The translations under genes and the position numbers were made by a program. From Denitratisoma sp. DHT3 (GTDB taxonomy: Bacteria > Pseudomonadota > Gammaproteobacteria > Burkholderiales > Rhodocyclaceae), in the NCBI RefSeq assembly GCF_007833355.1, contig NZ_CP020914.1, positions 1,288,047-1,352,046 on the forward strand: a DNA stretch of 64,000 bases. Direction: 5' to 3'. Within the stretch, counting starts at the first letter, position 1, and each line of letters starts with the position of its first letter. This document shows positions 1-64,000 of the stretch, piece by piece. The notes below the pieces were generated by a model. That model was not told the origin of the DNA. It saw only the letters and a list, made by a program, of their open reading frames with translations, and ran no database searches.

Positions 1-89
1 GCCTGGCCATCGTGGCCGGCATCACCCTGTGGCGGGTGCCGGTGCGCCCTCTGGAGCAGCCCGAAGCCCCGAAGCGACAAGACACTTGA
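1..89 (+). CDS. C-terminal end of a membrane protein (partial)
   Basis: Only the last 28 codons are present, in the frame starting at base 3 and ending in TGA at 87-89. The residues read as the end of a hydrophobic helix (LAIVAGITLW) followed by a short basic, proline-containing tail, as at the C terminus of many transporters. The family cannot be identified. The stop codon lies in front of the strong ribosome binding site of the next gene, so the two are probably co-transcribed. Confidence 0.5.
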   Translation, partial: LAIVAGITLWRVPVRPLEQPEAPKRQDT

Positions 90-102
90 AGGAGGAATCC
101 GG

Positions 103-597
103 ATGCCAAGAATCGAAGTGGAAGACACCGTCGACGACTGGCTCATGTTGAATCCCGCCCTGGGAAAGGGTCTCTCTGTCCTGGGCCAGGCGGTCTACAC
201 CGCCAGCGGACTGCCCCTGCGCATCCTCGAGGCCGCCCGTATGCGCATCGCCATCGCCAATGACTGCCATACCTGCCGCAATGCCCGCCAGGCACGGGCC
301 ACCGAATGCGGACTCGACCAGGATTTCTACGCCCATATTCTGGAATGGCGCAGCTGGCCCGGCTTCAACGCACGGGAGAGACTGGCCATCGAATATGCCG
401 AGCGTTTCACCCAAGATCACCTCGGTCTGGCCGGCGATGATGATTTCTGGCAAAGGCTGCGCCGCCAGTTCACTGACGTGGAAATCAGCAGTCTGGCGGT
501 ATGTTGTTCCCTCTGGCTGGGCGCGGGCCGTACGGCGCGGGTCCTGGATGTGGGGCAGACTTGTCAGCTCACCCTGGAGTCCGTGACACCCTGCTGA
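103..597 (+). CDS. AhpD-fold / carboxymuconolactone decarboxylase family protein
   Basis: The 164-residue protein has the AhpD-like core: a helical segment followed by a redox CxxC (DCHTC, about residues 47-51) and a downstream helix rich in Ala and Glu (ERLAIEYAERF). In this family the CxxC cysteines with a nearby His can act in peroxide or disulfide chemistry, while other members are lyases. The actual reaction here is unknown. The ATG at 103 has an excellent Shine-Dalgarno (AAGGAGGA at about 89-96). It follows a partial membrane protein by 13 bases and converges with the CNNM-type gene. Two more AhpD-fold genes occur at 17.5-18.5 kb, so the region is rich in this fold. Confidence 0.8.
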   Translation: MPRIEVEDTVDDWLMLNPALGKGLSVLGQAVYTASGLPLRILEAARMRIAIANDCHTCRNARQARATECGLDQDFYAHILEWRSWPGFNARERLAIEYAERFTQDHLGLAGDDDFWQRLRRQFTDVEISSLAVCCSLWLGAGRTARVLDVGQTCQLTLESVTPC

Positions 598-620
598 TCG
601 GTTCAGTTGGCTGTTTCACG

Positions 621-1946
621 CTAACCGGGCCGTGTGTCCGCGTCGGCTTCGGGCGCGGCTTCCGAAATACGGCTCGCCAGCACTTTGTCGATGCGCTTGC
701 CGTCCAGGTCCACCACCTCCAGGCGCCAGTTGTCCCAGATCGCCACGTCGGCGGTCTGCGGCAGCCGCCCCAGGAGCCACATGATCAATCCGCTCAGGGT
801 GTGATAGCGGCCCTTGTCCTCGTCCGGCACCGTCTTCAGGCCGAGCCGGTCCTTGAATTCGGGGATCGGAATCAGACCGTCGAGCAGCCAGGAGCCGTCG
901 GCCCGCTGCACGGCCCAGGAGTCCTCCTGGTTGCGCGGCTTGAACTCGCCGGTCACCGCCTCCAGCAAATCCTGCAGCGTCACCAGGCCCTGGACCTCGC
1001 CATATTCGTCGATCACCAGCACCAGCTGGGTGCCGGACGCGCGGAAATGCGCCAGCAGATCCATGCCGGTCAGCGACTCCGGCACGAACACCCCCGGATG
1101 CAGGCGGGTGGCCAGATCGACCTTGCCGTCGCGCAGCGTCTGATTCAGCAACTGCTTGGCGTTGATCACCCCCAGCACGTCGTCGAGGCCGCCGCGGCAG
1201 ACCGGAAAACGGGAATGCTCGGTCGTCGAAATGCGCTTCAGGTTTTCCTCCAGCGGCAGATCCAGGTCCAGATAGACGATGTCGGCACGGGGAATCATCA
1301 AGGAGGTGATCTGCCGCTCGTCCAGGCGGAACACGTTGCGCACCATCTGGTGCTCCTCCTGCTCGATCACGCCGGATTCGGAGCCTTCTTCCAGCATGGC
1401 GTGGATTTCCTCCTCGGTCACGCCGGCGTTGTCCTGCTGATGCTTGCCCAGCAGGCGCAGGATGGTGTCGGTGGACACCGACAGCAGGCGCACGAAAGGC
1501 CGCGTGGCCGTCGCCAGCGCCTGCATCGGCCGCGCCACCAGCCGGGCGGTGTCCTCGGGATTGAACTGCCCCAGGCGCTTGGGCACCAGCTCGCCGATGA
1601 CGATGGAAATGTAGGTGATCACCACCACCACCAGGCCGGTGGCGACCAGACCACTAGCCTCCTGGTCCAGCCCCAGGTTCAGGGACAGCAGCCAGTGGGA
1701 CAGGGGTTTGGCCAGCACCGCCTCGCCGACGATGCCGTTCAGGATGCCGATCGAGGTGATGCCGATCTGGATGGTGGACAGGAAACGGGTCGGCTGCTCG
1801 CCGAGCCGGATCGCCACTTCCGCGCCCTTGTCGCCCTCCTCGGCCCGCTTCATCAGCCGTGCGCGGCGCGCGGTCACCAGCGCGATCTCCGACATGGCGA
1901 AAAGGCCGTTGAGAAAAATCAGGGCGATCAGTAACAGGATTTCCAT
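621..1946 (-). CDS. CNNM/CorC (HlyC-type) family transporter with CBS domains
   Basis: The 441-residue protein has the typical three-part layout: an N-terminal DUF21 transmembrane domain (residues 1 to about 190, with the motif GELVPKRLG), a CBS pair (about 205-330, with MIPRADIV and LVIDEYGEVQGLVT), and a C-terminal CorC_HlyC domain (about 345-425). Family members act in magnesium or cobalt efflux and resistance at the inner membrane; older 'hemolysin' names are historical. The ATG at 1946 gives a start typical of the family (short acidic-free N terminus leading into helix 1). The gene is convergent with the AhpD-fold gene, 23 bases apart, and is followed upstream by a repeat-rich spacer. 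Confidence 0.9.
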   Translation of the reverse strand: MEILLLIALIFLNGLFAMSEIALVTARRARLMKRAEEGDKGAEVAIRLGEQPTRFLSTIQIGITSIGILNGIVGEAVLAKPLSHWLLSLNLGLDQEASGLVATGLVVVVITYISIVIGELVPKRLGQFNPEDTARLVARPMQALATATRPFVRLLSVSTDTILRLLGKHQQDNAGVTEEEIHAMLEEGSESGVIEQEEHQMVRNVFRLDERQITSLMIPRADIVYLDLDLPLEENLKRISTTEHSRFPVCRGGLDDVLGVINAKQLLNQTLRDGKVDLATRLHPGVFVPESLTGMDLLAHFRASGTQLVLVIDEYGEVQGLVTLQDLLEAVTGEFKPRNQEDSWAVQRADGSWLLDGLIPIPEFKDRLGLKTVPDEDKGRYHTLSGLIMWLLGRLPQTADVAIWDNWRLEVVDLDGKRIDKVLASRISEAAPEADADTRPG

Positions 1947-2045
1947 GGGTGTCCGGGCCGGCGCTGCCTGAAGCGATCAGGCAGCCCGCCGTTGCTTGGG
2001 GTAATGCCGGGATTATCCCAACTTTCATGGGGAAAAGAAGGCTCG

Positions 2046-2188
2046 CCCCCCCTTCGCCCCCCTCCGGGGGGTTCGATATGGCTCGCTGCGCTCGGGTGTT
2101 TGGGGGAGCGTTGTGGGGGCACCGATAGGTTGCGGCTGCCGCCGCGTGCCGCTTTTCCTTGGGGCGGCCCGGCGGAAAAGCTCTGTCG
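2046..2188. repeat. Intergenic direct repeat, copy 1
   Basis: A 143-base unit begins with a C-run/TTCG/C-run/G-run motif, continues with TTCGATATGGCTCGCTGCGC and ends at AAAAGCTCTGTCG. It is repeated almost exactly at 2203-2342. Each copy contains internal inverted repeats (C6 tract against G6 tract, and GCTTTTCC against GGAAAAGC), so transcripts could form strong hairpins. The 490-base stretch 1947-2436 between the CNNM-type gene and the first tetR holds no convincing gene; open frames here are a by-product of high GC. Confidence 0.85.
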
Positions 2189-2202
2189 GTATCGTGGACT
2201 CA

Positions 2203-2342
2203 CCCCCTTCGCCCCCCGCCGGGGGGTTCGATATGGCTCGCTGCGCTCGGGTGTTTGGGGGGGCTTCGTGGGGGCATCGATGCGTTGCGGCTTCGCCGCG
2301 TGCCGCTTTTCCTTGCGGCGGCGCGGCGGAAAAGCTTTGTCG
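2203..2342. repeat. Intergenic direct repeat, copy 2
   Basis: This is the second tandem copy of the unit at 2046-2188, separated from it by 14 bases. The shared core from TTCGATATGGCTCG to GGGTGTTTGGGGG is identical; differences concentrate in the C/G runs and in the GCGG-rich segment near the end. A weaker relative lies at 12147-12240. Confidence 0.85.
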
Positions 2343-2436
2343 AGGGAGCGCGGAGGTTCTGCCAAGACGAGGAGGATTTTCGCCGTGCCCGGCGTGTCGC
2401 CGTGGTTTGCTTGGACGGCCGAAATCGGCTCCCCAT

Positions 2437-3135
2437 TCAGCGTCGCGGGTCGGTCGCCTCGTTGCCGCCCGGCCCCATGTCCTTGCCATCGACAATGGCC
2501 ATGAGGAGCCGCATCATCACCTGGGGCAGGCGCGGGGAATCAAGCAGTTCGGGCTGCTCGGCCGTCATGCGGCGCAGCATGGCCGGCACGCCCCGCGCCA
2601 GCAGGTAGGCGGCCAGATTCAGATCCGCTTCCTTCACGTCGGCGGCGCGCTTCTCCAGGGAGTGCCGCGTATCGAGCACCGGAGTTTCGACGTCCGGCCC
2701 CCGGTCGTCGGCGGACGGGTCGCCGACATGCCGCAGCACCTGGAAATGCTCCACATAGCGGCGATAGAAATCGCCGCCCAAGGCCAGCATGCGCCGCTCG
2801 CTCTGGATCAGGCGGGCATTGGCCTCGGCGAGGAAGTCCGGCAACGGCAAGCCCCGAATCTCATTGAAGAATCCTTGCATCGCCGCGGACTCGTTGCGCA
2901 CTTCTTCCTCCACCAGCCGGGCGATGATGGCTTCCCGATTGGGGAAGTATTGATAGAGGGATCCCACGCCGACACCGGAACGATCGGCCACCCGGCGCGT
3001 GGTGATCGCCGCGATGCCTTCTTCATGGAGGATTTTCCTGGCCGCACCGACGATGTACGCCACCGTCGCATGGGAGCGCTTCTGGCTGGGGATCTTTCTG
3101 GGCTGGGGCGGCGGAAGGCCGGAAGAGCTGGGCAT
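2437..3135 (-). CDS. TetR/AcrR family transcriptional regulator
   Basis: The 232-residue protein has an N-terminal TetR DNA-binding domain, with the recognition helix-turn-helix at about residues 45-64 (TTRRVADRSGVGVGSLYQYF) followed by NREAII. The C-terminal ligand domain is typical in length. It is clearly paralogous to the next regulator (3211-3915): both share TTRRVA.R.GVG.S.LY.YFPNR in the HTH and an L.LAA.LL.R ... AIVD pattern near the C terminus, suggesting tandem duplication. The ligand and target are unknown; the nearby aldehyde dehydrogenase and TonB receptor are plausible targets. ATG 3135 is the start; its ribosome binding site is weak. Confidence 0.9.
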   Translation of the reverse strand: MPSSSGLPPPQPRKIPSQKRSHATVAYIVGAARKILHEEGIAAITTRRVADRSGVGVGSLYQYFPNREAIIARLVEEEVRNESAAMQGFFNEIRGLPLPDFLAEANARLIQSERRMLALGGDFYRRYVEHFQVLRHVGDPSADDRGPDVETPVLDTRHSLEKRAADVKEADLNLAAYLLARGVPAMLRRMTAEQPELLDSPRLPQVMMRLLMAIVDGKDMGPGGNEATDPRR

Positions 3136-3210
3136 TGCGGAAATCTCGCTCGGAAATCATCTGCGCCGCGGGGACGCTTCCGTCCCCTTGCGGCATGCGG
3201 CGGGGCTGGA

Positions 3211-3915
3211 TCAAGACCGGTCGGTCGCCGCCTCCGGCAACGTGCAGTCGACGATCGCCAGCATCATCCGCTCGATGACGGCGGTAAACGATGGCGACTG
3301 GACCAGTTCCGGCCGTTCCTCGACCACGGTGTTGATGGTGTTGCGAATCACCCGCGACAGCAAGAACGCCGCGAGTTCGACATCCGCCTCGCCGACCTGC
3401 GCCGGATGATCGGCGAGCATCGAGTGGAGGACGCTTTCGAATCCCGTGAGCCGCTCCTTGCTGGCCGCTCCGTTGACCTGCGGATCATAGGCGCCGCAAT
3501 GGAAGAAGCGCGCATAGCGGGAATGGAAGCCATCCCCGAATTGCAGCAGGATCCGGTCGTTGGCGACGGCATACTCCGCGATCGCCTTGAACAATTCCGG
3601 CATCGACTTTTCCTGGGACGCCACCAACTCGGGCGCCATCTCCTCCTGGCGCCGCTGCATGAGGCGGTTGGCCAACTGGATGATGATGGCGTCGCGATTG
3701 GGAAAATAGTCGTAGAGCGTGCTGAGTCCCACGCCGGCACGCAGCGCCACGCGCCGCGTGGTGACGGCGGCGACGCCGCCGTCACGCAGCAACTGCTCGG
3801 CCGCCTCCAGGATGACGTCGAGCGTGAATTTGGACCTCGACTGGCGGGGCAGCTTCTTCTGGTTCGGCGGCCGGCCGAGGCGAGCGCCGGCCGGCCGCAA
3901 TTTCTGAGTGTGCAA
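3211..3915 (-). CDS. TetR/AcrR family transcriptional regulator (TTG start)
   Basis: A TetR-type HTH lies at about residues 52-71 of the 234-residue product (TTRRVALRAGVGLSTLYDYF), followed by NRDAIIIQL. I start it at TTG 3913-3915 because a perfect AGGAGG (complement of 3922-3927) sits six bases upstream. A longer GTG-initiated reading from 4002 would add 29 residues of low-complexity sequence without a ribosome binding site. It is a tandem paralogue of the regulator at 2437-3135, separated by 75 bases, and divergent from a third tetR at 4162. The intergenic interval carries a palindrome that may be the shared operator. Confidence 0.9.
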   Translation of the reverse strand: MHTQKLRPAGARLGRPPNQKKLPRQSRSKFTLDVILEAAEQLLRDGGVAAVTTRRVALRAGVGLSTLYDYFPNRDAIIIQLANRLMQRRQEEMAPELVASQEKSMPELFKAIAEYAVANDRILLQFGDGFHSRYARFFHCGAYDPQVNGAASKERLTGFESVLHSMLADHPAQVGEADVELAAFLLSRVIRNTINTVVEERPELVQSPSFTAVIERMMLAIVDCTLPEAATDRS

Positions 3916-4073
3916 GGGAGTCCTCCTGTCTGGGTTCTGTCGGGAAGCGGGGACGCCGCAATCAACCGGGAAGGCCCAGCGGCCAAGACCACCCACCACC
4001 ACCCCACCCCGGATGAAGCGGATCGAGTTTAAGTAGGAATAACGGCGGCGCCCCGTGAGGACGATCGGATATA

Positions 4074-4098
4074 TTTACAACTTTGGTGGGAATGTAAA
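4074..4098. promoter_or_regulatory. Candidate TetR operator (TTTACA-N13-TGTAAA)
   Basis: TTTACA at 4074-4079 and TGTAAA at 4093-4098 form a perfect inverted repeat with a 13-base spacer in the 246-base gap between divergent tetR genes (3915 and 4162). It lies in an AT-rich pocket (GATATATTTACAACTTTG) within GC-rich DNA. Position and symmetry fit an autoregulatory TetR operator; this is inference from sequence only. Confidence 0.4.
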
Positions 4099-4114
4099 GA
4101 TAATCGCCCCGCGA

Positions 4115-4140
4115 CACGGGGCATGGCATTCGACCCCGTG
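4115..4140 (+). promoter_or_regulatory. Leader hairpin before the third tetR
   Basis: CACGGGG (4115-4121) pairs with CCCCGTG (4134-4140) across a 12-base loop, ten bases before the GGAGGAG ribosome binding site at 4150-4156. The ATG at 4123 lies in its stem-loop, which argues against that codon being the start and for the TTG at 4162. A role in translation control is possible but unproven. Confidence 0.4.
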
Positions 4141-4161
4141 CCCCGATCCGGAGGAGCGAAG

Positions 4162-4752
4162 TTGGCGCAGCACAAAAAAAAGGGACGACTCACGCACCAG
4201 CTTCTGCTCGACGTGGCGGAAACGTTGTTTCTCGACCGGGGCTACGAAGCCACGACGGTGGTGGACATCGTCCAGGCCTCCGGTCTGTCGCGGGTCACGT
4301 TCTATGCAAATTTTGCCAGTAAACACGCAGTGCTCAGAGAGCTTGCAGTCAACGTCTGGGACAACAGTGCCACCAGCTATGCAGAATTTGCCAAATTGCC
4401 CGACTGGTCCGAAGCCAGCATCGGCAAGTGGCTGGACTGGGTGCTGGACCGATTCACCCGCCACCTGCGCATCATCGAGGTATTGATGGCCACGCTGCAC
4501 GACGATCTGATCTCGCAGAACGAATTGCGCAAGAAGCGCAACATCGCCGCCCTGATGGGCGCGCCCGAGCGGTGGGGCCATCTGTCGGCGGGCGAGGCCG
4601 AACGGCGGGCGCTGCTGCTGATCCTTCAGCTCGAGACCGCCTTCATGGAGTGGTGCGCCGGGCGCTGGAAAATCGATCGCGCGTCATTGATCCGGACCAT
4701 GACCAACGTCTGGCTGGCGACGCTGCGCGCACCGAACCGGGCCGAGCGCTGA
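4162..4752 (+). CDS. TetR/AcrR family transcriptional regulator (TTG start)
   Basis: The 196-residue product has a TetR HTH at about residues 32-51 (TVVDIVQASGLSRVTFYANF) and a C-terminal helical domain. It differs from the two tandem tetR genes on the other strand, so it is not part of that duplication. The TTG at 4162 has GGAGGAG five bases upstream; the in-frame ATG at 4123 has no ribosome binding site and sits in a hairpin. It converges on the DUF4345-like gene with 54 bases between. The target is unknown, but it may control the adjacent aldehyde dehydrogenase operon. Confidence 0.88.
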   Translation: MAQHKKKGRLTHQLLLDVAETLFLDRGYEATTVVDIVQASGLSRVTFYANFASKHAVLRELAVNVWDNSATSYAEFAKLPDWSEASIGKWLDWVLDRFTRHLRIIEVLMATLHDDLISQNELRKKRNIAALMGAPERWGHLSAGEAERRALLLILQLETAFMEWCAGRWKIDRASLIRTMTNVWLATLRAPNRAER

Positions 4753-4806
4753 ATCCACTCGGCGCCGCGGACCAGGCCCCCAACCCTTGCCCGGCCCCCG
4801 CGAAGG

Positions 4807-5178
4807 TCAGGCGCCGGCCGCGCAATAGCCCGACAGCAGCAGCAGGGAAAAAACGCCGTCCACCACCGTGCCCCCCAGGGCCTGCCGGCCTTGCGGCCTG
4901 TCGATGATCAGGCCGACGATCTTGCCCAGCGTGATGCCGCCGAACGCCAGGCCCGCCATGAGATAGGCTTCCGGCGTCCGCAGGACGAGGGCCGCCGTGC
5001 CCAGGGTCAGCCAGAGGCCGCCGAAAAGCGCCCGCAGTTCCATGACGCCCAGCCCGCCCTGAGGGGACAGGCCGGTCTGCTCCCCCATCACGCGCGGCCG
5101 CAGAAAGCCGAATACGCCAAGCGCGACGGCCGCCACCGCGCCGACCAGCGGCGCAATCGTTGTCAATGCATATGCCAT
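4807..5178 (-). CDS. Small four-helix membrane protein, DUF4345-like
   Basis: The 123-residue protein is almost entirely hydrophobic with four predicted membrane segments (about 8-27, 45-66, 70-90 and 100-120). The pattern of an N-terminal helix, an LFGGLWLTLG-type second helix, and a last helix following a DGVFSLLLL-like segment resembles the DUF4345 family, often found near catabolic dehydrogenases. Function is unknown. It lies 49 bases downstream of the aldehyde dehydrogenase on the same strand and is probably co-transcribed with it. Confidence 0.65.
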   Translation of the reverse strand: MAYALTTIAPLVGAVAAVALGVFGFLRPRVMGEQTGLSPQGGLGVMELRALFGGLWLTLGTAALVLRTPEAYLMAGLAFGGITLGKIVGLIIDRPQGRQALGGTVVDGVFSLLLLSGYCAAGA

Positions 5179-5227
5179 GGTTTGCTCCAGGTTGGAAACA
5201 CGAATCGGCTGCGATGGGCGATGAGCA

Positions 5228-6772
5228 CTACTGGAAGTAGCGGCCGAGGGCGGAGCCCCAGAAAAACTTGATGGCCTTGCGCAGACCGTCGACGTGCTTC
5301 GCCGTGTAGGGATAGGCGCCGCTCGGTTTGGCGTTGCCGAAGCGGTTGGCGACCACCGGCATCATGTGGCAGTAGTTCAGCAGGCCGTCGGCGCCGTTGC
5401 CGCGGCCGATGCCGCTGGCCTTGCGCCCGCCGAAGGGCGCCTCCTGCAAGCCGTAGGTGAGCGCCATGTCGTTCACGCTGACCGAGCCGGTTTCCATGCG
5501 GCAGGCCAGATCGAAGGCCTTTCGTTCGTTCCGCGACCAGACGTTGCCGGCCAGGCCGTTGGGGGAGTCGTTGGCGACGGCCAGCGCCTCCTCCTCGTCC
5601 GCCACCTTGCGGATCGCGACGACGGGTCCGAAGGTCTCCTCGCGCATGACCAGCATGTCGGCCGTGCAGTCGGCCAGCACCGTCGGTTCGAAGTACAGCC
5701 CCGGCAGGTTGGGATTGCGGCGACCGCCGGCAAGGAGCCGGGCGCCCTTGGCGATGGCGTCCTCGACGTGGCGTTCGACGATGGTCAGCTGCCGGTCCAT
5801 GATGATCGGTCCCACGTCCTCTTCCGCTCCGAACGCCGCCCCTTGCCGCAGCGTCCGGCATTGCGCGGCGACGCGCTCGGTCAGGGCGTCGTAGATGCCG
5901 GGCGTGGCCAGGATCCGCTGGGTGCCGATGCAGACCTGGCCGGCGTTCATGCACGACCCCATCAGGGCGCCGGCGGCGGCGTGGTCCACGTCGGCGTCGT
6001 CGCAGACGATCATCGCGTCCGTGCCGCCCAGCTCCAGGGCGCACGGAATCAGCAGGCGCCCGCACATTTCCCCGATCTTGCGGCCCGTGGCGGTGCTGCC
6101 GGTGAAGGAAATCTTGTCGACCCCGGACTCCACCAGGGCCGCGCCGGTCAGCCCGTCGCCGGTGACGACCTGGAGCAGGCCGTCGGGAAAGCCGCCGTCG
6201 CGGAACACCTTTTCCACCATCAGGGTGGACGCCGGCGTGACTTCGGAGCCCTTGAGCAGGACGGCATTGCCCGCCAGCAACGCCTGGACGGTATAGCCCA
6301 TCGACAGCACGAAGGGACCGTTCCAGGGCGTGATGACGCCGATGACGCCCAAGGGGCGGGGCACCAGGGTCACTTTCTTCATCAGCGCCATCGGCCCATG
6401 CAGCGGCACGCGCCGCGGCTTCATGACCTTCTCCGCCCGGCGGCTGTAATAGCTCATCGAGTCCAGCGTGGAATAGACCTCCATGCCCAAGGCTTCGGCC
6501 AGGCATTTCCCCGTTTCCCGGATCACCACCGCGACGATCTCGTCCTGGGCCTTCAGTATCTGGTCGCGGACCTTCAGCATCGCCTTGGCCCGCTCGGCGA
6601 CGGGAACCTCCGCCCATTTCCGTTGCGCGGCCCGCGCCTTGGCCAGCGCGCGGGCGATGTCGTCCGCGTCGGCGCATTCGTATTCTCCGAGGGGCGTGAA
6701 ATCCGCCGGGCTTTTCACGGAAAAGCGTCTCCGGGCGCCGGCAGGGGTGTTCAAGAATTCCACGATTGCCAT
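5228..6772 (-). CDS. NAD(P)-dependent aldehyde dehydrogenase family protein
   Basis: The 514-residue protein has the full aldehyde dehydrogenase signature: PWN at about residues 149-151, GSTATG in the cofactor fold, the general base Glu at 247 in LELGG, and the catalytic Cys at 281 in GQVCIGTQR. It should oxidise an aldehyde to a carboxylate in the cytoplasm; the substrate is not evident. I start at ATG 6772 (GGAG about nine bases upstream); a TTG at 6805 would add 11 residues. It is divergent from a TonB-dependent receptor and followed by a DUF4345-like gene, suggesting an uptake and oxidation unit under nearby TetR control. Confidence 0.92.
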   Translation of the reverse strand: MAIVEFLNTPAGARRRFSVKSPADFTPLGEYECADADDIARALAKARAAQRKWAEVPVAERAKAMLKVRDQILKAQDEIVAVVIRETGKCLAEALGMEVYSTLDSMSYYSRRAEKVMKPRRVPLHGPMALMKKVTLVPRPLGVIGVITPWNGPFVLSMGYTVQALLAGNAVLLKGSEVTPASTLMVEKVFRDGGFPDGLLQVVTGDGLTGAALVESGVDKISFTGSTATGRKIGEMCGRLLIPCALELGGTDAMIVCDDADVDHAAAGALMGSCMNAGQVCIGTQRILATPGIYDALTERVAAQCRTLRQGAAFGAEEDVGPIIMDRQLTIVERHVEDAIAKGARLLAGGRRNPNLPGLYFEPTVLADCTADMLVMREETFGPVVAIRKVADEEEALAVANDSPNGLAGNVWSRNERKAFDLACRMETGSVSVNDMALTYGLQEAPFGGRKASGIGRGNGADGLLNYCHMMPVVANRFGNAKPSGAYPYTAKHVDGLRKAIKFFWGSALGRYFQ

Positions 6773-7091
6773 ATCGATTGCTCCGCTTGGGTTTCTCAGG
6801 GTCAATGTTGCAGATTACCAACACAAAACCGGCATCAAGAATACGAACCGGGAAAGCTGGAACCGCTGCCGACTAGTAAAAGAAATCAATGAATTAAATC
6901 CGTATTTTTGCCGCGCCACGAATATCCGCCCTCCTGTCGGGGTTTGCGGCGCCATTTGGGGTTTGATTCGGGCATTCGCTTGGGCTTAGTCTTCACGCGG
7001 GTTTTCTGCGACACCGCCGACAGACGACGGTTCGCAATTGCAGCGCCGAATGAGTTGATTGCAAAAACGCATAACAAAGGAGGAAAGCTCG
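6773..7091. promoter_or_regulatory. Divergent intergenic region, aldehyde dehydrogenase / TonB receptor
   Basis: This 319-base gap must hold promoters for both divergent genes. It contains an AT-rich pocket at about 6820-6910 and the receptor's strong ribosome binding site AAAGGAGG at 7076-7083. I see no clear palindrome or convincing -35/-10 pair in it. Confidence 0.5.
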
Positions 7092-9530
7092 ATGCATATG
7101 ACCGGAAATACTCTCGTTTGCAAGGCCCGCAGGACGCCGCTGTATCTGGCGCTGGCGGGCATCATGGTGGCGGGCGCGGCGACGACGGCGCAAGGCGCCG
7201 AAAAGACGCAGCTGGAGGAAGTCATCGTCACCGCCCAGAAACGGGCCGAGAATCTACAGGAAGTTCCCATTTCCCTCCAGGTGGTCAGTGCCTCCATGCT
7301 GGAGAAAAATGCCGTCGTCAGCCTCCTCGACATGAAGGACATGGTTCCCGGCATGGTCATTCGCCGCTATCCGGGCCAGGAAGACACGATGTATCCGTCG
7401 ATCCGGGGCATTCTGCCCAACCAGGCGGTGATCTCCGTCCCCACCCCGCTCGTGGTCCAGATCGACGGCGTTGCCGCCGCCAGCCTGACCGGACTCAACA
7501 CGGCGGCCTCCGACATCGAGCGCATCGAAATCCTGAAAGGCCCCCAGGGCGTGATGGCCGGCCGGAACGCAACCGGCGGCGCAATCAACATCACGACCGC
7601 CAAGCCCGACCTCAACGACTTCATGTTCCGCCAGCAGCTCACCTGGGCGCAATGGGGGAAATTCTTTTCCAAGACGGTCGTCAACGTGCCCTTCTCGGAC
7701 ACCTTCGCCGCCAAGATCGCCTATGTGAACAGCTCGCAGGACCGCGACCCCTCCGGCGTTCGCAACTCGGCGCCCGGCGGCTACAAATTCGGCGAGCGCG
7801 ACAGCGAAACCTGGCGCCTGGACCTGCGCTGGAAGCCCACCAACAATCTGACCGTCGATTACGGCTACGAGAACGCCACCACCAAGGCTCTGCCGACGCA
7901 GTTGCAGTGCATCTACCCGTGGCCGGCACTCAGCTACTACTCGGTGGCGAATCCGGCCACCGAATGCGGCACCAGCTACAAGTCCGCTCTGTATGCCCCC
8001 TACGCCTTGCCGAAAACCGACATCAAGGCCGATAGCCATACCCTGAACCTGGAGTGGACCGTCTCTCCGACGATGACCCTCCGCTCGATCACCGGCTATC
8101 GCAAGCTGGACGCGGCCGAAAACGTCCAACGCGGCGCCGGGGTGGATGCGATCGGCTACTACGCCGCGTCGTTCCCGCTGAACATCCTCATCGTTCCGGG
8201 CATCTCGCCGGCGGGCGTCACCAGTACGCCGTTCAACGGTGGCGTGAATCTGAGCCGAACGGATCAAAAAGCCTGGTCCCAGGAATTCCAGCTTCTCGGC
8301 GAAGCGAGCAAGAACCTGAAATACGTCGCGGGACTCTATTTTTCCGAGGACAAGGGAAAACAAAACGTCGGCATCACCGCGAGCTGGTACGTCCCCAACG
8401 TGAGCAACTCCGGGACCGATCTGATTCTTGCCTCGGGCAACGACTTCACCGTGAAGAACACCTCCAAGGCGGTCTTCGGCCAGATTTCCTGGCGGCCCGA
8501 CATGTTCGACAACAAGCTGGAGATCGTTCCCGGCATTCGCTATACCCGCGACCACCGCGAAGCGACGGCGAACAACCAGATCGGTCCCTTCTACAGCATC
8601 ATGGACATTCCGTTCGTCGGCAACAATGTTCTCGTCAATGTCCTGCCAGCCATCATCGACGCGCGCAACATGAGCGGAAGCCACAGCTTCTCGAACACCT
8701 CGCCCAGCCTGGCCTTCAACTACTTCTTCGCCCAGGACCTGATGGGTTACCTGAAGTACAGCAGGGCCTACACGACGGGGGGCTTCGATCCCATGGCGGA
8801 CGGCCAGGCCAACTTTTCCAGGGGTTTCGAGCCGGAGAAGGTCAAGAGCATCGAACTGGGGATGAAGGCCGAATTCCTGGACAGGCGGCTGCGGACCAAC
8901 GTCGCCGTGTTCCAGACCAAGTTCACCAACGAGCAGAAAACCGTGCCGATGCCGACCGCTCCGGGCATGGCACCGAATTGGATGGTGCAGAATGCCGGCG
9001 GATCGGAATATCACGGGATCGACCTCGACATCACGGCCGCGCTCACCAACAATCTGCGCGTTTCATTCGATGCGTCGACGTTGCACCACAAATACACCAG
9101 CTATGAAATCGCCGGCGTCGATTACGCCTACGAAACCCGTTCGATCGTTCCCAAGCTGAGCTACTCCGCCAGCCTGGACTACCGGTTCCCGTCCATGGGA
9201 CTGCCCGGACAGTTGAGCGGCAATCTCAGCGTGACCCATCAGGACAAATCGTCCACGCCGTTCACCTCGTCCAAGGTGGCCGAGACGATCGGCGGACCGT
9301 TCGACCCGACATCCATGACCTCGCCGGGCTATACGCTCTGGAATGGACGCCTCGCGCTGTCCCACATCAAGGTGGGCCCCGGCGGCAAGGGCGACCTGAC
9401 GGTGGCTGTGTGGGGCAAGAACCTGGCCGACAAGAAATACATGTCCTTCCTCTCGATGAACGCCATCTCCTTCGCGTCCAACTGGGGTCCGCGCCGCACC
9501 ATCGGCCTGGACGTGATCTACCAGTACTGA
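7092..9530 (+). CDS. TonB-dependent outer membrane receptor
   Basis: The 812-residue protein starts with a signal peptide (hydrophobic LYLALAGIMVAGAATTAQGA), followed by a TonB box (EEVIVTAQK), a plug domain ending near GGAINITTAKP, and a long beta-barrel with aromatic-rich strands ending in an aromatic residue (IYQY), as expected for an outer membrane porin. It resembles receptors used by sphingomonads and relatives for hydrophobic or complex organic substrates rather than classical siderophore receptors, but the ligand is unknown. ATG 7092 has AAAGGAGG eight bases upstream, preferred over an in-frame TTG at 7059. It is monocistronic, with a strong terminator at 9604-9630. Confidence 0.92.
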   Translation: MHMTGNTLVCKARRTPLYLALAGIMVAGAATTAQGAEKTQLEEVIVTAQKRAENLQEVPISLQVVSASMLEKNAVVSLLDMKDMVPGMVIRRYPGQEDTMYPSIRGILPNQAVISVPTPLVVQIDGVAAASLTGLNTAASDIERIEILKGPQGVMAGRNATGGAINITTAKPDLNDFMFRQQLTWAQWGKFFSKTVVNVPFSDTFAAKIAYVNSSQDRDPSGVRNSAPGGYKFGERDSETWRLDLRWKPTNNLTVDYGYENATTKALPTQLQCIYPWPALSYYSVANPATECGTSYKSALYAPYALPKTDIKADSHTLNLEWTVSPTMTLRSITGYRKLDAAENVQRGAGVDAIGYYAASFPLNILIVPGISPAGVTSTPFNGGVNLSRTDQKAWSQEFQLLGEASKNLKYVAGLYFSEDKGKQNVGITASWYVPNVSNSGTDLILASGNDFTVKNTSKAVFGQISWRPDMFDNKLEIVPGIRYTRDHREATANNQIGPFYSIMDIPFVGNNVLVNVLPAIIDARNMSGSHSFSNTSPSLAFNYFFAQDLMGYLKYSRAYTTGGFDPMADGQANFSRGFEPEKVKSIELGMKAEFLDRRLRTNVAVFQTKFTNEQKTVPMPTAPGMAPNWMVQNAGGSEYHGIDLDITAALTNNLRVSFDASTLHHKYTSYEIAGVDYAYETRSIVPKLSYSASLDYRFPSMGLPGQLSGNLSVTHQDKSSTPFTSSKVAETIGGPFDPTSMTSPGYTLWNGRLALSHIKVGPGGKGDLTVAVWGKNLADKKYMSFLSMNAISFASNWGPRRTIGLDVIYQY

Positions 9531-9603
9531 GTCGGATCAGCCCGGGGTCGTCCCTTCGCAGCCAGTCTCCCTCCTCGGCGCGATTCGACTCCGGGTTTCT
9601 TGC

Positions 9604-9630
9604 ACTGCCCCACACTGTGGGGCAGTTTTT
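9604..9630 (+). terminator. Intrinsic terminator of the TonB receptor gene
   Basis: ACTGCCCCACA (9604-9614) pairs with TGTGGGGCAGT (9616-9626) and is followed by T's to 9630: a GC-rich stem with a U tract, 74 bases after the receptor stop codon. Confidence 0.85.
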
Positions 9631-9692
9631 ACCCGGCATCCAGGCACCGGAGGCGGCATGGCCGCCACCAGCGTGGACGTGGACGGGGCGAT

Positions 9693-10811
9693 CTACGCCT
9701 GGCCGCAGCCCTGGCGCTCGTGATCCGCGAGCATCCGCTCGAAAAGGCTTCGCGATATGAGCAGGTCGTCGGGATCGTCGGGGCGCTGGGCTTCGCCGTA
9801 GGCGATCGAACGCAGTCCGGTGCGGATGCTCAGGATGGAAAAGCGTGCCGCGGCGAAGAGCTGGTACCAGCCGAGATCCTGGAGCGTGCGCCCCGAAGTC
9901 TGCTCATAGACGCGCACCACGTCCTCGGGTCGCATGAAATCGGGCAGGCCTGGATAGCCGAAGCGCTCCGCCATGTCCTGGAACATGCGATGGAAGAACA
10001 CCATCCAGCCGACATCGACTTCGGCCGGACCGACCCCGGCCATTTCCCAGTCGAGGATCGCCACGGGGTCGAAACCCCGGTAAAGGATGTTGCCAATGCG
10101 CGCATCCCCCCAGGTCAGGACCGCATCGCGATTCTCGGGAAGCGTGCGCGCCAGGGCATCCAGCATGCGCTCGACCAGCGGATAGCGACCGCCCTCCCGC
10201 GCCCAGTCATAGAGCCAGCGCTGATAGGCGAACGCCTGTTCGAGGGGCGAGGCGCCCCAACGCTCCTGGTTGAAAAAACCGAGGTCGTGACGGTCGGCCG
10301 TGATGCGATGGATGCGCGCCAGCATCTCGACGCTCCGCTCCTGAAGGTGCCGCCGCTCAGCGGCCGAGGCCTCCAGCAACCAGCCGGTAAATATGTAGGG
10401 CGGATTGTCCAGTGGCGCGCGGCCTTCGATGAACGACATGACCATGAAGGGGGAGCCCACCCACGCCGGGTCCTGCTCGACCTGAAGAACGCGGGGGACC
10501 GGCGCATCGGTCTCGCGGCTCAGCAGGTCGATGCAGCGGCGCTGGAGTTCGAGATCATAGACAGGGAATGTTTGATAGGGGGAAGCCGGAAGCGGCGCCA
10601 TGCGCGCCACGAAACGCTCCGCCCCCTGGCCCCGATCAAGGGAAAACAAGGCGGTCTCGTTCGCCATTCCGCCCTGCGGAATGTCAAGCGCGACGAGCGT
10701 GGCTCCCTTCAATTTCTCGGCGCACCACGCGATGAGTCCGGTACGGATGGATTCCGGATTCCGGCGCCATGGCGTCAACGAGCCTTCCGCCGCAACGAAG
10801 TTGTGCTCCAT
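9693..10811 (-). CDS. APH-fold phosphotransferase family protein
   Basis: The 372-residue protein belongs to the aminoglycoside phosphotransferase/choline kinase fold. The catalytic loop is WGDARIGN (residues 234-241, Asp236) and the metal-binding loop is LDWEMA (253-258, Asp254). The usual His-Gly-Asp is Trp-Gly-Asp here. Relatives are often next to acyl-CoA dehydrogenases or SDRs in lipid and steroid catabolism and are not antibiotic resistance enzymes; the substrate is unknown. It lies 16 bases downstream of an SDR gene on the same strand, so they form a two-gene operon. Confidence 0.85.
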   Translation of the reverse strand: MEHNFVAAEGSLTPWRRNPESIRTGLIAWCAEKLKGATLVALDIPQGGMANETALFSLDRGQGAERFVARMAPLPASPYQTFPVYDLELQRRCIDLLSRETDAPVPRVLQVEQDPAWVGSPFMVMSFIEGRAPLDNPPYIFTGWLLEASAAERRHLQERSVEMLARIHRITADRHDLGFFNQERWGASPLEQAFAYQRWLYDWAREGGRYPLVERMLDALARTLPENRDAVLTWGDARIGNILYRGFDPVAILDWEMAGVGPAEVDVGWMVFFHRMFQDMAERFGYPGLPDFMRPEDVVRVYEQTSGRTLQDLGWYQLFAAARFSILSIRTGLRSIAYGEAQRPDDPDDLLISRSLFERMLADHERQGCGQA

Positions 10812-10827
10812 GAGGAAGACCGCCTAT

Positions 10828-11613
10828 TCAGTGATTGCCCCGCCCGTTGGCCTTTTCCATGATCCACCAAAGCAGGCCGGGAAAGAAACGGCGCATGCGC
10901 ACCATGAATGCCGCCTCTCCGGGACGAACCACCCACTGCCTTTTTTCGAGCGCGGCCTCGACGGCGTCGATCACCATTTCCGGACTGGCCATGCGCCGGG
11001 AACTCTTGGCCTGCTTCAGGCTCTCCGGCCCCGTAGCGAGCGCCTGGTCAATCAAGGGCGTATCCACCAGCGGCGGACAGACCAGGAGGAAGCGAATCGG
11101 GCTGTTGCGATTCTCGCGGACCAGCACCTCCGCGAAAGTGTTGGTCGCCGACTTGGTGGCGCAATAGGCCCCGAGATTATGGGTCAGGACGTCACCGGCC
11201 ATGGACCCATACAGGACGATGTCGCCGTGGCCGCGCGCCTCCATCAGCGGCATCAGGGTCTTGGTCAGATTAACCGTGCCGCCATAATTGACCGTCATGA
11301 TCTTGACAATGGTCTCGGCGCTCATGTCGCGCAGCGACTGCCCCGGCATGATGGCGGCGCAATGCACCAGCCGGTCAACGGGGCCGAGGGTCTGTTCGAC
11401 GTCGGCGACCACGCGGCGCACTTGCTCCAGATCGCTCACGTCGCAGTGAAATGCATGGATGTTTTCCGATTCGGCCGCGGTCTCCGCCAGCGCCTTGTCA
11501 TTCAAATCCAGGATCGCCACCCGCGCCCCTTGCCTTGCCAAGCGGAGGGCCGTCACCCGCCCCATGCCACTCGCCCCTCCCGTGACTAGCGCCACCTTGC
11601 CCATAAAAGCCAT
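10828..11613 (-). CDS. Short-chain dehydrogenase/reductase (SDR)
   Basis: The 261-residue classical SDR has the cofactor motif TGGASGMG (11-18), an aspartate after beta-2 (ILDLND, favouring NAD), catalytic Ser137, and Tyr150-xxx-Lys154 (YCATK). It should interconvert an alcohol and a ketone or aldehyde. The N-terminal cofactor region follows immediately after the start, so ATG 11613 fits. A hydrophobic C terminus (FFPGLLWWIM) may associate with membranes. It leads the operon with the phosphotransferase gene. Confidence 0.9.
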   Translation of the reverse strand: MAFMGKVALVTGGASGMGRVTALRLARQGARVAILDLNDKALAETAAESENIHAFHCDVSDLEQVRRVVADVEQTLGPVDRLVHCAAIMPGQSLRDMSAETIVKIMTVNYGGTVNLTKTLMPLMEARGHGDIVLYGSMAGDVLTHNLGAYCATKSATNTFAEVLVRENRNSPIRFLLVCPPLVDTPLIDQALATGPESLKQAKSSRRMASPEMVIDAVEAALEKRQWVVRPGEAAFMVRMRRFFPGLLWWIMEKANGRGNH

Positions 11614-11914
11614 GCCATGTCCTCGATCGCCAATTACAAAATTTTTTGCCAGCGCATCTTATTCGATATGCCCGCCATTGCCCGCGATCCAATCACGCGG
11701 ATATAGCAACATGATTCTTATATGTTTTTATCGAAAACCCGGATTAACTCCGGACTCCGCTGGCGGAGGGGAATCCCATGGCTTCGAGGCATGGAACAGA
11801 CGGCCAAATCGGGCAGAGGTCTTCATGGCCGGCACGTGGCGCCGGAAGGCGGGAAACCGTTCGCAGGCCAGCCGTTGGCCAAATTGGGACCATAGCGATT
11901 CCAAGGCCCTTAAA
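11614..11914. other. Gene-free spacer upstream of the SDR operon
   Basis: This roughly 300-base stretch contains an AT-rich pocket at 11633-11735 (unusual for the window) that likely carries the SDR operon promoter on the minus strand. I see no open frame with family resemblance and no RNA gene before the terminator at 11915. Confidence 0.4.
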
Positions 11915-11954
11915 GCGAAAAAGCCAAGAACCGCTGAGTTCTTGGCTTTTTCGC
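11915..11954 (-). terminator. Terminator downstream of tRNA-fMet
   Basis: A perfect 17-base inverted repeat (11915-11931 with 11938-11954, six-base loop) lies seven bases past the tRNA 3' end on the minus strand. The A5/T5 stretches are inside the stem, so it can act in either direction. Confidence 0.85.
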
Positions 11955-11960
11955 TGGATC

Positions 11961-12037
<77 letters not shown>

Positions 12038-12146
12038 TCTGGAAGCTGCGCATTATACATAAGTTTTCCGGGCAGATCGAACGTCCCCTGAAAATGTTGC
12101 GCACTTCGTCTCCGCCAGGCCGGATCAGGACGAATAGCTAAAGGCT

Positions 12147-12240
12147 CGCGCGCCCTTCGGGAGGTTCGTGTTCGTGGTGGCGCCGAGGGGTTGCGGTGGC
12201 GCCGCGGACCGCTTTTCCTCTCGTGGGAACGCCAAGGGGA
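12147..12240. repeat. Degenerate relative of the 2.0-2.3 kb repeat
   Basis: The segment containing GGTTGCGGTGGCGCCGCG and CCGCTTTTCC resembles the middle and end of the units at 2046-2342 (GGTTGCGG..GCCGCCGCG and CCGCTTTTCC). It occupies the gap between tRNA-fMet and the sulfotransferase gene. The match is partial and was judged by eye. Confidence 0.45.
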
Positions 12241-12255
12241 GGTCGGTCATTGTGT

Positions 12256-13533
12256 TTACTTCACTTCGGCCCGCACCGGAAAACGGTCGAAGTAAAAACG
12301 GAAACGCTCCCGCAGTTCATCCGGGGCCACGCCGAAATCCCGCTTCAGGTTGTAGATCACCTTGCCCTCCTTGCCGCGCGGATGGTCGGCGACATAGCGA
12401 TCCAGCCGCGCCTGGGCGACGGGCGTCAGCTCCAGGCCGGCCGTGGCATACACCTGCGCCACGGTGCCCATTTCGTCGGCCATGAAGGTATGGAAGAAGG
12501 AATCGAAGCTGTGCTCGGGCGCGAACAGGTGCCGGTCGCGCACGCAGGCGCGCAGCAGATGCTCGATGCGGTCGGTCCAGTAGCGGATCAGCGCACCGGT
12601 GGCGACATGGCGGCGGTTGATGCGCTGGCTGTAGGCCTGCATGGTGACGGAGGACTGGATCACCGCCACCGGGTCGCGATGGGTGATGACCACGGTGGCG
12701 TCGGGGAATACCTTTTTCAGCACCGGCAACTGCTCCAGGTGCTGCGGGCATTTCAGCACCCAGCGCTTTTCGGGTTCGCCGGACTGCCCCGCCCGGCTGC
12801 GCCGCCACTGGAGCAGTTTGAGCACGTTCTTCATGTATTCGTAATGGGGCGTCTGGTCGCTGGCGTAGTAGTGGTCGCGCCAGCGCGGCGACATGGTCAG
12901 CCACTCGAAATTGTAGGAGGCGAAGTCCGGTCCCATCAGCTCCAGTTCCTCGTGGATGTGGTCCGGTTCCATCGGATGCATCGCGGCGATGAAGGGCGTG
13001 GTGGCCTGCATCCTGGCCCACGCCGCGGCGCAGCGTTGGTAGCGGGGATCGGTGCCGTCGGCCAGCGGGCCCTCGCCGGGCAGCGGTACGGGTTCGTAGG
13101 ACTCCCACAGCGGCAGGGAATGAAAACGGTCGTCGGCGGCCAGCAGATTGACCAGGTGGGTGGTGCCCGAGCGCGGCAGCCCCAGCACGATGACCGGACG
13201 CTCGATCTTCTGCCGCAGGATTTCCGGATGCCGCTTCAGGGTGTCATGGATCAGCAGCCGGTTGCTGGCATAACGCGCCAGATAGCCGTGCAGGGTGATC
13301 CGCGAGAGGGCGGTGATTTCGGGGTCGCCGTCCCATTCCTCGCGCAGCACCTTGAGCCGCGCGCGGAAATCGTCGGCGCCGAAATCGGACAGGCCGGTGC
13401 GCTCCATCGCCGCGCGCAAAATGTTTTCTTCGCTGAAATCGACCCGCACGCTCTCGCCCCAGGCCAGCGCCTCGCGCTGTGCCTGGGAGAGCCGGGGCCG
13501 GACGAGGTCGTCGATGCGGATTTCGTTGCTCAT
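12256..13533 (-). CDS. Sulfotransferase family protein
   Basis: The 425-residue protein carries the 5'-phosphosulfate-binding loop GLPRSGTTHL (residues 118-127) and a later conserved segment with THRDP and SSVTM, matching bacterial sulfotransferase family 3 proteins. It would transfer a sulfuryl group from PAPS to a hydroxyl of an acceptor, probably lipid, steroid or polyketide-like; the acceptor is unknown. The length is at the long end of the family, with an N-terminal extension of about 110 residues common in actinobacterial and proteobacterial homologues. It is the last gene of a minus-strand group with tetR, an SDR and an alkylsulfatase-like hydrolase. Confidence 0.85.
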   Translation of the reverse strand: MSNEIRIDDLVRPRLSQAQREALAWGESVRVDFSEENILRAAMERTGLSDFGADDFRARLKVLREEWDGDPEITALSRITLHGYLARYASNRLLIHDTLKRHPEILRQKIERPVIVLGLPRSGTTHLVNLLAADDRFHSLPLWESYEPVPLPGEGPLADGTDPRYQRCAAAWARMQATTPFIAAMHPMEPDHIHEELELMGPDFASYNFEWLTMSPRWRDHYYASDQTPHYEYMKNVLKLLQWRRSRAGQSGEPEKRWVLKCPQHLEQLPVLKKVFPDATVVITHRDPVAVIQSSVTMQAYSQRINRRHVATGALIRYWTDRIEHLLRACVRDRHLFAPEHSFDSFFHTFMADEMGTVAQVYATAGLELTPVAQARLDRYVADHPRGKEGKVIYNLKRDFGVAPDELRERFRFYFDRFPVRAEVK

Positions 13534-13564
13534 GATCGTCTTGAGAAGCGGTTATCGGAGGGGC

Positions 13565-14254
13565 TCACCAAGTCGAGACCGGTCCGGACAGCATGGCCAC
13601 GGTCGCGTCCTCCAGGGTGTGCACGAAGAGTTCGGTGTCCACCACCGCCTCCGGATGTTCCACGGCATCGAGCATCCGCGAGTGATCGGCCAGGCCATGG
13701 AACAGCAGCACCCCCGCCAGCATGGTGCGCTGTTTCAACACGGCAGGCGGCAGCGGGTATTCGGCCATCGCATTCTCGATGACCCGCGTCAGACGATCGG
13801 AGAGCGGCACCTTGAACGGCGAGGCGGCCAGCTGCTGGGAGGCCAGGGTGTGGGTGGCGACCAGTTGGGCATTGATGCGGATGAAGTCCCGGCCGCCGTC
13901 GGCATCGAGCAGTTTTTCCGCCACCGGGTAGATCAGCGCCTTGACCACGTCGCGCAGCCCCAGGCGGCCCGCCTGCTCCAACTGGTCGAGCAGGGCATGG
14001 CGCCGGGCGGCGATGCCCGGCACGTGCTTGTCGATGATGGCCTGCAGCAGGGCCTCCTTGTTGCCGAAGTGATACTGGCATACCGCCGCGTTGCGCTGCC
14101 CCGCGGCCTTGCCGATTTCATTGAGGGTCACGCCGTCGACGCCGCGCTCGGCGAACAGGCGCTCGGCCACGGCGATCAGCTTGGCCCGGGTGGCGGCGCT
14201 GCGCGGCGTCAGGCGCTCCTGGACGGGGGCGTTGAAGGACATCACCTGCGCCAT
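13565..14254 (-). CDS. TetR/AcrR family transcriptional regulator
   Basis: The 229-residue protein has a TetR domain at about residues 18-70, with HTH LNEIGKAAGQRNAAVCQYHF followed by GNKEALL. The QRN.AV.YHFG form is typical of TetR proteins adjacent to fatty acid, steroid or terpenoid catabolic genes. It lies between the sulfotransferase (31 bases) and an SDR (3 bases), so it is in the operon it may control. Confidence 0.9.
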   Translation of the reverse strand: MAQVMSFNAPVQERLTPRSAATRAKLIAVAERLFAERGVDGVTLNEIGKAAGQRNAAVCQYHFGNKEALLQAIIDKHVPGIAARRHALLDQLEQAGRLGLRDVVKALIYPVAEKLLDADGGRDFIRINAQLVATHTLASQQLAASPFKVPLSDRLTRVIENAMAEYPLPPAVLKQRTMLAGVLLFHGLADHSRMLDAVEHPEAVVDTELFVHTLEDATVAMLSGPVSTW

Positions 14255-14257
14255 GAT

Positions 14258-15016
14258 TCAGCCCACCACCGAATAGCCGCCGTCCACCGGCAGGGTCTGG
14301 CCGGTGACGAAACTCGCGGCGGCGCTGGTCAGGAACAGCACCGCGCCGGCGATGTCCGCCGGGTCGCCCATGCGCTTCAGCGGGGTGCGCGCCAGCACCG
14401 GGTCGCGCATCTCCGGCGTGGCCTCGAAGTGCTGCATCATGTTGCTGCGGATGAAGCCGGGGGCCACCGCATTCACCCGGATGCCGTCCCTGGCCCAGGC
14501 CAGCGCCAGGGTCTTGGTCATCTGCACGATGCCGGCCTTGGCCGCGCCGTAGCCGGGCACCGATTCCACGCCGAAATACGAGGTCATCGAGGCCATGCCG
14601 ATGACGCTGGCCCCGCCCGGCAGGGCGCTCCTGGCCAGCTTGTCGTGACAGGCATGGGCCAGATGGTAGGGCGACAGCAGATTCGCCTGCACCGACTTGT
14701 CGAACCATTCGGGGATCGACTCGCCCCGTACGGCGAAATTGCAGCCGGCGTTGTTGATCAGGATGTCCAGTCGCGGCAGGGCGTCGGCCACCGCCTGGAT
14801 CTGCGCATCGTCGGTGAGTTCCAGTTGCAGGTAGCGGTAGGCGGACAGATCGCCTTCGTAATCGGCCGCGCGGGGCCGGGTGCCGGTGATGACGACCTCG
14901 GCGCCGGCCGCCCGGTAGGCGGCGGCGATGCCGGCGCCGATGCCGTTGCTGCCGCCGGTCACCAGGACGTGGGCGCCCCGATAGTCGAACTGAAGATTGG
15001 GCCAGGTGCCGCTCAT
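14258..15016 (-). CDS. Short-chain dehydrogenase/reductase (SDR)
   Basis: The 252-residue SDR has TGGSNGIG (20-27), NNAG, Tyr156-xxx-Lys160 (YGAAK) and a GYSVVG C-terminal end typical of FabG-like dehydrogenases. After beta-2 it has TGTRP, so NADP may be preferred. The ATG at 15016 has GGAGG eight bases upstream; a longer reading to 15088 would run into the preceding gene. It lies 20 bases downstream of the metallo-hydrolase gene and likely works on an alcohol/ketone in the same pathway. Confidence 0.9.
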   Translation of the reverse strand: MSGTWPNLQFDYRGAHVLVTGGSNGIGAGIAAAYRAAGAEVVITGTRPRAADYEGDLSAYRYLQLELTDDAQIQAVADALPRLDILINNAGCNFAVRGESIPEWFDKSVQANLLSPYHLAHACHDKLARSALPGGASVIGMASMTSYFGVESVPGYGAAKAGIVQMTKTLALAWARDGIRVNAVAPGFIRSNMMQHFEATPEMRDPVLARTPLKRMGDPADIAGAVLFLTSAAASFVTGQTLPVDGGYSVVG

Positions 15017-15036
15017 GGAAATGCCTCCGACAGGTT

Positions 15037-16305
15037 TCACGACCGCCGCAGGGCGGCTTCGAGTTTTTCGATCCGGGTCTTGAGCCACCCAGTTTCCCAG
15101 AAATTCACCGACCCCGAACGATCGAGAATGGCGCGATGACAGTCCAGCGCCAGTTGCAGCGCCCCGGCATCGGCGCCGTCCGCCGCCAGCGCCGCCTCGG
15201 CCAGCAGCAACGCGCCCTCGGCGTCGGCAGCCGCGAGCTTCCGCCGACCGCGCGCCACCACGGCGTCGATGCCGGCCAATTCGACAAGATCCGGATAGAC
15301 CTCGCGCGGCTGGGTCGGATACAACTCGCTGGTGGCCTGGGCCTTGAACCAGCCCATATAGCTTTCCCAGATGGTGCGCACGGCCCAGCTGACCTTGCCG
15401 TAGCCCTGGCCGACATAGAGCTCGGGCGGCAACTGCACCTCCCGCATCAGGGTCCAGATGTCCTTGCCGGTATTCATGCCCTTCAGGGTTTCCCGGTGCA
15501 CGTAGTCGACGGCGCCCTCCAGGCGGTCCAGGCAGGCGCGGATCAGTTCCTTGCCGACGATGGGTTCGAAATGGCCGGTGATCAGCAGTTCCGGCTCCAG
15601 GGCGCGGATGCGGCGCAGGGATTCCAAGTAGGGCTCGAACCAGCGGTACTTGTCGCCGCGGACGGTGTTGAAGTTGGGAAAATGGGGGAACAGGGGGCCG
15701 AAGACGTTGCCCGAGAACAGGATGCGGTGCTGGGGCAGCCAGACCACGCAGCTATCCACGGTTTCGCCGCCGGGCGTCGAGTACAGCTCGAAACGGGTGC
15801 CCCCCACTTCCAGCGCGTAGCGGTCGTCGAAGCTGATGTCGGCGGTCGGCACATCCTGGACGAAAGTCGGCCGCGGCGCGGCCTCCCCTTCGGCGGCGCG
15901 GGACAGCGCGCTCTTGAACCAGATCGAGGAATGGGATTCACGCACCGCCTTGATGCGCCGGTCATCCTGCTGGCAAGCCGCCAGGTTGCGCTGGGCGACC
16001 AGTTGGGTGCCCGGCTCGCGGAACAGGCTGACGCCGCCGACATGGTCCACGTGCCCCTGGGTCAGCAGGATGTACGGCGTGGGGCCGGGACAGACCGCGT
16101 CGAATACTTTCCTATGCACCGGCGACTCGAAGCCCATGCCGGTATTAATGACAACGCGCCCCGCCGGAGTGACCACCATGTAGGCATTGGACAGCCCCTG
16201 GGACATGTAGATGAAATCGTTGATGCGGGTCGCGCTTTCCTGCTGTGCAGGCCGATTCGAGAAAAAATCGGGGCGCTCGGCCACCAGTTTCTTGACAATA
16301 TCCAT
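15037..16305 (-). CDS. Metallo-beta-lactamase-fold hydrolase, alkylsulfatase-like
   Basis: This 422-residue protein joins an MBL domain (1 to about 250) to a C-terminal region resembling the dimerisation domain of SdsA-type alkylsulfatases (GMNTGKDIWTLMREV, YGKVSWAVRTIWESYMGWF). The metal motif is TQGHVDH (residues 82-88): the first His of the usual HxHxDH is Gln83, while His85, Asp87 and His88 are kept, as is the later GHFEP His. Glu in GGETVDS may be a metal ligand as in alkylsulfatases. A sulfate ester hydrolase role is plausible but not proven. ATG 16305 follows a G-rich ribosome binding site. It heads the minus arm and is divergent from the zinc dehydrogenase. Confidence 0.75.
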   Translation of the reverse strand: MDIVKKLVAERPDFFSNRPAQQESATRINDFIYMSQGLSNAYMVVTPAGRVVINTGMGFESPVHRKVFDAVCPGPTPYILLTQGHVDHVGGVSLFREPGTQLVAQRNLAACQQDDRRIKAVRESHSSIWFKSALSRAAEGEAAPRPTFVQDVPTADISFDDRYALEVGGTRFELYSTPGGETVDSCVVWLPQHRILFSGNVFGPLFPHFPNFNTVRGDKYRWFEPYLESLRRIRALEPELLITGHFEPIVGKELIRACLDRLEGAVDYVHRETLKGMNTGKDIWTLMREVQLPPELYVGQGYGKVSWAVRTIWESYMGWFKAQATSELYPTQPREVYPDLVELAGIDAVVARGRRKLAAADAEGALLLAEAALAADGADAGALQLALDCHRAILDRSGSVNFWETGWLKTRIEKLEAALRRS

Positions 16306-16350
16306 TGATCCCCCACTGATCCCCAAAAGCATTCAAAGTTGCAGCCTCGA

Positions 16351-16379
16351 AACTTTTTAATGTTATTATTTTAAAAGTT
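16351..16379. promoter_or_regulatory. AT-rich palindrome, candidate operator of the divergent block
   Basis: AACTTTT-t-AA (16351-16360) mirrors TT-t-AAAAGTT (16370-16379) around a nine-base centre. It is the most AT-rich spot nearby and lies between the divergent metallo-hydrolase (start 16305) and dehydrogenase (start 16445). It may be a binding site for the TetR at 13565-14254. Confidence 0.45.
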
Positions 16380-16444
16380 CATTGTCAAAATCCTTACGCC
16401 GTCTTTGAATCAGGCTTGTCGAAATAGCGACTGGAGGAATGCTG

Positions 16445-17479
16445 GTGACCCGCCACAGACAACAACTCAGAATACATAGCCTCGACGATCTGCGGCTGGA
16501 TACCGTACCGCTGCCGAACGTCGGCGCGGGCGATGTCCTGGTGCGGGTGGCGGTCTGCGGCATCTGCGGCAGCGATCTGGGCTATCTGGCCAAAGGCGGC
16601 ACGCGCGGTCCGACCGGAACGCCGATGCCCCTCGGGCACGAGTTCTCCGGGGTGATCGACGAGGTCGGCGCACACGTCGCCGACCTGTGTCCGGGCATGC
16701 GCGTAGTGGTCAATCCGGACGACGACGGCATCGGCAACGGCGGCCCGGAAGGCGGTTTCTCGGAATGGGTGCTGGTGAAGAACGCACGGCTGGGCGGCAA
16801 CATCCATCCGCTGCCGGATGCGCTGTCCTTCGAGCGGGCGGCGCTGGTCGAGCCGTTGTCCGTTTCACTCCACGGCGTGAACCGGGCCCGGGTGAAACCG
16901 GAGAGCAAGGTGGTCGTCTACGGCGCCGGCGTGATCGGACTGGGCGTCGTCGTCGGACTGCGCCGGCGCGGCGTGCGCGACATCGTCGTGGTGGACCTGC
17001 AGGATGCGCGGCTGGAAACGGCGCGGCGCCTGGGCGCCAGCGCCACCGTCAATCCGGCGCGGGAGGATCTGCAAGCCGCCTTGGGGCGGTTGCACGGCAC
17101 CCGTCAGAAATACGGTTTTGCATCGGTCGCTACCGATGTCTTCATCGACGCCGCCGGCGCCGGCGGCCTGCTGCAACAGACGGTGGCCATGTGCGCCAGC
17201 GGCGCCCGCATCGTGGTGGTCGCCGTCTATCGCCAGCCCGTGGCCCTGGATCTGGTGATGGTGATGGCCAAAGAAATCGAACTCGCCGGCTCCATCGCCT
17301 ATCCGGGCGACGAATTTCAGGAAGTGATCGGCATGCTGGCGCAGGGCGAGGTGGATGTCGACCCGCTGATCACCCATCGTTTCACGTTCAGCGCGGCATT
17401 GGCGGCCTTCGAGCAGGCCCGGGACGCCACCCGCGCGCTGAAGGTGATGGTCGAGATCGACACTGAGGAGGCACCATGA
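16445..17479 (+). CDS. Zinc-dependent alcohol dehydrogenase (MDR, sorbitol/butanediol type)
   Basis: This medium-chain dehydrogenase of 344 residues keeps the catalytic zinc ligands Cys38 (CGICGSD), His65/Glu66 (GHE) and a later Glu (VEPLSVSLHG), and the cofactor motif GAGVIGLG. The structural-zinc lobe with four cysteines is missing; in its place is a short NPDDDGIGNGG loop, so it likely binds one zinc. I start at GTG 16445, six bases after GGAGGA (16433-16438); ATG 16439 directly abuts that site. It should oxidise a secondary alcohol or diol. Its stop overlaps the next ATG (ATGA), so the genes are coupled. Confidence 0.88.
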   Translation: MTRHRQQLRIHSLDDLRLDTVPLPNVGAGDVLVRVAVCGICGSDLGYLAKGGTRGPTGTPMPLGHEFSGVIDEVGAHVADLCPGMRVVVNPDDDGIGNGGPEGGFSEWVLVKNARLGGNIHPLPDALSFERAALVEPLSVSLHGVNRARVKPESKVVVYGAGVIGLGVVVGLRRRGVRDIVVVDLQDARLETARRLGASATVNPAREDLQAALGRLHGTRQKYGFASVATDVFIDAAGAGGLLQQTVAMCASGARIVVVAVYRQPVALDLVMVMAKEIELAGSIAYPGDEFQEVIGMLAQGEVDVDPLITHRFTFSAALAAFEQARDATRALKVMVEIDTEEAP

Positions 17480-17925
17480 CGTTCACCAGCATCACACTCG
17501 ACCCCGGCGCCAGTCCGGAAATCGGCGCCGCCTACCGCGCCGTCTGGGAAGCGCTCTGGCGGCAGGGCCACCTGCCGCCCGCAGTCCTGGAACTGGCCCG
17601 GCTGCGGCTAGCCGCGCTGCACCAGGCGCGAGAGGAAATGGCGCTGCGCCCGCCATGGGCCGCCGAACTGGACGAGGCAAAAATCGCCGCGACCCTGGCC
17701 GGGCGCTGGCCCCGCGATCCGGCATTCGGCGCCGCCGAGCGCGCGGTCCTGGCGTTCGCCGAGGTCTATGCGCAGGATCCGGAGTCCATCGGCGACGAAC
17801 TGGCCGCCGACGTCAAGGCCCATTTCGGCGAGGCCGGGCTGGTCTGCCTGGTGGAAGCACTCGGCTTCATCGACGGCAGGCTGCGCCTGACGCTGCTGTT
17901 CAACCATCTTGGCGCGACGCGCTGA
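17476..17925 (+). CDS. AhpD-fold protein lacking the CxxC pair
   Basis: The 149-residue protein follows the AhpD/carboxymuconolactone decarboxylase helical pattern (ELARLRLAALHQA..E, AERAVLAFAEVYAQD) but has no CxxC at the usual place (LHQAREE instead), so redox peroxidase chemistry is unlikely. It overlaps the dehydrogenase stop by four bases and has a GAGGAGG ribosome binding site within that gene. The next gene is a related AhpD-fold protein with CxxC, so the two might form a heteromer in which one is structural. Function unknown. Confidence 0.75.
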   Translation: MTFTSITLDPGASPEIGAAYRAVWEALWRQGHLPPAVLELARLRLAALHQAREEMALRPPWAAELDEAKIAATLAGRWPRDPAFGAAERAVLAFAEVYAQDPESIGDELAADVKAHFGEAGLVCLVEALGFIDGRLRLTLLFNHLGATR

Positions 17926-17937
17926 AAGGAGACGATC

Positions 17938-18459
17938 ATGACCCGCAAAGCCCGTGTCACCGCCCCCGCCGGCCAGAAGACCGGCCATGTGGTGCGCGAC
18001 AGCGCCTTCGGCCTGGCATCCGATCTGCTGGACCCGGTGGTGGCGCTCACCAACCGGATCTGGTCGGCGAGCAGCGTCAATCCGGCGCTGATCGAGATGC
18101 TGCGCCTGCGCAACGCCCGCACCGTCAATTGCACGGTCTGCAAGGCCACGCGCTATGAGGAAGCGCGCCGCGACGGCATGACGGAGGAAAAGCTGGCCCA
18201 GGTGGCCGACGGCTACCAGGACAGCGACCTCAGCGAACGCGAAAAGCTGGCCCTCGAATTCGTCGACACATACCTGAAAGCCCCGGCCGGCGCCGGCCCG
18301 GAACTGCTGACGCGATTGCGGGGCCATTTCAGCGATCGCCAGATCGGCGACATGGCGGTCGCCCTGACCACCTTCCACGCGATGTCACGCTGCGCCGTCA
18401 GCCTCGGCGGAATGCCGGAAAGCCTGCCAGTCTTCAGCATGTCGGTGCCCCCGGCCTGA
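17938..18459 (+). CDS. AhpD-fold / carboxymuconolactone decarboxylase family protein
   Basis: The 173-residue protein carries the redox motif NCTVCKATR (Cys61 and Cys64) in an AhpD-like fold (IEMLRLRNARTVNC; REKLALEFVDTYL). It starts at ATG 17938 with AAGGAGA upstream and follows the CxxC-less paralogue by 12 bases. It belongs to the dehydrogenase-AhpD-AhpD-VOC operon. The substrate is unknown; roles in peroxide reduction or in lyase/hydratase chemistry are both possible for the family. Confidence 0.85.
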   Translation: MTRKARVTAPAGQKTGHVVRDSAFGLASDLLDPVVALTNRIWSASSVNPALIEMLRLRNARTVNCTVCKATRYEEARRDGMTEEKLAQVADGYQDSDLSEREKLALEFVDTYLKAPAGAGPELLTRLRGHFSDRQIGDMAVALTTFHAMSRCAVSLGGMPESLPVFSMSVPPA

Positions 18460-18502
18460 CTCCTTTGCCCCTTCCCTTCTCGTCCACCCCGGGAACACAG
18501 CC

Positions 18503-18964
18503 ATGAACACGTCCCCCCTGCCCCAGACCCTGCAAAACCTCGGTCTGCCTCCAGTCGACCAGATCGGTTTCGTGGTACGCGACCTGGACGCCGCCGTCGC
18601 CCTCTACGAGCCGGTATTCGGCCCCTTCTGGCGCATGGACGGCGCCGTCTCGGCCTGCGAGTTCCGCGGCCGCATCGCCGACGTCGACCTTCAGCTCGCC
18701 TTCGGCAAAAGCGGCGACCTGGAGATCGAGCTGATCCAGTGGGTCTCCGGCGAAAGCCCGCACAGCGAATTCATCCAGCGCGGCCGCGAAGGCATGCATC
18801 ACCTGCGTTTCCGCGTCGCCGACGTCGATGCCTGGATCGCCAGGGTGGCGCCCATCGGCTATCGTCCGATCTGGTACAAACGCTACAGCGAAACGATCAC
18901 CTTCGCCTATCTGGAGCGCGAAGGCGATCCGCTGATCATCGAGTTCCTGACACCCGGGGTCTGA
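18503..18964 (+). CDS. VOC family protein (glyoxalase/bleomycin resistance/dioxygenase fold)
   Basis: The 153-residue protein has one VOC beta-alpha-beta-beta-beta module pair: PPVDQIGFVVRDLDAAVALYEPVFGPF at the start, HHLRFRVADVDAWI in the middle, and a C-terminal IIEFL with the metal-ligand Glu. His and Glu at the expected positions suggest a divalent metal site, as in methylmalonyl-CoA epimerase or glyoxalase relatives. It closes the catabolic plus-strand operon; the role is probably an isomerase or epimerase step but cannot be named. Confidence 0.82.
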   Translation: MNTSPLPQTLQNLGLPPVDQIGFVVRDLDAAVALYEPVFGPFWRMDGAVSACEFRGRIADVDLQLAFGKSGDLEIELIQWVSGESPHSEFIQRGREGMHHLRFRVADVDAWIARVAPIGYRPIWYKRYSETITFAYLEREGDPLIIEFLTPGV

Positions 18965-19020
18965 TTGCCCGGGCCGGGCGCCTACAATGGACGGGTTTTC
19001 CGGAACGCCTGTCATTGCCG

Positions 19021-20028
19021 ATGCCAAACACCGCCCGCCATCCCTTTTCCTCCCTGACCCCGGATTGCGTGCTGGACGCCCTGGAGAGCCTGGGGCTGCT
19101 GCCGGACGGACGCCAACTGGCCCTGAACAGCTACGAGAACCGGGTCTACCAGGTGGGGATGGAAGACGGGCCGCCCCTGATCGCCAAGTTCTACCGGCCG
19201 GAGCGCTGGTCGGACGAACAGATACAGGAAGAACATGACTTCGTCGCGGAACTCGCAGCCCGCGAAATTCCCGTGGTGCCGCCGCTCTCGATGAACGGTC
19301 GCACCCTGCATCGGTTCGGCGCCTTCCGCTTCGCCCTGTTTCCCCGGTGTGGCGGCCGGGCGCCGGAATTGGGCGATCCGGCGACCCTGGAATGGCTGGG
19401 GCGCTTCCTGGGACGGATTCACGCCGTGGGCACCATCGCGCCCTACCGGCAACGGCCGGCGCTGACCCCCGACACATTCGGCACGGCGTCCCGCGACTGG
19501 CTGCTGGCCCACGATTTCATTCCCGTCGAGCTACGCGATGCCTGGCGGACGACCGTCGACCAGGCGCTGGCGGGCGTCGGCTACTGCTTCGAGCGAGCGG
19601 GCGCCATGACCCGCTTGCGTCTGCACGGCGATTGCCATATGGGCAATGTGCTGTGGAACGAGGATGGCGACATGCCCGGCCCCCATTTCGTCGATTTCGA
19701 CGACAGCCGCATGGGGCCGGCGATCCAGGATCTATGGATGCTGCTCTCGGGCGAGCGGGACGAGATGCAGCGCCAGTTGCTGAACGTGGTGGACGGCTAC
19801 GAGGATTTCATGGACTTCGATCCCCGCGAACTGCATCTGGTGGAGGCCTTGCGTACCCTGCGCCTGCTGCATTTCTCGGCCTGGCTGGCGCGGCGCTGGG
19901 ACGACCCGGCCTTTCCGGCCGCATTTCCGTGGTTCGACAGCCCCCGTTACTGGCAGGACCGGATTCTCGAACTGAAGGAACAGATCGCCCTCATGGACGA
20001 ACCGCCCCTGCGCCTGGGGCCGCCATAG
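19021..20028 (+). CDS. srkA: Stress response serine/threonine kinase SrkA (YihE/RdoA)
   Basis: The 335-residue protein matches the SrkA family: N-terminal lobe with ENRVYQVG and LIAKFYRPERWS, catalytic LHGDCHMGN (Asp204) and metal-binding VDFDDS (225-229). SrkA phosphorylates proteins during Cpx-related and oxidative stress and counteracts programmed death in E. coli. ATG 19021 agrees with the family N terminus; the open frame further upstream overlaps the VOC gene and is not used. It is 56 bases after the VOC gene and convergent with ccoH. Confidence 0.92.
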   Translation: MPNTARHPFSSLTPDCVLDALESLGLLPDGRQLALNSYENRVYQVGMEDGPPLIAKFYRPERWSDEQIQEEHDFVAELAAREIPVVPPLSMNGRTLHRFGAFRFALFPRCGGRAPELGDPATLEWLGRFLGRIHAVGTIAPYRQRPALTPDTFGTASRDWLLAHDFIPVELRDAWRTTVDQALAGVGYCFERAGAMTRLRLHGDCHMGNVLWNEDGDMPGPHFVDFDDSRMGPAIQDLWMLLSGERDEMQRQLLNVVDGYEDFMDFDPRELHLVEALRTLRLLHFSAWLARRWDDPAFPAAFPWFDSPRYWQDRILELKEQIALMDEPPLRLGPP

Positions 20029-20063
20029 GCAGGCGGCGCAAGGGCATCAAGGAATTGCTGAAA

Positions 20064-20600
20064 TCACTGGCTGCGGATGTCGGCCGGCCGCGTCGCCCCG
20101 CCGAGCATGATTTCCTCGGTCGCCGGCAGCACCACGTTGCCCATCAGGCGCCAGGTCTGAAGATCGTCCTCCAGCAGCACGATCCAGTGGCCGGCGGCGG
20201 GCAGTTGGAAATGCCCGACATAGCGTCCGTCCTGGACGGGAAACACCTGGCTCTGGTCCAACCCGGCGCGGGTCGGATGGGAGATCGAGACATGCAGCGC
20301 CGCCGGCGGGGGGAAGGACGGATTTTCGGCCGACAGCCGGATCTCCATGCGTCCGCCACTCACCCGCAATCCCGCCTGCAGGCCGAAGGCGGCGGCCTGG
20401 TTGCTGCGGGCGATGGTCTGGTTGGCGGCCAGTCCTTTTTTATAGTAGTCCTCGGTCACCAGGCCATCGCTGGTGGTCGCCGCGATCCAGGCCGTGATCA
20501 AACTGGCGACCACGACGATGGCCGGGCCCATGATCAACAGCCAGGGCCAGCGATGGCGATACCAGGGCAAAGCGGGCTGTATCGATTGAATCGTAGTCAT
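20064..20600 (-). CDS. ccoH: FixH/CcoH cbb3 oxidase assembly protein
   Basis: The 178-residue protein has one N-terminal membrane helix (about 20-42, LLIMGPAIVVVASLITAWIA), followed by the family motif DGLVTEDYYKKGL and a periplasmic beta-rich domain. CcoH/FixH interacts with and stabilises the cbb3 oxidase during assembly. Its ATG overlaps the ccoG stop (ATGA), indicating translational coupling. Confidence 0.9.
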   Translation of the reverse strand: MTTIQSIQPALPWYRHRWPWLLIMGPAIVVVASLITAWIAATTSDGLVTEDYYKKGLAANQTIARSNQAAAFGLQAGLRVSGGRMEIRLSAENPSFPPPAALHVSISHPTRAGLDQSQVFPVQDGRYVGHFQLPAAGHWIVLLEDDLQTWRLMGNVVLPATEEIMLGGATRPADIRSQ

Positions 20601-22015
20601 GGCAGGATGAATTTCGCTTTCTCGTGCGCCTGAGCCTTGGGGTCGCTCAGGGACGCGACGTTGATGTAAATCGTGTTGGCGCCGCGCTTCCCGGATTCCG
20701 GCGGCACCCGGACCTGGATCGTCATCGGCGTGGTGCTGGCCGGCGCCACGTCCAGTTCGCGCTCTCCCACGATCTGGATGCCCGGCAGCCCCTCGGCCGC
20801 GATCGAGTAGCGCTGAGGTTGCTCGGAGACATTCATGATCTGCAGGCGATAGACGTTTTCGATCAGGCCGTCCTCCACTTCGCGCGACAGCGTGGCCCGG
20901 TCGCGGATCACATTGACGCGCAGGTCCGGTTTGGTGGCCAGGCCCCAGACGAAGGCCACGCAGATCGCCGCGAGCACAGAGCTGTAGATGACCACGCGGG
21001 GGCGCACCACATGGCCGAGGATGTCCTTCCAGCCCCAGTGCCGTGCCAGCGCATTCTCCGTCGAATAGCGGATCAGGCCCTTCGGATAGCCCATCTTGTC
21101 CATCACCTGGTCACAGGCATCGATGCAGGCGGCGCAACCGATGCACTCGGACTGCAGGCCGTTGCGGATGTCGATGCCGGTGGGGCAGACCACGACGCAC
21201 AAGCCGCAATCCACGCAGTCGCCGAACCCCTGCTGACGATGGTCGGTCTTCTTTGAGCGGGCGCCGCGCGGCTCCCCGCGCTCCGCGTCGTAGGTGATCA
21301 CCAGGGTATCCGGATCGAACATCACGCCCTGGAAGCGCGCGTAGGGACACATGTACTTGCACACCTGCTCCCGCAGATGCCCGGCCATGAGGTAGGTGAA
21401 GCCGCCGTAGAAAAAGATCCAGAACGCTTCCCATGGCCCCAGATCGAAAGACCAGAACGAACTCCACAGCGTCTTGATCGGCGTGAAGTAGCCGACCAGG
21501 GTAAAGCCGGTCCACAACGAAAGCAGCACCCAGACAGTGCCTTTGCCAAGCTTGCGGGCCGCCTTGGCCCCGTTCATCGGCGCCCGGTCCAGGCGCATCC
21601 GGGCGTTCCGGTCGCCCTCGAACAGCTTTTCGATCCACATGAAGATTTCCGTGTAGACCGTCTGGGGACACGCGTAGCCGCACCATAAACGGCCGGCCAC
21701 CGCGGTAAAGAGGAACAAGGCGTAGGCGCAGATGATCAGCAGGATCGCCAGCAGGAAGACGTCCTGCGGCCACAGCACCAGGCCGAAGAGGTAGAACTTG
21801 CGTTCCACCAGGTCGAACAGGACCGCCTGGCGGCCGTTCCAGGGTACCCAGCAGAGTCCGTAAAACACCAGTTGCGTCAGCCACACCAGAACCCAGCGCC
21901 AGCTCGCGAACACGCCGGTTACCGAACGCGCATAGATCTTCTTGTGCACTTCGTAGAGAGAACCGTCGGTTTCCTCGGCGGTATCGGCCTGCGGCCTGGG
22001 ATGTGGGCTGCTCAT
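20597..22015 (-). CDS. ccoG: Cytochrome c oxidase accessory protein CcoG (ferredoxin-type, FixG/RdxA)
   Basis: The 472-residue membrane protein has several helices in its N-terminal half (CGYACPQTVYTE is a family signature), two 4Fe-4S ferredoxin clusters (CVDCGLCVVVCPTG and CIGCAACIDAC), another helix, and a C-terminal Ig-like periplasmic domain. CcoG reduces Cu(II) to Cu(I) for delivery to the cbb3 CuB site. It lies downstream of ccoP, separated by an intrinsic terminator, so it may rely on read-through or its own promoter. Confidence 0.95.
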   Translation of the reverse strand: MSSPHPRPQADTAEETDGSLYEVHKKIYARSVTGVFASWRWVLVWLTQLVFYGLCWVPWNGRQAVLFDLVERKFYLFGLVLWPQDVFLLAILLIICAYALFLFTAVAGRLWCGYACPQTVYTEIFMWIEKLFEGDRNARMRLDRAPMNGAKAARKLGKGTVWVLLSLWTGFTLVGYFTPIKTLWSSFWSFDLGPWEAFWIFFYGGFTYLMAGHLREQVCKYMCPYARFQGVMFDPDTLVITYDAERGEPRGARSKKTDHRQQGFGDCVDCGLCVVVCPTGIDIRNGLQSECIGCAACIDACDQVMDKMGYPKGLIRYSTENALARHWGWKDILGHVVRPRVVIYSSVLAAICVAFVWGLATKPDLRVNVIRDRATLSREVEDGLIENVYRLQIMNVSEQPQRYSIAAEGLPGIQIVGERELDVAPASTTPMTIQVRVPPESGKRGANTIYINVASLSDPKAQAHEKAKFILP

Positions 22016-22049
22016 GATGCTATATCAGTAAATCCTGATGTACAGGCTT

Positions 22050-22081
22050 TAAAAAAACTCCCCGGTCTTGCGCCGGGGAGT
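22050..22081 (-). terminator. Intrinsic terminator after ccoP
   Basis: On the minus strand, ACTCCCCGG and CCGGGGAGT (complement of 22057-22065 and 22073-22081) form a nine-pair stem followed by a seven-base U tract (22051-22057). It lies 14 bases after the ccoP stop and 35 before ccoG, probably lowering ccoGH expression relative to ccoNOQP. Confidence 0.9.
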
Positions 22082-22095
22082 CGTTCGACTCGGAC

Positions 22096-23061
22096 TCATT
22101 TTGCCTCGGATGCGGCAGCGGGAGCAACCGGCGCCGGCTCGCCGTCCTTCACGCCACCGCCGAGGCCATACACATAGGCCGCCAGCAGATGGACCTTGGC
22201 TTCGCCGAGGAAATCGCCGAATGCCGGCATGCGGTTGGTCCGGCCATGGGTGATGGTCTGGATCACGGTCGCCTCGGAACTGCCGTAGAGCCAGACCTTG
22301 TCGGTCAGGTTCGGCGCCACGCCCACATTGCCCTTGCCCTCCGGGCCATGACAGGCGGCGCAGGCCTGGCCGAACAGCTCATGGCCACGCTGCACACGTA
22401 CCGAATCCGCGGTCAGGCCGGACAGGGAACGCACGTAGTGGGCGACATCCCGTGCTTGCTCGGCATCCATGTCGGGCTTCAGGCCCTTGGCCGGCATCAT
22501 CGCGTCACGGCCGCTGGCGATCGTTTCCTTGATCTTGTCGGACGTGCCGCCCCACAGCCAGTCGCCGTCGGTCAGGTTGGGAAAGCCGCTGGCACCCTTC
22601 GCATCGGCGCCGTGACACTGCGCGCAATAGGTCAGGAACAGGCGCTGGCCGGCTTCCTTGGCCTTGGGATCGGCGGCCACGGCTGCCAGATCCATCTTCA
22701 GCAAGGGGCCGTAGGCCTGGATGAATTGCTGATCGGCGGCGGCGCTTTCCTTCTCGTACTGGCCGCGCATGCTCCAGCCGAACGAACCGCCATAGGTACC
22801 CAAACCAGGGTACAGCGCCAGATAGACCAGGGCAAACACCACGGTCAGGTAGAACATACAGCGCCACCAGGAGGGGAGCGGATTGTTGTACTCCTCAAGA
22901 TCCTCATCCCACACATGCCCCGTGGTCTGGCCGACAGAATGCTTGGCGGAGCTCTGAACCCAAAGCAGCGCCGCGCAACCAAGCACGCTGACCAGGACCA
23001 GAACGGTCACATAAATATTCCAAAACCCACTGATGAAATCGCTCGTATTTTTGAAGTCCAT
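22096..23061 (-). CDS. ccoP: cbb3-type cytochrome c oxidase subunit III (dihaem)
   Basis: The 321-residue subunit has an N-terminal FixP-type membrane segment (GFWNIYVTVLVLVSVLG), a second helix, and two cytochrome c domains with CAQCH and CAACH haem motifs plus downstream Met ligands (MMPAKG, RMPAFGD). CcoP passes electrons from soluble cytochrome c to CcoO and CcoN. AAGGA precedes ATG 23061. It is the last of the ccoNOQP genes, with ccoQ 12 bases before it. Confidence 0.97.
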   Translation of the reverse strand: MDFKNTSDFISGFWNIYVTVLVLVSVLGCAALLWVQSSAKHSVGQTTGHVWDEDLEEYNNPLPSWWRCMFYLTVVFALVYLALYPGLGTYGGSFGWSMRGQYEKESAAADQQFIQAYGPLLKMDLAAVAADPKAKEAGQRLFLTYCAQCHGADAKGASGFPNLTDGDWLWGGTSDKIKETIASGRDAMMPAKGLKPDMDAEQARDVAHYVRSLSGLTADSVRVQRGHELFGQACAACHGPEGKGNVGVAPNLTDKVWLYGSSEATVIQTITHGRTNRMPAFGDFLGEAKVHLLAAYVYGLGGGVKDGEPAPVAPAAASEAK

Positions 23062-23073
23062 TTTTCGCTTCCT

Positions 23074-23259
23074 TCACTTATCCGTGGAGCCTGCGTCGGT
23101 GCTGCCGCCCGCGACATAAGGAGAATCGTCGTCCAAAGGCAGATGCGCCGCCTCGTCGAATGCCTGCTTGCGACGGCCCGAATAGGCCCACATCACAATG
23201 CCGATAAAGATGACGAAGGCCAGTACCGTAAACACCGAACGCAGGTCGTTGATATCCAC
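23074..23259 (-). CDS. ccoQ: cbb3 oxidase small subunit CcoQ
   Basis: The 61-residue protein has one membrane helix (about 9-27) followed by a hydrophilic tail with YSGRRKQAFDEAA, the typical CcoQ pattern. It stabilises the cbb3 complex. The start is GTG 23259, four bases after the ccoO stop, with GAGG upstream. Confidence 0.92.
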   Translation of the reverse strand: MDINDLRSVFTVLAFVIFIGIVMWAYSGRRKQAFDEAAHLPLDDDSPYVAGGSTDAGSTDK

Positions 23260-23263
23260 CTGA

Positions 23264-23875
23264 TTACCTCGTTTGCTTGAGCGCGACGCCCAGCCCTTGC
23301 AAATAGGCGATCACGCACTCGATCTCGGTCTTGCCCTCCACAGCCTGCCTGGCGCCGGCGATTTCCTCGTCGCTGTAGGGAACGCCGACCTTGCGCAGCG
23401 CCTTCATCTTGAGCTCGATGTCATCGGTCTTTGCCGGGCGGTCCAGCCAGTAGTAGGCCGGCATGTTCGACTCCGGCACCACATCGCGGGGATTCAGCAG
23501 ATGGGTGCGATGCCAGAGATCCGAATAGCGGCCGCCGACCCGCGCCAGATCGGGGCCGGTACGCTTGGAGCCCCACTGGAACGGATGGTCATAGACGAAC
23601 TCGCCCGCCACGGAATAGTGGCCATAGCGTTCGGTCTCGGCACGGAATGGGCGGATCATCTGGGAATGGCAGTTGTAGCAGCCCTCGCGGACGTAGATGT
23701 CGCGCCCCACCAGCCGGACCGGATCGTAAGGCTTGACCAGTTCATTGAGGGGCGTCGTGGTGGACTTCTGGAAGAACAACGGAACGATCTCCACCAGACC
23801 GCCCACGCTCACCACCAGGATGGACAGGACGATCAGCCAACCTACGTTCTTTTCAATCTTTTCATGGGTCAACAT
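23264..23875 (-). CDS. ccoO: cbb3-type cytochrome c oxidase subunit II (monohaem)
   Basis: The 203-residue subunit has an N-terminal helix ([20 protein letters not shown]), the motif [21 protein letters not shown] with the haem CxxCH, and an SNMPAYYWL Met ligand region. It accepts electrons from CcoP and delivers them to CcoN. It follows ccoN by 19 bases. Confidence 0.97.
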
Positions 23876-23894
23876 AGTTTCAACTCCTTGCTAA

Positions 23895-25319
23895 TCAGGC
23901 GTGATGGCCGGCCGGTTGCACCACGGGCGCATTGACGGCCTTGCCGCCAGCCATGGTCAGGAACATGTTGTAAGCCATGATCACCATGCCGGAGAGGAAC
24001 ATCAGGCCACCCACCAGGCGGATCGTCCAGAAGGGATAGGACGCCTTGACGCTCTCCACGAAGGAATAGGTCAGCGTGCCATCGGCGTTGGTCGCGCGCC
24101 ACATCAGGCCCTGCATCACACCGGCGATCCACATCGAGGCGATGTAGAGCACCACGCCGATGGTCGCCACCCAGAAGTGAACATTGACCAGGCTGGTGGA
24201 GTACATCTCCTTGCGACCGAACATGCGCGGCAGCAGGTAGTAGATGGAACCGATCGAAATCATCGCCACCCAGCCCAATGCGCCGGAGTGCACGTGGCCG
24301 ACGGTCCAGTCGGTGTAGTGGGAAAGCGCATTCACCGTCTTGATCGACATCATCGGACCTTCGAAGGTCGACATGCCATAGAACGACAGGGAAGTGATCA
24401 TGAACTTCAGGATCGGGTCGTCACGCAGCTTGTCCCAGGCCCCGGAGAGCGTCATGATGCCGTTGATCATGCCGCCCCACGAAGGCGCCAGCAGGATCAG
24501 CGAGAAGACCATACCGACCGACTGAGTCCAGTCAGGCAGCGCGGTGTAGTGCAGATGGTGCGGACCCGCCCACATGTAGGTGAAGATCAGCGCCCAGAAG
24601 TGCACCACCGACAGACGGTAGGAATACACCGGGCGGCCGGCCTGCTTCGGCACGAAGTAGTACATCATGCCCAGGAAGCCGGCGGTCAGGAAGAAGCCCA
24701 CCGCATTGTGGCCATACCACCATTGCACCATCGCATCCTGGACGCCGGCGTAGGCGGAATAGGACTTGGTCAGCGTCACGGGGATTTCGGCGCTATTGAC
24801 CAGATGCAGCAAGGCCACCGTCAGGATGAAGCCACCGAAGAACCAGTTGGCCACATAGATATGCGGGGTCTGGCGCTTGACGATCGTGCCGAAGAACACG
24901 ACGGCGTAGGAGACCCAGACCACGGTGATCAGGATATCGATCGGCCATTCCAGTTCCGCATACTCCTTGCCGCTGGTGAAGCCCATGGGAAGCGACACCG
25001 CCGCGAGCACGATGACCAATTGCCACCCCCAGAAAGTCAGCGATGCGAGCGCGGGAGCGAAAAGCGGCGCATGGGAAGTGCGTTGAACGCAATAATAGGA
25101 AGTCGCAAACAAGGCACAGCCGCCAAACGCAAAAATCACGGCATTCGTGTGCAGGGGCCGCAGGCGACCGTAACTCAGCCACTCCACGACGTTCAATTCA
25201 GGCCAGACCAACTGGGCAGCGATGACCACCCCCACCAGCATGCCGACGATGCCCCAAATTACGGTCATCACAGCGAACTGGCGCACGACTTTATAGTTGT
25301 AAGTCGATTGCGACTGCAT
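23895..25319 (-). CDS. ccoN: cbb3-type cytochrome c oxidase subunit I (catalytic)
   Basis: The 474-residue, 12-helix haem-copper oxidase subunit has the family histidines ([55 protein letters not shown]) and lacks the ordinary helix VI Tyr, as expected for cbb3 enzymes, which use a helix VII Tyr. It reduces O2 to water at low oxygen and pumps protons. The promoter region contains an FNR-type box at 25393-25406 in class II position. The ATG at 25319 has AAGGGG upstream. Confidence 0.97.
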
Positions 25320-25365
25320 GATGGATACCCCTTAGAACAAGAAGAAAGAAACCACACCAGCAACA

Positions 25366-25371
25366 AGGATA
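25366..25371 (-). promoter_or_regulatory. Putative -10 box of ccoN
   Basis: TATCCT on the minus strand has its centre 31 bases downstream of the centre of the FNR box at 25393-25406. This spacing places the box at about -41.5, as in class II FNR-activated promoters. Confidence 0.5.
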
Positions 25372-25392
25372 CGTTACTGAGGGCAACAGTTT

Positions 25393-25406
25393 TTGATTTC
25401 CGTCAA
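25393..25406 (-). promoter_or_regulatory. FNR/Anr box upstream of ccoN
   Basis: On the minus strand the site reads TTGAC-GGAA-ATCAA, matching the FNR consensus TTGAT-N4-ATCAA except for one base. It lies 74 bases before the ccoN start in the shared intergenic region with the chemotaxis receptor gene. It predicts anaerobic or microaerobic activation of ccoNOQP. Confidence 0.8.
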
Positions 25407-25709
25407 ATTCTACTGCAAAGCAGCAACGCGAATGGCACAACAAAAGTGCAATATAGGATCAATCTTGCCAGGAAGCAGCGAGGAAAAAGGGGCTTTTGTC
25501 CCGGACCGGCATAGGTAAAAAGAGAATTCCACTCGCCGGCTATCAATTACGCAAGCATTGCTTACGATCCATGTCCAAGTGGGGCAGCGTTTGCGAAGCG
25601 TACAATCTCAGAGACGCCTATGTTCCCCGTGCAAGCGTCTGTGTTCCGCGGTTGGCCATGGGGATATTGTTGTTCTTGTAATTTCTTTCCGAAGCCAGGC
25701 AAGCCGATT
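25407..25709. other. Intergenic remainder, ccoN / chemotaxis receptor
   Basis: About 300 bases separate the FNR box from the receptor start. The stretch is relatively AT-rich and probably carries the receptor promoter. I see no RNA gene or convincing palindrome. Confidence 0.4.
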
Positions 25710-27318
25710 GTGAAAATCAAAACACGCATCACCGGCAGTATGGGCCTCGTGCTGGCCCTGTTTTCCTTGGTGACTGGATTTGGCATCTATGGTCTGCACC
25801 AGAGCAAACAGGTGTTCATTCGCCACCTGGATGCAAAGGTCGCCTTCGAGCGCGCGTTGAGCGGCATGTATGCCCAGGGGCTGCAAGGCGGCCAGGCGCT
25901 GCGCAACATCACCCTCGATCCGGCCAACCAGACTGGCCATGAGAACCTGGTCAAGGCACAAGAGGGGTTCGAGCAGCAGTTCAAGAAGGCGAAGGCGCTT
26001 GCTGCGGACGATGTAGCTCGTCAGGCCGTGCTGGAAAAGATTGCCGACATGTTCAGCAAGCGGTCGGCTGCCATTGCCGACGTCGTGGCGAAGGCTTCCG
26101 CAGGCGACCAGGCCGCGGCCATCCGACTCATCAAGGAACGTGAAACGCCACTTTGGCGCGAACTGCGGACAGTCCTGCTCGACCAGATGAAGGCCGTCTC
26201 GGCCGAGATGGAACGGAGCCGGACGGCTAGCGTGAACGACATCGAGCGCCTGCTGACGTTGATGCTGGCGCTTGCGTGCGTGAGTGCGGTGCTGGGCGCC
26301 GCGTTCGCCTTCGTCGTCGTCCGCGCGGTGACGCGGCCGCTGGAAGCCCTGGCGACGAGCACGCACAGAATCGCCCAAGGCGATCTCACTGCACGGGTAA
26401 GCATCAAAACGCGGGACGAATTCGAACTCGTCGGAACGCGCTTCAACGAACTGGCCGACAACTTTTCCGCCCTTCTGCGCAAGGTGCGGCAGGGGACGCA
26501 CCAGATGCTGGAAACGGCGACACAGATCGCGGCTTCGTCGTCGCAGATTTCGGCCAGCACCGGCGCCCAAAGCGACGCGGCATCGAGCATGGCGGCCACG
26601 ATGGAACAAATGAGTGCTGGCGTGGAAACCATCAGCCAGAACGCCCACAGCGCGCATGAGGTGTCGTCCGAGGCCGAAAGTGTGTCGGAGTGCGGCGGCG
26701 AGATCGTCGCCGTCGTCGTGACGAGCATCGAGCAGATCGCTGAAGCCGTCAATCAATCGGCAGAGGTAGTGTCTGCACCTCGGCGAGCATTCCAATCGCA
26801 TCTCCGCGATTGTCGACGTCATCAAGGAAATTGCCGACCAGACCAACCTGTTGGCGCTCAACGCAGCGATCGAAGCGGCGCGGGCAGGAGAGTCGGGGCG
26901 GGGCTTCGCCGTGGTGGCCGACGAGGTGCGCAAGCTCGCCGAGCGCACCACCAAGTCGACACAAGAAATCTCGGAAATGATCTGTACCATCCAAGACGGC
27001 ACGCAAAGCGCCGTCGCGAGCATGCAGACAGGTGTTGCACGGGTGGGTGAAGGCGTTGGGTTGGCGCGGCAGGCCGGCGATGTCATGCAGCAGATCCAGG
27101 CCGGCGCTCGTCAGGTGGTCGACATGGTCAGCGATATTTCGACTGCCCTGCACGAGCAAAGCGTGTCCAGCGCCAGCATTACCAAGAACGTCGAGAACAT
27201 CGCCGAGTTGGCCGAAAAGAATGCGGCGGCAGTGGAGGCGAACGCAACCGTCACCAAGCAGTTGGAGAATCTTGCCGGCATGCTGGAACATGAGGTGACG
27301 CCGTACACCATCGCGTAA
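25710..27318 (+). pseudogene. Methyl-accepting chemotaxis protein, frameshifted
   Basis: The 5' part (GTG 25710 to about 26777) encodes TM1, a periplasmic helical domain, TM2 (near LMLALACVSAVLGAAFAFVVV), a HAMP domain (RPLEALATSTHRIAQGDL), and the first signalling helix. The conserved tip ([20 protein letters not shown]) and the rest, ending at 27318, are in the next frame. Removing one C at 26778-26779 restores [18 protein letters not shown], the usual family sequence. As written, translation leaves the correct frame before the tip and stops at 27050, so the product could not signal. It may be a recent mutation or an assembly error. It is divergent from ccoN, so an energy or oxygen taxis role is possible. 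Confidence 0.85.
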
Positions 27319-27515
27319 TTGCCCGACATGGTCCAAGCCTGAGTGGCGGGCGACAACAATGCCGGTTCGATAGCTGCGGACTCAAGGCCCATCCTGAGCC
27401 CACCTTGCGGCGTGCCTTCCGTCGTCCTCGGAGAAACGATCCCGTCGGCCGCGACGAAGCCTAGTTCTTCCTCAAAATCCGTGCCGATTTCCCCGAAGCT
27501 CGGCGGTGAAGAACC
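27319..27515. other. Gene-free spacer between receptor gene and ccoS
   Basis: The gap from 27319 to 27627 holds the ccoIS terminator at 27516-27542 and otherwise no gene I can support. Open frames on both strands here have no family resemblance. Confidence 0.4.
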
Positions 27516-27542
27516 AAAAAAAAGGGTGCGCAGTGCGCACCC
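27516..27542 (-). terminator. Intrinsic terminator after ccoS
   Basis: GGGTGCGC (27524-27531) pairs with GCGCACCC (27535-27542), and the minus-strand transcript ends in an eight-base U tract (27516-27523). It closes the ccoI-ccoS operon. Confidence 0.9.
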
Positions 27543-27627
27543 CCAACCCCAACAGAGAGACAACAGGGTCCGGCGGCGAACCGCCACCAAACCCTCGGCA
27601 AGAGTATGGCCTTTTCTTCGATGTTAC

Positions 27628-27825
27628 TCATTGATTTACATCAACCCTTTGGCTGGATTTATTGGATTCGCCGTCGACAATCGGCCGGTCGTCATCCATC
27701 AGCATCCGATAGGCCGGACCTTCCAGGTCCTCGAACTGGCCATTGCGCAGCGACCACCAGAAAATCGCCGCAATGACGAATACCAGCAGCAGCGACACAG
27801 GCACCAACAAGTACATGATCTCCAT
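27628..27825 (-). CDS. ccoS: cbb3 oxidase maturation protein CcoS
   Basis: The 65-residue protein has one membrane helix (MYLLVPVSLLLVFVIAAIFWW) followed by the family motif RNGQFEDLEGPAYRML. CcoS is needed for haem and copper incorporation into cbb3 oxidase. Its ATG overlaps the ccoI stop codon. Confidence 0.93.
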   Translation of the reverse strand: MEIMYLLVPVSLLLVFVIAAIFWWSLRNGQFEDLEGPAYRMLMDDDRPIVDGESNKSSQRVDVNQ

Positions 27826-30287
27826 CAGACCTCCGTTCCACCGGCACCCGGAAAATTCGCACGCTGCAGACGCAAGGCGTTGAGCACGACCAATAGCGAG
27901 CTTGCCGACATCCCGATACCCGCCATCCAGGGCGTGATCCAGCCGGCCATCGCCAGCGGAATGGCGGTCAGGTTATAGCCGAAGGACCAGATCAGGTTCT
28001 GCCGCACGATCGCCATCGTGCGTCGTGAAAGCGCCACGCCGTCCGCAATGGCCTCCAGGCTCTGCCCCAGCAGCACCACGTCGGCCTGGGTTCTGGCCAG
28101 GTCCGTGCCCTGCCCCATCGCGATCGACACCTGGGCCTGCGCCAGCACCGGCGCATCGTTGACGCCATCGCCCACCATCGCCATGGACTCGCCCGCCTGC
28201 TGCAGGGCCTGAATCCGCTGATGCTTGGCCTCGGGCGACAGATCGCCTTCCGCCGCCTCGATTCCCAATTCATCGGCGACGCGACGCACCACCGCCCCAC
28301 CGTCTCCGCTCAACACGCCCAGGCGGAGCCCCAGCGCCTTCAGGCGCGACACCATCGGCAAGGCGCCATCCCGCAAGGCATCGGCCAGTCGAAAGAAACC
28401 CAGCCAGCCGTTGCCATCGGCCAGCGCCACCACCGTATCCCCCTCCGCCTGGATGTCCTGGATTTCAGCGGGTACCGGCTGTCCATGAAGCCCCGCGACA
28501 AAAGATGGGCTGCCCAGGCGCACCGCCTCACCGCAAAAAACCGCCTCGACGCCGGCGCCAGTACGGATCCGCAATTCAGTCACCGCCGGCAACCCCGCAG
28601 TTGAAATGCCCGCGCACAGGCCCGCCGCGATCGGATGCTCGGACGACTGCTCGAGGGCGGCCGCCAACTGGCGCAGACGCGTTTCCGGCCAATCCCGGCA
28701 GCAATGCACCGCTTTCAGCGTCATCCGCCCCTGGGTGAGGGTCCCGGTCTTGTCGAAGACGAAGCGCGTCACCCGCGCCAGGGTCTCGATGGCATGACCC
28801 CGCGTCACCAGCAAGCCGCGCGACGCCAGCGTGCCGATGGAAACCGTCATCGCCGCCGGAGTCGCCAGGGAAAGCGCGCAGGGGCAGCTCACCACCAGCA
28901 CCGCGACGAACACCTCCAGCATCCGTGCGGCATCGATGAAATACCAGGCAACCGCCGTCGCCGCCGCCAGCACCAGCAAGGCGGCCACGAACCAGGCCGC
29001 CACCCGGTCCGCCGTGCGCACCATCTCCGGCCGCTCGGCCTCGGCCCGCTCCATCAGGCGCTGGATGGACGCCAGACGCGTTTGCTCGCCGGTCCGGAGC
29101 ACCCGCACGACCAGGGCGCTGCCCAGATTCACGCTGCCGCCGGTGACCTGATCGTCGACTTGCTTGGGCACCGGCCGGCTCTCGCCGGTCAGCAAGGATT
29201 CATCCACCGAACCCTCGCCCTGCACCACGGCCCCATCGGCCGGCAGGGTTTCCCCCGGCTTGACCAGCAGCAGGTCGCCGACCCGCAGTTCCGCCACCGC
29301 CACGCGTTCCGTATCCAACGCCGGGTAGTTCCCCAGACGCGCCGCGAAGGCGGGCACCGCCCTGGCCAGGGCCTCGACGCCACGCACGGCTTTTTGGCGC
29401 GCCATCAACTCCAGATAGCGACCGCCCAGCAGGAAGAACACGAACATCGTCACCGAGTCGAAATACACCTCGCCCCGCCCGACCAGGGTCGCCCAAAGAC
29501 TGGCGGCAAAGGCGGCGCCGATGCCCAATGCCACCGGCACGTCCATGCCGACCCGGCGCAGGGCCAGATCGCGCCAGGCACTGCGGAAAAAGGGAGCGGC
29601 CGAATACAGCACCACCGGCAAGGTCAGGATCAGGCTGGCCCAGCGCATCAGGAGCTCGATGTCGGGCGTCATCGTCCCATCGTCGGCCAAATACACCGGC
29701 ACGGCATACATCATCACCTGCATCATGCCGAAGCCGGCCACGAACAGCCGCCACAGCGCCGACTTGCGCTCCGCCTGGGCCAGTTGCTCCGATTTCGCGA
29801 CATCGTAGGGATGTGCCCGGTAGCCGATGGCGGCGACCGCTTCGAGAATCCGGGAAAGTTGCGTCAGCCGCGAATCCCAGCGCACCCGCGCCCGCCGCGT
29901 GGCGTAATTGATCTCCACCGCCGTCACCCCGGGCTGCCGGCCGACATGGGCCTCGTTGAGCCAGACGCAGGCGGCACAGGTGATGCCTTCCAGAATCAGC
30001 GCGGCCTCCCGCTCGTACTCGCCGACGGGGCGAACGAAATTCTTCTGCACTTCCGGATGATCGAACAGCCCCAGATCCTTCAACGCCTCGGGCATTGCCT
30101 CGCGCGGGCTCTCCGGCATCGCATCCCGATGCCGGTAATAATCGTCCAGGCCGTTGGTCACGATCGCCTGGGCGACGGCTTGGCATCCAGCACAGCACAT
30201 TGCCCGGCAACTGCCGCCGATCTCGACGGGGAAATCGGCTTCCGCCGGTATCGGCAGACCGCAGTGATAGCAGGCGGAATCGGACAC
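27825..30287 (-). CDS. ccoI: Copper-translocating P1B-type ATPase CcoI (FixI)
   Basis: The 820-residue protein has a cysteine-rich N terminus (CYHCG, CCAGC near 31-35) typical of FixI, a heavy-metal-associated domain with CAAC (104-107), eight membrane helices, TGES in the actuator domain, the CPC metal site (468-470), DKTG phosphorylation site (Asp512), SEHP and GDGVNDAP. It exports Cu(I) to the periplasm for cbb3 oxidase assembly. The start is GTG 30287, with only a weak ribosome binding site. It is coupled to ccoS. Confidence 0.95.
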   Translation of the reverse strand: MSDSACYHCGLPIPAEADFPVEIGGSCRAMCCAGCQAVAQAIVTNGLDDYYRHRDAMPESPREAMPEALKDLGLFDHPEVQKNFVRPVGEYEREAALILEGITCAACVWLNEAHVGRQPGVTAVEINYATRRARVRWDSRLTQLSRILEAVAAIGYRAHPYDVAKSEQLAQAERKSALWRLFVAGFGMMQVMMYAVPVYLADDGTMTPDIELLMRWASLILTLPVVLYSAAPFFRSAWRDLALRRVGMDVPVALGIGAAFAASLWATLVGRGEVYFDSVTMFVFFLLGGRYLELMARQKAVRGVEALARAVPAFAARLGNYPALDTERVAVAELRVGDLLLVKPGETLPADGAVVQGEGSVDESLLTGESRPVPKQVDDQVTGGSVNLGSALVVRVLRTGEQTRLASIQRLMERAEAERPEMVRTADRVAAWFVAALLVLAAATAVAWYFIDAARMLEVFVAVLVVSCPCALSLATPAAMTVSIGTLASRGLLVTRGHAIETLARVTRFVFDKTGTLTQGRMTLKAVHCCRDWPETRLRQLAAALEQSSEHPIAAGLCAGISTAGLPAVTELRIRTGAGVEAVFCGEAVRLGSPSFVAGLHGQPVPAEIQDIQAEGDTVVALADGNGWLGFFRLADALRDGALPMVSRLKALGLRLGVLSGDGGAVVRRVADELGIEAAEGDLSPEAKHQRIQALQQAGESMAMVGDGVNDAPVLAQAQVSIAMGQGTDLARTQADVVLLGQSLEAIADGVALSRRTMAIVRQNLIWSFGYNLTAIPLAMAGWITPWMAGIGMSASSLLVVLNALRLQRANFPGAGGTEV

Positions 30288-30333
30288 TGGGACCCCAAAG
30301 ACGAATTACTGGCAACTGTCGGCAATTCGGAAG

Positions 30334-30363
30334 AAAAAACGGGTTAGCGCAATGCTAACCCGT
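30334..30363 (-). terminator. Intrinsic terminator after tRNA-Thr
   Basis: ACGGGTTAGC (30339-30348) pairs with GCTAACCCGT (30354-30363) across a five-base loop, and the minus-strand transcript continues into a U tract (30334-30339). It lies eight bases past the tRNA 3' end and separates it from ccoI. Confidence 0.92.
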
Positions 30364-30371
30364 TGATTTCA

Positions 30372-30447
<76 letters not shown>

Positions 30448-30599
30448 AAGGCGGCGGATTATAACGATCCCCCGATTTGACGGCAACAGACGCCAACAAC
30501 ACACAGTGACAGCCATTCGTCAGAAATAATTGACCGCTGACACCATTGGTACTGGCGATCCCGGATGAAACAGAAAGAAAATACGAGGAGGAGGAGAAG

Positions 30600-31043
30600 A
30601 TGATGAAAAGCAAAACGGACCGTGGCTTTACCCTGATCGAACTCATGATCGTCGTTGTCATCGTCGCCATCCTGGCGACGGTCGCCGTGCCGTCGTATCT
30701 GGATTATGTGGCCCGTAGCCGCATCACCGAGGCGGTCGCCAACTTGTCCGAAATGCGCGTGAAGATGGAGCAGTACTTTCAGGACAATCGGTCCTACGCC
30801 GGGGCCTGCAGCAACGGCACGGTCGCCCCGCTTCCCGCCAACACCGGAAATTTCCAGTACAGCTGCCCTGCCGCGAATCTCACCGCGACCGGCTACGTCG
30901 TTCGCGCCGACGGCATTGGCCCCATGACTGGCTTTGCCTACACCATCGATCAGTCCAACACCCGTACCACCGTTGCCCTTCCCGCTGGGTGGGCCGGCAC
31001 GAACAACCCCTGCTGGGTACTCAAGCGGGACGGTTCCTGTTGA
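30600..31043 (+). CDS. pilE: Type IV pilin (PilE-like)
   Basis: The 147-residue prepilin has a short basic leader with cleavage after Gly (TDRG / FTLIELMIVV), Glu at +5, a hydrophobic N-terminal helix, and Cys pairs in the C-terminal half (GACSNG, YSCPAA, NPCWVL, GSC), including a likely D-region disulfide. It heads a minor pilin operon; pilE in this position is usually a minor or accessory pilin. A purine-rich GAGGAGGAG ribosome binding site precedes tandem ATGs at 30600 and 30603. Confidence 0.9.
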   Translation: MMKSKTDRGFTLIELMIVVVIVAILATVAVPSYLDYVARSRITEAVANLSEMRVKMEQYFQDNRSYAGACSNGTVAPLPANTGNFQYSCPAANLTATGYVVRADGIGPMTGFAYTIDQSNTRTTVALPAGWAGTNNPCWVLKRDGSC

Positions 31044-31061
31044 AGAGACGAGGAACGCCAC

Positions 31062-31637
31062 ATGAAAATACCTCGGTCGCAGGGCTTCTCGCTGGTCGAA
31101 TTGATGATCGCCATCGCCATTGCCGCCTTGCTCCTGGTCATGGGCATTCCATCATTTACCACCATGATCCAAAACTCGAAATTGCGCAGTGCCGCCGAAA
31201 ATTGCCTGGCCGGATTGCAAAGAGCGCGAGCCGAAGCCTTGCAGAACAACAGCGACGTCGAATTCCTGCTGACGGACGATGCACCGATTGCCGCCAACGT
31301 GGCGGCGTTCAATCCAAACGAGACCGGTGGAAACTGGGTCATACGAACCGCCGACATGAGCGACTTCATCGAAGGACATGCCGGTATCGAAGGCAGCGGC
31401 CAAACGTCCGCCTCGAACGTGGCGGTCACCGGCAACGGCATCGCATCCATCGTTTTCAACGGATTGGGCCGCACCAATCTCGCAGCCACCGCCACCTTCG
31501 GTTTCACCAATCCCGCGGGCGGCGCATGCGCACCGGCTGGCGCCATGCGCTGCCTCAACGTGCTGGTATCGGTAGGCGGGCAAATCCGCCTGTGCGACCC
31601 CGCCGCCACCGGAACGGGAGATACCCGTGGCTGCTAG
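31062..31637 (+). CDS. fimT: Minor pilin FimT/GspH family
   Basis: The 191-residue prepilin has leader MKIPRSQG / FSLVELMIAI, Glu at +5, then the GspH/FimT pattern (SKLRSAAENCLAGLQRARAEALQNN) and a beta-rich C terminus with CDPAATG near the end. FimT-like minor pilins help prime pilus assembly and can bind DNA during transformation. It lies 18 bases after pilE and overlaps pilV by 11 bases. Confidence 0.9.
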   Translation: MKIPRSQGFSLVELMIAIAIAALLLVMGIPSFTTMIQNSKLRSAAENCLAGLQRARAEALQNNSDVEFLLTDDAPIAANVAAFNPNETGGNWVIRTADMSDFIEGHAGIEGSGQTSASNVAVTGNGIASIVFNGLGRTNLAATATFGFTNPAGGACAPAGAMRCLNVLVSVGGQIRLCDPAATGTGDTRGC

Positions 31638-32106
31638 GCATTGGCCGGGCGCGCGGGAACAAGGCATCGTGCTCATCGAGGCGATGATCGGCATCCTCAT
31701 CTTTTCGATCGGCGTGCTGGCCGTCATCGCCATGCAAGCCTCGGCCATTTCCGCCCAATCGGATGCCCAGTACCGGATCGAAGCCTCGAATCTCGTGGAT
31801 CGCATGATGGGCGAAATCAATCTCAATGTTGACCGATCCAACGCGACCAACCTGCAAAACTCCCTGGCCGCCTTCAGCCACCAACCCAACGGCGCCAATT
31901 GCGATTTCTCAGGCACGGCCTCCGACAATGCCCAAGTCGCTGCCTGGCTGAACGACGCGACGGCCCAGTTGCCCGGGACCAGCGCCGCCATGCAGCAAAT
32001 CATCGTCGATACTGGAAATTTCAACCAGGTGTCGATCACCCTGTGCTGGCAAAACAGTGCCGATTCGGTTCCACGTCGGCACACCCTGGTCGCCTACGTC
32101 AACTGA
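31627..32106 (+). CDS. pilV: Minor pilin PilV
   Basis: The 159-residue prepilin has leader ending REQG / IVLIEAMIGI with Glu at +5 and hydrophobic helix FSIGVLAVIAMQ, typical of PilV. The GTG start at 31627 lies in the end of fimT. PilV forms part of the tip-priming minor pilin complex with PilW, PilX and PilY1. Confidence 0.88.
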   Translation: MAARHWPGAREQGIVLIEAMIGILIFSIGVLAVIAMQASAISAQSDAQYRIEASNLVDRMMGEINLNVDRSNATNLQNSLAAFSHQPNGANCDFSGTASDNAQVAAWLNDATAQLPGTSAAMQQIIVDTGNFNQVSITLCWQNSADSVPRRHTLVAYVN

Positions 32107-32113
32107 GCCCGCC

Positions 32114-33232
32114 ATGCCCGAGCGCCTTTCCTTACCCGGACGACGTGCCGCCCAAGGCTTTTCCCTTGTGGAAGTCATGATCGGCATGATCATCGGACTA
32201 CTGGGCATCCTCGTCATGTTTCAGATGCTGTTGAACTGGAACGAACGAAAGCGCACCGCCGCCTCGGGTAGCGATGCCCAGATCTCCGGCTCTATCGCGC
32301 TCTACAGCCTGGAGCGGGAGCTTCGCAATGCAGGCTACGGCTTCGGCAACGCCGGCGCCATGGGGTGTACCGTCACGGCCTACGACCGCCTGAGACCCGG
32401 CAACAATTTCACATTTCCCCTTGTACCCGTCCAGATCACCGATGGCGCGGGGGGCTCACCGGACACGATCACAGTGTTGTTCGGCAACTCTGCGCTGACG
32501 TCCGACAGCACCACCTACAGCGCATCCAGCGCAACGACAAAACGCTTGAACGACCCGAGCAGCATCCAGCGCGGAGATTTGCTGGTAGCGGCCCAGGCCG
32601 GTGCCTGCGGGCTTGTGGAAACCACCCTGAACACCCATGCCGACGGCCTCACGATCACCCACGCCTCGGGCAATTACAACGACCCCGACAACACGGCCGT
32701 CACTGCCCGTTACAACCCCGCCGCGGGTCTGGCCGTCGCACTGAGCGCCGGCAATATTTTCAACCTGGGCCCCCAGCCCCGGCGCAATGTCTGGCGGATC
32801 GTCAACGATCGCACCCTTGTCAGCACCGACGACCTGCACTACTCCGATCAACACGACGCCGCCGGACAGAACACCCCCGACGGCATGAATGACTGGACCG
32901 AAGTCGCCGACGGCATCATCGACCTGCAAGCCGAATATGGCTTGGACAGCGACGCGGACAACATCGTCGACACATGGCAATCCGCCGCGCCGGCGGACTT
33001 CCGGACCGTTCGCGCCATCCGGGTCGCGCTCCTGGCGCGCAGCCAGCAATACGAAAAACAGGCCGTCACCACCGTGGCGCCATCCTGGGCCGCCGGCGCC
33101 TTCGTCATGACCAATCTTGACGGAACGCCCGACTCGAACCCCGGCACGCCAAACGATTGGCGCCGCTACCGCTATCGGGTCTATGAAACCGTGGTGCCCT
33201 TGCGCAACGCGGTCTGGGGGAATTCGCCATGA
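32114..33232 (+). CDS. pilW: Minor pilin PilW
   Basis: The 372-residue PilW-type prepilin has leader ending RAAQG / FSLVEVMIGM with Glu at +5, then a long soluble domain with the family segment SIALYSLERELRNAGYGFGN near residues 55-75. PilW joins the minor pilin tip complex. ATG 32114 is used: the frame is open further upstream in pilV, but the leader fits this start. It overlaps pilX by four bases. Confidence 0.9.
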   Translation: MPERLSLPGRRAAQGFSLVEVMIGMIIGLLGILVMFQMLLNWNERKRTAASGSDAQISGSIALYSLERELRNAGYGFGNAGAMGCTVTAYDRLRPGNNFTFPLVPVQITDGAGGSPDTITVLFGNSALTSDSTTYSASSATTKRLNDPSSIQRGDLLVAAQAGACGLVETTLNTHADGLTITHASGNYNDPDNTAVTARYNPAAGLAVALSAGNIFNLGPQPRRNVWRIVNDRTLVSTDDLHYSDQHDAAGQNTPDGMNDWTEVADGIIDLQAEYGLDSDADNIVDTWQSAAPADFRTVRAIRVALLARSQQYEKQAVTTVAPSWAAGAFVMTNLDGTPDSNPGTPNDWRRYRYRVYETVVPLRNAVWGNSP

Positions 33233-33890
33233 ACGCCTCCATGACGTACCGGACGGCCATCCCCAAACGAGAACAGGGGATCATCCTGATCGTCGCCCTG
33301 GTCATGCTGGTGGCCATGACCCTGGCCGGCATCATCCTCTTTCGACAAATCGGCTCGGGGGTCATCATTGCCCGCAACCTGACCTTTCGCCAGGGGGCCA
33401 CCATCGGTGCGGACCGCGGTATCGAGGCGGGGCGCGCCTGGATCATGGGGCAGGCACAGTCCGCGCTGGAGCAAGCCAACGTGGGCGCGGCCTACTTCCC
33501 TGCCTGGTGCAACATTTCCATCAATGCCAGCAATCGCCCCGACGCCAACAACGATGGCAACACCGACGACTGCGGCCCCCCCCCCCCGGCACCAGCCCCC
33601 TCCCGAAATTCACGCCCGCCAGTTTCAACTGGGCCAATGCCGTGCAGGCGGTTGCCGATGACGGTGCCGGCAACGAAATTCGCTATGTCATTCATCGCCT
33701 TTGCCGGATTCCCGGTTCCGTCAATAGCGCCGGGCAGCAATGTGCCACCAAGGCCTCGGCCGACAACGCCAACTGTCCCGAGGCCAACGCCACCTGCATC
33801 ACGGCAACCGCGCAACCCTACTATCGAATCACGGCCCGCGCCCGAGGGCCCCTGGGCACCACCTCCTATACCCAGGCCATCCTGTATTGA
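33229..33890 (+). pseudogene. pilX: Minor pilin PilX, split at a C12 tract
   Basis: The first 115 codons encode a PilX leader and helix (KREQG / IILIVALVMLVAMTLAG; no Glu at +5, as usual for PilX) and a GxxGADRGIEAGRAW segment. After a run of 12 Cs at 33576-33587 the correct sequence (FNWANAVQAVADD ... YYRITARARGPLGTTSYTQAILY) continues in another frame to the stop at 33888-33890. Ten or thirteen Cs would give one intact protein of about 220 residues. With 12, the ribosome reads a proline-rich frame to 33996, past the pilY1 start. It is either a phase-variable gene or a homopolymer error. Confidence 0.85.
33576..33587 (+). repeat. Poly-C tract (C12) inside pilX
   Basis: Twelve consecutive cytosines, the longest homopolymer I noticed in the window. 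It sits inside pilX and breaks its frame. Such tracts are classical sites of slipped-strand mispairing. Confidence 0.95.
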
Positions 33891-33901
33891 GGAGCATCGC
33901 C

Positions 33902-36900
33902 ATGTTCCCTGGACACCGCTCGACGACCGCCTTGATGCTCGCCCTGATGCTGCAGGGCTTCATCCAGAACGCCCAGGCCCTGACGGATCTGGCTGACGTT
34001 CCCTTGGCCAGCTCATCCTCCACCCAGGTCAAGCCCAACATTCTTTTCATTCTGGATGATTCGGGGTCCATGAATTGGACCTATATGCCAGACGGCGTCG
34101 GCAGCAGCGCCATAGGCTACCGGAATCACCAATGCAACACGGTTTTCTACAACCCGGCAACCAGTTACGAAATCCCCAAGGACTCAGCAGGCGTCGACCT
34201 GAACAGCGGCAGTCAGACCAGCTTCACCAGCGCATGGGACGAAGGCTTTCACGATTACATGTCGGGCGCCGGCACCAGCCGAACCAACCTCGGCACTTCG
34301 TTTTCCGCCAATGGCAGCGAAAGCGGGCGCGCAGCCTATTACTGGACCCTGGCGGCCACGGACCTGGGCACGCCGGTTCCCGACACTGGCATTTGCAATT
34401 ACTCCACGGGCTCGGTGACCAGTTCCACGACCGGTATTTGCTGTAGCGGCCCATCGATCTCCAGCGGCACTTGTTCCAATGCCACATACCCCACCAACAG
34501 CCCCCCCACGTGCAGCGGCGGTAGAACCCTGGTCTGGGAAAAAACCCTTGTCAGCAGCACATCGGGCATTTCCGGCGGTGATGAACGGCAGAATTTCGCC
34601 AACTGGTACAGCTATTACCGCTCGCGCATTCAGATGATGAAGTCCTCGGCAGGTCGGGCACTTGCTCCCCTGACAGACAGTTACCGCGTCGGATTCATCA
34701 CAATTCACCCTGGTACGGTGAATGATGCTGGCGGAGCCAATGGTAGTTCCGTCTCAAGTTCAAAATTCTTGAAGATCGCTGACTTCGATACAACCCAGCG
34801 TTCTAGCTGGTATTCGAAGCTGTACTCGCAAAAAGGAGATTCAGGAACACCCCTACGTACCGCACTTTCCATTGCAGGCCGCTACTTCACCGGCAAGAAC
34901 GACTCCATCAACAAGGGCATGGTGCCTAACCAAGCCGATGATCCCGTCCAGTACTCCTGCCAACAGAATTTTGCGATTCTGACGACGGATGGTTATTGGA
35001 ACGACGGGAATGGCCGCAAGATCAATGGCAGTACCCTCATGGATAATCAGGACGGTGCCCTGGCCGAACTGGATGCCTACAACTCAGGAACCAGCCGTTT
35101 TCCGGTTTCGCCTCGGCCGATCTATGACGGTGGTTCGGCCAATTATGTCTGGAACACCGCTTCCAACGCCTATCAGTACACAAGTTGTTCCCTGACGCGC
35201 CCTCAAGCCAAAACAAGGCAGCTCCAGAAACGTACGGTGCAAAACCAACGCCGCACGGCAAATTTTTCGAAGTGTCGGCCGGGGCCATCAAACTGCCAAG
35301 CCATCAATTTCGATTGCACCGTATCGGGTACAGGCGATAGCTACCGCTCAGTTTGCCGGGTCACCTCTGATTCGGGATGGAACAATATTGGCACTTGTAC
35401 CGCCGGATACTCAGACCCCACGACAACCCTCTGCCGCGTATCCAGCGACACGGGTTTTGTGAACTCCGGCACCTGCACAGCCTCCAATCCCGGCAGCAGC
35501 CCCACCGTCACCTGCCGAACCGCAGATGTCACGAGCTGGGCTTTCGTGGACTCCTGCACCCCCTCGGGGCCGGACGTGAACGGCACCTCCGTGGTGTGCC
35601 AAACCGGCACCGACTCCAACGGCAAGAAGATTCAGAATCAAACCACCACGACGGCCACCCGTTATGAAGGCCCCGACCAGAGCGGCAGCATCGTCGGTTC
35701 ACCCACGATAACGCAGGGGATCTGGACCGATCTCACCGGCGTCTGCTATGCAGCCGGATCAGTGCCCGCGCTTCCCGCCGACGATGCGATTACCGGCGGC
35801 GGTCCTCCGACACCGCCGTCGGGATGTTCCGCCTGGCCGTGCGAAACCACCAGCACCAGCGGTGGCAGCAGCAATACCCTGGCGGACGTTGCCCAGCACT
35901 ATTACAAGACCGATCTCCGTACTTCGGCCCTGGGCAACTGCACCGGCGCCCTGGGTACCGGCGTCACCGTCTGCGACAACAACGTCCCGCACAGCGGTCT
36001 CGATACCGACAACGAGGCCGACAGGGCCAACTGGCAGCACATGACCACCTTTACCATGGGACTTGGGCTTTCAGGCACCTTGAATTACCGCTCCGACTAC
36101 AAAACCGCGGATTCCGGTGATTTCAAGGACATCAAGGGGGGTACCAAAAACTGGCCGATCCCGAAAGCCGACGACCCAACCGCACTGGACGATCTATGGC
36201 ATGCAGCGGTCAACGGCCGGGGTCAATATTTCAGCGCCCGCGATCCGGACAGCGTGGTCAACGCATTGTCTTCCGCCCTCTCCGGCATCAATGCCCGGGT
36301 CGCTTCCGCCGCGGCGGCGGCCACCTCAAACCTGGAGCCCGTGGCGGGAGACAATTTTGCCTACACGGCCCAATTCGTCACCCAGAAGTGGATCGGGGAG
36401 CTGACGGCCCGTGAAATCGACCTGAATACAGGCGCGATCAGCGGCACCAGCATCTGGTCCGCTCAGGCAAAACTGGAAGCCAAGGCCAAGGCCGCCTGCG
36501 ACAACCGCACCATCAAGCTGTTCCGCAGCGGCGCCGCCGACAATCTGGCGGATTTCACATGGGACACCTATGCCTGCGATGCGAGCGGCAACCCCGCCGG
36601 AACCGCGTCGACGGGGCTCGACGCCGCGGAGCAGGCCAATTTCGGGGCATCCCAGATCGCTCTGTTGAGCCAATACCCCTCGATGACCGACGGCACAAGC
36701 GGCACGGTCAATCAGCGTTCAGCCGCCGCCGGGGCCAATCTGGTGAATTACCTGCGCGGCCAGGGCGGCAAAACGCCCTTCGAGGCCAATGACTTGAACA
36801 AACTGTTCCGGGCGCGGGAAAAGATCATGGGGGACATCGTCAATTCCCAGCCCGTTTTCGTGAAGGCCCCCTCCGCCAGCTACAACGACAGCGGCTACAG

Positions 36901-38341
36901 CACCTTCAAGAGCGATCACGCCAGCCGGACCCCCATCGTCTTCGCCGCCACCAACGACGGCATGCTGCACGCCTTCCATGCCGGCACGTCCATCGTGGAC
37001 AGCCAGGGCGGCGATGAGGCCTGGGCCTTCATCCCGACGATGGTCCTGCCGAACCTCTACAAGCTCGCCAGTGAGAACTATGCCAGTCAGCACATCTACC
37101 TGGTGGACGGCACCCCCGTCTCCGGCGATGTCTTCGACACCACCGTGGCCGGCTGCGCAAGCGACCCCATCCATCCCGAGAACTGCTGGAAAACGATCCT
37201 GGTGGCCGGCTTGAACAAAGGAGGCAAGGGCTACTACGCGCTGGACATCACCGACCCCGCCCACCCCAAGGGCCTCTGGGAATTCAAATGGAGCGGCACC
37301 TGCTACGACAGCGCCAGCAGCGGCACCTGGTATGCGGACTGCCATCTGGGCTACACCTACAACAACCCGGTGATCGGCAAGTTGGCCGATGGACGATGGG
37401 TGGTGATCGTGACCTCCGGATACAACAACGTCAATTCCCCGGCGGTCAGCGGCGATGGCCAAGGCTACCTCTATGTCCTGGAAGCCACGACGGGCAAGAT
37501 TCTTTACAAGATCGGCACCGGCGTCGGCTCCGCCGCCAGTCCCAGCGGCCTCAACCACGTCTCCGCCAGCGTCACCGGCAACAACGCCATGAAGAACAAC
37601 CAGATCGACCGCGTCTATGGTGTCGATCTGCTGGGCAACCTCTGGCGTTTCGACATCAACGATACCTTTGGCACAGCCGGGCGGGAGGCCAGCCTGCTGG
37701 CCCAGGCGGTCGATGAAACGGGGACGCCCCAGTCGATCACGACCCGTCCGCGGCTGAGCACGGTCAACAACGATATCTTCGTCTATGTCGGTACCGGGCG
37801 ATATCTGGGCAGCACGGACGGCAGCACCACGCAGACCCAGACCGTCTGGGCCATCAAGGATGCGGGCGCGACGGTCACCAACCTGCGCGCCACGTTGAAT
37901 CCCATCCACATCACCCAGACCGGCAGCGGCACTTCCGCCACCCGCTCCATCAGCAACGACAGCAGCCAATGCAGCTCCCCCAACGGCTGGTACGCGGATT
38001 TGCCGGATACCGGCGAGCGCGTGAATATCGACATGCAGATCGTACTCGGCAGTTTGCTGGTGGGCAGCAACATCCCCACGAACAACGCCTGCACGATCGG
38101 CGGCTATTCATGGCTGACCTACTTCAACACCGCCTCGGGTTGCGGTGCCGGCGGGATTCTCATCAAGGACAGGGAAGGCTCCCAGGCCCAGGTGGTGGGG
38201 TTGGCGGTGGTCCGTTTGCCAACCGGAAAAATCGCCGTGCTCGCGACGATGTCCACCGGCGCGGTGGTGACCATCGATGTCCCGGTCGACATTCCCCCCT
38301 CTTCCGGGAAACGCGTGAGTTGGCGGGAGATCATCGAATAG
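33902..38341 (+). CDS. pilY1: Pilus tip adhesin / assembly factor PilY1
   Basis: The 1479-residue protein has a signal peptide (cleavage likely after AQA, residue 26), a VWA-like domain beginning NILFILDDSGSM (MIDAS DDSGS at 52-56), a cysteine-rich segment near 470-575 with tandem repeats, and a C-terminal PilY1 beta-propeller (IVNSQPVFVKAPS..., GMLHAFHAG, AWAFIPTMVLPNLYKLA, YVGTGRYLGS). PilY1 caps the type IV pilus, controls retraction and mediates adhesion. ATG 33902 has GAGGAG at 33889-33894 and starts 11 bases after the intact pilX stop, suggesting coupling. Confidence 0.92.
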   Translation: MFPGHRSTTALMLALMLQGFIQNAQALTDLADVPLASSSSTQVKPNILFILDDSGSMNWTYMPDGVGSSAIGYRNHQCNTVFYNPATSYEIPKDSAGVDLNSGSQTSFTSAWDEGFHDYMSGAGTSRTNLGTSFSANGSESGRAAYYWTLAATDLGTPVPDTGICNYSTGSVTSSTTGICCSGPSISSGTCSNATYPTNSPPTCSGGRTLVWEKTLVSSTSGISGGDERQNFANWYSYYRSRIQMMKSSAGRALAPLTDSYRVGFITIHPGTVNDAGGANGSSVSSSKFLKIADFDTTQRSSWYSKLYSQKGDSGTPLRTALSIAGRYFTGKNDSINKGMVPNQADDPVQYSCQQNFAILTTDGYWNDGNGRKINGSTLMDNQDGALAELDAYNSGTSRFPVSPRPIYDGGSANYVWNTASNAYQYTSCSLTRPQAKTRQLQKRTVQNQRRTANFSKCRPGPSNCQAINFDCTVSGTGDSYRSVCRVTSDSGWNNIGTCTAGYSDPTTTLCRVSSDTGFVNSGTCTASNPGSSPTVTCRTADVTSWAFVDSCTPSGPDVNGTSVVCQTGTDSNGKKIQNQTTTTATRYEGPDQSGSIVGSPTITQGIWTDLTGVCYAAGSVPALPADDAITGGGPPTPPSGCSAWPCETTSTSGGSSNTLADVAQHYYKTDLRTSALGNCTGALGTGVTVCDNNVPHSGLDTDNEADRANWQHMTTFTMGLGLSGTLNYRSDYKTADSGDFKDIKGGTKNWPIPKADDPTALDDLWHAAVNGRGQYFSARDPDSVVNALSSALSGINARVASAAAAATSNLEPVAGDNFAYTAQFVTQKWIGELTAREIDLNTGAISGTSIWSAQAKLEAKAKAACDNRTIKLFRSGAADNLADFTWDTYACDASGNPAGTASTGLDAAEQANFGASQIALLSQYPSMTDGTSGTVNQRSAAAGANLVNYLRGQGGKTPFEANDLNKLFRAREKIMGDIVNSQPVFVKAPSASYNDSGYSTFKSDHASRTPIVFAATNDGMLHAFHAGTSIVDSQGGDEAWAFIPTMVLPNLYKLASENYASQHIYLVDGTPVSGDVFDTTVAGCASDPIHPENCWKTILVAGLNKGGKGYYALDITDPAHPKGLWEFKWSGTCYDSASSGTWYADCHLGYTYNNPVIGKLADGRWVVIVTSGYNNVNSPAVSGDGQGYLYVLEATTGKILYKIGTGVGSAASPSGLNHVSASVTGNNAMKNNQIDRVYGVDLLGNLWRFDINDTFGTAGREASLLAQAVDETGTPQSITTRPRLSTVNNDIFVYVGTGRYLGSTDGSTTQTQTVWAIKDAGATVTNLRATLNPIHITQTGSGTSATRSISNDSSQCSSPNGWYADLPDTGERVNIDMQIVLGSLLVGSNIPTNNACTIGGYSWLTYFNTASGCGAGGILIKDREGSQAQVVGLAVVRLPTGKIAVLATMSTGAVVTIDVPVDIPPSSGKRVSWREIIE

Positions 38342-38354
38342 GCGGGCGAAGCGG

Positions 38355-39020
38355 TTGATTCCCCGGAATCCGCGCGCCAGGCTCGCCCTCGCCCTGGCGC
38401 TCTCCGCCCTGGCCCATGGCTTCCTGATCAGCAAGCCCGGCTGGCCGCCTTCCGCCCGCCATTCCGGGCCGGATCGGCAGAAACCCGAGGTTCTCCTTCT
38501 CCATCTGACCCCGCGTCCACCAGAGCGAAGCACCGTCCGGCCGCGGGAGAGTGAGGTATCCACGCCTCCACCGGAGTCCCATCGAAAGGAGCCCGGCCCC
38601 GATGCGGAGGAGCCGCCGGCATCCCGGTCGGCTACCCCGGGGCAGGCGCCCGGTCTTGTCTTCGGCCCCTGGTACTATCCGGCCAAATGGCTGCATCGAC
38701 GGCCCAGTCCGCTCAAACCGATCCAACCGGAATACCCGGTCGGTTTTTCAGAGGCGTCGGGGCGCGTCCTGCTGCTGCTCTTCATCAATGAAGAAGGCAC
38801 CGTCGATCGCCACCAGCTCCTCTCGCCGACCCAGGAAGATGCCTTCGCCGCCAGCGCCATCAGGGCTTTCAGCGCGGCACGCTACGCGCCGGGAATGATT
38901 ACCGGCCATGTCGTGCGCAGTCAGTTGCTGGTGGATGTGACTTTCGAGCCCGGCCAGACTCCAAGCGTCGGTTTGCCGGAGGATCTCCCCCCAGGGCTCC
39001 AGGAAGCGCTTAGCCGGTAA
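38355..39020 (+). CDS. TonB C-terminal domain-like protein
   Basis: The 221-residue protein has an N-terminal hydrophobic segment (LALALALSALAHGFLI), a proline-rich linker (about 35-100), and a C-terminal domain like TonB (FSEASGRVLLLLFINEEGTVDRHQLLSPTQEDAFAASAIRAFSAARYAPG). TonB proteins transmit proton-motive energy to outer membrane receptors, but adjacency to pilY1 leaves a pilus-linked role open. The start is a TTG at 38355 with a weak G-rich site; a start slightly downstream is possible. Confidence 0.7.
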   Translation: MIPRNPRARLALALALSALAHGFLISKPGWPPSARHSGPDRQKPEVLLLHLTPRPPERSTVRPRESEVSTPPPESHRKEPGPDAEEPPASRSATPGQAPGLVFGPWYYPAKWLHRRPSPLKPIQPEYPVGFSEASGRVLLLLFINEEGTVDRHQLLSPTQEDAFAASAIRAFSAARYAPGMITGHVVRSQLLVDVTFEPGQTPSVGLPEDLPPGLQEALSR

Positions 39021-39032
39021 TCAACGCCAGAT

Positions 39033-39072
39033 CCTTGGGCGGGGGAAATTCCCCCCCTCCTCCTTGCCGGGC
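39033..39072 (-). repeat. Degenerate duplicate of the ispH 3' end
   Basis: On the minus strand this segment would encode PGKEEGGNFPRPKDL, close to the authentic IspH tail [15 protein letters not shown] at 39252-39292. At the DNA level both share CCTTGGGC.GGGGAAA and CCTCCTTGCCGGGC. Reading on gives LALITG and a stop. It is a tandem duplicate or relic of the ispH end, about 219 bases from the original. Confidence 0.75.
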
Positions 39073-39078
39073 GCACAC

Positions 39079-39102
39079 AAAAAATGCCGCGCTTCCGGCG
39101 GC
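39079..39102 (-). terminator. Intrinsic terminator downstream of ispH
   Basis: On the minus strand GCCGC and GCGGC (complement of 39098-39102 and 39086-39090) form a stem followed by A then six U's (39079-39084). It lies about 125 bases past the ispH stop, inside the duplicated region. Confidence 0.7.
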
Positions 39103-39121
39103 GATGCGCGGCGATGCGCGG

Positions 39122-39148
39122 CGATTGTATCCCTATTGGATACAATCG
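39122..39148. promoter_or_regulatory. Perfect 11-base palindrome, function unknown
   Basis: CGATTGTATCC (39122-39132) and GGATACAATCG (39138-39148) are exact inverted repeats around CTATT. It has no U tract and could be an operator, a protein-binding site or a hairpin. It directly follows two copies of a GCGATGCGCG decamer (39101-39120). Confidence 0.6.
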
Positions 39149-39190
39149 AACCATTCATCGAGCATCAAAAAAACAAGTGCCGCATGGCAA

Positions 39191-39214
39191 CTGGGCTTGA
39201 CTTTTCAAGCCCAG
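39191..39214. terminator. Hairpin between convergent TonB-like gene and ispH
   Basis: CTGGGCTTGA (39191-39200) pairs perfectly with TCAAGCCCAG (39205-39214), loop CTTT. It is 12 bases past the ispH stop; a T-rich stretch (39222-39229) follows on the plus side. It probably limits transcription from both sides. Confidence 0.6.
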
Positions 39215-39225
39215 ATTTCAGCTTT

Positions 39226-40161
39226 TTATTGTTGCGATTTTGGAACCAATTCCTTGGGCAGGGGAAACTGCACCCCTTCCTCCTTGCCGGGCAGTTGGGT
39301 AACCTCGCCGGCGCCCAATTGCCGCAAGCGCAGGATGACATCGGCCACCAGCACCTCGGGCGCGGAAGCGCCGGCGGTCAGGCCGACGCGGGCCGCCGAG
39401 CCCAGCCAGGCCGGATCGATGGCCGTCGCATCGTCGATCAGATAGGCCGGCACGCCCAGATTCTGCGCCACCTCGCGCAGGCGATTGGAATTGGAGCTGG
39501 TGCGGGAGCCCACCACCAGCACCAGGTCGACCTGGGGTGTCATCTGCTTCACCGCATCCTGGCGGTTTTGCGTGGCGTAGCAGATGTCGTCCTTCTTCGG
39601 TCCGGTGATTTTTGGAAAGCGCGCGCGCAGCGCGGCAACGATCGCACTGGCATCGTCCACCGAGAGGGTGGTCTGCGTCACGTAGGAAAGCATGTCGGGG
39701 TCCGCGACCTGAAGCCGTGCCGCGTCATCGACGCTTTCCACCAGATACATGCCGCCTTGCGACTGGCCCATCGTGCCTTCGACTTCCGGATGCCCCTTGT
39801 GACCGATCATCACGATCTCCCGGCCCTGCTCGCGCATCCGCGCCACTTCGATATGGACCTTGGTGACCAGCGGACAGGTGGCGTCGAACACCCGCAAGCC
39901 ACGGCGCTCGGCCGCCTCGCGCACCGCCCTGGGCACGCCGTGGGCGCTGAAGATCAGCGTGGCGCCGGCCGGCACCTCGTCCAGATCCTCGATGAAGATC
40001 GCCCCCTTGGCCCGCAGTTCCTCCACCACGTGGCGATTATGGACGACCTCGTGCCGCACGTAGATGGGCGCGCCGAACTTCTCCAGGGCCCGCTCGACGA
40101 TGGCGATGGCCCGTTCCACGCCCGCGCAGAAACCACGGGGATTGGCGAGATAGATTTCCAT
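39226..40161 (-). CDS. ispH: 4-hydroxy-3-methylbut-2-enyl diphosphate reductase IspH
   Basis: The 311-residue protein has the IspH/LytB signatures [34 protein letters not shown] and [11 protein letters not shown], with three cysteines for the 4Fe-4S cluster (Cys near 12, 96 and 195). It makes IPP and DMAPP in the last step of the MEP pathway. ATG 40161 overlaps the fkpB stop; longer readings overlap fkpB. The 3' end is partly duplicated at 39033-39072. Confidence 0.95.
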
Positions 40162-40601
40162 CACAGGACTCCGATCACTTCCACCTCGAAGCGGACCGGC
40201 TTGCCCGCCAGCGGATGGTTGAAGTCCATCAGCACCTTGTCGCCGCGGATTTCCCGCACCAGGCCGGAATAGGCCTGGCCGTTCTCGGCGACGAAGTCGA
40301 TCTGGGCGTGGAGTTCGAGTTCGGTTCCCGACGGCAACTGGGGCAACTGGCTTCGCGGAACCCACATCACCATCGCCGCCACCCGTTCGCCGAAGGCCTC
40401 GCCCGCCGCCAGCTCGAACACCCGCCGCTCCCCCTCGGCCACGCCGATCAGGCGCTGTTCCAGGGATGGCGCCAACTGGCCGCTGCCCATCTGCAGGGTG
40501 CCCGGCGCGTTGCGAAAGGTGTTCATCAGCTCCAGGCCGTCGTCGGCGCTGAGGCGGTAGTGCAAGGTGACGAAGCTGTCTGCGCGGACGATTTCAGCCA
40601 T
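40161..40601 (-). CDS. fkpB: FKBP-type peptidyl-prolyl isomerase FkpB (SlpA)
   Basis: The 146-residue SlpA-type FKBP has [47 protein letters not shown] and a later IF-domain insert, then [20 protein letters not shown]. It catalyses prolyl isomerisation and has chaperone activity. It is coupled to lspA and ispH by overlaps, an order common in proteobacteria. Confidence 0.93.
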
Positions 40602-41094
40602 GGCGCGAATCCCTATGTGAATCCTGGTGCTTGAACTCCTGCCAGAGCAGAAGCGCGATGCCGACGCAGATGGCGCTGTCGGCCAGATTGAAGGCCGGCC
40701 AGTGCCAGCCGGCGGCGTGGAAATCGAGGAAATCCACCACCGCGCCATGGATCAGGCGGTCGATCACATTGCCCAGGGCGCCGCCCAGCACCAGGGTCAG
40801 GGCGCCGATCAGCCAGCGGCTGGCCGCCTTGGCCGCGGCGCGGCGCATGGCGATCACGATGCCGACCGAGATCGCCAGCGCCAGCGCCACGAAAAACCAG
40901 CGCTGCCAACCTTCGGCCCAGGCCAGGAAACTGAAGGCGGCGCCGCGGTTGAACACCAGCACCAGGTTGAAAAAGGGCGTCAATTCCACCCCTTCCCCCA
41001 GCCGCAGGACCGACAGCACCCAGAGCTTGCTCACCTGATCGGCCGCCATCACGACGCCGGCCAGGACATACCAGGGCCACAGTCGAGGCAACAA
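40594..41094 (-). CDS. lspA: Lipoprotein signal peptidase LspA (TTG start)
   Basis: The 166-residue, four-helix signal peptidase II has the active-site aspartates in GNVIDRLIHGAVVDFLDF and ADSAICVG, and the NRGAAFSFL motif. It cleaves diacylglyceryl-prolipoproteins at the inner membrane. No ATG fits: the family-typical LPRLWPWYVLAG begins right after tandem TTG codons at 41094 and 41091, adjoining the ileS stop. I use TTG 41094. It overlaps fkpB by eight bases. Confidence 0.92.
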   Translation of the reverse strand: MLPRLWPWYVLAGVVMAADQVSKLWVLSVLRLGEGVELTPFFNLVLVFNRGAAFSFLAWAEGWQRWFFVALALAISVGIVIAMRRAAAKAASRWLIGALTLVLGGALGNVIDRLIHGAVVDFLDFHAAGWHWPAFNLADSAICVGIALLLWQEFKHQDSHRDSRHG

Positions 41095-41095
41095 A

Positions 41096-43897
41096 CTAGG
41101 CACGCTGGCGCGCCTCGCCGGCGCCGAACAGGTTGTCGACGCAACGGCCACAGAGTTCGGGATGTTCCGCATCGCCGCCCACGTCGGCGCGCCAGTGCCA
41201 GCAGCGGCCGCACTTGGCGTGACCGCTGGGAACGGCGAGCACCGCCTCGGCGGAGGCGTCCGCCACTTCGACCAGAGTGGTCCTGGAGCAGATCAGGACG
41301 AAGCGCAGATCGTCCTCCAGGGACGCCAGGAGGCCGTGCTTGGCGCCGCTGGCGCGAATCTCCACTTCGGCCTGGAGCGAGGAACCGATGCCGCCGGCGC
41401 CGCGCAGATCCTCCAGCACCTTGCTGGCCTCGGCCTTCACTTCGCGGATGCGCGCCCAGCGCTCCAGCAAGGCCGCCTCGCCGTCCTGCGCGGGCAACTC
41501 GTGCCAGGTCTGCAGCATCACGCTCTCATCCGTGCCGACCAGTTGCCAGATTTCCTCGGCGGTGAACGCCAGGATCGGCGCCATCAGCCGGGTCACGGCC
41601 TGCAGGATGTGCCACAGGGCGCTCTGCGCGGCGCGGCGCGGCAGGGAGTCGGCCGCCGTGGTGTACAGGCGGTCCTTCAGGATGTCCAGGTAGAAGGCGC
41701 CCAGGTCCTCGGCGCAGAAGCCCTGCAGGGCCTGGACGATCTTGTGGAATTCATAGCGGCCGTAGTCGGCCTGCACCTGATCCTGCAACTGCCGGGTCAG
41801 GGCCAGCGCGTAGCGGTCGATCTCCAGCCACTGCGCCGGCGGCAGCATCCGGGTCGTGGCGTCGAAATCGGCGGTGTTGGCCAGCAGGAAGCGCAGAGTG
41901 TTGCGCAGGCGGCGATAGGTCTCCACCACGCGGTCGAGGATCTCCTTGGAGATCGACAGCTCCCCCGAGTAGTCGGTGGAGGCCACCCAGAGCCGCAGGA
42001 TCTCGGCGCCCATCTTGTCGGAGACCTCCTGCGGCGCGATCACGTTGCCCTTGGACTTGGACATCTTCATGCCCTTGCCGTCCACCACGAAGCCGTGGGT
42101 GAGCAGCGCCTGGTAGGGCGCCCGGCCGTCGATCGCGCAACCGGTCAGGAGCGAACTCTGGAACCAGCCGCGGTGCTGGTCGGAGCCCTCCAGGTAGAGA
42201 TCGGCGGGGAAGGCGCTCTGCTCGCGGTGGGAACCGCGCAGCACGCTCCAGTGGGTGACCCCGGAGTCGAACCAGACGTCCAGGGTGTCCCGCATCTTGC
42301 GGTACTGCTCCGCCTCGTCGCCGAGCAGTTCCTTGGGGTCGAGCGCGAACCAGGCCTCGATGCCGGCCTCTTCGACGCGCTGGGCCACGGCCTCCACCAG
42401 TTCGGCGGTGCGGGGATGGAGCTGGGCCGTTTCCTTGTGCAGGAAAAAGGGGATCGGCACTCCCCAGTTGCGCTGGCGCGAGACGCACCAGTCGGGTCGC
42501 GTCTTCATCATCGCTTCGAGCCGGGCGCGGCCCCAGGCGGGGAAGAACCGGGTCTCGTCCACCGCCTTCTCGGCCGCCAGGCGCAGCGTGGGCGCGCTCT
42601 CGTCGCGGCGCTGGTCCATGCCGATGAACCACTGGGTGGTGGCGCGGAAGATGATCGGCGACTTGTGGCGCCAGCAGTGCGGATAGCTGTGGCGGATCTT
42701 CTCCTGCTTCAGGAGCCGCTGCCGCGCCTCCAGTTCCTGCAACACCAGCGGATTGGCGTCCCAGACGCTCTTGCCCGCCAGTTCGCCGACGGACAGGGCC
42801 GGCGTGTTGGCGAGGAACTTGCCGTCGTCGCCGACCGGGTTGTTCACCGGCAGGCCGTAGCGGCGTCCGACGTTGTAGTCGTCCACGCCATGGGCCGGCG
42901 CGGTGTGCACCAGGCCGGTACCGGCCTCGGTGGTGACGTGGGTGCCGCAAATCACCGTGACGTCCCGCTCCTGGAACGGATGCCTGAGCAGCAGATGCTC
43001 CAGGGCCGCGCCGGGGGCGGAGCCGAGCGTCTTGCCTGCCAGTTCGTAACGGGCCAGGCAGGACTCGGCCAGTTCATGGACCAGGATCAGGCAGCCCCGG
43101 GCGGTCTCGATCAGGTCGTAGCGCATCTCCGGATGGACGCTGACCGCCTCGTTCGCCGGCAGCGTCCAGGGCGTGGTGGTCCAGATCACCGCGAAAGCCG
43201 GGCCGGGGGAATGCTTGAGGCCGAAGGCCTGGGCCAGCTTGTCGGCGTGGTTCGGGTGCACCTCGAAGGCCACGTCGATGGCCGGCGAGGTCTTGTCCTC
43301 GTACTCGACCTCGGCTTCGGCCAGGGCGGAACCGCAATCCAGGCACCAGTTCACGGGCTTCAGGCCCTGGTAGAGATAGCCCTGCTCCAGAACCTTGCCC
43401 AGGGCGCGAATCTCGTCGGCCTCGGCCTTGAAGTTCATGGTCAGGTAGGGGTTGTCCCACTCGCCCAGCACGCCCAGACGGATGAAGTCCTTCTTCTGCC
43501 GCGCCACCTGCTCCTGGGCGTAGTCCCGGCACAGGCTGCGCACCTTGTCGCCCGGCAGGTTGCGGCCGTGCTGCTTTTCGATCTGGTGCTCGATCGGCAG
43601 GCCGTGGCAATCCCAGCCCGGCACGTAGGGCGCGTCGAAGCCGGCCAGGGTCTTCGAGCGGATGATGATGTCCTTGAGGATCTTGTTCACCGCATGGCCG
43701 ATGTGGATGTCGCCGTTGGCGTAGGGCGGGCCGTCGTGGAGCAGGAAGCGGGGCCGCCCCCGGCTCGCCTCGCGGATCCGCCGGTAGAGCTGCTTTTCCT
43801 GCCATTGCTGCACCCAGGCCGGTTCGCGCTTGGCGAGGTCGCCCCGCATCGGAAAGGGCGTGTCGGGCATGTTGAGGGTCTTGCGGTAATCAGCCAT
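41096..43897 (-). CDS. ileS: Isoleucyl-tRNA synthetase
   Basis: The 933-residue class I synthetase has HIGH (in [13 protein letters not shown]), the CP1 editing domain, KMSKS (near residue 612, KMSKSKGNV), and a C-terminal zinc finger ([12 protein letters not shown]...LCGRC). It charges tRNA-Ile. It overlaps ribF by eight bases upstream and is coupled to lspA downstream; the ribF-ileS-lspA order is conserved. Confidence 0.97.
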
Positions 43898-44825
43898 TTG
43901 AGTTGCCTGCGAAATATTGCTTGGTTGCTTCCACGTCGAGCGCGATCTGGGCCTGCAGGGCGTCCAGCGACTCGAACTTCGCCTCTTCCCGCAGCTTGTG
44001 CATGAAATACACGGTCACATGGGCGCCGTAGATGTCCTGGTCGAAATCCAGCAGATACACCTCCAGGGTCGGCCGCAGACCGTCGCGCAGCGTCGGGCGC
44101 ACGCCGATGCTGGCCGCGCCGGGCAGATGGCGCTTGTCCAGCCCGGCGACCATGGCGGCATAGACGCCGGTGAGCGGCACGCGCTTGCGCTTCAACTGCA
44201 CGTTGGCGGTGGGAAAACCCAGGGTGCGGCCGATCTTGTCGCCGTGGCAGACCCGCCCGGCGATGCCGTAGGGCCGCCCCAGCAAGTGGGCCGCCAGTTC
44301 CAGTTGCCCGGCCGCCAGGGCGTCGCGCACCGCGGAACTGGACACGCGCAGCCCGTCGTGATCCACGGTGTTCATCGCCTCGACGCCGAAACCCGCGTCC
44401 CGCCCCGCCGCCCGCAGCATCTCGAAATTGCCGGCGCGGCCCCGGCCGAAGCGGAAATCGTCGCCGATGATCACGTGCCGGGCCTGGAGGCCCTCCACCA
44501 CGATTCTCCGGATGAAGTCCTCCGCCGTCAGGGCGGCCAGTTGCCGGTCGAAATGGCAGAGGTAGACGTGATCCACGCCGAACCCCTCCAGCAGCACCAG
44601 CTTCTCCCGCAGGCTGGTCAGCCGCGCCGGCGCCTGGTCCGGCGTGAACACTTCGCGGGGGTGGGGCTCGAAGGTCATCACCGTCGAGGGCAGACCCAGT
44701 TCCCGGGCCTTCGCGGTCAGCCGCTCCAGCATGGCCACGTGCCCGCGGTGGATGCCATCGAAGTTGCCGATGGTGAGCACCGTGGGTGGCAGTTGCTGCC
44801 CGGAAAGGCCGAGGAATACGCGCAT
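43890..44825 (-). CDS. ribF: Bifunctional riboflavin kinase / FAD synthetase
   Basis: The 311-residue protein has an N-terminal nucleotidyltransferase domain ([12 protein letters not shown], the HxGH-type motif) and a C-terminal riboflavin kinase domain ([23 protein letters not shown]). It turns riboflavin into FMN and FAD. ATG 44825 is the start. It leads the ribF-ileS-lspA-fkpB-ispH cluster. Confidence 0.96.
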
Positions 44826-44911
44826 CGCTGGATGCCGGAAAAAGCGGCGATTATAGCAAGCCGGCCCGCCGGGTCTTCAGCGGGGGCGACCGGGGAACAC
44901 CATTCTGCGCC

Positions 44912-46258
44912 TCAGTCCAGCCGCGCCAGCTTGGACTTGGCCAGGGGCGGATTCTTCGCGAAGTAGCGCTTGATGCCGCGCAGGATGGCGTCGGCCATCT
45001 GGTCCTGGTAGGCGTCGTCCACCAGGCGCTTTTCCTCTTCCGGATTGGAGATGAAGGCCGTTTCCACCAGGATGGAGGGAATGTCCGGCGCCTTCAGCAC
45101 CGCGAAACCGGCCTGCTCCACCTGGCCCTTGTGCAGGGTGTTGATGCGCCCCAGCTCGCCCAGCACGTCCTTGCCCAGCTTGAGGCTGTCGTTGATGGTG
45201 GCGGTCTGCGACAGGTCCAGCAGCGTGCGGGCCAGGAAGGGATCGCGCACGTCGATGTTCACCCCGCCGATCAGATCGGCGTCGTTTTCCTTTTTCGCCA
45301 GCCAGCGCGCCGCGGAGGAAGAGGCGCCGTGGTCGGACAGCACGAACACGCTGGAGCCCCGCGCGGTGGGGTTGATGAAGGCGTCGGCGTGGATGGAGAC
45401 GAACAGGTCGGCCTGCACCCGCCGCGCCTTGTTGACCCGCTGGTGCAGCGGAATGAAGTAGTCGCCGTCGCGGGTCAGCGCCGAACGCATGTTCGCCTCG
45501 GCGTCGATCCTGGCCTTCAGGCGCCTGGCCACCGACAGGGTGACGTTCTTTTCATAACTGCCGCCCCGTCCCACGGCGCCGGGGTCCTCGCCGCCGTGGC
45601 CGGGGTCGAGCATGATGGTGACCAGGCGGGAAATCTCCGCCTTGCCGCCGCGTCCCGATTTTTCCGGCGCGGGCGCCAGACGCGCCGGCGCTTCGGCCTT
45701 GCCATCCAGCGGCGCGGTGGACAACTGAGTCTCGGACTTCAGCGATTGCTCGCTGCGCGGCTTCTCCAGCAGCGCCATCAAGGGATCGTCCACCTCGACG
45801 GCGGGATACAGGTCGAGCACCAGCCGATGGCCGTATTCGCCCACCGGCTTCAGGGTGAACACCTGGGGCTTGACCTCGGTCTTGAGTTCGATCACCAGCC
45901 GCACCACGCCCGGCTTGTTGCGACCGGCGCGGATCAGCCGGATGTAGGGGTCGGTTTCGGAAATCTTGCCCGGCAGGCCCTGCAGGATGGCGTTGAACTC
46001 CACGTCTTCCAGATCCACCACCAGTCGCTCGGGACTCTTCACCAGCAGATGGTTGAATTTGATCGGCCGATCGTATTCCAGCGTGATGCGGGTGTAGTCC
46101 CGCGCCGGCCAGACCCGCACGCCCATGGCGCTGGCCGAGCCATTCACGGCGGCCCGCCCCAGGGGCGTGACCAGCAGGGTCAGGCTGGCGGCGGCGAACT
46201 GGAGGACGTCGCGGCGCGAGAGCCCGCGAGTGGCGAATTCGTCAGGCCGGCCAGACAT
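44912..46258 (-). CDS. amiC: N-acetylmuramoyl-L-alanine amidase AmiC, Tat-exported
   Basis: The 448-residue protein has a twin-arginine signal (LSRRDVLQF followed by a hydrophobic stretch), an AMIN domain (about 45-150), a linker, and the zinc amidase domain (IMLDPGHGGEDPGAVG, VQADLFVSIHADAF, ILVETAFISN with Zn ligands His, Glu and His). AmiC splits septal peptidoglycan during cell division. ATG 46258 places the signal at the N terminus, overlapping the end of tsaE by 79 bases. Confidence 0.93.
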   Translation of the reverse strand: MSGRPDEFATRGLSRRDVLQFAAASLTLLVTPLGRAAVNGSASAMGVRVWPARDYTRITLEYDRPIKFNHLLVKSPERLVVDLEDVEFNAILQGLPGKISETDPYIRLIRAGRNKPGVVRLVIELKTEVKPQVFTLKPVGEYGHRLVLDLYPAVEVDDPLMALLEKPRSEQSLKSETQLSTAPLDGKAEAPARLAPAPEKSGRGGKAEISRLVTIMLDPGHGGEDPGAVGRGGSYEKNVTLSVARRLKARIDAEANMRSALTRDGDYFIPLHQRVNKARRVQADLFVSIHADAFINPTARGSSVFVLSDHGASSSAARWLAKKENDADLIGGVNIDVRDPFLARTLLDLSQTATINDSLKLGKDVLGELGRINTLHKGQVEQAGFAVLKAPDIPSILVETAFISNPEEEKRLVDDAYQDQMADAILRGIKRYFAKNPPLAKSKLARLD

Positions 46259-46722
46259 TGGCGCCCCCGCTCCGAGCCCGCCGCGAGACAGGCGCGACGC
46301 CCCTCCCCTGCCAGATCCAGCATGACGCGCAGGTCGGCAGCGGGCAGATATGGGCCGGCCTTGTCCGGCCATTCGACCAGACAGACCCCATTGCCGGCGA
46401 AGTATTCGTCAAGCCCCGCATCCAGATACTCTTCAGGCTGATTGAGTCGATAAAAATCAAAGTGATACAAGTTTAATCCAGAAACCTCATGAACTTCAAC
46501 CAGGGTATAGGTGGGACTTTTCACCCGCCCCGGATAGCCCAGTGCACGCAGCAGGCCGCGCACCAGCGTGGTCTTGCCGGCGCCCAGGTCGCCCTCCAGA
46601 TAGATCAGCAACCCCGCGGCGAGGGCGGACGTCAGCACGGACGCCAGCGCCGCGCCAAGCGCGAGAGTGGCGTTTTCGTCGGGAAGATCCAGTTCGAGAC
46701 AGTTATGATCGGCATCATGCAT
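46180..46722 (-). CDS. tsaE: tRNA t6A-modification ATPase TsaE
   Basis: The 180-residue P-loop protein has Walker A GDLGAGKTT (about 43-51), KSPTYTLVEVHEV, FDFYRL and CLVEWPDKA, all TsaE signatures. It works with TsaB and TsaD in N6-threonylcarbamoyladenosine tRNA modification. It is about 20-30 residues longer than usual because its end runs over the amiC start (79-base overlap). Its ATG (46720-46722, complement) abuts the queG ATG head to head. Confidence 0.92.
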   Translation of the reverse strand: MHDADHNCLELDLPDENATLALGAALASVLTSALAAGLLIYLEGDLGAGKTTLVRGLLRALGYPGRVKSPTYTLVEVHEVSGLNLYHFDFYRLNQPEEYLDAGLDEYFAGNGVCLVEWPDKAGPYLPAADLRVMLDLAGEGRRACLAAGSERGRQCLAGLTNSPLAGSRAATSSSSPPPA

Positions 46723-47790
46723 GACTGGAACTCATTGATAGAGGAGATCGGCACCTGGGCACGGGAGCTGGGTTTCGCGGCGATCGGCGTCAGCAGCGCG
46801 GACCTCGGCACGGCCGAGGCGGGGCTGTCCGCCTGGCTCGACGCCGGCTGCCACGGCGAAATGGATTATATGGCCAGCCACGGTCTGAAACGGGCTCGGC
46901 CGGCGGAACTGCTGCCCGGCACCCGCAGCGTGATCACCGCGCGGATGGACTACCTGCCCGCCGCCGCCGATGCCGCCGCCAACCTGGCCGATGGCCGCCG
47001 CGCCTACGTTTCCCGCTACGCCCTGGGGCGCGACTACCACAAGCTGCTGCGCAACCGCCTGCAAAAGCTGGCCGACCGGATCGCCGACCGGGTCGGCCCC
47101 TTCGGCTATCGCGCCTTCACCGACTCGGCGCCGGTGCTGGAAGTCGAACTGGCGATCCGCAGCGGCCTGGGCTGGCGCGGCAAGCACACCCTGCTGCTGA
47201 ACCGCGAAGCCGGCTCGCACTTCTTCCTGGGCGAAATCTTCACCGACCTGCCGCTGCCGCCCACGGCCCCGCCGGCGGGCACCACCGCCGCAGCGCACTG
47301 CGGCACCTGCCGCGCCTGCATCGACGCCTGCCCCACCGGCGCCATCGTCGCCCCCTACCGCCTGGATGCGCGGCGCTGCATTTCCTACCTGACCATCGAA
47401 CTCAAGGGCGCCATCCCCATCGAGCTGCGGCCCCTGATCGGCAACCGGATCTACGGCTGCGACGACTGCCAGCTGTATTGCCCCTGGAATCGCTTCGCCC
47501 CCCTCACCCACGAACAGGACTTCGCCGTGCGCCACGGCCTGGACCAGGCCACCCTGGTGGAGCTCTTCGCCTGGAGCGAGGCGGAATTCAACGAACGCCT
47601 GGCCGGTTCGCCGATCCGCCGCATCGGCCACGAGCGCTGGCTGCGCAACATCGCCGTCGCCCTCGGCAACGCCCCGCCGGACGCTGTCCTGCAAGCCGCT
47701 CTCCGCACCCGCGCCGACGATCCCTCGCCGCTGGTGCGCGAGCACGTCGCCTGGGCGCTGGCGCGGCAGGCATCGACTGAGCCGGCTTAG
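46717..47790 (+). CDS. queG: Epoxyqueuosine reductase QueG
   Basis: The 357-residue protein has the family patterns DSAPVLEVELAIRSGLGWRGKHTLLLNR and two 4Fe-4S motifs (CGTCRACIDACPTGAI and CDDCQLYCPWNRFA), with a C-terminal HEAT-like segment. It performs the final, B12-dependent step of queuosine synthesis in tRNA. ATG 46717 is back to back with the tsaE start; an in-frame ATG at 46705 is the alternative and would overlap tsaE by 18 bases. Its stop overlaps that of the STAS-like gene by three bases. Confidence 0.93.
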   Translation: MHDWNSLIEEIGTWARELGFAAIGVSSADLGTAEAGLSAWLDAGCHGEMDYMASHGLKRARPAELLPGTRSVITARMDYLPAAADAAANLADGRRAYVSRYALGRDYHKLLRNRLQKLADRIADRVGPFGYRAFTDSAPVLEVELAIRSGLGWRGKHTLLLNREAGSHFFLGEIFTDLPLPPTAPPAGTTAAAHCGTCRACIDACPTGAIVAPYRLDARRCISYLTIELKGAIPIELRPLIGNRIYGCDDCQLYCPWNRFAPLTHEQDFAVRHGLDQATLVELFAWSEAEFNERLAGSPIRRIGHERWLRNIAVALGNAPPDAVLQAALRTRADDPSPLVREHVAWALARQASTEPA

Positions 47791-48131
47791 GCGGCCAGCC
47801 AGGCCTGCGCTTCCGCCAGGTTGTCGAACACCCGCAGATCGGCTTTGACGAAGGCCTGGTTGATCCAGGCGCTCCAGGTGACCCACTGGCTGTCGGTGAC
47901 CACCGCGATGCGGTTGAAGTCGCCGGCGTGGGCGCGGGAAAACTTGATGTCCTCCCAGGCCATGTCGATGGTGAAATCGACCATCTGGCTGAAGTCCAGC
48001 AGCAGGTCGACGTGGCCACCGAACTTGATCTTGTACTCAACCAGTTCCTCCAGCTCCTTGAAATCGGCCAGGGAAAACTCGCCCAGCACGGCGATGGAGA
48101 CCCGATTGTCCTGATGGTCGATGGTGATCAT
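47787..48131 (-). CDS. SpoIIAA-like / STAS-SEC14 domain protein
   Basis: The 114-residue protein shows a beta-alpha-beta pattern with VSIAVLGEFSLADFKELEELVEYK and DLLLDFSQMVDFT, like small SpoIIAA-like proteins (DUF3478) that bind lipids or other small ligands. The function is unknown. It converges on queG with a three-base stop overlap, and lies 45 bases downstream of a DMT transporter gene on the same strand. Confidence 0.7.
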   Translation of the reverse strand: MITIDHQDNRVSIAVLGEFSLADFKELEELVEYKIKFGGHVDLLLDFSQMVDFTIDMAWEDIKFSRAHAGDFNRIAVVTDSQWVTWSAWINQAFVKADLRVFDNLAEAQAWLAA

Positions 48132-48176
48132 CCTGCGTCCTTCCTATGTTTTCGGTGTATGGATTCGGCACTCATT

Positions 48177-49034
48177 CTAGTCGGGTTCCACGGGGCGGCC
48201 GTGGGCCAGCAGGGTGGCGCCGACGCCGCTCGCGATCACCGTCGCCATGCCGAGCCAGGACAGCGTGGGCAGCACCTCGTCCCAGAGCAGGAGCCCGAAC
48301 AGGCTGGAGAAGACCACCGCGCTGTAGGCCAGGTTGGCGGTCATCAGGGTCTTGCCGCGCCGATAGGCCACGGTCAGGCATAGTTGGCCGCCCGCGCCGA
48401 AGACGCCGACGCCGAGCAGGATCAGGCCACCGACGCCGTCGACGGCATGGAACCGTTCGCCCGACAGCACCCAGAGCAGGCCGACGACGCTGGAGATCAG
48501 CAGGAAGTAGAACACCGTGCGCCATTCGGGTTCGCCCAATTGCCCCAGATGGCGCAGATTGAAGAACGCGGCGCCGGCGCCGATACCCGATCCCAGGCCG
48601 ATCAGCGCACCCAGCCATTGCTCGCCCGCGAAGGTCGGCCGCAACAGCAGCACCACGCCGACGAAGCCCAGCAGGAGGGTCAGCACCAGGGCCGGGCGCA
48701 CCGGTTCCCGGCTCCACAACATCAGCATCAGGGCCAGGAACAGGGGCGAGGTGTAATTCAGGGTCATCGCCGTGGCCAGCGGCAGCACGGCGATCGCCTC
48801 GAACAGCAGCATCATCGACACCACGCCCACCACGCCGCGGTTCAGGTGCGCGCGGCCGTGGGGCGTCGCCAGGGGCAGGCGCCGCAGCCGGACATAGGCC
48901 GCCAGCAGCAGCAGGGCGATGAAGCTGCGATAGAACACCAGCTCCGCCGTGGAAAAGAAAGGGGCGCCGAGCTTGACGCAGACCCCCATGCAGGAAAACC
49001 ACAGGCTGGCAAGCAGAATCCAGAGTGATTGCAT
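48177..49034 (-). CDS. DMT superfamily (EamA) transporter
   Basis: The 285-residue protein has ten predicted helices and two EamA repeats (QSLWILLASLWFSCMGVCVKLGA at the start, TLMTANLAYSAVVFSSLFGLLLWDEVLP in the second), the drug/metabolite transporter pattern. Substrate unknown; homologues export amino acids, nucleotide-sugars or other metabolites. ATG 49034 is chosen because the first helix follows directly; a GTG at 49049 would add five residues. It is followed by the STAS-like gene. Confidence 0.85.
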   Translation of the reverse strand: MQSLWILLASLWFSCMGVCVKLGAPFFSTAELVFYRSFIALLLLAAYVRLRRLPLATPHGRAHLNRGVVGVVSMMLLFEAIAVLPLATAMTLNYTSPLFLALMLMLWSREPVRPALVLTLLLGFVGVVLLLRPTFAGEQWLGALIGLGSGIGAGAAFFNLRHLGQLGEPEWRTVFYFLLISSVVGLLWVLSGERFHAVDGVGGLILLGVGVFGAGGQLCLTVAYRRGKTLMTANLAYSAVVFSSLFGLLLWDEVLPTLSWLGMATVIASGVGATLLAHGRPVEPD

Positions 49035-49083
49035 GGCGGAAAGCGGCACCGGCGCCGGGCCGGTGCGAATATCGGGGAAACGG

Positions 49084-50190
49084 TTAGAGGTGCGGCGCCA
49101 TCAGGCGGCGGTAGAACTCGTGGAAGTGCTGCATGCCGTCCTCCATGGGCGACTGGTAGGGTCCCACTTCGTTGCGCCCCTGCCGCAGCAGGGCATGGCG
49201 TCCCCGGTCCATGCGTTCGCCGATGTCGTCGTCCTCGATGGCGGTCTCCATGTAGGCGGCCTGCTCGGCCTCGATGAATTCGCGCTCGAATTCGGCGATC
49301 TCCTCCGGGTAGTAGAACTCGACCACGTTCAGGGTCTTGTTCACGTCCTGCGGAATCAGCGTGGATACCACCAATACATGGGGATACCACTCGACCATGA
49401 TGTTGGGGTAGTAGGTCAGCCACACGGCGCCCTGTCGCGGCGTCTCGCCCCGGGCGGCGTAGAACTCCCGCACGGCCGTCTGCCAGCGGCCGTAGACCGG
49501 CGAACCCGCCTTGAGCAGGGAGGTGATGCCCACCTTCTGCACCGAATACCAGTCGCCGAACTGCCAGGTCAGATCATCGCAGGTGACGAAGTTGCCCAGC
49601 CCCGGGTGGTAGGGCGCCACGTGGTAGTCCTCCAGATAGACCTCGATGAAGGTCTTCCAGTTGTAGTTGCACTCGTGCAGTTCGACCCGGTCCAGCTTGT
49701 AGCCGGAAAAATCGAACTCCGCGGCCACCCGCATCCCGGCCAGATCGGCGTTGGCCGAGCGGGATCCCTTGAAGAGCAGGCCGTGCCAGTTCTCCAGCTT
49801 CTGCTTGTGCAGGTTCAGGCAGGGATTGGCCGGAAAGTGCGGCGCGCCGATCAGTTCCCCGGCGGTGTCGTAGGTCCAGCGGTGGACCGGGCAGACGATG
49901 TTCTGCGCATTGCCGCTGCCTTGCAGCATGATGGCCTGCCGATGGCGGCAGACATTCGACATGTCGTAGATGCCGTCGGGCTGGCGCACCAGCATGCGGC
50001 CGTGGTCCAGCCACTCCGCACTGCGGTAGTCATGGACGTTGGGCACCATCAGTTCATGCCCCGCGTAGCCGGGACCGGCATCGAAGATCAGTTTTTTCTC
50101 CAGTTCGAAGATCTTTTCGTCGAAATACCAGGCGACGGGCAACTGGGAAACGGCAGGGTCGAGCTGCCTCTTGACCGCGATGTTGGACAT
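49084..50190 (-). CDS. Rieske non-haem iron oxygenase, alpha subunit
   Basis: The 368-residue protein has a Rieske 2Fe-2S domain with CRHRQAIML and CPVHRW (Cys-x-His, Cys-x2-His), then the mononuclear iron motif EDYHVAPYH (Asp/His/His) in the catalytic domain. It resembles aromatic ring-hydroxylating dioxygenase, choline or carnitine monooxygenase relatives. The substrate is unknown and no ferredoxin, reductase or beta subunit lies nearby. ATG 50190 is preceded by GGAGG and GGGAG; longer readings overlap the xseB region. Confidence 0.88.
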   Translation of the reverse strand: MSNIAVKRQLDPAVSQLPVAWYFDEKIFELEKKLIFDAGPGYAGHELMVPNVHDYRSAEWLDHGRMLVRQPDGIYDMSNVCRHRQAIMLQGSGNAQNIVCPVHRWTYDTAGELIGAPHFPANPCLNLHKQKLENWHGLLFKGSRSANADLAGMRVAAEFDFSGYKLDRVELHECNYNWKTFIEVYLEDYHVAPYHPGLGNFVTCDDLTWQFGDWYSVQKVGITSLLKAGSPVYGRWQTAVREFYAARGETPRQGAVWLTYYPNIMVEWYPHVLVVSTLIPQDVNKTLNVVEFYYPEEIAEFEREFIEAEQAAYMETAIEDDDIGERMDRGRHALLRQGRNEVGPYQSPMEDGMQHFHEFYRRLMAPHL

Positions 50191-50331
50191 GGACTCCCAA
50201 CCTCCAAGAGAAGAACCCGGAAACGGGGTGGGTTTACCCCTGCAAAAGGGGGCGCGAAGTATAGCCAATTTGACCGGAGGGCGCACCTTGAGCTATTTTT
50301 GCACCCTTTAGCCCGACGCCGGTCGAATAAC

Positions 50332-50580
50332 GTGGCTGCCCCATCCTCCGCAAGCGCCCCCTCCCCCGCCAGTTTTGAAGCCGCCCTGTCCGAACTGGAA
50401 GGTCTGGTCCAGTCCATGGAACATGGCGACATGGCTCTGGAAGCCTCTCTCGCCGCCTATCAGCGAGGCATGGACTTGCTCAAATACTGCCAGAATCAGT
50501 TGGCCGCCGCGGAACAGAGAATCCAAATTCTCGACAACGGCGAGTTGGCGAGTTTTTCCGCGCCCACGGAAGATCGGTAA
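50332..50580 (+). CDS. xseB: Exodeoxyribonuclease VII small subunit (GTG start)
   Basis: The 82-residue protein has FEAALSELEGLVQSMEHGDM and EASLAAYQRGMDLLKYCQNQL, the two-helix XseB pattern. It forms the ExoVII nuclease with XseA (not in this window). The start is GTG 50332 with only a weak ribosome binding site. It is five bases before ispA, an order widely conserved with dxs. Confidence 0.9.
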   Translation: MAAPSSASAPSPASFEAALSELEGLVQSMEHGDMALEASLAAYQRGMDLLKYCQNQLAAAEQRIQILDNGELASFSAPTEDR

Positions 50581-50585
50581 TTTCG

Positions 50586-51464
50586 ATGGATTTTTCTGCC
50601 TGGATGTCCGCCGTCCAGCAGCGGACCGAGTCCGCGCTGGAGCGACTGTTGCCCGCCGCGTCCCTGGAACCGGCCCGGCTCCATGAAGCCATGCGCTATT
50701 CCACGCTGGGCGGCGGCAAGCGCGTGCGCCCCCTGCTCTGCCACGGCGCGGGAGAGATCGCCGGCGCGGCGCCGGACCTGCTCGATGCGGCGGCCTGCGC
50801 GGTGGAAATGATCCATGTCTACTCGCTGGTGCACGACGACATGCCCTGCATGGACGACGACGTGCTGCGCCGGGGCAAGCCCACCTGCCACGTTGAGTTC
50901 GACGAGGCCACGGCGCTGCTGGTGGGGGACGCCCTGCAGTCCCTGGCCTTCCAGACGCTGGCCGAAGCCGCGCTGCCCGCTCCGCGGCTGGCGGACATGC
51001 TGCGGTTGCTGGCCCATGCCGCCGGCTCCCGCGGCATGGCGGGCGGACAGGCGATCGACCTGGCGGCCACCGGCCGTGCCCTGAGCCTGGAAGAACTTGA
51101 GTTCATGCACATCCACAAGACCGGCGCGCTGATCCGCGCGGCGGTGCTGCTGGGCGCCCGCTGCGGCAATGCCGACGAAGCGGCGCAGCAGGGACTGACC
51201 CAGTTCGCCAACCGGGTGGGCCTGCTGTTCCAGGTGGTGGACGACATCCTGGATGCCGAGGCCAGCACCGCCACCCTGGGCAAGACCGCCGGCAAGGATG
51301 CCGCCAACAACAAACCCACCTACGTCAGCCTGCTGGGAATCGTCCAGGCCAAGCAAAAGGCCGCCGAACTGCGCGCCGAGGCTCATCACCACCTGTCCCC
51401 CTTTGGTGATCGGGCCCGACGCCTCCACGAACTGACCGACTACATCGTCGAACGCACATTCTGA
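50586..51464 (+). CDS. ispA: Farnesyl diphosphate synthase IspA
   Basis: The 292-residue trans-prenyltransferase has the first aspartate-rich motif DDMPCMDDD, the second DDILDAE, and [11 protein letters not shown]. It condenses IPP with DMAPP and GPP to give FPP for quinone, undecaprenol and hopanoid precursors. Its TGA overlaps the dxs ATG. Confidence 0.94.
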
Positions 51465-53326
51465 TGTTTCCCCTGCTCGAATCCATCAACTCGCCCGCCG
51501 ATCTGCGCCAGCTGGAGCAGGCCCAACTCCACACGCTGGCCGGGGAAATCCGCGCATTCCTGCTGGAATCGGTGTCCAAGACCGGCGGCCATCTCTCTTC
51601 CAACCTGGGCACGGTGGAACTGACCATCGCCCTGCACCATGTCTTCGATACGCCGGAGGACCGCCTGGTCTGGGACGTGGGCCACCAGACCTACGCCCAC
51701 AAGATCCTCACCGGCCGCCGCGCGGGCATGGCGCGGCTGCGCATGAAGGACGGCATTTCCGGCTTTCCGCGCCGCTGCGAGAGCGAATACGACACCTTCG
51801 GCGTCGGCCATTCATCCACCTCCATCTCCGCCGCCCTGGGCATGGCGGTGGCGGCCCGGGCCAAGGGCGATGACCGGCACGTGGTGGCGATCATCGGCGA
51901 CGGCGCGATGTCCGCCGGCCAGGCCTTCGAGGCGCTCAACAACGCCGGGGTGATCGACGCCAACCTGCTGGTCATCCTCAACGACAACGACATGTCCATC
52001 TCGCCTCCGGTGGGCGCGCTCAACAAGCACCTGGCGCGGCTGCTCTCGGGGCGCACCTTCAACGCCGCGCGCCGGGCCGGGGAGCGGGTGCTGAAGAACA
52101 TCCCCTCGGTGCTCGAATTCGCCAACCGGGTCGAGGAGCACGTCAAGGGCCTGATCACGCCGGGCACGCTGTTCGAGGAAATGGGCTTCAACTACATCGG
52201 TCCAATCGACGGCCACGACCTGGACGCCCTGGTGCCGACGCTGCAGAACCTGCGCAATCTGAAGGGCCCGCAGTTCCTCCACGTGGTGACCAAGAAGGGC
52301 CAGGGCTACAAGCTGGCCGAGGACGACCCGGTGCTGTATCACGGCGTCTCCAAGTTCGACACCGCCAACGGCATTCAGGGCGCCACGGGCGGCGGCAGCG
52401 GCAAGGGTGGCAGCAAGCAGACCTACACCCAGGTCTTCGGCGACTGGCTGTGCGACATGGCGCGGGAAGACGGCCGGCTCATGGGCGTCACCCCCGCGAT
52501 GCGCGAAGGCTCGGGTCTGGTGCGCTTCGCCGAGGAGTATCCGGACCGGTATTTCGACGTCGGCATCGCCGAGCAGCATGCCCTGACCTTCGCCGCCGGC
52601 CTCGCCTGCGAGGGGCTGAAGCCCGTGGTGGCGATCTATTCGACCTTCCTGCAGCGCGCCTACGACCAGCTGGTGCATGACGTCGCCCTGCAGGACCTGC
52701 CGGTGATGCTGGCGATCGACCGCGGCGGCCTGGTGGGCGCCGACGGCGCCACCCACAACGGCGCCTTCGATCTGTCGTTCCTGACCTGCATTCCGAACAT
52801 GCTGGTGATGGCGCCCAGCGACGAAAACGAATGCCGCCGGATGCTGACCACCGCCTATCGCCACGAGGGTCCCAGCGCCGTGCGCTATCCCCGCGGCAGC
52901 GGCCCCGGCGCCGCGCTGGAGACCGCATTGACGCCCCTGCCCGTCGGCAAGGGGGAAATCCGCCGCCGCGGCAAGGGGGTGGCGCTGCTGGCCTTCGGCG
53001 CGATGCTGGGGCCGGCGCTGCGGGCCGCCGAGGAACTGGATGCGACGGTGGTCAACATGCGCTTCATCAAGCCCCTGGACGAAGCCCTGGTGCGGGAACT
53101 GGCGGCGAGCCACGACCTCTTGGCGACCATCGAGGAAAACACCATCATAGGCGGCGCCGGCGCGGAAGTGGCGCGCTGCCTGGAGGCGCTGCCAACATCG
53201 CCCCGGCTGCTGCGGCTGGGCCTGCCCGACCAGTTCATCGATCACGGCGACTCGGCGCTGCTGCTGGCGGAACTGGGCCTCGACGCGGCGGGCATCGTGC
53301 GCCAGGTGCGTGCCCATGGCGGGTAG
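51464..53326 (+). CDS. dxs: 1-deoxy-D-xylulose-5-phosphate synthase
   Basis: The 620-residue enzyme has the thiamine diphosphate motif [15 protein letters not shown]...[31 protein letters not shown] and the C-terminal transketolase domain. It makes DXP from pyruvate and glyceraldehyde-3-phosphate, the first MEP pathway step. It is coupled to ispA by a one-base overlap. Confidence 0.97.
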
Positions 53327-53362
53327 ACCCATCGCCGATAATAGTTGAGTGTTTTTGTTGGA

Positions 53363-53368
53363 TATAAT
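53363..53368 (+). promoter_or_regulatory. Consensus -10 hexamer upstream of folE2
   Basis: A perfect TATAAT lies 80 bases before the folE2 start, in the only AT-rich part of the dxs-folE2 gap. A TTGAGT at 53345-53350 is too close (12 bases) to be a normal -35, so the assignment is tentative. Confidence 0.35.
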
Positions 53369-53447
53369 AAGCTGCTGGCTGAAAACAGAGTGTGCCGCGG
53401 GACGGCGCGCCAAACACCCCCCAGCATCGGACTAGGAAGACATCTTC

Positions 53448-54251
53448 ATGCACAGCCGCAACACCCACGCCATACCGGACGTCCAGAATTTCGCGGATTC
53501 GCGGGAACTCCCCATCAACAAGGTGGGGATCAAATCCATCCGCCACCCCGTCAAGGTGCTCGACAAGAGCGAGGGCATCCAGCACACGGTGGCCACCTTC
53601 AACATGTACGTCGGCCTGCCCCATAACTTCAAGGGCACCCACATGTCGCGCTTCGTGGAGATTCTGAACTCCCAGGAACGGGAGATTTCGGTCGAGAACT
53701 TCGAGTCGATGCTGCGCGACATGGTGCAGAAACTGGAAGCGGAAACCGGCCACGTCGAAATGACCTTCCCCTACTTCATCCGCAAGGAGGCGCCGATTTC
53801 CGGCGTCGCCAGCCTGATGGACTACGAAGTCACCTTCATCGGCGAAATCCTGGCCGAGGGCCGCTATCGGCAATCCATCAAGGTGCTGGTGCCGACCACC
53901 AGCCTGTGCCCCTGCTCGAAGAAGATTTCCGAGCGCGGCGCCCACAACCAGCGCTCCCACGTCACCATCACCGCCACCACCAATGCCCTGGTCTGGATCG
54001 AGGAACTGGTGCGCATGGCCGAGGATCAGGCCTCCTGCGAATTGTTCGGACTGTTGAAGCGTCCCGACGAAAAGTACGTCACCGAGCGTGCCTATGACAA
54101 TCCCAAGTTCGTCGAGGACCTGGTACGGGACGTGGCGGCGGCCCTCAATGCGGAACCCCGCATCGACGCCTATGTGATCGAGGCGGAGAACTTCGAGTCG
54201 ATCCACAACCATTCGGCCTATGCGCTGATCGAGCACGACAAGCAGCAATAA
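53448..54251 (+). CDS. folE2: GTP cyclohydrolase FolE2 (type IB)
   Basis: The 267-residue protein has family motifs [23 protein letters not shown] (metal-site Cys), [12 protein letters not shown] and a C-terminal [15 protein letters not shown]. It makes 7,8-dihydroneopterin triphosphate for folate and, with QueG in this window, fits queuosine biosynthesis. FolE2 works with Mn rather than Zn and is often Zur-controlled; no clear Zur box is visible. ATG 53448 matches the family N terminus. Confidence 0.95.
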
Positions 54252-54259
54252 ACCCACCG

Positions 54260-54288
54260 GACGGGCCCCCGCAGCGACGGGGGCCGTC
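54260..54288 (+). terminator. GC-rich hairpin after folE2
   Basis: GACGG-g-CCCCCG (54260-54271) pairs with CGGGGGCCGTC (54278-54288) with one bulged G. It lies eight bases past the folE2 stop. A U tract is missing, so termination may be partial. Confidence 0.55.
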
Positions 54289-54317
54289 ATCTGATTCCAC
54301 AGCCAGGCACGCCCGTC

Positions 54318-55874
54318 ATGAATCAGCCCGCTCCCGTCATCAAGCCGGCCGCCACCGTGATCCTCGCCCGCGACACCGAGCACGGGCTGGAAGTGTTCAT
54401 GATGCGGCGGACCCAGAAAGCGGCATTTGCCGCCGATGCCTACGTTTTTCCGGGCGGCGCCCTCGACGCGGAGGATCACGATCCATTCTGGAACCAGCCG
54501 GAATACGGCCTGGACAGCGCGGAGGCGAACCGCATCCTGAAGGTCGATGGCGGAGGCCTGGGCTACTGGATTGCGGCGATCAGGGAATGTTTCGAGGAAT
54601 CGGGTCTGCTGTTGGCGCGCGACAGCGGCGGGCGGATGCTCGACCTGGATACGCCCGCCCTGGCCGCCGAATACGATGGTCTGCGCCAGCGCCTCAATGG
54701 CGGCGACCTGAAATTCATCGATCTGTGCCAGCAGCGCCAGTTGCATCCGGCCCTCGACCATCTGGCCTACCTGAGCCGCTGGGTCACCCCTCCCGATGCG
54801 CCACGCCGTTTCGACACGCGCTTTTTTGTCGCGGTCGGCCCCACGGCGCAGACCGCCTCGCATGACAATCAGGAAACCGTGGATCACCTGTGGATCTCGC
54901 CCCATGAGGCGCTGATCGGCCAAGGCCAGGGCAAGATGATGATGGTCTATCCCACCATCGCCACCCTCCAGATGCTGGCGCTCTTCCCCAATACCGACGC
55001 GCTGATGGCCTACGTCCGCGCCAATGGCGGCGCCGAGCGTACCAGCGACATTTCCTATTTCGTCCCCCACCCGCTCTCGTGCCGCATACGCCGCCTCACC
55101 GCCAACAACGCGGGCGTCATGACCGGGCCGGGCACCAACACCTACCTGGTCGGTGGCAACGACGACATCACAGTGATCGATCCGGGCCCGGACATCGACT
55201 TTCATGTCGACAACATCGTGACCCGTGCCGGTGGCACGATCCGCCGCATCCTGGTGACCCATACCCACCCCGATCACTCCCCTGCCGCGGCGCGCCTCAA
55301 GGCCCGGACGGGAGCCGAAGTGCTGGGCATGGCGGCGCCGGCGGGCGGCTATCAGGACCGGACCTTCCAGCCCGACCGGCTGCTGCGCCATGGCGAGCGC
55401 ATCCCCGTCGGCGACGCCACGCTGCGGGTGATCCACACGCCGGGACATGCGTCCAATCACCTCTGCTATCTGCTGGAAGAGGAAGGCGCCCTGTTCACCG
55501 GCGACCACATCATGCAAGGCTCGACGGTGGTGATCTCCCCCCCGGACGGCGACATGGGGGATTACCTGGCTTCCCTGAATCTGCTGCTGCAGGAGGATCT
55601 CCGCCGCATCCTGCCGGCCCACGGGCTGGTGATCGAGGACCCCGCGGCGGCCATTCGCGGCCTGATCACCCACCGCCTGCAGCGCGAAGCCAAGGTGCTT
55701 GGCGCCCTGGAGGCCGGCGGCGCCACGCTCGATCAGTTGCTGCCGCGGGTCTACGATGACGTACCGGCGGTGCTCCATGGTCAGGCCCGTCAATCGTTGC
55801 TGGCCCACCTGCAGAAACTCGCGGCCGAGGGACGGGCCAGGGAATCGACCGCAGCCGAATGGGTGCTGACCTGA
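54318..55874 (+). CDS. Nudix hydrolase - metallo-beta-lactamase fusion protein
   Basis: The 518-residue protein has an N-terminal Nudix domain (about 10-235; Nudix box GGALD...AIRECFEESGLLL) and a C-terminal MBL domain (about 255-430; THTHPDHSPAA, GDHIMQGS, ILPAHG) with a helical tail resembling LACTB2. Relatives in proteobacteria share this two-domain order. The fusion suggests sequential hydrolysis of a nucleotide or CoA-type substrate; the substrate is unknown. It follows folE2 by 66 bases. Confidence 0.85.
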   Translation: MNQPAPVIKPAATVILARDTEHGLEVFMMRRTQKAAFAADAYVFPGGALDAEDHDPFWNQPEYGLDSAEANRILKVDGGGLGYWIAAIRECFEESGLLLARDSGGRMLDLDTPALAAEYDGLRQRLNGGDLKFIDLCQQRQLHPALDHLAYLSRWVTPPDAPRRFDTRFFVAVGPTAQTASHDNQETVDHLWISPHEALIGQGQGKMMMVYPTIATLQMLALFPNTDALMAYVRANGGAERTSDISYFVPHPLSCRIRRLTANNAGVMTGPGTNTYLVGGNDDITVIDPGPDIDFHVDNIVTRAGGTIRRILVTHTHPDHSPAAARLKARTGAEVLGMAAPAGGYQDRTFQPDRLLRHGERIPVGDATLRVIHTPGHASNHLCYLLEEEGALFTGDHIMQGSTVVISPPDGDMGDYLASLNLLLQEDLRRILPAHGLVIEDPAAAIRGLITHRLQREAKVLGALEAGGATLDQLLPRVYDDVPAVLHGQARQSLLAHLQKLAAEGRARESTAAEWVLT

Positions 55875-55956
55875 GTTTTCCGATTTAGATTAATAACCAT
55901 GTTGTCATGATACTTTTCGGCTATGATGCAGCCGAACCGGTAAGCGCGCCCGCATC

Positions 55957-57129
55957 ATGCTGAATTCGCAGTTATCCCGCCTCTGGCTCAAGGTCTGGGC
56001 CGTTGCCTTCACGGAGATGAGTAGCCAGGAGATATCCTGGCTGCTGCGCCCAGGGGGGCATATCTCGCTGCTGTCCTCCCGCCGCAGCGGCATGATCATC
56101 TCGCGGGTGCGACTGATCGCCCTGCTGTTCGCCGTCCTCACGCCACTTTGGAGCCTGCTCGACATCTGGGCCTTTCCGCCCGAAACATGGCACGGCCTGG
56201 TGGCGATGCGGCTATTCTCGACCATCGCCTTTGCCGCGCTGGTAATCGCCCTGCGTCGTTCCAACGGCATGGTCCATGCCTATCGGGCGATGGGTTTCCT
56301 GCTCGCGGTCCCGACGACCTTCTTCCTGTTTTCCTATCTGCACATGGCCCAGTTCAATCTGAGCGGGTTGCAGGAAGCGTTCGCCGTCGGCTACGCCTAC
56401 CTCCCTTTCGTCATGCTGGCGGGCCTTTCGGTCTTCCCATTGACGGCCGCCGAGAGCCTGGGATTCGCCGCACCGATGCTGCTGGCGCAAATCGCCGCGG
56501 CCGGCTTCAACCTGCCCATCCTGCATTGGCCCACCTTTGCCGCCTCCTTCTGGCTGCTGATGCTGATCACCGCGGTTTCCGTGCTGGCCGGGCTTTCCCA
56601 ACTGGCCTTCATGATCGTGCTGGTGCGGGAAGCCATGCGCGACAGGATGACGGGCTGCTTCTCCCACACCAGCGGCGAGGAGCTGCTGGAGCTGCAATTC
56701 ATCATCTCCACCCGCAGCGGAACGCCTCTTTCCCTGGTGTTCATCGACCTTGACCATTTCAAGCAGATCAACGACCAGTATGGCCATGAAGCCGGCGACC
56801 GGATCCTGACCAAAGCGGCGGAGTCCATCCGCGGTTGCCTGCGCACCGGAGACATTCTGGTGCGCTGGGGAGGCGAAGAGTTCGTGCTGATCATGCCCAA
56901 TACCGATGCGGTTCAGGCCACCATCGCCATGGAGCGGGTACGCGGTATCGGCCTGGGCGACCGCCCGGACGGGACGCCGGTCACGGCCAGCATCGGGATT
57001 GCCGAGCGCACGACCGACACCGTCGGGCAATGGCGGGAGCTGGTGGAAAAAGCGGACTCGCGCATGTATGAAGCCAAGCATGGCGGAAGGAACCGTGTGG
57101 TTGGTCCCACAGCCATGGAAACCCACTGA
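55957..57129 (+). CDS. Membrane diguanylate cyclase (GGDEF)
   Basis: The 390-residue protein has a helical N-terminal region with about six membrane segments (residues 45-215) and a C-terminal GGDEF domain with active site GGEEF (305-309). An inhibitory RxxD site (RTGD, 296-299) lies five residues upstream, so c-di-GMP feedback is expected. It synthesises c-di-GMP from GTP. The membrane part suggests a sensor. It converges on the metallo-hydrolase gene. Confidence 0.92.
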   Translation: MLNSQLSRLWLKVWAVAFTEMSSQEISWLLRPGGHISLLSSRRSGMIISRVRLIALLFAVLTPLWSLLDIWAFPPETWHGLVAMRLFSTIAFAALVIALRRSNGMVHAYRAMGFLLAVPTTFFLFSYLHMAQFNLSGLQEAFAVGYAYLPFVMLAGLSVFPLTAAESLGFAAPMLLAQIAAAGFNLPILHWPTFAASFWLLMLITAVSVLAGLSQLAFMIVLVREAMRDRMTGCFSHTSGEELLELQFIISTRSGTPLSLVFIDLDHFKQINDQYGHEAGDRILTKAAESIRGCLRTGDILVRWGGEEFVLIMPNTDAVQATIAMERVRGIGLGDRPDGTPVTASIGIAERTTDTVGQWRELVEKADSRMYEAKHGGRNRVVGPTAMETH

Positions 57130-57191
57130 GCTCGCCTCCATATCCAGTCTCGGCCTCCGCATGGGCGAGGTTGAATTGCATCCGGCGCCCG

Positions 57192-58082
57192 CTACGGATC
57201 GATTTCCAGGCCCTCGTAGGCCAGCAGGATCTCGGGGTCATCGGCTTGGGCCGGATGGCGGTCAAGGAACTCGCCAAACACCTGTTCCAGGCTGTCGTCG
57301 GAGCGCGTCGGCTCGTGGTGGGTACATACCAGCCGCTTGACTCCCGTGCGCCGCGCCAGCGCGATCGCATAGTCGAAAGTGGAATGTCCCCAGCCACGCT
57401 TGGATGTCCGGTACTCGCTCTCGGTGTAGGAACAGTCGAGCACCAGCACATCCACCCCGCGAATGACGTCGTCCATCGCCTGCTGCTTCTCGTCCACCAT
57501 GGCCTGATACTCGGCGTAACCTTCGTCGCCCGGCTCATAGATGTTGTACCACGGCTCATGGTCGCCGCTGAAGAAGAACGACTTGCCGTTGCAGTCGATG
57601 CGGTAGCCGAAATCGATGACCGGGTGGTTGAGCAGAGTGCTGGTCACCCGGGCGTCGCCCACCACGACGGTCTCACCGATACCCAGCGTGCGGTATTCAA
57701 TGCCGGCCTTGAGCTCGGCTTCGCGGATCGGGAAGTAGCTGTACTGCATCTGCACATCCATCGCCTGGTCGATCCCCTGGCCGCTGACGATGTCGAAGGC
57801 GCCGTAGATGCGAATCTGGTTCCCCGGAATGAAGAATGGCGTGAAGAACGGCAGGCCGTGGATGTGGTCCCAATGGGTATGGGTGATGAAAATATGCGGC
57901 GATACCGGCAAGCGGCTCAACAGCGACTGAGCGAGGGGGAAGATGCCGCTGCCGGCGTCGAGGATGATCAGCTCGTCATCATCGGTGCGCACCTCGATGC
58001 AGGTGGTGTTTCCCCCGTAGCGCAAGGTGGAGGCGCCCGGTACCGGGATCGAACCACGCACGCCCCAGAATCGAACCTTCAC
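57192..58082 (-). CDS. MBL-fold metallo-hydrolase, PhnP/RNase Z-like
   Basis: The 296-residue protein starts VKVRFWGVRGSIPVPG and has THTHWDHIHG (His68, His70, Asp72, His73), later HPVIDFGYRI, GDHEP and THHEP, the full ligand set. Relatives cleave phosphodiesters, including cyclic nucleotides or RNA. The GTG start at 58082 overlaps the HDOD stop (58079-58081), so the two proteins are coupled. It may act in the same signalling process as the convergent diguanylate cyclase. Confidence 0.85.
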   Translation of the reverse strand: MKVRFWGVRGSIPVPGASTLRYGGNTTCIEVRTDDDELIILDAGSGIFPLAQSLLSRLPVSPHIFITHTHWDHIHGLPFFTPFFIPGNQIRIYGAFDIVSGQGIDQAMDVQMQYSYFPIREAELKAGIEYRTLGIGETVVVGDARVTSTLLNHPVIDFGYRIDCNGKSFFFSGDHEPWYNIYEPGDEGYAEYQAMVDEKQQAMDDVIRGVDVLVLDCSYTESEYRTSKRGWGHSTFDYAIALARRTGVKRLVCTHHEPTRSDDSLEQVFGEFLDRHPAQADDPEILLAYEGLEIDP

Positions 58083-58948
58083 TTCTCGCCGTCCACCGCC
58101 ACGAAGGTGCGAGCCTCGGCGATGATTTTCTCGAAATCGCCGAGCGCCGCCACGACCTTCGCCAGATCGTCGCCGAAACGCCGGGGCGCCGCCGGCATCT
58201 GATTCTTCCGATCCACCGGAATATCGTCGCCCAGTTCGTTGCCCCGGCAGATCTGGTCGGCGACGCGCAGGCAATCCATCATCGCCGAAGGCTCCGCCTC
58301 CTCCTGATGATGGTCGTGGATGCAGCCCACCAGGTGCTCGGGAAACTGCCAGCGCTTGGCCAGCATCGCGCCGACCACGCCATGATCGGCGCCGATGATT
58401 TGCCGTTCCGCCTGGTACAGGGGGAACCGGCCGGCCATCGACGCCTCCAGGGCCTCGCGAAACTCGTCCGCCAGGAACTGGGCGAAAACCACCTTGCCGA
58501 AATCGTGAAGAAGGCCGGCCACGTAGCAGTCGCCGGGATCGGCCTCTCCCTTGGCATAGATGGCGCAAAGCTGGCGCGCCGTCGCCGCCGTGGCCAGGGA
58601 ATGCACCAGATAGCGCTGGGTGTCGAAGCCCGCGGTGTTGGTCAGGGGCAGAATGCCCACCGCCGCGAAAGACAGGGAGAGGTTCTTGATCGTGTTGATG
58701 CCCAGGTAAACCACCGATTGGTTGATCGAAGTGATCTTGCTGGGCAAGCTGTAATAGGCCGAATTGATGACCTTGAGAATTTTCATGGTCATCACCGGAT
58801 CCTTCTCGATGACGGCGACAAGTTCTCGCGGCAGACAGTTGATGTTGCGCGTCAACTCAAGCACTTTCTGCACACTGCGCGGAAAGGCCGGCATCTTGTC
58901 GACCGCGACCATCAGCCGCCGTTCGAGTTCTGGACTTATCTGGCTCAC
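58079..58948 (-). CDS. HDOD domain protein
   Basis: The 289-residue protein has the HDOD pattern: PAFPRSVQKVLELTR, VIEKDPVMTMKILKVINSAYY, INQSVVYLGINTIKNL and GLLHDFGKVVFAQF. Such proteins are HD-type domains that often lack phosphodiesterase activity and take part in signalling; here HD is present in LLHDFGK. It is the first gene of the pair with the metallo-hydrolase and is divergent from cobA. Confidence 0.9.
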   Translation of the reverse strand: MSQISPELERRLMVAVDKMPAFPRSVQKVLELTRNINCLPRELVAVIEKDPVMTMKILKVINSAYYSLPSKITSINQSVVYLGINTIKNLSLSFAAVGILPLTNTAGFDTQRYLVHSLATAATARQLCAIYAKGEADPGDCYVAGLLHDFGKVVFAQFLADEFREALEASMAGRFPLYQAERQIIGADHGVVGAMLAKRWQFPEHLVGCIHDHHQEEAEPSAMMDCLRVADQICRGNELGDDIPVDRKNQMPAAPRRFGDDLAKVVAALGDFEKIIAEARTFVAVDGEK

Positions 58949-59059
58949 AGATCAAAAGGGACGTGGTAATTCTGTGCGATTATATGCCCTGTGCAGAAGT
59001 CATGACCGGTAGCGCTGCACACTGTCCGAACCCGGTCCGTCACTTGCAATGATTCAACC

Positions 59060-59836
59060 ATGTCCAATACTGTTTCCGTTGCCGCACCTGCCAAGCCGGG
59101 TACCGTATACCTGATCGGCGCAGGCCCCGGCAACCCGGACCTGCTCACGTTGCGCGGCGCCAATTTGTTGCAGACGGCCGACGTGGTGGTTTATGACAAT
59201 CTGGTATCCACCGCGGTTCTCGAGATGGCCCGCCCCGAGGCGGAACGGATATATGCCGGCAAGCAACGAGGCAACCATGCCCTGCCCCAGGATGAGCTGA
59301 ATCTGCTGCTGGTCTCCCTGGCCAAAACCGGCAAGCGGGTGGTGCGCCTCAAGGGTGGCGACCCCTACATCTTCGGCCGGGGCGGCGAGGAGGCCGAAAC
59401 GCTGGTCGAACATGGCATCCCGTTCGAAGTCGTGCCCGGCGTGACCGCCGCCGCCGGCGTGGCCTCCTATGCCGGAATCCCCCTCACCCACCGCGACTAC
59501 TCCCACGCCTGCGTCTTCGTCACCGGCCATCTGCGCGACGGCACCATGAATCTGGACTGGAAGGCCCTGGCCCGCCCCGGCCAGACGGTGGTGATCTACA
59601 TGGGTCTGCAGGGCCTGCCGGTTCTTTGCGCACAGATGATCGCCCACGGCCTGCCCCCGGAGTGGCCCGCGGCGATCGTGCAGCAGGGGACCACCAGCCA
59701 TCAGCGCACGGTCTGCGGCACGCTCGGCACTCTGCCTCGCCTGGCCGTCGACTCCGGCCTGCGGGCGCCGACCCTGATCATCGTCGGCGAAGTGGTGAAA
59801 CTGCGCGACAAGCTGGCCTGGTTCGAGAAGCGCTAG
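59060..59836 (+). CDS. cobA: Uroporphyrinogen-III C-methyltransferase
   Basis: The 258-residue methyltransferase has [53 protein letters not shown] and a SUMT-type C terminus (VVIYMGLQG). It adds two methyl groups to uroporphyrinogen III for siroheme or cobalamin. No CysG-type dehydrogenase domain is fused. Its stop forms CTAG with the stop of the convergent nudix gene. Confidence 0.93.
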
Positions 59837-60408
59837 CCCGGCTGGCCCGGTAGCGGCCACTCGCCGGAAAACGTCTTGTCGGCCCAGAGCAGCGCGGTGA
59901 TGGTCTTGGCATCGGTGATCTCGCCGTCCCGCACCGCGAGCAGCGCGTCGCCCAGGTTCAGTTCGGTCACCTCCAGATGTTCGCCGTGGTCGCGTTCGTG
60001 GCCGACATAGCTGAGGCCGTGGGCGAGGAAAATCTCGATGCGTTCGTCCGAGTAGCCGATGCAGGGATGCATGGTGCCCAGATGATGCCAACTGCGGGCC
60101 TTGTAGCCGGTTTCCTCGCGCAGTTCGCGGCGCGCGGTATCCAGGGGATGCTCGGCGGTATCGATCTTGCCCGCCGGCAGTTCCAGGAAGATGCGCCGCA
60201 GGGGGTAGCGGAATTGGCGCTCGAAGAGCAGCTTGCCATTGTCCAGCAGTGCCACGATGACCACCGCGCCGGGATGGGCGACCCATTCGCGCGTGGCTTC
60301 ATGACCGTCCGGCAGGCGCACGCGATCGCGGTGCACCCGCAATAGCCGCCCGGAAAAGACTTCCTCGCTCGACAGTTCGGTTTCGATCAGGTCCGCGTCC
60401 TTCATCAT
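59833..60408 (-). CDS. nudF: ADP-ribose pyrophosphatase-like Nudix hydrolase
   Basis: The 191-residue Nudix protein has AGKIDTAE...[13 protein letters not shown] (Nudix box) and a FLAHGLS region; its N-terminal extension matches the NudF family that hydrolyses ADP-ribose. It lies 72 bases downstream of the nuo stretch start on the minus strand? It is in fact upstream of nuoN's terminator and convergent with cobA, sharing the CTAG stops. Substrate assignment is by family only. Confidence 0.8.
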
Positions 60409-60426
60409 CGCCTCACCAAAATAACT

Positions 60427-60463
60427 CGGGCGGCAACCGGGATGCGCGTCCCGGTGCCGCCCG
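60427..60463 (-). terminator. Hairpin terminator after nuoN
   Basis: CGGGCGGCA-a-CCGGGA (60427-60442) pairs with TCCCGG-TGCCGCCCG (60449-60463), a 15-pair stem with one bulge. The minus-strand transcript then reads UUAUUUU. It separates the nuo operon from the nudix gene. Confidence 0.75.
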
Positions 60464-60480
60464 TCATGTCCCGCCGAAGA

Positions 60481-61956
60481 TCAGAGCGACCGCGCCAGTG
60501 CGTATTGGCAGATGCCGATCAGGGACTGCGGGAAGATGCCCAGCAAGGCCACCGCCAGACCGTTGGCGGAAAGCAGCAGGCGCACGTCCATCCCCGCCTG
60601 GATCGGCATCGCATTGGCCGGCGGCGCGTCGAAATACATGTATTTGACCACCCGCAGGTAGTAGAACGCACCCACCAGGGAGAGCAGCACGGCGAACACC
60701 GCGATGCTCATGTGGCCGGTGGCGATCACGATCGCCAGCACCGAGAACTTGGCGAAGAAACCGATGAAGAACGGAATCCCGGCCATCGAGAACATCAACA
60801 CCAGCATCATCGCGGCGAACCAGGGACTGCGCTTGTTGAGCCCCTTGAAGTCCTCCAGTTCCTCGGACTCGAAACCGTTGCGCGACAGCAGCAGGATCAT
60901 GCCGAAGGTGGCCAGGGACATCAGCACGTAGGCGGTGGTGTAGTACATGGCGGTGGTGTAGGCGGCGAAGGCCGGCGCGCGGTTGTCGCCGACCACGCCG
61001 CTGACCAGCGCCAGCAGCATGAAGCCCATGTGGGAGATCGCCGAATAGGCCAGCATGCGCTTCAGGTTGGTCTGGGCGATGGCGGCCAGGTTGCCCAGGG
61101 CGATGGACAGCACCGCCATGATCAGCAGCATCGACTGCCACTGCTGCGCCAGCTCGAACAGGCCATAGACCAGCAACCGCATGGCCAGCGCGTAGGCGGC
61201 GAACTTGGGTGCGGAACCGATGAACAGCGTGATCGCGGTGGGTGCGCCGTGATAGACGTCCGGAATCCACATATGGAACGGCACCACGCCGAGCTTGAAG
61301 CCGATGCCGGCGACCAGGAACACCAGGCCGAACACCAGCACCGTCTTGTTGCCCGCGCCGTTGTAGATCGACTGGGCGACGACGCCGACCTCCAGCGAGC
61401 CGGTGGCGCCATAGATCATGGACATGCCGTAGAGCAGCAGCCCGGAAGCCAGGGCGCCAAGAACGAAGTACTTCATCGCCGCCTCGGTGGCGCGCACCGA
61501 ATCCCGATCGATGGCCACCAGTGCGTAGAGCGACAGCGACAGCAGCTCGATCCCCAGGTACATGGTGAGGAAGTGGGACGCCGAGATCATCACCATCATC
61601 CCCAGCGTGGCGAGCAGCACCAGCAGGTAGAACTCGCCCTTGTCCAGGTTGCGCACCGCCAGGTAGCTGCGGCTGTACACCAGCACCACGATCACGGCGA
61701 GGTAGGTGAACAGCTTGAGCAGATCACCCAGGGTGTCGTCGACGAACATGTTGCTGAAGGTCAGCACCGTCTGGTCGTTGGCGGTCAGCACGGTGATCGC
61801 GGCGCATCCCACCAGCGTCAGCACGGTCAGCAGGCCGACGATCCAGCGGCGCTGGCCGGCAACCAGGTCGACGAAGAGGATGATGCCCGCCATGATGAGC
61901 AGGAAAATTTCCGGCGCGGCCGGATAGAGATCAGGGGCGACAAAATTGTTCAACAT
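60481..61956 (-). CDS. nuoN: NADH-quinone oxidoreductase subunit N
   Basis: The 491-residue, 14-helix antiporter-like subunit of complex I has the family pattern [21 protein letters not shown] (residues near 300) and [19 protein letters not shown]. It is the last gene of the nuo operon seen here, after nuoM by 17 bases. Proton translocation is its role. Confidence 0.96.
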
Positions 61957-61973
61957 GTATCTCTCGCGCGCCG

Positions 61974-63449
61974 TTACATCAGTTTGCTGACAGCCACGTG
62001 CTTCAGCAGATTATCCACTGAGGCATGCATGACGTCGGTGAAAGGGAAGGGATAGAGGCCCATGGCCAGCACACAGACGGCCAGGATGCCCAGCACCAGG
62101 AACTCCCGGGAATTGAGGTCTTCCAGATGGGCCACGTGGTCGTTGGCCACCGCGCCGAACACCACCCGTTTGTACATCCAGAGCGTGTAGGCGGCGCCGA
62201 GGATCAGCGTCGTGGCGGCGGCGAAACCGGTCCAGAAGTTGAACTTGATCGCGCCCAGCGCCACCATGAACTCGCCGACGAAGCCGGAGGTGGCGGGCAG
62301 GCCCGAGTTGGCCATGGCGAAGAGCATGAACAACGCGGCGAACTTGGGCATGGTATTCACCACGCCGCCGTAGTCGGCGATCTGCCGACTGTGCATGCGG
62401 TCGTACATGACGCCGATGCAAAGAAACATCGCAGCGGAGACGAAGCCGTGGGAAAGCATCTGCACCAGCGCGCCTTCGACGCCGAGCTGGTTGAAGATGA
62501 AGAAGCCCAGGGTGACGAAGCCCATGTGGGAAATCGAGGAATACGCCACCAGCTTCTTCATGTCGGACTGGGCCAGCGCCACGAAGCCGATGTAGATCAC
62601 CGCGATCAGCGACAGCCCGATCATCATCGGCGCCAGGATGTGGGAGGCGTCGGGGACGATCGGCAGCGAGAACCGGACGAAACCGTAGGCGCCCAGCTTC
62701 AGGGCGATCGCCGCCAGAACCACGGAGCCGCCGGTCGGCGCCTCGACGTGGGCGTCGGGCAGCCAGGTATGGACCGGCCACATCGGCACCTTGACGGCGA
62801 AGGAAAGCAGGAAGGCGAGGAAGATCAGGATCTGGGGCGCCCGGTCGATCGGCAGCGCGTGCCAGTCGAGAATGCTGAAGCTGCCCGACTGCAGGAACAG
62901 GTAGATGAAGGCCAGCAGCATCAGCAGCGAGCCCAGCAGCGTGTAGAGGAAGAACTTGATCGCCGCGTAGACCCGGTTGGGGCCGCCCCAGATGCCGATG
63001 ATCAGATACATCGGAATCAGGCTGGCCTCGAAGAAGACGTAGAACAGCACGGCGTCGAGGGCCGAGAAGATGCCGTTCATCAGGCCGGACATGATGAGGA
63101 AGGCGCCCATGTACTGGGCCTGTTTTTCCTCGATCACCTCCCAGCCGGCCAGCACCACCAGCACGGTGATGAAGCTGTTGAGCAGCACGAACAGCATCGA
63201 GATGCCATCCACGCCGAGGAAATACTGGATGCGGAACGGCCGGATCCACGGCGCCTGTTCGACGAACTGCATCCCGGCCTGGGCCGAGTCGAAGCCCAAA
63301 TACAGGGGAAGTGTGACGACGAAGCCGGCCACGGCCACGAACAGCGCCAGCCAGCGGGCCAATGCCCGACGCTCGGATCCGACGGCGAACACCGCCAGCG
63401 CGCCGAGGATGGGCACCCAAATGGCCAGACTCAACAGGTGGGAACTCAT
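61974..63449 (-). CDS. nuoM: NADH-quinone oxidoreductase subunit M
   Basis: The 491-residue antiporter-like complex I subunit has the conserved [32 protein letters not shown] and [18 protein letters not shown] segments. It is part of the membrane proton-pumping arm. It follows nuoL by 16 bases. Confidence 0.97.
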
Positions 63450-63465
63450 CGCTTCCTATCTTTCC

Positions 63466-64000
63466 TCAAGCGCGGTTGAACCACAGCGTCAGCAGCACGA
63501 AGACGCCGATGATCATGGAAAAAGCATACTGATACAGGTGGCCGCTCTGGAACAGGCGCACCACCGAGGCGATCCAGCCCACCAGGCGGGCAGAGCCGTT
63601 GACCGCGATGCCGTCGATCAGCACCTGGTCGCCGGCCTTCCACAGGCCCTTGCCCACCAGCCGGGCGCCGGCGGCGAAGAACACCTCGGTGAACTTGTCG
63701 AAGTAGTACTTGTTTTCGAGCAGCACATGGACGGGGCGCAGGGCGCGGCCGATGGCGGCGGGAACGGCGGGATTGACCAGGTAGAAATACCAGGCCAGGA
63801 GCACGCCGGACATCGCCAGCACGAACGGCAGGGAAGTGAGCCCGTGCAGCGCCATCGCGACGGCGCCGTGGAATTCGTGGGTCAGTTCCTCCATCGCCGG
63901 GTGGCGCGCGGCATCGACCACCACCGCGCCGCCGAACCAGTCGCCATGCAGCATCGGCTGGATGGTCAGGAAACCGATGGCCACCGACGGAATCGCCAGC
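63466..64000 (-). CDS. nuoL: NADH-quinone oxidoreductase subunit L (C-terminal part)
   Basis: The frame is open to the window edge and covers only the last 178 codons. It contains ALRPVHVLLENKYYFDKFTEVFF and the C-terminal LFQSGHLYQYAFSMIIGVFVLLTL, both NuoL signatures. The N-terminal two thirds lie beyond the window. It is followed by nuoM and nuoN in the usual order. Confidence 0.95.
   Translation of the reverse strand, partial: LAIPSVAIGFLTIQPMLHGDWFGGAVVVDAARHPAMEELTHEFHGAVAMALHGLTSLPFVLAMSGVLLAWYFYLVNPAVPAAIGRALRPVHVLLENKYYFDKFTEVFFAAGARLVGKGLWKAGDQVLIDGIAVNGSARLVGWIASVVRLFQSGHLYQYAFSMIIGVFVLLTLWFNRA

What the first reader, a model, noticed from the sequence alone, without database searches (positions are those of the whole stretch)
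33229..33996. C12 tract splits pilX: possible phase-variable switch controlling the pilus tip complex
The pilX frame is intact except at 12 Cs (33576-33587). Ten or thirteen Cs restore a normal PilX ending at 33890, 11 bases before the pilY1 ATG, whose ribosome binding site overlaps the pilX stop. With 12 Cs, translation runs to 33996, past the pilY1 start, so tract length could change both PilX and PilY1. Slippage at homopolymers is known for other pilus tip genes (for example Neisseria pilC), but I know of no such case for pilX.
Basis: partly seen in the sequence, partly recalled or inferred. Interest (0 to 1): 0.75.

Follow-up and report, generated by a model that had tools for sequence, protein, structure and literature searches.

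The report
Poly-C tract breaking a pilX gene
In what seems to be a harmless environmental bacterium, a run of 12 identical bases breaks the reading frame of a gene for a pilus-tip part; such runs mutate easily, so it may be a random on/off switch, but the sequence alone cannot rule out an assembly error or a simple loss.

Summary
In detail: C12 at 33576-33587 separates two halves of pilX that lie in different frames; as assembled, translation runs to 33996, past the pilY1 start. In 36 of 36 other loci where both halves were found, pilX is one open frame with C/G runs of at most 7 in the aligned part. A database protein 90% and 96% identical to the two halves is also intact. The tract thus looks private and recent, and the downstream half has not decayed. 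The host is inferred to be a Denitratisoma, probably strain DHT3, sequenced with nanopore reads, so a miscounted tract is a serious rival. Against it, five coding tracts of 9-11 elsewhere keep their frames. Best reading: a real, slip-prone tract in a loop before the beta-sheet head of PilX, hence a candidate on/off site; switching is not shown. A second tract (G11, in frame) lies in another minor pilin of this genome and is absent from the sister species. Known kind (Neisseria pilC), new gene and setting. Interest 0.37.

The parts
30546..31043 (+). pilE-like pilin (ComP_DUS / N_methyl)
   Evidence: Pfam PF16732 E 3.9e-12 and PF07963
31062..31637 (+). fimT/GspH-like minor pilin
   Evidence: PF07963 and PF12019 GspH
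31627..32106 (+). pilV minor pilin
   Evidence: TIGR02523 above cut-off
32114..33232 (+). pilW minor pilin (ORF opens at 32057; ATG at 32114)
   Evidence: PF16074 PilW E 5e-18
33229..33575 (+). upstream half of pilX: prepilin helix and loop
   Evidence: 69 protein relatives, best 90% identical; PilX_N at E 0.019, below cut-off
33538..33576 (+). acidic loop PDANNDGNTDDCG that ends at the tract
   Evidence: similar in the relatives aligned; resemblance to calcium-binding DxNxDGxxD loops is recalled, not tested
33576..33587 (+). C12 tract
33588..33890 (+). downstream half of pilX (beta-sheet head), in another frame
   Evidence: 34 protein relatives, best 96% identical; GC3 0.75 in its own frame against 0.56 in the frame read through the tract
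33229..33996 (+). frame as assembled: 255 aa, overlaps the first 95 bases of pilY1
33888..33901 (+). pilX stop, overlapping ribosome site and 11-base gap to pilY1
   Evidence: identical in sister genome L084
33902..38341 (+). pilY1, 1479 aa, intact
   Evidence: PF05567 E 9e-40; hits in 33 of 41 genomes, own genome included

Best explanation
The tract is a real, recent expansion of C in the loop between the helix and the beta-sheet head of PilX, not seen at this site in any relative examined. DNA polymerase slippage should change its length more often than ordinary sequence changes, so cells should move at random between a state that makes full PilX and states that make a headless PilX with an unrelated proline-rich tail. 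The assembly shows a headless state. In that state ribosomes pass the pilX stop and the pilY1 start and end 95 bases inside pilY1, which may also lower PilY1. Shown: the tract, the two frames, intact relatives, a downstream half without stops or decay, an intact pilY1. Inferred: slippage in this organism, the effect on PilY1 and on pili, and that selection keeps the tract.
For: tract; 36 of 36 loci with both halves have pilX in one open frame, longest C/G run in the aligned part 4-7; P0001 90%/96% identical to the halves, intact, no long proline run; P0002-P0004 likewise intact; codon signal kept in the downstream half; model of P0001, mean pLDDT 82: helix 14-73, all strands of three or more residues from 135 on, the tract site at residue 116 in a loop; five coding tracts of 9-11 elsewhere in the genome keep frame; Neisseria pilC tracts of G9-20; a second tract, G11, in another minor pilin of the same genome, absent from the sister species.
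Against: No read data and no second isolate, so not one alternative tract length has been seen. No relative examined has the tract at this site. MutS is present, which should keep slippage low (recalled). The run-length excess in the genome is modest (2 against about 0.4). The host was probably assembled from nanopore reads. At least one other gene of this genome, an ABC transporter ATPase, looks frameshifted at a place that is not a long homopolymer. Against D. oestradiolicum the downstream half looks less constrained than the upstream half (dN/dS about 0.45 against 0.22).
Confidence: 0.48

Rival explanations
1. Assembly error: a long C tract exists, but its length is miscounted and pilX is in frame in most cells.
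For: PMC7448270 passage: DHT3 was sequenced with nanopore long reads, which are weak at homopolymers (recalled). The tract ties for the longest C/G run in the genome. Two of 53 ABC_tran matches are the parts of one gene that looks frameshifted.
Against: Five coding tracts of 9-11 keep their frames; a coarse ORF survey shows no other broken gene in the 64 kb; completeness 99.97%. A counting error is unlikely to make a run of 12 where relatives have about one C, so the tract itself would stay real.
Confidence: 0.32
2. Fixed loss: pilX was knocked out by the tract, in nature or in laboratory culture, and the gene is an early pseudogene.
For: The frame is broken in the only genome held; MutS is present, so reversion could be slow.
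Against: The downstream half is 96% identical to P0001 and has no stop; pilY1, pilW, pilV and fimT are all open.
Confidence: 0.14
3. RNA polymerase or ribosome slippage at the tract yields some full PilX without any DNA change.
For: The run is long and the downstream half is conserved.
Against: Bacterial transcript slippage is best known at A/T runs (recalled); no relative examined carries the tract at this site, so it is no conserved programmed site.
Confidence: 0.05

Closest known systems
Neisseria pilC1/pilC2 poly-G phase variation
   Same: Long G/C run inside the frame of a pilus-tip gene; PilC is the PilY1 homologue; lengths 9-20 (PMC5953494 and PMC13190605, passages).
   Different: The tract is in the signal-peptide region of the tip adhesin; here it is in the middle of the minor pilin PilX next to pilY1. 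Switching there is shown, here not.
C-terminal phase variation (gonococcal mafB and pilin cassettes)
   Same: A C run that changes the C-terminal sequence (PMC5320596, passages).
   Different: Here the alternative tail is a chance frame running over the next gene, and the pilin head is lost.
PilX of type IVa pilus tip complexes
   Same: Lies between pilW and pilY1; no Glu5 in the prepilin motif; several intact homologues carry the JGI name PilX.
   Different: Pfam scores lie below the curated cut-offs; frame broken as assembled.

Membership tests
Simple-sequence contingency (phase-variable) locus | Long repeat tract inside a reading frame or promoter | tested here: met
   C12 in pilX
Simple-sequence contingency (phase-variable) locus | Tract length decides the frame of an otherwise intact gene | tested here: met
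   Two conserved halves in different frames
Simple-sequence contingency (phase-variable) locus | Tract kept, with varying length, among strains or close relatives | tested here: not met
   0 of 36 relative loci carry it at this site; strains of the same species could not be compared, none turned up
Simple-sequence contingency (phase-variable) locus | Reversible length change within a culture, with a phenotype | not testable with these tools
   Needs reads and cells
PilX minor pilin | Prepilin-like N-terminal helix and PilX domain matches | tested here: inconclusive
   PilX_N E 0.019 on the upstream half and PilX C-term E 1e-4 on an intact relative, both below curated cut-offs
PilX minor pilin | Sits between pilW and pilY1 | tested here: met
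   directly upstream of pilY1 in the sister genome L084 too
Neisseria pilC-type switch | Tract in the signal-peptide region of PilC/PilY1 | tested here: not met
   Tract is in pilX; pilY1 has no run of 8 or more

The most novel reading that the evidence does not exclude
This free-living strain has begun to build a pilus phasome: two minor pilins in two separate clusters (pilX with C12, an MshC-like pilin with G11) each gained a slip-prone C/G tract directly after a Cys-Gly pair, so that pilus tips are re-dealt at random in an environmental bacterium. At pilX the tract would also tune PilY1 through the overlapping stop and ribosome site.
Probability: 0.17. Interest if true: 0.65.

Novelty: new member of a known kind. 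Interest (0 to 1): 0.37.

Why it matters
To my knowledge, phase variation of pili by homopolymer tracts is known mainly from host-adapted Neisseria; in one survey phase-variable pilC alleles were found only in the pathogens (PMC5953494, passages). A tract that switches pilX in a free-living denitrifier would show that random switching of surface attachment also pays outside hosts, perhaps for surface life or against phages. It would also put PilX, the part predicted to contact PilY1, on the list of switched genes. If it is an error or a loss, it matters only as a correction to one genome.

Tried and rejected
Conserved switch in the family: rejected, no relative locus has the tract at this site (0 of 36). 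One relative MAG (L047) does have a C9 near the start of its pilX, in frame. Old pseudogene: made unlikely by the downstream half, although against D. oestradiolicum its dN/dS is about 0.45 against 0.22 upstream; part of that comes from a stretch that differs in kind between the two lineages.

Enrichment of long tracts in pilin genes: I examined 38 C/G tracts of 11 or more in this genome and in relatives of its genus, family and order. They are not all: the list was cut short, at least five listed tracts (G056 contigs 24, 310 and 347, G035 contig 80, G042 contig 90) were not fetched, and some of the 38 lie at contig ends. Two lie in ORFs with a strict prepilin motif (the MshC-like pilin here; a PilE-like pilin in G012); the pilX tract is a third, which that motif does not catch. 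With roughly 0.3% of a genome in pilin genes (my estimate, from 13 N_methyl matches in G000) chance would give about 0.1. The test was made after seeing the first case and is only suggestive.

RNA structure hiding the pilY1 ribosome site: none beyond chance (z 0.73 and -0.44). Fold comparison of the P0001 model with the PDB: no match at E up to 0.001; a Thermus competence pilin came seventh at E 0.66. A sequence profile found one unrelated hit at E 0.0096. Literature: the listings (searches showed 20 of 22 and 20 of 41 papers) held no paper that by title or start of abstract reports a phase-variable pilX; pilX does not occur in the main texts of three Neisseria repeat surveys. Accession search for the presumed genome record: no paper.

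Full report
Where it is. The window is bases 1288047-1352046 of a single-contig genome of 3,655,561 bases. A same-genus genome (G001) has a contig of 4,168,563 bases, exactly the chromosome length printed for Denitratisoma oestradiolicum DSM 16959 (PMC7448270, passages). The same passages say that the genome of Denitratisoma strain DHT3 differs from it in length by around 500 kb and was obtained with nanopore long reads; the difference here is 513 kb. I infer that the window is from strain DHT3, an environmental estrogen-degrading denitrifier. No record name was seen, so this stays an inference.

What is there. A pilin operon reads pilE-like, fimT/GspH-like, pilV, pilW, pilX, pilY1. Inside pilX stand 12 C. 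Upstream, 116 residues match PilX proteins, best 90%; downstream, about 100 residues in another frame match PilX proteins, best 96%. The best match of both is one protein, P0001, 216 aa, intact, without a long proline run. As assembled, translation from the pilX start goes through the tract into an unrelated proline-rich tail and stops at 33996, 95 bases inside pilY1.

Relatives. Of 66 loci compared (many fetched for pilY1 alone), 38 matched both halves; leaving out the own genome and one duplicate, 36 of 36 have pilX in one open frame, and the longest C or G run in the aligned part is 4 to 7. Some of these loci are near-copies of each other, so they are not 36 independent cases. One MAG (L047) has a C9 near the start of its pilX, in frame and outside the aligned part. 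In a DNA alignment with four relatives, all four share one length at the site, and this genome is longer by a number of bases that is not a multiple of three. In 59 of the 61 proteins (of 95) in which a pattern could measure it, the linker after the cysteine has the same length. The tract is thus a gain seen only here, at a place of constant length. A model of P0001 (mean pLDDT 82) has one long helix (14-73), a loop region, and all strands of three or more residues from 135 on; the tract site, residue 116, lies in the loop. Losing the frame removes the whole beta-sheet head.

Is the assembly to be trusted? Of 18 C/G tracts of 9 or more in the genome I judged 8 to lie in genes; the gene names are my reading of the translations. 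Five are inside clear genes and keep frame: IscR, ParC, an MshC-like pilin, and ORFs of 310 and at least 907 residues. Two are weakly placed, near the end or start of an ORF, and also open. Only pilX is broken. In the 64 kb window a coarse survey found no other broken gene: 57 called ORFs cover 92% (two of them are spurious antisense calls over pilX), and the three largest gaps, not the smaller ones, were read in six frames. On the other side, one ABC transporter ATPase elsewhere seems frameshifted at no long homopolymer and another ABC match is a truncated piece, and the probable nanopore origin makes miscounting likely exactly at the longest runs. I cannot decide between a true out-of-frame state and a miscount; in both cases the tract exists.

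Effect on pilY1. The pilX stop overlaps the ribosome site of pilY1 and lies 11 bases before its ATG. This stretch is letter-identical in the sister species and similar, with 14 bases, in two MAGs; in the other 28 loci listed the spacing and ribosome site vary, and I did not fix each pilY1 start there. The arrangement here fits translational coupling, which a 2026 paper on myxobacterial PilY1 marks by a star in its gene clusters (PMC13190605, legend passage). [quoted passage not shown] aeruginosa. A headless PilX should therefore hurt the tip complex in any case. RNA folding gave no sign of a hidden ribosome site.

A second tract. In the same genome a C11 (G11 on the coding strand) lies in frame in a minor pilin of another pilin cluster, just after a Cys-Gly pair (N_methyl over cut-off; 'MshC-like' is my label). 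The sister species' best match has no such run. A related case, C11 in frame in a PilE-like pilin upstream of pilY1, is in a more distant genome of the family (G012). Of 38 tracts of 11 or more examined, these two and pilX are in pilin genes. This is suggestive but was noticed after the fact.

Verdict. The switch is a fair hypothesis, not a finding: the expected mechanism is slipped-strand mispairing at a C tract, as in Neisseria pilC, but at a different gene and so far in one strain only. I put 0.48 on a real slip-prone tract with a true out-of-frame state, 0.32 on a miscount, 0.14 on plain loss, and 0.05 on slippage at the RNA or ribosome level.

Noticed in passing
L108:4993-5565 (-), tract 5180-5190; genome 2361179-2361189: An MshC-like minor pilin carries a G11 run (coding strand) in frame, coding for a glycine run after a Cys-Gly pair; absent in the sister species.
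   Followed up: partly
L103:2473-2483 (genome G012): A PilE-like pilin upstream of pilY1 in a relative has a C11 run in frame.
   Followed up: partly
L047:3639-3647 and L036:4951-4959: C9 runs, in frame, near the start of pilX in one MAG and inside pilW in another.
   Followed up: partly
L156 around base 1121; genome about 3637720: An ABC transporter ATPase domain is split over two frames without a long homopolymer: true mutation or assembly error.
   Followed up: partly
window 33538-33576: The PilX loop PDANNDGNTDDCG, similar in close relatives, looks like a calcium-binding DxNxDGxxD motif (recalled resemblance).
   Followed up: no
L120 (C18), L129 (G20), L112 (C14), L121 (G12): In other genomes of the family long C/G runs sit in or just before large ORFs that look to me like signalling genes; candidates for strain-specific switching.
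   Followed up: no
L109:5272-5283; genome 2376271-2376282: The other C12 of the genome seems intergenic, beside an inverted-repeat-like element.
   Followed up: no
window 33741-33799: P0001-P0003 and this genome share a version of the PilX head with extra cysteines (NCPEANATC) that differs in kind from that of the other relatives aligned, D. oestradiolicum-like P0004 included.
   Followed up: no
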